From assembly GCA_030610255.1 (NCBI GenBank), contig JAUWSB010000006.1:1-32374 (forward strand): a stretch of 32,374 bases of DNA, written 5' to 3'. Below are positions 1 through 32,374 of the stretch, piece after piece (positions within the stretch are counted from its first letter, which is position 1; every line of letters begins with the position of its first letter). This DNA is from Bacteroidota bacterium. GTDB lineage: Bacteria; Bacteroidota; Bacteroidia; Bacteroidales; JADFUO01. A model generated the notes under the pieces. It worked only from the letters and a program-made list of their open reading frames with translations, was not told the DNA's origin and searched no databases. The position numbers were made by a program, and so were the translations under genes.

Positions 1-2
1 TA

Positions 3-2864
3 GCCACTAATGATGTTCATTTTTTAAATGAAAAGGATTATGAAGCTCATCATATTCTTATTTGCCTGAATACCGGTAAGGATATTGATGAGAAAACTGA
101 TATGCATTATACGGGTCAGGAGTTTTTTAAATCACCTGATGAGATGGCTGAGTTGTTTAAAGATGTTCCTGAGGCGTTGGCAAATACAAGGGAAATTGTT
201 GATAAAGTTGAAGATTTTGATATTACTATTAAAAAGGTTATCCTACCGCATTTCCCGCTACCTGATGGCTTTACTTCTGAAGATGACTATTTAAAACATC
301 TAACTTATGAAGGTGCTAATAAATTATATCCTGAAATTTCTGAAGAATTAAAAAAAAGGCTGGATTATGAACTTTTGGTCATTAAGGATATGGGTTTTCC
401 TGGATATTTTTTAATAGTTCAGGATTTTATATCGGCAGCCAGAAGATTAGGAGTTACAGTTGGACCGGGAAGAGGCTCAGCAGCCGGTTCGGTAGTTGCT
501 TATTGTACGGGAATAACAAATATTGACCCGATAAAATATAATTTGCTTTTTGAGCGGTTCCTTAATCCCGATCGTATAAGTATGCCTGATATTGATATTG
601 ATTTTGATGATGAAGGTCGTGAAAAAGTACTTAATTATGTAGTTGAAAAATATGGCGAAAACAGGGTTGCACAGATAGTAACATTTGGGACTATGGCTGC
701 CCGTCTTGCGATCAGGGATGTAGCAAGGATTTTAAAACTTCCTTTGAACGAGGCTGATAAATTGGCAAAAATGGTACCCGAAAGACCGGGCATTACTCTT
801 AAACAGGCATATAATGAAGTAAAAGAATTAAATGAAGTAAGAAAAAAGGGAGATGAATTATCACGTAAAACCCTGAATTTTGCAGAAATTCTTGAGGGGT
901 CGACCCGTCATACAGGTACTCATGCCTGTGGTGTTATTATTGGCCCTGATGACCTGATTAAATACGTCCCGTTGAGTACTGCGAAAGATTCCGATTTAAT
1001 GGTTACACAATATGAGGGTAAATTGGTTGAATCGGTGGGAATACTTAAAATGGACTTTCTTGGCTTAAAAACATTATCAATAATCAAGGATGCTATTGAA
1101 AATATTTATCAACGTCATGGAATAAAAATTGATATTGAAAAAGTTTCATTAGAAGATGAAAAAACTTTTGAGTTGTATCAAAGGGGTGATACAATCGGGA
1201 CTTTCCAGTTTGAATCGGAGGGAATGCGGGGATACTTAAAAGATCTTAAACCTAATAATATTGAAGATTTAATTGCAATGAATGCTCTTTACCGTCCCGG
1301 TCCTATGAATTTTATTCCGCTATTTATAAATCGTAAACAGGGAAAAGAGAAAATTGAGTATCCTCATCCAATGATTGAAAATATCCTTAAGCCAACCTAT
1401 GGTATAATGGTCTATCAGGAACAGATTATGCAAACTGCCCAAATAATGGGTGGGTTTACTCTTAGTGAAGCGGATCTTTTGAGAAGATCCATGGGTAAAA
1501 AGGATAAGAAAATAATGGAGGAACAAAAAGTTGTTTTTATCAATGGGGCTTTGAAGAAAGAAATTGAGCAGGAAAAAGCAGAAGAAGTTTACCAGATGAT
1601 GGAAAAATTTGCCGAGTATGGTTTTAATAGGTCACATTCTGCGGCATATTCAATAATTGCATATCAAACAGCATATCTTAAAGCACATTACCCTGCCGAA
1701 TATATGGCGGCAGTTTTAACTCATAACCTTAGTGATATTAAAAAAATTACTTTTTTTATTGATGAATGCAAACGATTAAATATTCTGGTATTAGGACCTG
1801 ATATTAATGAAAGCAGCCTTAATTTTATTGTGAATAAAAACGGTGAAATACGTTTTGGTATGGCTGCTATTAAGGGAGTTGGCGAAGCAGCCGTAAAATC
1901 AATGATTGAAGAAAGAAATAAAAACGGTTTATTTAGAAATATATTTGATTTTGCAAAAAGAGTAAGTTTACGTTCGGTAAATAAACGAAGTTTTGAAGCA
2001 TTAGCAAAAGCAGGGGCATTTGATGGTTTTGAAAATACTCACCGTGCACAATATTTTTACAGGGAGAATTTGGATGATACCGTCTTTCTTGAAAAAATTA
2101 TTAAACATGCCGGTAGCTATCAGGAAAAACAAAATTCTATGCAGGTTTCTCTGTTTGGTGATGACGAAGCAATGGAAATTACCGATCCGAAATTACCTGA
2201 TTGTGAACCATGGTCTAAACTTCAGCAACTTAAGAATGAAAAAGAAGTTACAGGTTTTTATATGTCGGGCCATCCATTGGATAATTACAAACTGGAAATT
2301 GATAATTTTTGCAACATTTCAATAAATACAATTAATGAAGGATTAAAACCCCTTAAAAATAAAATATTTACTTTTGCAGGTATTGTAACATCAGTTGCTC
2401 ATAAAACTACAAGAAAAGGTAATCCTTTCGGCTCGTTTATTGTTGAGGATTTTAACGATTCAGTCCAAATTACTTTATTTGGTGATGATTATGTAAGTAA
2501 TAAAAAGTTTTTTGAAAACGAAGGATATTCTTTGCTAATAAAAGCAACCGTTCAATACAGGTATAATTCCGAAGATCAACTGGAGATTAAAGTGAGAAAT
2601 ATTAGCCTGTTACCCGAAGCAATTGAAAAATTCACTAAAGAAATTTCTTTAAACTTGTCAATGGATGATATAAATGAGGAACTGATCGGGATATTATCGG
2701 AAATTATAAATGCCAACCCCGGCAAATGTAAGCTGAAAATTATTTTAGAGGATAATACTGATAATATTTCAGTGGAAATGAAACCCAAGAGAAATAAAGT
2801 GAATCATCTGAAGTTTATTAATGAAATAAAAAAAATCCCGAATGTTGAATTTAGACTTAAATAA
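3..2864 (+). CDS. dnaE: DNA polymerase III subunit alpha, C-terminal part (5' end outside window)
   Basis: Frame is open from base 3 (ATNDVHFLNEKDYEAHHILICLNTGKDI...) into the listed 920-aa ORF. Contains GPGRGSAAGSVVAYCTGITNIDP, PDIDIDFDDEGR, THACGVIIG and ALYRPGPM motifs of bacterial DnaE. Confidence 0.97.
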   Translation, partial: ATNDVHFLNEKDYEAHHILICLNTGKDIDEKTDMHYTGQEFFKSPDEMAELFKDVPEALANTREIVDKVEDFDITIKKVILPHFPLPDGFTSEDDYLKHLTYEGANKLYPEISEELKKRLDYELLVIKDMGFPGYFLIVQDFISAARRLGVTVGPGRGSAAGSVVAYCTGITNIDPIKYNLLFERFLNPDRISMPDIDIDFDDEGREKVLNYVVEKYGENRVAQIVTFGTMAARLAIRDVARILKLPLNEADKLAKMVPERPGITLKQAYNEVKELNEVRKKGDELSRKTLNFAEILEGSTRHTGTHACGVIIGPDDLIKYVPLSTAKDSDLMVTQYEGKLVESVGILKMDFLGLKTLSIIKDAIENIYQRHGIKIDIEKVSLEDEKTFELYQRGDTIGTFQFESEGMRGYLKDLKPNNIEDLIAMNALYRPGPMNFIPLFINRKQGKEKIEYPHPMIENILKPTYGIMVYQEQIMQTAQIMGGFTLSEADLLRRSMGKKDKKIMEEQKVVFINGALKKEIEQEKAEEVYQMMEKFAEYGFNRSHSAAYSIIAYQTAYLKAHYPAEYMAAVLTHNLSDIKKITFFIDECKRLNILVLGPDINESSLNFIVNKNGEIRFGMAAIKGVGEAAVKSMIEERNKNGLFRNIFDFAKRVSLRSVNKRSFEALAKAGAFDGFENTHRAQYFYRENLDDTVFLEKIIKHAGSYQEKQNSMQVSLFGDDEAMEITDPKLPDCEPWSKLQQLKNEKEVTGFYMSGHPLDNYKLEIDNFCNISINTINEGLKPLKNKIFTFAGIVTSVAHKTTRKGNPFGSFIVEDFNDSVQITLFGDDYVSNKKFFENEGYSLLIKATVQYRYNSEDQLEIKVRNISLLPEAIEKFTKEISLNLSMDDINEELIGILSEIINANPGKCKLKIILEDNTDNISVEMKPKRNKVNHLKFINEIKKIPNVEFRLK

Positions 2865-2910
2865 TTTAATTTTGAAAAATTAATAATAATAATTAAATAT
2901 ATTATAAATC

Positions 2911-3228
2911 ATGGCAATAGAATTAATAGATGCAAATTTTGAAGAAATTGTATTAAAATCCGATAAACCTGTAATAGTTGACTTTTGGGCTGTCTGGTGC
3001 GGACCATGCAGAATGATAGGTCAAATAATTCAGGAAATCGGACAGGAATACGAAGGTAAAGTTGTCGTTGGTAAAGTGGATGTTGATAACAACCCTGAAA
3101 TTACCACAAAATTCGGAATCAGAAATATACCTACCGTTCTTTTCTTTAAAAATGGTGAAATAGTTGATAAACAAGTAGGATCAGTTCCAAAACAGGTTAT
3201 AATTAACAAGCTGGAAGCTCACTTGTAG
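2911..3228 (+). CDS. trxA: Thioredoxin
   Basis: 105 aa with VDFWAVWCGPCRMIGQ (WCGPC active site) and cis-Pro region IPTVLFFKNGE. Confidence 0.96.
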   Translation: MAIELIDANFEEIVLKSDKPVIVDFWAVWCGPCRMIGQIIQEIGQEYEGKVVVGKVDVDNNPEITTKFGIRNIPTVLFFKNGEIVDKQVGSVPKQVIINKLEAHL

Positions 3229-3233
3229 AAGTT

Positions 3234-4169
3234 ATGCCATATACAATTGACCAAAACAGACTTCAGCAATTTAACTCATTAGAGTTTATTGCAAAACAGG
3301 TAGTTGAGGGTTTTATAACAGGCCTTCATAAAAGTCCTTTCCATGGCTTTTCCGTTGAATTTGCCGAACATCGTTTATATAACACCGGCGAATCAATAAA
3401 ACATATTGACTGGAAATTATATGGCAGAACAGATAAACTTTTTGTAAAACGATTTGAAGAGGAAACAAATTTAAGATGTCAGCTTGTGATTGACAATTCT
3501 TCATCAATGTATTTTCCCGTAAAGGAAAACCCAACAATTGATAATCCAAATAAAATCATATTTTCAATATATGCAGCAGCAGCAATAATGCTGCTTTTAA
3601 AAAAACAGCGTGATGCAGTTGGTTTAAGTTTTTTTTCTGACACAGTGGAACTGAGTACACAGGCAAAGTCAAGTTCTGTTCATCATAAATATTTGTATTC
3701 CGAACTTGAAAAGTTATTAATACCCATTTCAACAAAAACACAGAAAAAAACTTCTGCCGCAGATTCATTACATCAAATAGCTGAGAATATTCACAAAAGG
3801 TCGCTGGTTGTAATTTTTAGCGATATGATGGAAAGCAGCGGTAATACCGATGAATTATTTGCAGCTCTTCAGCATTTGAAACATAATAAACATGAAGTGG
3901 TTTTATTTCATGTAACCGATAAACAAAAAGAAGAAAAGTTTGATTATGACAACCGCCCGTACAAATTTGTTGATATGGAAAGCGGCGAAGAATTAAGGGT
4001 TAATCCGCTTGAAGTGAAAAAAGAATATCTTAAAGCTGTTGATAATTTTAAGAAGGAATTAATACTTCGCTGTGGCAATTACCGTATTGATTTTATTGAA
4101 GCTGATATTAACAAGGGCTTTGACACTGTATTACAATCATATTTGGTTAAGCGTGAGAGGTTGTATTAG
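3234..4169 (+). CDS. DUF58 domain-containing protein
   Basis: GFSVEFAEHRLYNTGESIKHIDWKLYGRTDKLFVKRFEEETNLRCQLVIDNSSSM is typical of the DUF58/vWA-like family. Confidence 0.92.
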   Translation: MPYTIDQNRLQQFNSLEFIAKQVVEGFITGLHKSPFHGFSVEFAEHRLYNTGESIKHIDWKLYGRTDKLFVKRFEEETNLRCQLVIDNSSSMYFPVKENPTIDNPNKIIFSIYAAAAIMLLLKKQRDAVGLSFFSDTVELSTQAKSSSVHHKYLYSELEKLLIPISTKTQKKTSAADSLHQIAENIHKRSLVVIFSDMMESSGNTDELFAALQHLKHNKHEVVLFHVTDKQKEEKFDYDNRPYKFVDMESGEELRVNPLEVKKEYLKAVDNFKKELILRCGNYRIDFIEADINKGFDTVLQSYLVKRERLY

Positions 4170-4252
4170 TAAGCTGTTTTCAAATTTTTGTTTTTTCGGG
4201 TTAAACTAAAGTATTGTTGCGGGTTGCGGGTTTGTATCAATTTTTCGGAAAC

Positions 4253-4300
4253 CTGTCAGCGTCTGTGTCATAGGGATCCCTTCGGGAAAAGACCTGACAG
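4253..4300. repeat. Inverted repeat with nested small palindrome
   Basis: CTGTCAG (4253-4259) is complementary to CTGACAG (4294-4300). GGGATCCC and TCCCttcGGGA (4277-4287) lie inside it. Confidence 0.6.
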
Positions 4301-4388
4301 TGTTTATAATGGCTAAATTAATGAATTAATCAGGTTAAGTTAATATTTGATTTTAAAATTATAAATTTTTTTGTATAGTTATGGAATT

Positions 4389-6533
4389 TTAAAATTTAAA
4401 TCTTAACTGCAATTTTACCTCCGTTTTCACATTCCCGTCAATTTCATCCAGACCTGTACCAATTTTATTTTTATTACTGAAATATGTCTGAGCAAAACGC
4501 AGCCAGCAATCCAAAAATTTTGAAACTCTGTATTTAATCATCAGGTAAATCTTGCTTCCTTTGTAATAATATCCCGGAATTGAAAAAGCATACAAAACAT
4601 CATTCTCGTAAGCATAAATTCGTGTGTCGTAATTATCAGTATCAAACATGGAATATCTGAATGAGATTGCAAAAGGATATTTTTCGGGTCTGTAAAGAAC
4701 ATCCTGAAAAATCAAATATCCGTGATATGCAGGTTGGTTTCCGGTTTTATAACTTGTATATTCAATACGGTTTTTCAGGATAAATGAGGGCGAAATACTG
4801 TAATTAACCTGATATCTGAAATTTTGCTTTTTGGTGTTTTCAATAAAATTAATGTAATTTGTTTCGTCTGTGTTATTGATTTGCTTGTCCTTTTCACGGA
4901 AACGAAAATACATCTGTGTATTTTCAGAAAGGTTAAAATCAAGCTGGGCAAGGTATTCGCTGCCTTTTGAAGGAGCGTTTGTACGATATTTTAACCATGG
5001 AAATTTAAACTGGTCGCAGTAAGCCGAGAGAATTAATTTACTGGTCAGTAAAGCGGTAAATCCGAGATAGAGTCCCTTTTCATTAATATCTTTACTGTTT
5101 TCAGAAAAGGCATTGCTGAATAAATTATGATAATTTTTTTGATAATCACGGAAAATTATTGATAATGAAATACGCTGGTTTAAACTGAAAAGGACACCAC
5201 TCAGATATGCCATTCCCCGGTTTTCACTTCTTGAAATTTCGCCGAAAAAATTGATATTCTTTATCAAAAAGTTATAATCAAAGCCAAAGTTTAGATTTTC
5301 CTTCCCTCTGAAATAAAATTTATTGTAAGGATAAATCATTGAACTTAATTCACTTCCCAGCATAGTTTTAAAAGCGGTAGCTCCGATTTTCAACATTTTA
5401 TTACAAAAGCTGAGATGTCCGCCAAATACGGTTTCTTTAATAGTATTTTTATCAAGGAGTTCGTTTACTGTGCGATGATAACCTGTTTCCTGCAAAGAAC
5501 TGATAAATAAAACTTCATTGCTGATTGAATCGGTTTCAAGGATGTTGGCATCAACTTTTTTAAAAGAATAAAAAGCAGTTAACTCAAACTTATTTATTGC
5601 GATTGTTGCAGCAATTCCCCGCAGAAATTTGTTTTCGTTAGTAGATGTATTGGGTTTTAAACCATAAGGATATCTTTTAATATTTATTACATCAGATGAT
5701 TTCCCGAATGCAAGACTTGACCACATAGTCAATCCCTGACCGAACTCCAAATGATAATCTCCGATATTTAATGTTTTCAGGAAGCCCATATCTTTAACAT
5801 AAACAAACCCCGAATAAAAATCAAAGCCGTTCTTCAGTTTATTTCCTAATATATTTTTTATTGAGTCGTTTACATTGTTTGTAAAAAGAACTTCGCCGGC
5901 ATCTTTTTCGACAGTAAATCCAAATCTTATTTTATTTAAGTAATTAAATCCGTATCGTGTATAAATTTGCTGTGGACAGCCGAGATATCTTGAGTTTAAA
6001 TTGTTTAACAGAACAGAATCCTGGATCGGCAAATAACCTGTCTGTTTTTCAATTACCTGTTTATATCTGATAAACAATTGGTTTTTACCATATTTAAATA
6101 TGTTTTTAAATGAATATTTTTGTTTTCTTTTTACTTTTGATATAGAAACAAATGATAAAATTCTATTTATGGTTTCGCTGTTAAAACCATCGATTGACAG
6201 CAATTCGTAAATTGAAACCAATGGACCATATTTATTTATATAGTCAATGAGGTTATTGATTTGATTATCATTTAATAGTTTTAATTTATATAATTCGTTT
6301 GTATTGGCGGTATTCAGGTTTAAAGGATTGTTATAAAAGAAATTAAGATTTTCAATTAAATCCGAATAGTCAAGGTCCTGTTCTGTGTTTTCAGCAATAT
6401 TTTCAATTTTGTCATTAATTTCATTTTCAAATGTTCTTACCGGAATTTGACTAAGGAGTGTTTTTGTTGCAAAACAAAGTATCAGGAAAATTATAACTAT
6501 AAGTTTAACAAGTAGCATAATTTTATAAATCAT
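4389..6533 (-). CDS. Helix-hairpin-helix domain protein with predicted outer-membrane beta-barrel region
   Basis: Signal-like N-terminus, then NLNTANTNELYKLKLLNDNQINNLIDYINKYGPLVSIYELLSIDGF (HhH/ComEA-like), then a long barrel-like region ending in F (LQLRFKF). Confidence 0.8.
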   Translation of the reverse strand: MIYKIMLLVKLIVIIFLILCFATKTLLSQIPVRTFENEINDKIENIAENTEQDLDYSDLIENLNFFYNNPLNLNTANTNELYKLKLLNDNQINNLIDYINKYGPLVSIYELLSIDGFNSETINRILSFVSISKVKRKQKYSFKNIFKYGKNQLFIRYKQVIEKQTGYLPIQDSVLLNNLNSRYLGCPQQIYTRYGFNYLNKIRFGFTVEKDAGEVLFTNNVNDSIKNILGNKLKNGFDFYSGFVYVKDMGFLKTLNIGDYHLEFGQGLTMWSSLAFGKSSDVINIKRYPYGLKPNTSTNENKFLRGIAATIAINKFELTAFYSFKKVDANILETDSISNEVLFISSLQETGYHRTVNELLDKNTIKETVFGGHLSFCNKMLKIGATAFKTMLGSELSSMIYPYNKFYFRGKENLNFGFDYNFLIKNINFFGEISRSENRGMAYLSGVLFSLNQRISLSIIFRDYQKNYHNLFSNAFSENSKDINEKGLYLGFTALLTSKLILSAYCDQFKFPWLKYRTNAPSKGSEYLAQLDFNLSENTQMYFRFREKDKQINNTDETNYINFIENTKKQNFRYQVNYSISPSFILKNRIEYTSYKTGNQPAYHGYLIFQDVLYRPEKYPFAISFRYSMFDTDNYDTRIYAYENDVLYAFSIPGYYYKGSKIYLMIKYRVSKFLDCWLRFAQTYFSNKNKIGTGLDEIDGNVKTEVKLQLRFKF

Positions 6534-6717
6534 ATAAATTACTTTGGTTGTTATTTATAAAATCTCAAAGGTCAAATTATAAATTATTTATTCTTAACAC
6601 AGTAATATAAAAACTTCAATAAAAATATTCTTTATTCAAAAGAAATAATATCAGAATAGCACCACGCTTTAGTGCAATGTTGTTATGTTAAGCTATAAAA
6701 TTCTGATTTAGTGCATA

Positions 6718-6792
6718 TCAGATTAGCACCATGCTTTAGCATGGTGGACTAATACCATTCAACCAAACCTGTAGCCCGCTTTAGCGGGCTTC
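6718..6792. repeat. REP-like palindromes, left side of transposase
   Basis: CACCATGC-ttta-GCATGGTG at 6727-6746 and AGCCCGC-ttta-GCGGGCT at 6773-6790. A degenerate copy (tcagaatagcaccacgctttagtgc) lies at about 6651-6675. Confidence 0.85.
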
Positions 6793-6797
6793 TATGT

Positions 6798-7232
6798 TCA
6801 ATCATCAAAAATGCCATATTCTTCTTTCCATTCATTATATTCTTCAGTAAATGTTTTTCTTTTGTGATGTTCCGATTGATTTTGTATATATGTTTTTACT
6901 GCCTGTAATTGTGATGCACTCACAGAGTATGCTCCGTAACCCCGTTGCCACGAAAATTTTGCTTTTAATATTTTATTCTCGTTTATCCAATGCGATGATG
7001 AACCTTTAATGGTTTGCATAAAGTCAGCTAAACATATATTTGTTGGTAAATCAATTAATTCGTGAACATGTTCGGGCTGAATATTAAGTTGTTCAAAAGG
7101 AATATTTATTTCTTTTGATTTATTCAGTAAAAAATCAAATACTTGTCGCCCTGTTTTTTTAAACAAAATTCGTTCACGATTTTTTGTTGCCCAAATAGTA
7201 TGAATCCAGATACGTGTGTGTGAATGTTTCAT
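6798..7232 (-). CDS. REP-associated tyrosine transposase (IS200/Y1-like, TnpA_REP/RAYT)
   Basis: 144 aa; HUH motif in EHVHELIDLP, catalytic-Tyr region VKTYIQNQSEHH, RIWIHTIWATKNRERILF N-terminus. Flanked by REP palindromes. Confidence 0.9.
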   Translation of the reverse strand: MKHSHTRIWIHTIWATKNRERILFKKTGRQVFDFLLNKSKEINIPFEQLNIQPEHVHELIDLPTNICLADFMQTIKGSSSHWINENKILKAKFSWQRGYGAYSVSASQLQAVKTYIQNQSEHHKRKTFTEEYNEWKEEYGIFDD

Positions 7233-7259
7233 TTTTTTAAAGTTTTAAATGTTATTAGA

Positions 7260-7480
7260 AGTCCGCTAAAGCGGACTAATAAATTTTATTTACTTAATTA
7301 GTCACCATGCTAAAGCATGGTGCTATTCTGATAATCAACATGTTACGCTTTAACATAATGACATTATGCTAAAGACTGCCTACCGTCAGGCAGGCATAAT
7401 ACTATTCTGATATTCAACGTATTACGCCTTAACTTAATGAAATTATGCTATCCCGAAAGCTTTCAGGATGGTGCTATTCT
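7260..7480. repeat. REP-like palindrome array, right side of transposase
   Basis: AGTCCGC-taaa-GCGGACT (7260-7277), CACCATGC-taaa-GCATGGTG (7303-7322), then degenerate copies repeating ctattctgat. Orientation is inverted relative to the left side. Confidence 0.8.
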
Positions 7481-7647
7481 GATCAATTACTTTGATTTTT
7501 ATGCATAAATATTAAGATTTTATTTTTCCAGTACATTAAAATATTATTTAGCCGTTTAGTGCTTTGAATTTTATTCATTTGGATTTATTTGATGTTTGTT
7601 TTTTGTAATTTGATGTTTTTCAAAATAGTTCAAAATCAGATGAAATC

Positions 7648-8499
7648 TTATTTTATTATGTATATCAATGATATTTGCGGAGAATAACCCAAAACCTGAT
7701 GAATAGAAGAAGCAAAATCAATTTTAATTTTTTTCAGGATTAAGCCAAATCCAAAAGTATAAATACAAGGATTAGTTGTGATTCCAATTCTTACTGATGC
7801 TTCTTTAATGATTTGATATTCAAGCCCTGCCTTTACAATTGCCTTGTAGTTAATGTCTTTTTCCGTTTCAATCACGGCAATTATATTTTTTGAGAATGTG
7901 TAGGATAGTCCTAATTTAAAAATGGTTGGAATTCGTTCATCATTATAAGATGCAATTTTAACGCGTATTGGATTAAAAACATGAGCTGCGATACATAAAT
8001 TTTCGTTTAGCTGCGACCTTAACCCAACTTCAAAAGTAACAACACTTTTACTTCCGTAATCTTCGCCAATGCTTGTGGTTAAGTAATCCAACTGTATTCC
8101 GGCTGAAAAATATTTGCCGAAAGATTTGGCATAAGCCAATCCAATCTTACTTTCATTATAAAGCTTGAAACCAAAATAATTAATATTAATTCCAAAAGTT
8201 CCTGATTTTGTTGGTAAGACAAAAGCTACTGATTTGAGACTTAACTCTTTTAACAGAAATCTGTTTTCATAATAAAATCCGGCAGCAATATTTTTAAAAT
8301 CGGCTAAGCCCGCCTGGTTGTTTTGAATAGCCCAAAAATCAGCAAAAGTAACTGATGCATTGCCTAATGCTGCCGAGCGTGCGCCCTGCGGTGAGTTATC
8401 ATTTGATGAATAGAGTTTTAGTGTGTGTAATATAATAACCAATACAATAGTTAATAAGGAAAGGATTTTGGATTTCATTGATTTTAATTTATTTCTCAT
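7648..8499 (-). CDS. PorV/PorQ-like outer membrane protein
   Basis: QGARSAALGNASVTFADFWAIQNNQAGLA start and repeated beta-strand pattern typical of PorV/PorQ family barrels. Confidence 0.75.
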   Translation of the reverse strand: MRNKLKSMKSKILSLLTIVLVIILHTLKLYSSNDNSPQGARSAALGNASVTFADFWAIQNNQAGLADFKNIAAGFYYENRFLLKELSLKSVAFVLPTKSGTFGININYFGFKLYNESKIGLAYAKSFGKYFSAGIQLDYLTTSIGEDYGSKSVVTFEVGLRSQLNENLCIAAHVFNPIRVKIASYNDERIPTIFKLGLSYTFSKNIIAVIETEKDINYKAIVKAGLEYQIIKEASVRIGITTNPCIYTFGFGLILKKIKIDFASSIHQVLGYSPQISLIYIIK

Positions 8500-8684
8500 T
8501 CCTTAATACCATAAAATTTGAAATGTCGTATTAATAAAAAAAAAGGCTAAGGCTCCATACAGACTCCTTTCAGTCGTAAGGATGGGGAGGCAAAAATTTA
8601 ACTCGGATAAAATTTAATCAAAGGCAGATTATTAGTTTCAAGCCGCTTACCAGCTAAACTTATAATGAAATAATTACATATAAC

Positions 8685-9863
8685 TTAAACCTTTTTAGTT
8701 TTAACCAACAAGTGGTTCAATAGCAGAAATCCACTTGCAATAATAAATAAAATTATTCCGGCAAAACCGAATGAAAAATTTGACGACTTGAAATTAATTA
8801 AAGGTTGAATTAAAACGGGGGAGAGGAACTGACCCAGATAAACAGCAGTTGATAAATTTCCAATTAAGCGACCTCTGAGATGTTTGGGAGCCAATGCAAC
8901 AATCCATGAATTCGTGTTAGGCATAAATATCCCGAATCCTGCACCTTGTATCATTAAGCCGGTTAAAATCAGTAAATATGTTTTGCTAAACGAAATTATC
9001 AGAAAACCAATACACATCAGGCAGAAAATAATTGTGTAAATTACAGGATAGCTTAATTTTATTTTTATTTTTGAATAATTTAATGCTACAATTGCACCGG
9101 CTAAAATTGAAATACTTATTGAGTAGCCGATTTTTGTATTACTTATACTTCCAAGATCATTGAGTAAAAACGGAATCTCAACCGGTATCATAAAGTAAAA
9201 TACAAAGCCGATAAACCCGACAAAATATAAAATGTAAAGCTTTTTTGAGAACCGTATTTTTGAGGATATTTTCAGGGAATTATTCTGAGTATCTTTTATA
9301 ATTCTTTTTGGTTCGTAAATAAATTTTAAAACTAAAAGAAAAACTATTAATGAAAAAGCATAAACTATAAATGGCATTCGCCAGCTAATATCTGCCAAAT
9401 ATCCGCCAAAACAAATAAAAACAACACCACCGAATGCCATAAATGCTCCTTGCAACCCCATCATTTTATGCCGTTCAATTCCTGTATAATAGTCAGCAAT
9501 GAGGGTTGTGGCGGTAGTCATTATTCCTGCAACTGAAACGCCAAGTAAAGCTCTTCCGATTAGTATGCTTAACATATTATTTAAATACAGCCCTGAAGTT
9601 CCTGCAATGGCATATAAAAGCAAAGAAAAAAGTAAAAGTTTTTTCCTCCCGACTCTATCAATGATATAACCTGCAAAAGGTGCTGCAAAAGCAATAAAAA
9701 GTGATGGCAAAGTTAACACTAACTTAATGATGAACTCTGCATTGGGGATATGATTAAAAACCATGCTCATTTGAGGAAGTGAAGGAGCAATTGTAGCTCC
9801 TGCCATGATAGTCATACTGGCGGATAATAAAATTGTCAGTTTTACCAGATTTTTATTAATCAT
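8685..9863 (-). CDS. MFS transporter
   Basis: About 12 hydrophobic segments; GYIIDRVGRKKLLLFS (MFS loop 2-3 motif) and RALLGVSVAGI. Confidence 0.93.
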   Translation of the reverse strand: MINKNLVKLTILLSASMTIMAGATIAPSLPQMSMVFNHIPNAEFIIKLVLTLPSLFIAFAAPFAGYIIDRVGRKKLLLFSLLLYAIAGTSGLYLNNMLSILIGRALLGVSVAGIMTTATTLIADYYTGIERHKMMGLQGAFMAFGGVVFICFGGYLADISWRMPFIVYAFSLIVFLLVLKFIYEPKRIIKDTQNNSLKISSKIRFSKKLYILYFVGFIGFVFYFMIPVEIPFLLNDLGSISNTKIGYSISISILAGAIVALNYSKIKIKLSYPVIYTIIFCLMCIGFLIISFSKTYLLILTGLMIQGAGFGIFMPNTNSWIVALAPKHLRGRLIGNLSTAVYLGQFLSPVLIQPLINFKSSNFSFGFAGIILFIIASGFLLLNHLLVKTKKV

Positions 9864-9904
9864 AATCAGTTCAAATTTATCTATTTTTGAAAAAAATATA
9901 AAAA

Positions 9905-10561
9905 ATGATTAGTCCAAATGTATTACAATTTCTTGAATTTTTAAAAAAGAATAATAACAGGGAGTGGTTTCGTGCTAACAAGCCTTTATATGAAGAAGCA
10001 AAAGTTGAAGTTGAATCCTTTGTGAATCAATTGATTCCTGCTGTCAGAAAGTTTGATAATGAAATCGGCATACTTTCACCTAATGATTGTATGTTTAGAA
10101 TTTACAGGGATGTGAGGTTTTCAAAAGATAAATCTCCTTACAAAATCAATTTCGGAGGGTTTATTACAAAAGGCGGAAGAAGAGCTGGTAATGCCGGCTA
10201 TTATCTTCATATTGAACCACAAAATTCATTTTTGGGAGGAGGAATATATATGCCGGCAGGAGCTTCGTTAAAAGCTATCAGGCAGGAAATCTATTATAAT
10301 ATTGATGAGTTTAGAAATATCATAAATGATAATGATTTTATCAAGAATTTCAGGCAATTGGAAGGTGAAAAACTCGTCAGACCTCCGAAAGATTTTCCTC
10401 CTGATTTTGAAGAAATTGAATTACTGAAGTTTAAAAGTTATGTTGTATTACATCCATTATCTGACAAAATTCTTCTATCTGAAGACTTGCAAAATTTTGT
10501 CATTAAAATCTTTAAATCAATGCTATCATTAAATCATTTTATTAACAGGGCTTTGGAATGA
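9905..10561 (+). CDS. DUF2461 family protein (TIGR02453-like)
   Basis: LEFLKKNNNREWFRANKPLYEEAK, FRIYRDVRFSKDKSPYKINFGGFI and GGGIYMPAGASLKAIRQEIYYN motifs. Confidence 0.92.
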   Translation: MISPNVLQFLEFLKKNNNREWFRANKPLYEEAKVEVESFVNQLIPAVRKFDNEIGILSPNDCMFRIYRDVRFSKDKSPYKINFGGFITKGGRRAGNAGYYLHIEPQNSFLGGGIYMPAGASLKAIRQEIYYNIDEFRNIINDNDFIKNFRQLEGEKLVRPPKDFPPDFEEIELLKFKSYVVLHPLSDKILLSEDLQNFVIKIFKSMLSLNHFINRALE

Positions 10562-10579
10562 ACAAAGTAAAAGTGACTA

Positions 10580-10643
10580 AATAAAAGTAAAAATTTTCAT
10601 ATAAAATAAACTACTTTTAAGGTTTTTTTTATTATCTTTGAAG
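10580..10643 (+). promoter_or_regulatory. Putative Bacteroidetes-type promoter upstream of the HEPN/MNT pair
   Basis: AT-rich segment ending TTATTATCTTTGAAGCATG, with a TAnnTTTG-like -7 element just before the ATG at 10645. Confidence 0.45.
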
Positions 10644-10644
10644 C

Positions 10645-11037
10645 ATGACTAAAGATGACCATATAAATTATTGGGTGAAGACTGCTGAAAATGATTGGGA
10701 TACTGTTAACTATCTTTTCAAAGGGAAAAAATACGTTTACTGCTTATTTTTTGCACATCTAACGTTGGAGAAACTTATCAAAGCACATTGGGTAAAGGAC
10801 AATGAAGATAATTACCCACCCAAAACGCATAATTTGGTTTATTTGTTAAGCCAAACAAATCTTGATTTTAATATGGATGAAATAAAATATTTAGAAAAAA
10901 TTAATGATTTTCAAATTGAGGGTAGGTATCCTGATTATTTAATGAAAATTAATAAAATCACTAATTTGTCTTTTACAAAATCAATTTTAGATAAAATTAA
11001 AACAATCAGAAAATGCTTGATAGAAAAGTTGCAATAG
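10645..11037 (+). CDS. HEPN domain-containing protein
   Basis: 130 aa; ENDWDTVNYLF, CLFFAHLTLEKLIKAHWV, FQIEGRYPDYL. Overlaps the following MNT ORF. Confidence 0.88.
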   Translation: MTKDDHINYWVKTAENDWDTVNYLFKGKKYVYCLFFAHLTLEKLIKAHWVKDNEDNYPPKTHNLVYLLSQTNLDFNMDEIKYLEKINDFQIEGRYPDYLMKINKITNLSFTKSILDKIKTIRKCLIEKLQ

Positions 11038-11339
11038 AAAAAGTTGATAACTTTATTAAAGAAATAAAATTGTCAGGATTAAATATAAAAAGAGCCATAT
11101 TGTTTGGCTCATTTGCAAAGGGTAATCAACGTGAATATTCTGATATTGATGTTGCTTTAGCTGCAGATGAATTTATTGGTTTTGGTTTTATTGATAGAGA
11201 TTATTTTGCAGAAATCAATATCAAGGACGAATATATGCTCATTGAAACCAAAACCTATCCCACCGATTATTTTGAAAAAGGCGACCCATTTATTGATGAG
11301 ATAAAAAAGACAGGAATTGAGATAAGAATTAACCATTAA
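11013..11339 (+). CDS. Minimal nucleotidyltransferase (MNT) protein
   Basis: GSFAKGNQREYSDIDVAL = GS-X10-DxD nucleotidyltransferase motif. Overlaps the upstream HEPN ORF by 25 nt. Confidence 0.9.
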   Translation: MLDRKVAIEKVDNFIKEIKLSGLNIKRAILFGSFAKGNQREYSDIDVALAADEFIGFGFIDRDYFAEINIKDEYMLIETKTYPTDYFEKGDPFIDEIKKTGIEIRINH

Positions 11340-11344
11340 TCCTT

Positions 11345-11390
11345 AATCCGTAAATCGTAATCCGTAATCCGTAAATCGTAATCCGTAATC
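11345..11390. repeat. Short tandem repeat, about 21-bp unit (aatccgtaaatcgtaatccgt)
   Basis: Two consecutive units read directly. Followed by two copies of taccgttaactgatt at 11400-11414 and 11421-11435. Confidence 0.85.
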
Positions 11391-11643
11391 CCATTTCCAT
11401 ACCGTTAACTGATTTATTTTTACCGTTAACTGATTCTTCCTTTACTTTTGAGATTAGATTAATTAATTTTATGAACAATTATCATTTGTTTTGTATTTTT
11501 TGGTATTTTAACACCCTTGGAGTGTTGTGTTTAAAAAAAAAGTAAATTTTTTCATACAAAATAAACCGCCTTCAGGGGTTTTTTATTTTTGGAGTAAATG
11601 GGTATTGTATTTGGTTATTGGGAATGATTATATAATGAAATTT

Positions 11644-11671
11644 GCGACACGAAGTTAGCGACACGAAGTTA
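11644..11671. repeat. Tandem duplication gcgacacgaagtta x2, followed by GCCCGCATGGGCCCGTATGGG
   Basis: Direct reading; adjacent small palindromes at 11672-11692. Confidence 0.8.
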
Positions 11672-11801
11672 GCCCGCATGGGCCCGTATGGGAAATTCGA
11701 AATTTGGAAAAAACTTTTTTTAACAGCCTAATTTCAAATTTCTAATTTCTGAACATGAAGTACTAATATTATTAAAAATTAAGCTTTAAATAATTATCAT
11801 C

Positions 11802-13781
<1,980 letters not shown>

Positions 13782-13956
13782 TTAAATTAAATATATTTAC
13801 AAAAGTAACAATTATTTATCAAATAAATTGTATAAAATACCAGTAAAATCAATGTTTTTATTAACATTTTAATGTGGAAATCTATTAGCGGAATTAAAAA
13901 AAGATATTTGTCTTATAAAGTAAGGATGTGAGAATATGTCATAATAAGTATCTTGT

Positions 13957-15645
13957 TTAAAATGAATAAGTTATACCAGCAATAAAATTGAATTGCTGAA
14001 CAGGATAATTATACCATTTTTGATATTGTAAATTTCCTATGTTATTAAAGTTGACAAATGCAGAAAATATTTTAGTTATTCTATACTCAAATCCAAGGTT
14101 TAAATCAATCCATCCCTTAATTTCTTCAGAAATTTCTGCGTTATTATTAAAAGTTCTGGCAAAAATTTTACTGTAAGCAAATATTTCTGCTTTGATAATA
14201 AATTTATTTGAGATGTTGTAATTTGCACCAAATGATATTTCAAAATCAGGTTTGTGCCAGGGCTTTAATTCCTTATCCATTGTATATTTATTGAAAGCCG
14301 CACTGAAATTCAATTTTATCTTCTCCTTTTTTTGATAAAAAATTTCAGCTTTAACTTTTAACAGGCTAATATCATCAAAAACTACATTAAATGTATTGTT
14401 CAGAATATTGGAAGTGTCATTTACGAAAAACGGCATATTATCAATTAATGAATTGGATAAACAAACATTAAAATCAAGAGTTTCAAACAAATTTCCGTTT
14501 AATCCACCAAATACTTCAAATTTATTATTTGAATATTCTAAAGGAATTGTTGAGATGATGAATGGATTTTTGTCACTCAGTATTTTAAATGAATTTTTGT
14601 TAAGTTCTCCTTTCACGCCAACATAAGCAATTAAATTTTTGGGAACAACAACAACTTCTGCTTTAGCTATTGGGTAAAAATGAAATTTAGTTGTACTGTC
14701 AAGCTCTATAGATGCATCTAAACCCAAATAAAATTTATATTGATTGAAATCGGTTCTGATAAAAGGCAGAAAACGAACAACAGTACTGTTATTGGTTTTT
14801 AAGCTATCGGTGTTGTTATAATAATTAATATCGGCAATCAATCCTAAATTTTGATTTTCGGTAAGATTGAACAGTTTAAAATTTTTATCAAGTTTTGTTT
14901 TAAAATAAATGTTTTGTTCATTTGTTTCATAAAAATCAGCAAGGTAATAATAGTCTAATTCAAATAAATGGTTTAATTTTTTAGAATTCAGATAATTGCT
15001 TTGAATTTTAAGATTTGTTCCTGCAATTTGAAACCTTTGTTTTATATCATCTTTTGAGAAAGTAGTGTCGGGAAAATCTTCGGGTTTGTAGCCGTAAAAA
15101 TGCACTACATTTCGTTTGTAAAAAATATTTGCTGAAAAAGTATGGTTTCTAAAAAACTTTTTTCCGTAAACACTTGCTTCGTTATTGCTGAATGCACTGT
15201 TGGCATAATTTTTAATATCACCATTTGACGAAATATGTTTAAGATGAACTCCGAAAGATAAATCTTTAGAACGAAGGCTGTTTGCAAAAAATTCAAAATA
15301 TGGAGTTATATAATTTCCAAATCCTGCTTTTACTAAATTTCTGTAAAGTTTTGATTGACGATCGCCTGAAATTTTTGCTGGTTTTATAGGTTCAAGCTGA
15401 ATTTTGGTATTCATCTTTTTTGGGTTGATACTATATGTAAGTATGGGCATTGTAATGTCTTCACCGGATATTTTAGGATTGATGTTGATTTTATATGCTT
15501 TGGAAATGCTTGGCTTGTATAAACCGATTATTGTAACTTCTTCTGAGTGTGTTTGTTGTTGCGGAACTGCTTTATTTCCAAAAAAACTTATCAGAATTAC
15601 AGTCAGTAAAATTGATTTACCAAAGATGTTCGAATATTTTATCAT
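13957..15645 (-). CDS. TonB-dependent-receptor-like outer membrane beta-barrel protein
   Basis: Signal peptide and barrel-like alternating pattern ending in YSF. Located just downstream of a large TPR gene on the same strand. Confidence 0.65.
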   Translation of the reverse strand: MIKYSNIFGKSILLTVILISFFGNKAVPQQQTHSEEVTIIGLYKPSISKAYKININPKISGEDITMPILTYSINPKKMNTKIQLEPIKPAKISGDRQSKLYRNLVKAGFGNYITPYFEFFANSLRSKDLSFGVHLKHISSNGDIKNYANSAFSNNEASVYGKKFFRNHTFSANIFYKRNVVHFYGYKPEDFPDTTFSKDDIKQRFQIAGTNLKIQSNYLNSKKLNHLFELDYYYLADFYETNEQNIYFKTKLDKNFKLFNLTENQNLGLIADINYYNNTDSLKTNNSTVVRFLPFIRTDFNQYKFYLGLDASIELDSTTKFHFYPIAKAEVVVVPKNLIAYVGVKGELNKNSFKILSDKNPFIISTIPLEYSNNKFEVFGGLNGNLFETLDFNVCLSNSLIDNMPFFVNDTSNILNNTFNVVFDDISLLKVKAEIFYQKKEKIKLNFSAAFNKYTMDKELKPWHKPDFEISFGANYNISNKFIIKAEIFAYSKIFARTFNNNAEISEEIKGWIDLNLGFEYRITKIFSAFVNFNNIGNLQYQKWYNYPVQQFNFIAGITYSF

Positions 15646-15667
15646 TATTGTTAATTTATAAGATTAG

Positions 15668-15687
15668 CACTATGCTTTAGCATGGTG
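15668..15687. repeat. Solo REP-like palindrome, same family as at 6727-6746
   Basis: agattagCACTATGCtttaGCATGGTGgct matches cagattagCACCATGCtttaGCATGGTGgac. Confidence 0.85.
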
Positions 15688-15796
15688 GCTTAATAAACAA
15701 AAACATTTATCAATAAGTTGACTTTAGTCAACTTTCCTTAGCCTCTTTTCTAATATTAATTTTATTTCTAAATAATCACATCTGAAAGTTTTAACC

Positions 15797-15832
15797 ATTT
15801 TCCAATTTCCAATTTCCAATTTCTAATTTCCA
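15797..15832. repeat. Short tandem repeat (tttccaa)n
   Basis: ttttccaatttccaatttccaatttctaatttcc read directly. Confidence 0.8.
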
Positions 15833-15845
15833 TCATTCCATTCTT

Positions 15846-18800
15846 CTATTCTTCAATATCTTCCTCCTCAACTTGTATTTCCTGATTTTCTTTTTCTAAT
15901 ATATCATTCAGTTTTTTAGTAGCAATTTCGCTCAATTCAGGTCCTTCGTAATTATCAATTATGCTCTGTAATGTTTGTTTTGCCTGAAATGTGTTATCCA
16001 GTTCAATATAAATGTCAGCCAGCAAAATAAATGTTTTAGCTACCCAATAATCATACGAAGAATAATGGTCAACCAGTTCAAACACTGTTTTTTCAGCTTC
16101 CTTGTATTTTCCTGTTTCAAATAAAATCAGGGCGACATAATATTGTGATTCCGCCCCGGTTTCACTGTCAATAAGTTTATTTGTAATATTAAATTCTTTT
16201 TTTGCGTTGCCAAGATCTCCTAATGCCATGTATGAGTTTGCCAGTGTAAAGTGTGCTTCAATAATCTGCTCATTGCTAACTTTTTCGGTTCTGAGTAATT
16301 TATGTGCAGCAGTAATTGTTTTATCATAATTATTCAAAAGATAATTACACCTCATCTGACCTTCAATTGCATTAATGATGCTTGTTTTATCTTCGGCATT
16401 TTCTTCCATGCCAATATAATTCTGAAGGGCAGATTCGTAATTTCTAAAATTAAAATTGATATAAGCGGCTTTGACGAGGGCTTTTCCCGTAAATTGAGTT
16501 TCAGGATGGTTTATTACAAATTTGTATCCTGTTAAAGCATTGGTCAAAGAGTCGCGTTTGAATTCACATTCGGCTTTGTAGTAATTGACGTTAATTGCAA
16601 AAGCACCGTTAGGGAATTTCTGAATATAATCAGTAAAAGTTGAGATGGCTTTTTCATAATTCCCGTCAAAGTATTGATTTTCAGCAGCAATATATGTCAT
16701 TGAATCCTGCTCGGAAACAGTGATACTAACAAAACTTAGATTTTCTGCGTATTTATAAAATTCATTTACTTTGTTAATATCAATGTAGATATTACGAAGA
16801 CTTATCAATGCTTCCTGCGATTCGGATGCGCCCGGGTAATTTGTTATTACCTTTTTTAAAGTTTTTATAGCAAGATCATTTTGGTCGTTGTTGTAATATA
16901 TCATACCGGTTTTGAGCAACGATTTTCTTGCATAATTGCTTTTTGGTCTGGTTTTTACTAATTTATCAAAATAAACAATAGCTTCACGGTTGTTATTCAG
17001 AAGGATGTTTGTAATTGCAATTTCATACAGGGCATCATCATAATAAGGTGAGTTTTTATAGTTTCCGGTTAATTTCTTTAAAATACTGATTTTTTTTGTA
17101 AGCTTGCCCAAAGCCCCGTTTGACAATGCTTCCTGAAATAAAGCATAATCACGATCAGCTTGTTTTAAATTAAATGCTTTGTTGTAATAGGTAATTGCTT
17201 CGTTAAATTTAGAATTGATAAAATAACAATCGCCTAATCTCAGGTAAACATCATTTACTAATTTTAAATTTTTATCAGTTTTGTGAGCTGTAAATTTTTT
17301 AAATTGTATAATTGCTTTTGAATATTCTTTTTTATCGAAATAAATATAACCGAGATTATAAAAAGCCGTGTAATAAATAGGTAACTCCTTAGCTCCCTGT
17401 GAAGATAAAAAGTTATTATAGTATTTATCGGCGCCCCAGTAATTTGATAATCTGTAAAACGCATCACCAATCCAGAAATTTGCTTCTGCAGTGATAGATT
17501 TATTATAATTGTATTTTAATGATTTTGTAAAAAGTTCAATAGCATCCTTGTATTTTTTGTCATTAAATAATTCAATTCCTCTGTAGAAAGCAATTTTTTG
17601 GTAAGCTTCATTTAATTCTTCATTTTTAGATTTGATATTTTCAAATGAAGTCAGTGCAGCTTTATAGTTCTTTGTTGATAAAAATAATTGAATAAGGTAG
17701 CTGTATGCTTCATCAACCCTGTCGGAACCGGGATAATCCCTGATGTATTGCTCTAATGATTTAATGGCTTCGTTGTAAGGATCGTGTGATATTTCAATTG
17801 AGAGTTTCGCATAATTAAACAAAGCATCTTCTTTTATCTGTTTATCAAAATCAAATTTATAGGCAGATAAAAAGGCATTTCTGGAAAATTTCTTTTGCCC
17901 TGTTTCAACATAGCAATCACCGAGAAGATAATAAGCATTTTGTGATAATGAATCATTAATAGTAATAACCTTCTGAAAATCATAAATTGCTTTTTGGTAT
18001 TTCCCGTTTTTATAATTAGTGAATCCAAGTTGGTAATAATCATCACGCCCGATAGTCCCTCTTGAAGTTCTTTCATAAATATCAAAATAATATAATGCTT
18101 TTTCATAGTCTGAATTTCTATAATAAGCATCTCCTATTAATCGTGCTATTTCGGGCTTTCTTTTACTTGTAGCCGATTCAAACATAGGAGGAGCAATTTC
18201 AAGAATTTTATCATAATCTCCCTGGAAATAATAAATATGAACAATATAATATGGAATTATTTTTTTGAAAGTTCTGTCGTCCGATAATTTATTAAAACCT
18301 TCTAAAGCTGCATCATAATTGCCATCATTATATTCAATATGAGCGTAATAGTAAGTTGCCGGACCTTTATATTTTGATTCTTTGTCCTTGATTTGCGAAA
18401 AGGCATTCCTGGCATTTTTTATATCTTTGGTTTTAAGATAGGAATAACCGGTTTTGAAATAATATTCAAGCTTTTCATCCTTGGTTAAATCATACCTGTC
18501 AACTTTTCTGAACGATTCAATTGCTTTTTTGTAATGTTTATCATTAAACTGAAGTTTACCGAGATAGAAGTATATACGCTTAATTTTTGTATTTGCAGGA
18601 TGATTTTTTATAAATTCCTTTAATTTATATTCAGCATCCTGATTATTGAGTTCCATTGCACAAACAGCATCATAATACCCGGCATTTGTTTTTATTTCCG
18701 TATTTTCTTCTTTAAGTGCTTCAATAACATTTAAAAATGTTTTTTGTGCTGCTCCGAATTTTTGCTTGTTAAACAGTTCAACAGCCAGGCTGTATTCAGC

Positions 18801-18902
18801 CCCGGGATTATTATAAACAGCAGTTTGCTGAGCAATTGAAACTTTTAAAAATCCAGGAAAAATAATAATGGAAAACAGAAGTATGGCAAAAATTTTCTTC
18901 AT
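15846..18902 (-). CDS. Large tetratricopeptide repeat protein
   Basis: 1018 aa; many TPR-like units (e.g. AIESFRKVDRYDLTKDEKLEYYFKTGYSYLKTKDI), signal peptide. Confidence 0.92.
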   Translation of the reverse strand: MKKIFAILLFSIIIFPGFLKVSIAQQTAVYNNPGAEYSLAVELFNKQKFGAAQKTFLNVIEALKEENTEIKTNAGYYDAVCAMELNNQDAEYKLKEFIKNHPANTKIKRIYFYLGKLQFNDKHYKKAIESFRKVDRYDLTKDEKLEYYFKTGYSYLKTKDIKNARNAFSQIKDKESKYKGPATYYYAHIEYNDGNYDAALEGFNKLSDDRTFKKIIPYYIVHIYYFQGDYDKILEIAPPMFESATSKRKPEIARLIGDAYYRNSDYEKALYYFDIYERTSRGTIGRDDYYQLGFTNYKNGKYQKAIYDFQKVITINDSLSQNAYYLLGDCYVETGQKKFSRNAFLSAYKFDFDKQIKEDALFNYAKLSIEISHDPYNEAIKSLEQYIRDYPGSDRVDEAYSYLIQLFLSTKNYKAALTSFENIKSKNEELNEAYQKIAFYRGIELFNDKKYKDAIELFTKSLKYNYNKSITAEANFWIGDAFYRLSNYWGADKYYNNFLSSQGAKELPIYYTAFYNLGYIYFDKKEYSKAIIQFKKFTAHKTDKNLKLVNDVYLRLGDCYFINSKFNEAITYYNKAFNLKQADRDYALFQEALSNGALGKLTKKISILKKLTGNYKNSPYYDDALYEIAITNILLNNNREAIVYFDKLVKTRPKSNYARKSLLKTGMIYYNNDQNDLAIKTLKKVITNYPGASESQEALISLRNIYIDINKVNEFYKYAENLSFVSITVSEQDSMTYIAAENQYFDGNYEKAISTFTDYIQKFPNGAFAINVNYYKAECEFKRDSLTNALTGYKFVINHPETQFTGKALVKAAYINFNFRNYESALQNYIGMEENAEDKTSIINAIEGQMRCNYLLNNYDKTITAAHKLLRTEKVSNEQIIEAHFTLANSYMALGDLGNAKKEFNITNKLIDSETGAESQYYVALILFETGKYKEAEKTVFELVDHYSSYDYWVAKTFILLADIYIELDNTFQAKQTLQSIIDNYEGPELSEIATKKLNDILEKENQEIQVEEEDIEE

Positions 18903-19046
18903 ATTAAATATAATTTAGCGAATAAAAATAGTATTTCAGTTGGCAGTATTTTATAAAACTTAACTGATTTATCAACAAAATTGTCTTGACAACTTATAAC
19001 GAAGGATAGTGTGAGATATTTTTTAGATGAGCGGAAGTTATTTAAT

Positions 19047-19080
19047 ACTCATCCGATGACTTGCAAGTCATCGGATGAGT
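19047..19080. repeat. 34-bp perfect palindrome
   Basis: ACTCATCCGATGACTTGCAAGTCATCGGATGAGT equals its own reverse complement. Confidence 0.95.
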
Positions 19081-19092
19081 TTGATTTCTTTT

Positions 19093-19189
19093 TTATGCTT
19101 TCTTTCCAATGAGAGAAATGGAATGTTTATTTACCGATTACCGATAACTTTTTTTATGGAGGTTTTGTGAATGTTGTTTTTTTGCTTAA
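19093..19189. repeat. About 97-bp direct repeat, copy 1 (abuts attC-like site S1)
   Basis: Shares CTTTCTTTCCAAYGAGAGAAATGGAATGTTTATTTACCGAT...TTTTGTGAATGTTGTTTTTTTGCT with copy 2 at 21678-21775. Confidence 0.9.
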
Positions 19190-19315
19190 TGGTCAGCGCT
19201 ATGCGCATGCTCCCGCTATATTGATTTGGTTTTTGAATGTAGTAAAGTTATGCTTTCTTTACTAACTTTCCAAAAAATACCGTCCTGCAGTTTAGTATAG
19301 CGCCATGTTGAGTAT
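19184..19315 (-). other. attC-like recombination site S1
   Basis: Minus-strand reading: TACTCAAC-at-GGCGCTAT ... ATAGCGC-tgacca-TTAAGC. Complementary arms GCGCTAT/ATAGCGC and an internal hairpin TAGTAAAG/CTTTACTA. Confidence 0.6.
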
Positions 19316-19322
19316 TTATAAT

Positions 19323-21449
19323 TTAATTTAAAATTATTTTCTCATTTATTAGAAAACCATTCAAAGAAACTGAAATAAAATATGCCCCAGGTTGAAGATT
19401 TGAGATATTCAAAACGTCCATTTTATTTTTATCATTAGGAAAAACTTTTGAATGAATGGGAGCGCCCTGGATATTATAAATTGACACGAGTACTGTTGTT
19501 TCTTTGGATGTCAAATATTCAATAAATATTTCATGAGTTGAAGGAATGGGAAATAGCTTGATTAATCTTGTATTTGATTTGTTTTCTTTTATGTTTGAGT
19601 CATTAATGATTGTGACTTCAATGGTATCGGATGCAATACAAATGCTATCTTGAATTTCAACCCAAAACTGATGTGTCCCGGACATATAATTAGGTGCATA
19701 TATATCAAAAAAATGACAATTTGAACTGTCCTGCCATATGTATGAGTCGAATATATCCGGAACTATCAACCTTAAAGTATCTCTGATAGAAATCGTTGTA
19801 TCGTTTCCCAAATTTATATCAGGACTCTGTAAAACTGAAACATAAATTGTGTCTGCCCCTGAACAATAATTGTCAGTAATAGCATATAACCAGTAATAAC
19901 CCGATTCATTGATTTCTAAGAATAAATTATTTGAAATTCCATTGTTCCAGCTATAGCTAATATACTGCTCATCGGGTTCGAGAATAAATGAGTTACATAC
20001 GGTTGTGTCCGGACCTAAGTTAACTATCTTTGGAAACAGGTTAATTCTGCCAAAAAAGGTGTTATACTCATTTATTACTGGAATCAATGTATCATTATTA
20101 AATATTGAATTATGTGAAAAATATCCAGCATGTATAATATTTCCACAATCATCAGCAACAAATTTCTTAGGAGCTGAATTACCCGAAGTATTTATTATTT
20201 CCTCAGCAGAAATAAGATACCCATCACTGTTATATCTGATAAAGGAATATGATATATTGGTATTACATATGAAAGTATTTTCTACCTTACAAGAATCTTC
20301 AAAAAACACCATTGAATATATTAAAGAATCTAAGAGTTGCTGGCAAAATATTGGAATGGCACCTGAAGTTGGTATTATATCTACCTGATTACACCATATA
20401 GGGACAAGATCACTATTGAACCTCCCGATTATTAGATTACGAAATATGCTAGGATTGTATTGTATTAAAGTATCATTATTAATAATTATGTTATCATGAA
20501 GAACACCTGCAACCAGAATATCTGAGTCTGGACCTTCGTAAAATGATGTAATTGGGAATTCGGAAAATACATCAGTTTCTATCAAATTTCCGGTATTGGT
20601 AAATTTAAATAAGAAGTTAAATCCCAAAATAGTAGGGAAAGTTGTATAAACTGTATCATTACTGACAAAAATAGTGTCGTTTGCATCCCCACAAACATTA
20701 AGATTACCTTCTTTGTCAACTATTATTTTCTCAATATCTGCACCAAATCTGGCCGAGTGAAAAAGTTCTATCCAATCAACAGCACCATCTAATTTAAATG
20801 AAGAAAGTGCAAGATATGGTAGGCTTTCAAATATATGAATAGTATCGTAGTTTTCGAAGACTATATAATTTGTATCACTCCAGAAATAATGATTAGTTGC
20901 AAGATATAAACGATCATTCTCAATTTGGAAATCACAGAAACTATCATCATTGTTTCCATAAACCTGACTTGTCCATAATAGGTTGCCATTTTCATTATAC
21001 TTGATCAGAAAGCAACTTGTATAACAATCTATACCTGGTTTAATTATTAGACTGTCAATTATTAGTTCATTACGATAACGCCCTGCTATATAAATACTAT
21101 TTTCTTCATCAAGTTCAATATTAATTGACAGAACACTAGCATTCTGTAAACTGTTGGATTGAACTCTAATCCATTGAAAATCACCACACCAATTATATTT
21201 TACCAGAAATGACCAGTAATTATTAGTGTACACCTGAGGTTGACCAATTACTGTATCACCAATAACAATATCGCCAATAAATTTTCCACAAACATATATG
21301 TTCTTGTTATTGTCAATTACATAATCAAATTCTCTCTGATAGTCTCCATGAATTTGATTTACCCAATCCCAATGAAAATCACTTTGGGAATATATTGTTT
21401 TCGAAATGATAATAAATAGGTAGAATAATATTATTGGATTTGGTTTCAT
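19323..21449 (-). CDS. Secreted protein with type IX secretion (por) C-terminal sorting domain
   Basis: Signal peptide; beta-propeller-like repeats; C-terminus LFPIPSTHEIFIEYL...VSIYNIQGAPIHSKVF...NLQPGAYFISVSLNGFLINEKIILN. Confidence 0.88.
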   Translation of the reverse strand: MKPNPIILFYLFIIISKTIYSQSDFHWDWVNQIHGDYQREFDYVIDNNKNIYVCGKFIGDIVIGDTVIGQPQVYTNNYWSFLVKYNWCGDFQWIRVQSNSLQNASVLSINIELDEENSIYIAGRYRNELIIDSLIIKPGIDCYTSCFLIKYNENGNLLWTSQVYGNNDDSFCDFQIENDRLYLATNHYFWSDTNYIVFENYDTIHIFESLPYLALSSFKLDGAVDWIELFHSARFGADIEKIIVDKEGNLNVCGDANDTIFVSNDTVYTTFPTILGFNFLFKFTNTGNLIETDVFSEFPITSFYEGPDSDILVAGVLHDNIIINNDTLIQYNPSIFRNLIIGRFNSDLVPIWCNQVDIIPTSGAIPIFCQQLLDSLIYSMVFFEDSCKVENTFICNTNISYSFIRYNSDGYLISAEEIINTSGNSAPKKFVADDCGNIIHAGYFSHNSIFNNDTLIPVINEYNTFFGRINLFPKIVNLGPDTTVCNSFILEPDEQYISYSWNNGISNNLFLEINESGYYWLYAITDNYCSGADTIYVSVLQSPDINLGNDTTISIRDTLRLIVPDIFDSYIWQDSSNCHFFDIYAPNYMSGTHQFWVEIQDSICIASDTIEVTIINDSNIKENKSNTRLIKLFPIPSTHEIFIEYLTSKETTVLVSIYNIQGAPIHSKVFPNDKNKMDVLNISNLQPGAYFISVSLNGFLINEKIILN

Positions 21450-21629
21450 TTAATTTATTATTACTACTAATTTGTTTATTAAACAATTTCGCCTCTTATA
21501 ATTGTATATAATATCCAAATACGTCATCTATTTTACAATTATTATTGTTTTTTATTTCTTACAAATATAATACTTTTATAAATATATAAATCATCATCCT
21601 GAAATTTGATACATTTCCGAGCCTCTTAT

Positions 21630-21715
21630 ATAAACATTCCATTTCTATAAAACCTACAGAGGAACGTAATTTCAACTTTATACTTTCTTTCCAACGAGAG
21701 AAATGGAATGTTTAT
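21630..21715. repeat. 17-bp perfect inverted repeat
   Basis: ATAAACATTCCATTTCT (21630-21646) is the reverse complement of AGAAATGGAATGTTTAT (21699-21715). Confidence 0.9.
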
Positions 21716-21775
21716 TTACCGATAACTGATAACCTTTTTTGTGGATGTTTTGTGAATGTTGTTTTTTTTGCTGAA
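21678..21775. repeat. About 97-bp direct repeat, copy 2 (abuts attC-like site S2)
   Basis: See copy 1 at 19093-19189. Confidence 0.9.
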
Positions 21776-21899
21776 CGTTTCGTATATAAAAATAGGCGGT
21801 TGCGACCTTCATCACAATCAAGTTACAAAAAGGTTGAAGCGGGCTACAAACCTTGATTATACTACTGTTTCGTCTATTTTTATATACATTGTTGTAGCC
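21769..21899 (-). other. attC-like recombination site S2
   Basis: Long hairpin: CGTATATAAAAATAGGCG (21781-21798) pairs with CGTCTATTTTTATATAC (21871-21887). Inner AATCAAG/CTTGATT. Ends GGCTACAAC (R''-like) and CG^TTCAGCA (R'-like), minus orientation. Confidence 0.75.
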
Positions 21900-23437
21900 T
21901 GTACATTATTCATCAATTGATTCTTCGACTATACTATTGTCAGACAATTCTAATATCTCTTTTGATTCAATTGCAGTAAAAGTTTCAACATCCTTTAGTT
22001 TTCTTTCCAATACATTTGTTCTTGTTGTCCGTAATGTTTCAAGTGTGCCAGAAGCTGTATTTATTTGTTTATGTGCTTTTGCTAAAACTCCTGAGAACTC
22101 TTTAAATTCAAATTTTACTGCTTTTAATATGTCCCAAACTTCACTACTTCTTTTTTGAACAGCAAGTGTTTTGAAACCCATCTGCAAACTGCTTAATAAT
22201 GCGGACAAAGTCGTCGGTCCTGTAACTGTTATTTTATACTTTCTTTGAAGTATTTCAAATAGACCAGGATGTCTTAATACTTCTGCATATAAACTTTCGA
22301 CTGGTAAAAACATGATACCAAAATCAGTTGTGTGAGGAGGGTCAATATATTTCTCACTTATATTTTTAGCAAAATGCTCTATCTTTTTTATCAATATTTT
22401 TTGGGAAATTTCTATTTCTTGTTTGTCCCCTTTTTCAAATGCATCAAGAAGTACATGATAATCTTCAATTGGAAATTTAGAATCAATGGGCATCCAAACT
22501 TCCTTACCAGATTCTTTTCCTGGTAATTTTATTGCAAACTCAACATTAGCTTGGCTGCCTTTTTTTGTTGCAACATTTTTAGCATATTGGTCGGGTGTAA
22601 GTATTTGTTCTAATATATTTTCAAGTTGGTATTCGCCAAGTACTCCTCTTGTTTTTACATTAGATAGAACTTTTTTTAAATCACCTACACCAGTAGCAAT
22701 ATTTTGCATTTCACCTAAGCCTTTATGCACTTGTTCCAATCTATCACTTACTTGTTTAAATGACTCACCTAAACGTTTTTCTAAAGTAGTTTGAAGTTTT
22801 TCATCAACCGTTTTTCTCATTTCATCAAGTTGCTTGGTATTGTCTTCACGTATTGATTTTAACTGTTTTTCAATTGTGTTTTCAACCTCTTTTAGATGAT
22901 CAGTTGCTTGTTTATTAACGTCAATTTGTTGTTTACTGAAATCCCCAAACTTTTGTCTTAGTGACTCATTTAAATCTTTAATGTTTTCAGAAAATTTAAC
23001 TTCAAACGATTTCAACGAATTTGATAGTTCATCCCTATTTGCTTTTGTGCTATCACTGGTTTGCTTGTTAAATTCTATTTGTTGTTGATTTTGTTTTGTG
23101 AACTTTTCATTAAGGAGGTCATTCAATTCTTTTACATTTTTAGAAAACTGTTCTCCAAAAGAGCTGAGGGATTTAGTTAATTCTTCTCTATTCGTTTTTG
23201 AAATCTCATTGGTCTCTGTTCTATTTCTTTGAAACTCATCTTTTATTGACTTTTCTGTTCGTTCCAAAGTTGTATCAAACTTTAAAATAGATACTTCAAC
23301 TTCCTTTAATTGAGGTTTTATATCAAGCGAGACTTTCTTTTTTAATCCAATTACAATATTTATAATTGCAAGGATAATCAATGTAATTAATAATGTTTCA
23401 ATCATAGTATTCTGTCCTTTCTTTATATTGGCTACAA
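21776..23437 (-). mobile_element. Putative integron gene cassette C2 (rmuC plus site S2)
   Basis: Cassette-specific termini TTGTAGCC (21892) and GGCTACAA (23437) are perfect reverse complements. Confidence 0.72.
21906..23405 (-). CDS. rmuC: DNA recombination protein RmuC homolog
   Basis: Long coiled coil then LKKVLSNVKTRGVLGEYQLENILEQILTPDQY, WMPIDSKFPIEDY, TTDFGIMFLPVESLYAEVLR, GPTTLSALLSSLQMGFKTLAVQKRS. Confidence 0.96.
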   Translation of the reverse strand: MIETLLITLIILAIINIVIGLKKKVSLDIKPQLKEVEVSILKFDTTLERTEKSIKDEFQRNRTETNEISKTNREELTKSLSSFGEQFSKNVKELNDLLNEKFTKQNQQQIEFNKQTSDSTKANRDELSNSLKSFEVKFSENIKDLNESLRQKFGDFSKQQIDVNKQATDHLKEVENTIEKQLKSIREDNTKQLDEMRKTVDEKLQTTLEKRLGESFKQVSDRLEQVHKGLGEMQNIATGVGDLKKVLSNVKTRGVLGEYQLENILEQILTPDQYAKNVATKKGSQANVEFAIKLPGKESGKEVWMPIDSKFPIEDYHVLLDAFEKGDKQEIEISQKILIKKIEHFAKNISEKYIDPPHTTDFGIMFLPVESLYAEVLRHPGLFEILQRKYKITVTGPTTLSALLSSLQMGFKTLAVQKRSSEVWDILKAVKFEFKEFSGVLAKAHKQINTASGTLETLRTTRTNVLERKLKDVETFTAIESKEILELSDNSIVEESIDE

Positions 23438-24070
23438 CGATCAGAATAAACTGTGTTTTAATTCAGTTTATTTATTGTGTGTGCCTTGAATGGTAAAGGT
23501 AGAAATAATATTGTTAATAGCAATAAAAGTTCTTTAATTTAATAGGGTGTAAGTCCCTTCCTTCGGCTATGCTCAGGACAGGTATGCGCCGGTAACATAT
23601 TTTCCAGGAAAGGAAATAAGGAGGCATCCGTACGGACAAGTTTGGAAAAAGCCGAACAAACGAATGAGAAGTTTTATAAGATTGGGCATTCCGTCCAGAC
23701 GGACTTCCTACGGTCGAAAGGACAAGCTTATTCTTGGTCTCGTTCATCCCGAAAGCTTTCGGGAGGCGGTTGGGCAATTGCTCAAAGTCCAATGATGAGA
23801 ACAACCGTAACACTTGAAAGACTGAAAAGGAGAGGTTATTTTTCTTTTTCAGAGCAATTTCAGAAATCACACCGGTCAGAGTCAAATGAGACACAGCTCG
23901 AAATTTCTTTTGCCTGCCTTGTCGGCAGACAGGTCTAATGAACCGCTCCCGAGCACTCGGAAAGACCCATATCCCGAAAGTTTTCGGGAGTGGTGTGCCT
24001 GCCCCGTAATGAAATGTATCGGAGAGAGGCGCACTGGCCCGTATGGGTCAGCCGCCTCGATTGTAAAACG
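23430..24070 (-). other. attC-like recombination site S3, interrupted by an intron
   Basis: GGCTACAACGATCAG-AATAAACTG-tgttttaatt-CAGTTTATT-TATT [intron 23477-24062] GTAAAACG. Joined site is about 57 bp with perfect 9-bp arms. Confidence 0.75.
23477..24062 (+). ncRNA. ORF-less group II intron-like element (attC-targeting type)
   Basis: 5' GTGTGTGCC; GGGTGTAAGTCCC motif at about 23545; domain V-like AACCGCTCCCGA...TCGGGAGTGGTGTG (11 bp including the catalytic-triad G.U); 3' GAGAGGCGCACTGGCCCGTATGGGTCAGCCGCCTCGAT domain VI-like hairpin. Ends map exactly into an attC-like site. Boundaries uncertain by 1-2 nt. Confidence 0.7.
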
Positions 24071-24073
24071 TAT

Positions 24074-25990
24074 CTATTCAATATTAAAAAAATTATTTTT
24101 TGAATCTGTATCTGGTATATATTCGTTACCTAGTTTTAGTTTTTCAATTTTTTTGTTTGTTTTAATTGGAATAACCATACTGTTTTTGTTCTGCCAAATT
24201 GCTGCAGAATGATGAAAATCTTGTGTTGTCTGATCTTTGAAAGTTACAGTAAGATATACAGGAACAGGAAGATCTCCAATTTTCATAATTGTAACCTCAT
24301 AAATTTTATCTTTTTTTTCAACATGGTCAATACTTAAATCGGGGTATCCATTTTCAAAAAACCAACTTTTCCAAAACCAATTTAGGTTTTTATGAGAGGT
24401 CTCATTTATCACATAAAAAAAATCTGCTGGAGTTGGATGTTTTCCTTTCCATATTTCAATATAAGCAAACAGACATTCCTTAAACAATTTTTCGCCCAAC
24501 ATATCTTGTAAAACATATAATCCTACAGCAGGTTTCATGTAAAAATTGAAATAATATATTCTATCTTTTAACATGGTTGACTGTGTGGTCGAGGCAATAT
24601 TCCAATCGGTATTTGCATAATCACTCATACTCTTTGCATAGCGTATTAAGCGATTTAATGTAGTGTCGTTTTCTAGTTGATATTTATTTGGAATCATAGC
24701 AGCAAATGCTTCATCCATCCAGGCATGTTCTGTTTCATTTGTTAAAACGTAAAAAGGAAAATAATTATGTGCGATTTCATGGGCTGTTACATCAACTGTC
24801 CGACCTCTATTATCAGCAGTAGGGTTATTTGCAATCATTGAGTTCTCCATACCGCTAGTTCCGTTTGTACCATTAAATATTGTCATTGTTGGAAAAGGGA
24901 AAGGATATCCTGGTAATTCAGTTGAAAGATAATAAATAGTCTTTTTAGCTAAAAGAGCAACTTCCGTAAAATCTTTGGCTTCAAATGGATATACTGCTTC
25001 TACTAAAATGTTGTTTTCAGATACTCCACTTAATGAAGTTCCATCCCAAAGGTAATGATTGCTAATACCAAAAGCTACATCAGAAACGTTATTTGCTTCA
25101 AATTCCCAAATATCGCCTTGCGTTATTGCTTTTCCTGATTTGTAATCTTTTAAGCTTACTATTAAAATAATAGAATCGCTTTTTTGAGCTTGCATGTACT
25201 TTGTATATATATTTTCTGATAAAACGTTTTTAGCATTTTGTAGCATACCAGTCCCCCAAACAATATAACCATTGGGTACTTTAACAGAGTATTTAAAATT
25301 ACCTAAATCATAGTAAAATTCTTGACCACCAGTGTGGGTATTTTTATCCCAACCATCTATGTCGTCATATACCGCAATTTTAGGATACCATTGCCCTAAA
25401 AAGAAGGATGATTCATCCTTACCTCCCATGCGTATATCACTTTTAGTAGGAATTGAAAAGTTCCACGATATTTCAATATTTATTAATTCTGAAGGCATAA
25501 CAGGCTCTTCAAGTTCTACAATTAATTGTGTGCCAGAAGTGGTAAAATCAGTAATTAGCTTATTTTTTATTTTTAAATTTTCAATTACAACTCCAGAATG
25601 TACATCGTCTGGATGTACAGGAGAATCTCTTTGACTTCCTTTTTTATAAAGATTCTGAAAAACATGAAATACTATTTGATTCAGTGTATCTGAACTATTG
25701 TTTTCGTAATTAATTATTTCGGTACCAAAAAGTTTTTTTTCTTGAGGAATAATTTCTGCCGTAATATTGTATGAAGCTCTATTTTGCCAATATTTTGCTC
25801 CCGGTATTCCTTTAGTGGTTCGGGTTCCTTTTGTTAGAGCCTGAGAAAATTTTTTACTCGTTGGTAAATTATTTTGACTAAAACTAAATAAAGAAATAAG
25901 TAAAAACAGACCACAGAATATTAATTTTTTGTTCAGCATCTCATAATAAGTATTTAAACAGTTCATAAATCCATTATTTTTTTTAAACAT
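24074..25990 (-). CDS. M1 family metallopeptidase
   Basis: VTAHEIAHNYFPFYVLTNETEHAWMDEAFA = HExxH-X18-E; NGTNGTSGMENSM corresponds to the GxMEN exopeptidase motif. Confidence 0.92.
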   Translation of the reverse strand: MFKKNNGFMNCLNTYYEMLNKKLIFCGLFLLISLFSFSQNNLPTSKKFSQALTKGTRTTKGIPGAKYWQNRASYNITAEIIPQEKKLFGTEIINYENNSSDTLNQIVFHVFQNLYKKGSQRDSPVHPDDVHSGVVIENLKIKNKLITDFTTSGTQLIVELEEPVMPSELINIEISWNFSIPTKSDIRMGGKDESSFFLGQWYPKIAVYDDIDGWDKNTHTGGQEFYYDLGNFKYSVKVPNGYIVWGTGMLQNAKNVLSENIYTKYMQAQKSDSIILIVSLKDYKSGKAITQGDIWEFEANNVSDVAFGISNHYLWDGTSLSGVSENNILVEAVYPFEAKDFTEVALLAKKTIYYLSTELPGYPFPFPTMTIFNGTNGTSGMENSMIANNPTADNRGRTVDVTAHEIAHNYFPFYVLTNETEHAWMDEAFAAMIPNKYQLENDTTLNRLIRYAKSMSDYANTDWNIASTTQSTMLKDRIYYFNFYMKPAVGLYVLQDMLGEKLFKECLFAYIEIWKGKHPTPADFFYVINETSHKNLNWFWKSWFFENGYPDLSIDHVEKKDKIYEVTIMKIGDLPVPVYLTVTFKDQTTQDFHHSAAIWQNKNSMVIPIKTNKKIEKLKLGNEYIPDTDSKNNFFNIE

Positions 25991-26118
25991 ATTTGCAAAA
26001 TTATTTCAACAATTTCTTTTTTTTGAATTCCTCTTTATGTTAAAACAAATCTTAATTGTTAGTTGCAATATTTATCGAAGACATTTATTAATAACATCAA
26101 ATATAAGATGATAGAATT

Positions 26119-27258
26119 CTACTTTTTACGTGCTTTATAGGCATCCATTATTTTTAGCGTTTTCTCAATAGGTAAAGCTTTCATTGCTCTCCCTTTTTGA
26201 CCAGTCATATCCATAGCCATAAAAAGGGAATTGTAAATTGCCTCTTCGGTGGCTTCAACTACAGCAAGAAAAAGAGGTGACATGTGGTAATTAGAAACTT
26301 CGGGAACGGTTTTTTCTATTTCTTTTGAACTATATGGAATACGGAGCTCCGGGTGGGTGCTAAAGGCAATACTATAATCACCACTACCGTTAGAAGAAAA
26401 AGATCCGACTTTGCCAAACGCCAAAAAGGAACGTTTTGCCAAACGCTTTAAATTTCGGGCAGATAATGGAGCATCGGTAGCAATTACAATCATACAAGAA
26501 CCATCTAATACATAAGGAACATCTTCGGCCATATAAAAGTTATTGAGTTCTTCACCTACCGGGGCACCATTTATAGTAAGAATTCCTCCAAAATTGGTTT
26601 GAACAAGAACACCTACCGTATAACCGCCTTTTTCTTTAGGAAGTACACGAGAAGAAGTGCCAATACCTCCTTTAAAACCTAAACATCTTGTTCCTGTTCC
26701 GGCACCTACATTCCCTTCTTCAACAGCTTCTGTTGTTGCAGAATTAATAGCCTCTTGCACATGTGTGCCAGTTACGTGACGCCCTCTAATATCATTAAGC
26801 CATCCATCATTAGTTTCGCCCACTACTGGGTTGACCGATCTGATTTTGACATTTTCAGGAATTGATAAAGTATAGTCAATCAAGTCATTGGCAACAAGAA
26901 AAGCATTGAGTGTGTTGGTTAAAGCTATAGGTGTTTCTATATTGCCGAGCTCTTCTATTTGCGTAAAACCAATTGCCTTGCCAAATCCATTACCTACAAA
27001 CACGGCGGCAGGTACTTTTTCCTGAAAAATATTTCCTTGATGTGGAATAATCACAGTAACACCAGTGCGAATAGAATCTCCTTCAATAAGCGTTTTTTGA
27101 CCCACCGAAACACCTTTTACATCTGTAATGGCGTTCCACTTGCCCGGTGTAAGAATACCGGATTCTATACCAAGCTCTCTGGCTCTTGATCTGTTTTGGG
27201 CTTGACAGTTAGAGAAAAAATTTAAGAGAACAAAAAGGATAATTATAATTTTAGACAT
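26119..27258 (-). CDS. P1 family (DmpA-like) N-terminal-nucleophile peptidase
   Basis: RARELGIESGILTPGKWNAITDVKGVSVGQKTLIEGDSIRTGVTVI, GNVGAGTGTRCLGFKGGIGTSSRVL, IVIATDAPLSARNLKRLAKRSFLAFGKVGS. Confidence 0.92.
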   Translation of the reverse strand: MSKIIIILFVLLNFFSNCQAQNRSRARELGIESGILTPGKWNAITDVKGVSVGQKTLIEGDSIRTGVTVIIPHQGNIFQEKVPAAVFVGNGFGKAIGFTQIEELGNIETPIALTNTLNAFLVANDLIDYTLSIPENVKIRSVNPVVGETNDGWLNDIRGRHVTGTHVQEAINSATTEAVEEGNVGAGTGTRCLGFKGGIGTSSRVLPKEKGGYTVGVLVQTNFGGILTINGAPVGEELNNFYMAEDVPYVLDGSCMIVIATDAPLSARNLKRLAKRSFLAFGKVGSFSSNGSGDYSIAFSTHPELRIPYSSKEIEKTVPEVSNYHMSPLFLAVVEATEEAIYNSLFMAMDMTGQKGRAMKALPIEKTLKIMDAYKARKK

Positions 27259-27267
27259 AATAAATAG

Positions 27268-28020
27268 CTAAAGTGATTTTAATTTTTTTGGATTATGTTT
27301 ATAGATTAATGCTCTTGCTAGAACATTTGTTGGGTCTATGGTTACCAAACCATTTATTTGCGTTTCTGTTATTGCCAGCGGTATTTCAGTACAACCAAGA
27401 ATAACGGCTTGAGCACCTTGCTCTTTTAAAAATGAAATACCTTGTAATAAGTTTTTTCTTGCCTGCGGGTGAATAGGGTTAGCTATAGTTTTAATACCAT
27501 AGGTTGGATGGTAAATTGCAGGATGAATCAGATTTTCCTGCATTTCTAATGAAGGTACTATTACCTCATATCCTTTTGATTGAAATGCTATGGTATAAAC
27601 GCCACTTTTATAAGTTCCGGTGGTTGAGAGTACACCAACTTTAGTAATGTTTGGGTGATTGACAGCAATAAATGAGACCGTTTCTTCTATCATATTCAAT
27701 ACCTTAATAGTGGCTTCAGCTTTTTTTAATTCAAGTTGAATAACGTTGAATATTTTTTCTGAGTGAGCGGTGTTGCATGGAATTCCAGCAACAGTGGCTC
27801 CCACATTTTGCAGTTTAAGAAGTACCTCTGCAATGGCAATGGCAGGATTTTCTTTGATGTTACCAATCAAGTATTCTGTTCGGTCTTCAATCCTTGATGG
27901 CATAGACAGTAGCACTGCATCAAGGTGTTCCTGATCACTGTTTGCCAATGTATTATCAAATACTTTTCTAAGTAAATCTATTTCAGAATATGGACCTATT
28001 CCACCAACAACACCAATCAT
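27268..28020 (-). CDS. Aspartate/glutamate racemase family protein
   Basis: MIGVVGGIGPYSE, GIPCNTAHSEKIF and AVILGCTEIPLAI, i.e. the two catalytic-Cys motifs. Confidence 0.93.
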   Translation of the reverse strand: MIGVVGGIGPYSEIDLLRKVFDNTLANSDQEHLDAVLLSMPSRIEDRTEYLIGNIKENPAIAIAEVLLKLQNVGATVAGIPCNTAHSEKIFNVIQLELKKAEATIKVLNMIEETVSFIAVNHPNITKVGVLSTTGTYKSGVYTIAFQSKGYEVIVPSLEMQENLIHPAIYHPTYGIKTIANPIHPQARKNLLQGISFLKEQGAQAVILGCTEIPLAITETQINGLVTIDPTNVLARALIYKHNPKKLKSL

Positions 28021-28060
28021 TTATATTTATTTTTAACTAAATTATATTTTATCCTCATAT

Positions 28061-28202
28061 GTTTTACAACGAGCGAGTATAGTTACTATTACGTTTATTT
28101 TTCCTATATCTGTGTGCTAAGGTAACTATATTTTCCAATATAATTCAACATCTGCTTCAAACTCGGTTTTTCAAGCCGTTTGAAGCTTATTTATTATGCC
28201 TC
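28061..28202 (-). other. attC-like recombination site S4
   Basis: Ends CG^TTGTAAAAC and GAGGCATAAT (minus orientation). Internal hairpins TATAGTTAC/GTAACTATA and GCTTCAAA-ct-CGG/CCG-TTTGAAGC. Confidence 0.68.
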
Positions 28203-28914
28203 GTTTTATAATTCATGATCACTTATGACAGATTTAATTCTTTTCCTGCTAAAATGTAAAAAACAAACAATAAAAAATAACATAAAACATAAATTTATCC
28301 ATCCACCATAAATAATAGCACCTAAAGGATAAGGAATATAATCTTTCAGGGATTGACTTAATAATACGAGTAAGGTAGGCGTGAATAAAAGCATCCATAT
28401 TGGATACAGAGACTTCTTGAAAATAACTAAATAGAATAATATGAGAGTCCATAAAATTCCACAAATAAATATTACAGTATATATTGACTCCAAATATGTG
28501 CTAAATAATAATAATTGTTTGGATTGTAGTGATTCCGGGAGTCTTCCAATAATGCCATAATTTGCAAATACTGCATGGTAAGATCCTGCGACAATAAATA
28601 AAATTGCAAAACTTACAAAAAGAATTTTTGCTAAGACCTTATTAATTGATCGAAAGACAATATAAAAGATGTACCCGCCTATTAAGGAAAATATAGATGC
28701 AATTGGTCCAATTAATCCTCCCGCTATCAACCTTTCTATTGGCATTGCACTCATTACGGCAACACTGTCATATTCACGTCCGCTAACAGGTTCATAATAT
28801 AGTAACATATCTCCTGTAAACATCAAAAGTGAACCAAGTATGCCAGATAATGAACACAGCTGTAATTTATTTAACTTCATTTTTGTCAGTTATATAAGTT
28901 GAAATGAGGCATAA
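28070..28914 (-). mobile_element. Putative integron gene cassette C4 (membrane protein plus site S4)
   Basis: Cassette-specific termini TTATGCCTC (28194-28202) and GAGGCATAA (28906-28914) are perfect 9-bp complements. Confidence 0.72.
28206..28880 (-). CDS. Multi-pass membrane protein of unknown function (224 aa)
   Basis: Six to seven hydrophobic segments; GILGSLLMFTGDMLLYYEPVSGREYDSVAVMSAMP N-terminus. No assignment beyond membrane protein attempted. Confidence 0.85.
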   Translation of the reverse strand: MKLNKLQLCSLSGILGSLLMFTGDMLLYYEPVSGREYDSVAVMSAMPIERLIAGGLIGPIASIFSLIGGYIFYIVFRSINKVLAKILFVSFAILFIVAGSYHAVFANYGIIGRLPESLQSKQLLLFSTYLESIYTVIFICGILWTLILFYLVIFKKSLYPIWMLLFTPTLLVLLSQSLKDYIPYPLGAIIYGGWINLCFMLFFIVCFLHFSRKRIKSVISDHEL

Positions 28915-29045
28915 CGAGCGAGTTTAATTACTATTACGTTTATTTTTCTATATCTGTGTGCTAAGGTAACTATATTTTCCAATATAATTCAACATCTGCT
29001 TTAAATTTGGTTTTTCAAGCCGTTTGAAGCTTATTTATTGGGCGC
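28906..29045 (-). other. attC-like recombination site S5
   Basis: Differs from S4 by about 5 substitutions and 1 indel over about 127 bp (AACGAGCGAG...GCTTATTTATT). Flanks differ immediately outside. Confidence 0.68.
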
Positions 29046-31313
29046 TGTATTAATCAATACTATTATCTCATTAATACAATTTTCCTCTTTTCATTTTTCT
29101 TTTGATACCTAATATTGACTATATAAAAACCTGATGCCACTTCTTTTTTATTTCCATCAGTTCCATCCCATGTCACATTATTTACTCCGGCATCTTTAAT
29201 CTCGTTAATTAATGATTTAATTTTCATTCCTGACTGATTGAATATTTCGATGTTCACAAATGACCTTTCCTTTAAGTTGTAGCTTATGGTTGTCCTGAAT
29301 TTAAAAGGATTCGGGTAAATGTTAAAGTCATTTCTATCATCATTATAATTTTTATTTTCATTAACCGATAATATGGCTGAGTTTTCAAGCATAATCATTC
29401 CATAGTAATAAATTGAGCACAAAAATAATTCGGAATGGTAAATAAGTCTATATATTTCAGCATTTAGCCTGAGAGAAGATAGTAATTGTATATTATTAAA
29501 ATCACTTATGTTGTATGTGAATATTTCGTTCCATTCATTATCAATAATGACCATTTTATTATTTACAATTAGCGGTTTCACTTTAATATTAGAATTATCA
29601 TGAGGTTTAATTGATTCCAATAGAAATGGTGATGCCGGGTTTGAAACATCTAATATTTGAAATCCACTTTCACCATCAGCAACAATCAATATATCCGATT
29701 GTAATGTTATTTTCTCAGCATTACCCGGAGTACTATATGAACTTAAAAATTGAGGTGAGTTAATATTTTTAAGATTTATAATCTCTATTCCATTTTCTCT
29801 AATTGAGATATAGGCTTTATTGTTTGCGACAATAACATCTGTAATTGGGGCTGGAGTAGTATATGTTGCTATCATTACAGGATTACTAAAGTCTGCAACA
29901 TCATATATACGTAATGTATTTTCATCTCCGACAAAAACATGTGAATCAGTTTGAAATATAGCAGTTGGTTCAGTTGGAAAAGTAGTGGTTAGATCAACCT
30001 GATGGAGTATGATGGGATTGTAAGGAATTGTGATATCAATAAAAAGGAGTTCGGATTTCATATAATCACGGCTAAAACATAGATTGCTTTTTAATATGGA
30101 TACATTGTCAGATGAACCAATTCCATTAAAATATGTACCGGTTAATATTGGATCAAAAACATTTGAAATATCTACCACATCCAATCCGGCATATCCATCA
30201 GCAAGATATAAAAAATCATCATGGACATCCATTCCTCGTGCCCAGCTAATGGTTTGAAAAGAGCTAACTAAATATGGAATATCATTATCAGTAATATCAA
30301 TTATTTGAAGTCCGGAATATGAATCAGCCACGTACGCAATATTATCACTTACAACAAGTTGTTCGCTAAATCCCGGTGTATCATAATATCCCAACGCCGT
30401 CAAGTTAGAAGGATCGGAAATATCAATGACCTTAATTCCTGAACGACCATGATTAATTATAGCCTTATTATCTTGTATATAAATTTTATTTGTATGATCT
30501 TCAACTATCAGTGTATCAATCATAACCGGATTAGCAGGATCATCTACATTAATGCTCCAAAAATGTCTACTATTAACAATGTAAACATGAAAATCAGAAA
30601 ATGCGATATCTGCATGTGAATAAATTGGCAAATCAAAGTTACTAAGCAAAACTGGATTTTGAGGTTCTGTAATATTTATTATACGAAGGTTATTCGGGCT
30701 ACTTGAATGAACACCATAAATTAATGTATCCTTTAAGCAAATTCCATCAAGCTGACCATACAATGAACCTAATAGTTGTGGTGATTGAATATTCGATATG
30801 TCCAAAATATGAAATTCATAATAACCGGCAATATAGGCTAAATTATTTGAGATTATGATATCTGAGGCCCTACTAAAATCTAAGCTCCCAGCGTAAACCG
30901 GAGTTGAAGGATTTGCAATATTAACCATATGAATATCGGTTTGGCAAAGAATGAATGCCATTGTATCTGCAACGATAATCCTACCAGCTACACCGGGACT
31001 ATAATCTGATATTTGAATACTACCAACTAATTGAGGTTGTTCAGGATCAGAGATATTAATTATTTCTAATAATCCATCATATTTTGCTGTATACACAAAG
31101 TCTCCATTAATATCAAGTGAGACTATTCTTCCTCCTGAATTATAATCACTGAGTTTAAAATATACTGCATAACTATTATAAACTTGAAATAATAATATAA
31201 TTTTCAAAATAATTATTAAAGGTTTTATAGTGAATAGTTTATGGGATTTGTATAATTGATTTTTATTAGGATAACTAGTTTTCATGTTTATTAAATCTAA
31301 TTATTGCGTTCAA
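28915..31313 (-). mobile_element. Putative integron gene cassette C5 (T9SS LVIVD-like protein plus site S5)
   Basis: Plus-strand TTGGGCGC (29038-29045) and GCGTTCAA (31306-31313) pair over 8 nt with two G.T wobbles. Confidence 0.55.
29063..31285 (-). CDS. LVIVD-repeat-like secreted protein with type IX secretion sorting domain
   Basis: Repeated xVxDISxPxxPxLxGSxxxx units (e.g. VVDISNVFDPILTGTYF) and C-terminal FNIYPNPFKFRTTISYNL...GFYIVNIRYQKKNEKRKIVLMR. Confidence 0.9.
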   Translation of the reverse strand: MKTSYPNKNQLYKSHKLFTIKPLIIILKIILLFQVYNSYAVYFKLSDYNSGGRIVSLDINGDFVYTAKYDGLLEIINISDPEQPQLVGSIQISDYSPGVAGRIIVADTMAFILCQTDIHMVNIANPSTPVYAGSLDFSRASDIIISNNLAYIAGYYEFHILDISNIQSPQLLGSLYGQLDGICLKDTLIYGVHSSSPNNLRIINITEPQNPVLLSNFDLPIYSHADIAFSDFHVYIVNSRHFWSINVDDPANPVMIDTLIVEDHTNKIYIQDNKAIINHGRSGIKVIDISDPSNLTALGYYDTPGFSEQLVVSDNIAYVADSYSGLQIIDITDNDIPYLVSSFQTISWARGMDVHDDFLYLADGYAGLDVVDISNVFDPILTGTYFNGIGSSDNVSILKSNLCFSRDYMKSELLFIDITIPYNPIILHQVDLTTTFPTEPTAIFQTDSHVFVGDENTLRIYDVADFSNPVMIATYTTPAPITDVIVANNKAYISIRENGIEIINLKNINSPQFLSSYSTPGNAEKITLQSDILIVADGESGFQILDVSNPASPFLLESIKPHDNSNIKVKPLIVNNKMVIIDNEWNEIFTYNISDFNNIQLLSSLRLNAEIYRLIYHSELFLCSIYYYGMIMLENSAILSVNENKNYNDDRNDFNIYPNPFKFRTTISYNLKERSFVNIEIFNQSGMKIKSLINEIKDAGVNNVTWDGTDGNKKEVASGFYIVNIRYQKKNEKRKIVLMR

Positions 31314-31385
31314 CTTATTTATACATACAACACTATATAAAATAATTGTACATTATAACTAAATATGGTATGCAATGTTCAATCA
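31306..31385 (-). other. Possible attC-like site S6 (weak)
   Basis: Minus orientation GATTGAAC-att-GCATACC...GTATGTATAAATAAG^TTGAACGC. Only short CATAC/GTATG arms; supported mainly by the cassette C5 end match. Confidence 0.4.
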
Positions 31386-31406
31386 ATATAGTATTTATAT
31401 TGTTTT

Positions 31407-31730
31407 TTATTTCTTACAATAAATAACATTAACTGTCCTTGTTGCACTGGCAGTATTACCTGCATTATCGCTTACCAAATAATATACATGTCCTGTTCCG
31501 GATTGGCTGGTATCAATTTCAATTGTAGTATTGATTTTATCGGTAATGTCGCCATCTTCATCATCAGTTGCTGTTGCTCCCGGGTCAACATAAGGAATCC
31601 CAACGCAGGTTGTTATAGGATTGTATCCAAGAATCGTAATAACAGGCGGAGTTTTATCCTTTTTACAACCAAAACCTATAAAGAGTATGGTTATCAGGAT
31701 AAATAAGATAAACTTATTTTGATTTTCCAT
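31407..31730 (-). CDS. Small lipoprotein with DUF5011/Ig-like (HYR-type) domain
   Basis: FILITILFIGFGCKKDKTPPVITILGYNPITTCVGIPYVDPGATATDDEDGDITDKI: lipobox plus DUF5011-type motif. Confidence 0.82.
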   Translation of the reverse strand: MENQNKFILFILITILFIGFGCKKDKTPPVITILGYNPITTCVGIPYVDPGATATDDEDGDITDKINTTIEIDTSQSGTGHVYYLVSDNAGNTASATRTVNVIYCKK

Positions 31731-31740
31731 AACTTAAAAT

Positions 31741-32374
31741 TTATTTTTTTGTAAATGTAGTCATGCCGATTAAAGCGTTACCATTAATAATTTCAGTATA
31801 ATGAATAACAAAAGTTGTTATATTGCCGGAAGTGCTTATAGTTCCTGAGCCGTAAAAAGAAATATTGTCAATTTGTTGTGATGGAATAGTGATTGTATTT
31901 CCTGAAATATTGCCGTAAATTGTTCCGTTTGCATTATACGCGAATTTTGAAAAATTTATTCTGTTATTAATGTTGTATGAAGATGTAATAGTTTGTTCGT
32001 ATTCGTGAGAAACACCGGCAATTACATTAACAGCATCATAAGCTCCATCATATTTTTCGGCATTATTAATTACAAAAACAATCCTTTCGGCAGTTGTTTC
32101 GTTGTTAGAAAGGTCAACGGCAAAATATATAACAATGTATTGTCCAACAGAATCTTTATTAACATTGTCTTCATAACCCCATTCAATAATACCACTCCAG
32201 TTATCCCACGCATTTGCTTGTGGATTTGGCACGTAATCAAGCCAGTTGCTGCCTAATGGTATTGTTACAGGATTATCACCATAAATGATAATTACAGGTC
32301 CTTCAAGGTCATCGCTACTTGGACTACATCCCTGATTTAATGCAAAACCTGAAATGATAATTAATGAAATAAAA
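31741..32374 (-). CDS. Lipoprotein, Ig-like/DUF5011-related (N-terminus outside window)
   Basis: Frame stays open upstream of the listed 32232 start: FISLIIISGFALNQGCSPSSDDLEGPVIIIYGDNPVTIPLGSNWLDYVPNPQ..., which includes a lipobox. The listed start is therefore internal. Confidence 0.75.
   Translation of the reverse strand, partial: FISLIIISGFALNQGCSPSSDDLEGPVIIIYGDNPVTIPLGSNWLDYVPNPQANAWDNWSGIIEWGYEDNVNKDSVGQYIVIYFAVDLSNNETTAERIVFVINNAEKYDGAYDAVNVIAGVSHEYEQTITSSYNINNRINFSKFAYNANGTIYGNISGNTITIPSQQIDNISFYGSGTISTSGNITTFVIHYTEIINGNALIGMTTFTKK

Follow-up and report, generated by a model that had tools for sequence, protein, structure and literature searches.

A dispersed 18-bp palindrome of Bacteroidota that is gained at new sites by replacing target nucleotides

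The 18-bp palindrome TCCCGAAAGCTTTCGGGA, here called P, is dispersed in Bacteroidota genomes, varies by compensated changes, and has been gained at new sites, where its arrival replaces part of the target. Usually 3 to 6 nt are lost, and sometimes a complete hairpin top. The flanks remain intact, and the target duplication of ordinary transposition is absent. P prefers hairpins and repeats. We started from a 32,374-nucleotide stretch of a Bacteroidota assembly (the window). The original prediction for it was that tiny palindromes in the hairpin loops of unrelated elements represent an invasive palindromic element targeting hairpin tips. The invasive character was borne out by many unrelated contexts, by empty counterparts, and by one clear orthologous gain. 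Copies placed at random relative to hairpins, or a lack of empty counterparts, would have spoken against it; we checked for both and found neither.

Palindromes in the window

The relevant features of the window are listed below; where no strand is given, none was assigned.

6717 to 6746, minus strand: empty REP
6798 to 7232, minus strand: Y1 (IS200-like, RAYT-type) transposase gene, 144 aa, flanked by REPs (PF01797, 90.8 bits)
7303 to 7332, plus strand: empty REP CACCATGCTAAAGCATGGTGCTATTCTGAT, a hairpin plus conserved foot
7374 to 7393: GACTGCCTACCGTCAGGCAG, the second micro-palindrome; it occupies the 3' side of a REP loop, which reads ATTATGC TAAA, insert, GCATAAT
7451 to 7468: P copy with one change, TCCCGAAAGCTTTCAGGA, inside a REP, where it replaces AAGCA between GCTA and TGGTG
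11683 to 11692: CCCGTATGGG, within an intergenic repeat module
23538 to 24060 (limits approximate), plus strand: probable 5' fragment, decayed, of a group II intron with several micro-palindromes, from alignment to the copies in G001 and G003
23559 to 23578: third micro-hairpin, TCCTTCGGCTATGCTCAGGA, missing from the G001 homologue L033
23747 to 23764: perfect P copy, TCCCGAAAGCTTTCGGGA, from a mismatch-tolerant search
23912 to 23932: CCTGCCTTGTCGGCAGACAGG, a clean 21-nt insertion, from comparison of intron copies
23946 to 23960: P-like hairpin TCCCGAGCACTCGGA, missing from other intron copies
23972 to 23989: P copy TCCCGAAAGTTTTCGGGA, also in the G001 copy L017 and missing from L027 and L038
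24038 to 24047: CCCGTATGGG in an intron hairpin, CACTGG..CAGCC, whose tip is TCCGTACGGA in L027 and different in L038

All of the palindromes that had been noted are present, but two lie one base away from their first placement: TCCCGAAAGCTTTCAGGA had been put at 7452 to 7469, and the second copy of CCCGTATGGG at 24039 to 24046. We confirmed CTGCCTACCGTCAGGCAG at 7376 to 7393, and positions 23911 to 23933 read TGCCTGCCTTGTCGGCAGACAGG. The CCCGTATGGG at 11683 belongs to another module, CCCGCATGGGCCCGTATGGG, than that of the intron hairpin. Palindrome occurrence is far above chance. With up to 3 mismatches allowed, the window contains three matches to the 18-mer TCCCGAAAGCTTTCGGGA, against none in any of 100 dinucleotide shuffles.

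The REPs around the Y1 gene form a clean Y1-associated REP family in Bacteroidota. Their layout in the window is CACCANNNTAAANNNTGGTG plus CTATTCTGAT, and the stems co-vary elsewhere in the genome. The empty unit CACCATGCTAAAGCATGGTG (7303 to 7322, and 6727 to 6746 on the minus strand) is adjacent to filled REPs. Two window REP loops hold micro-palindromes, one being P and the other GACTGCCTACCGTCAGGCAG, and a second REP on another contig (C103, L282) has P at the same junction as the window REP. The co-variation of the REP stems is strong, CACCA-NNN-TAAA-NNN-TGGTG, with the foot CTATTCTGAT fixed (window 6717 to 7332; L280, L282, L288, L291, and L292). Farther along, at 10645 to 11339, a HEPN-domain gene is followed by an overlapping nucleotidyltransferase gene. 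This is a HEPN/MNT-type pair, a common toxin-antitoxin layout.

The palindromes do recur in a group II intron, as first thought, but their host there is probably a decayed 5' fragment. We assign it as such because its homologue L027, from a genome of the same genus, runs on into an adjoining match to RF01999 (group-II-D1D4-2, 60.9 bits). For the same reason, the hairpin around CCCGTATGGG that had been called terminal is probably an internal one, and an assignment of the piece to domains V-VI was dropped, since the homologous copy continues into D1-D4. A Rfam search of the window, including its intron copy, gave no match at gathering scores, and weak matches to CRISPR-DR43 and ROSE_3 were judged to be chance. 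The fragment carries P twice, together with CCTGCCTTGTCGGCAGACAGG, TCCTTCGGCTATGCTCAGGA, and TCCCGAGCACTCGGA, and most of these sites are empty in at least one homologous copy. The CCTGCCTTGTCGGCAGACAGG site, for example, is empty in L017, L027, L035, and L038, where TTTTG directly joins TCTRATGAACC, and filled in L018 and L036.

Copy number and spread

We used TCCCGAWAGCTWTCGGGA as the search form of P. The genome-wide count of exact and near copies that the original prediction had called for gave 46 copies of TCCCGAAAGCTTTCGGGA and its compensated variant TCCCGATAGCTATCGGGA in the 2.32-Mb assembly (at most 2 mismatches), and 0 in the reversed control. Both arms change together from GAAAGCTTTC to GATAGCTATC; other compensated changes are TCCC..GGGA to CCCC..GGGG and, at the centre, AGCT to AATT. 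The two P forms were the only perfect palindromes in the DNA sampled from this genome, a sample picked for P and therefore biased.

The search form was found in 15 of 60 relatives. Genomes of the same genus had 22, 3, and 17 copies, and one genome from another family had 46. Across the phylum, 56 of 396 sampled genomes contained it, and the reversed control was 0 in each. Within a single genus (121 species sampled), the count ranged from 0 to 69 per genome. That genus is very probably Flavobacterium, because named Flavobacterium loci share its P contexts. Among the matches listed, the named genomes are nearly all Bacteroidota, with a few Armatimonadetes and Verrucomicrobia. An apparent outlier is a "groundwater Armatimonadetes" MAG with several P copies (L076, L119, and L138). 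TCCCGAWAGCTWTCGGGA is also present in 37 viral contig stretches. It was not found in print in the literature that we searched.

Other micro-palindromes occur in viral contigs as well. The family of GACTGCCTACCGTCAGGCAG is represented by 52 viral contig stretches, including tRNA genes. The CCTGCCTGCCGGCAGGCAGG family (L336 to L387) behaves like P, with copies in tRNA loops and heptamer-like repeats and several copies per contig. One of its members is inserted in a D-loop (L381) and another in the variable loop of a tRNA-Met that ARAGORN still recognises (L367).

Comparison of filled and empty sites

We accepted an empty counterpart when at least 20 of 24 positions were identical on each side, and overlaps were allowed down to -16. 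In the sequence at hand, 25 of 244 P sites had a closely matching empty counterpart. Empty versions, for which a test had been proposed, thus do exist, and they come from the genome or array that also holds the filled site or from sister genomes. The replaced stretch was 3 to 6 nt at 20 of these 25 sites (exactly 4 nt at 11) and 9 to 31 nt at the others. No target duplication was found at any of the 25, even with overlaps to -16. Many P copies share a common MITE or REP background and are therefore not independent events; the pairs comprise about ten clearly independent families.

Three pairs have flanks identical at 48 of 48 positions. P replaces AGT in a tandem array (L114), AGAA in L107/L057, and GGGTTA in phage contigs (L188/L203). 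It stands in place of TGCT/AGCA at the MITE sites and, by direct comparison, of AAGCA in the REP loop and of the T-loop ATT in a tRNA-Met fragment whose intact gene lies in the same locus (L150). The coding site L154 is an exception, with an apparent clean insertion. Insertions into hairpins, for which a test had been proposed, were found, but P takes the place of 3 to 6 nt of the target instead of only splitting it. With 18 nt gained and 4 lost, a typical event adds 14 nt, or two heptamers.

There are also three clean replacements of a whole hairpin top, namely, an 81-nt stretch, a 17-nt anticodon arm, and the inner hairpin of a MITE. The 81-nt case lies next to a tRNA gene, in the sister genomes G376 and G653, which are near-identical on both sides of the locus. 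G653 reads AACCGCAA-81 nt-TTGCGGT, and the 81 nt can form a long hairpin, at -31.3 kcal/mol with DNA parameters. G376 reads AACCGCAA-P-TTGCGGT. Because other congeners and species keep the long hairpin form, the P state in G376 is derived, and this locus (L231) is one clear orthologous gain of P. At L237, P exactly replaces the 17-nt anticodon arm CTTGCCTGGCAGGCAAG in a partial tRNA-Ala copy that adjoins the intact gene. Short MITE forms carry P instead of the inner AAGCACC..GGTGCTT hairpin. The rpmD-rplO spacer has P in the present genome (G000) and a different hairpin in G002, and the whole insert is missing in G001 and G003. An 11-bp direct repeat, CCTCAGCCTTA, borders the G002 hairpin (L256), CGACTGAAAGGAGTCCGTATGGAG, and this module is found again near window positions 8550 to 8590 and in L012.

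Target preference

Most P copies of this genome are in a MITE-like repeat with the ends GTCTGTCCATAAA...TTTATAGACAGAC, and others are in REPs, the intron fragment, a heptamer array, and spacers. In other genomes, P is found at the tips of terminator stems (L141, L166, L214, and L242). It also occurs at the tip of a helix, CCCCG..CGGGG, in an RNase P RNA gene (L091, 246 bits), in tRNA-like genes (L087, L150, L156, L182, and L237), in heptamer-like direct-repeat arrays (L056, L064, L090, and L152), and nested within P-like palindromes (L175 and L084). P further lies in frame inside protein-coding genes, whose products we take from the translations to be a receiver domain, AroA, RNase HII, and a glycosyltransferase. 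In aroA, it contributes about 8 residues at a variable loop. A search for a close empty orthologue of this aroA found none. Orthologue searches for L242 in its genus matched only its own genome. For L251, relatives matched only along the right-hand flank.

To measure the preference, we took 195 non-redundant sites outside this genome and matched every left flank against the right flank of the same site and against those of other sites. A stem score of at least 6 was reached at 21 sites, against a null of 4.6 ± 2.1 (maximum of 11 in 300 shuffles). Stems were present at 10.8% of true sites and at 3.3 to 4.9% of centres shifted by 15 to 60 nt. Direct repeats, often heptamer-like, were more strongly enriched, with a score of at least 8 at 26 sites against 2.0 ± 1.5 (maximum of 7). 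Neither a clear stem nor a direct repeat was found at 135 of the 195 sites. The predicted targeting of hairpin tips is thus upheld in part. The stem enrichment and the precise cases in RNase P RNA, tRNA arms, terminators, and REPs make tips a real target, but a minority one, at some 10 to 20% of sites. As the sole target rule it was rejected, given the 135 sites. Among the 43 copies of this genome there was no excess of flanking stems, probably due to the common MITE background.

The bases next to P are not random. T is rare in the adjacent position (5%), 74% of sites have a pyrimidine as the third base, and the commonest junction bases are G..T. A Watson-Crick pair flanks P at 34 of 201 sites, about half of the expected 64.5 ± 6.3. 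Across the sites outside this genome (L061 to L255), a flanking mismatch is far commoner than chance.

Discussion

We suggest that P is a mobile element without genes, that it replaces its target, and that its hairpin may be captured at cut tips or small gaps. As a joint explanation of the data, this has in our judgment an even chance of being right. The mechanism that we prefer is one in which a hairpin fragment becomes captured where a hairpin has been cleaved or a small gap exists. In this scenario, a short hairpin-shaped nucleic acid with a 7-bp stem and an AGCT loop would be released from existing P copies. The sites of its capture would be hairpins that have lost their tip, or gaps of a few missing nucleotides, such as might arise through SbcCD-type hairpin cleavage or at stalled replication. 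Joined to both sides, the P hairpin would "cap" the break, and replication would fix the stem-P-stem arrangement. Existing repeats (REP, MITE, and intron) would then carry P along. Hairpin cleavage cannot be the only entry route, because the 135 sites lack a flanking stem or direct repeat. One observation argues against capping: P flush on a paired stem is predicted, yet the adjacent Watson-Crick pair is rarer than expected (34 versus 64.5). We put forward only tentatively, and with somewhat less confidence than the joint explanation, the wider proposal that a gene-less 18-nt hairpin is the mobile unit across the phylum, moves by hairpin capping in place of hairpin tops or of 3- to 6-nt gaps, and that unrelated micro-palindromes (CCTGCCTGCCGGCAGGCAGG and others) do likewise in other bacteria and phages.

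P might instead move through an RNA intermediate, with its hairpin joined or copied next to the loops of structured RNAs such as tRNA, RNase P RNA, terminators, and the intron and then reverse-transcribed into the genome, a route already proposed for the SDRs of cyanobacteria and for hairpin elements of mitochondria. Several targets are indeed structured RNAs with P in their loops or arms, the second palindrome also occurs in tRNA D- and variable loops, and the common junction bases G..T would form a G-U pair in RNA. However, many sites lie in heptamer arrays or in repeats that do not look transcribed, and a loss of 3 to 6 nt is not obviously expected, so we regard this route as unlikely, though the most serious competitor. 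It is distinctly improbable that P is a nonautonomous REP-like element that owes its movement to a Y1 transposase (HuH, IS200/RAYT-type), for instance the one encoded at 6798 to 7232. That gene adjoins P-containing REPs, and HuH enzymes act on single-stranded hairpins. However, P lacks the REP layout of a hairpin plus conserved foot in inverted pairs, and its targets lose nucleotides. Moreover, three genomes of one genus have 39, 11, and 9 P copies and no PF01797 match (G631, G609, and G584), whereas two others of that genus have 8 PF01797 matches and no P (G602 and G675). The Y1 transposase as a required agent is therefore not supported.

P could also be a mere passenger, spread by gene conversion or recombination between MITEs, REPs, and heptamer arrays after very few true insertions. 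Most copies in this genome are indeed found within a single MITE family or within REPs, and two REPs have P at the same junction. This account is incomplete, because P occurs in unrelated single-copy sites (RNase P RNA, tRNA arms, aroA, the receiver domain, and terminators), and the orthologous gain in G376 also speaks against it; we rate it no higher than the Y1 explanation. A perfect 18-bp palindrome with conserved arms, sometimes in terminator stems (L141, L166, and L214), might be an immobile binding site or terminator hairpin kept by selection. The precise presence or absence relative to empty sites, the in-frame copies in enzymes, and the range of 0 to 69 copies among congeners make this very improbable. 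An assembly or sequencing artefact would be conceivable for a fragmented, 77%-complete source assembly, but P is also present in single-contig genomes and in named isolate genomes, and with a reversed control of 0 the chance of this is negligible.

Of the known systems, P is closest to cyanobacterial SDRs and mitochondrial hairpin elements, and it differs from them in sequence, size, and target loss. The SDRs of Nostoc are reportedly tiny, dispersed, hairpin-forming repeats with compensated changes. They are said to comprise eight sequences of 21 to 27 nt and to occur in heptameric repeats and mini-transposons and nested in one another. As far as these descriptions go, P is similar in its dispersal as identical or compensated short hairpins (46 copies) and in its presence in heptamer-like arrays, in a MITE, and in nested positions. 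The same descriptions set it apart, as P has 18 nt rather than 21 to 27 and belongs to another phylum. SDRs of Nostoc and relatives are treated in PMC3116915 and PMC4390886, which cite Elhai et al. 2008, and the second of these articles places SDR5 precisely between nt 3 and 4 of HIP1 (PMC4390886). In such accounts SDR insertion is precise and without target loss, whereas P replaces 3 to 6 nt (20 of 25 sites) or hairpin tops.

P shares with REP/REPIN-RAYT systems (PMC3116915 and PMC3733652) the form of short dispersed palindromes, and it lies inside REPs by a Y1 transposase gene. It differs in having neither a conserved foot nor inverted doublets, in being abundant in some Y1-free genomes, and in its occurrence within coding sequence. 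MITEs have terminal inverted repeats, a target-site duplication, and a length of 50 to 500 bp. The host repeat GTCTGTCCATAAA...TTTATAGACAGAC is MITE-like, unlike P itself, which has 18 bp and no duplication. Rickettsia palindromic elements are palindromic and can sit in frame in proteins, as P does, but they are longer, about 100 to 150 bp, and belong to another phylum. We know of no hairpin-top replacement by them. The mitochondrial GC clusters and hairpins, such as yeast GC42 (PMC4478555), the sponge RHE (PMC2800124), and the Volvox palindromes (PMC2670323), resemble P in being selfish, in nesting and shuffling, in their conserved stems, and in their presence in introns and rRNA genes. They are organellar, however, and about 30 to 50 nt long. 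Direct repeats of AG or ACT border the yeast GC clusters. P, in contrast, takes the place of target bases, and its flanks show no constant repeat but only a weak preference for certain bases (-1 not T, -3 pyrimidine).

If P is mobile as we read it, it is among the smallest mobile DNA known. Replacement of hairpin tops, with target loss and without duplication, is an unusual signature that would tie palindrome mobility to hairpin processing. Hundreds of natural P events are available in genera that can be cultivated, Flavobacterium and Mucilaginibacter among them, and may offer a handle on the spread of SDR-like and mitochondrial hairpins. New terminators, RNA helices, and in-frame peptides may also arise from P, and hairpin capping, if true, would remodel RNA genes, terminators, proteins, and other mobile elements.
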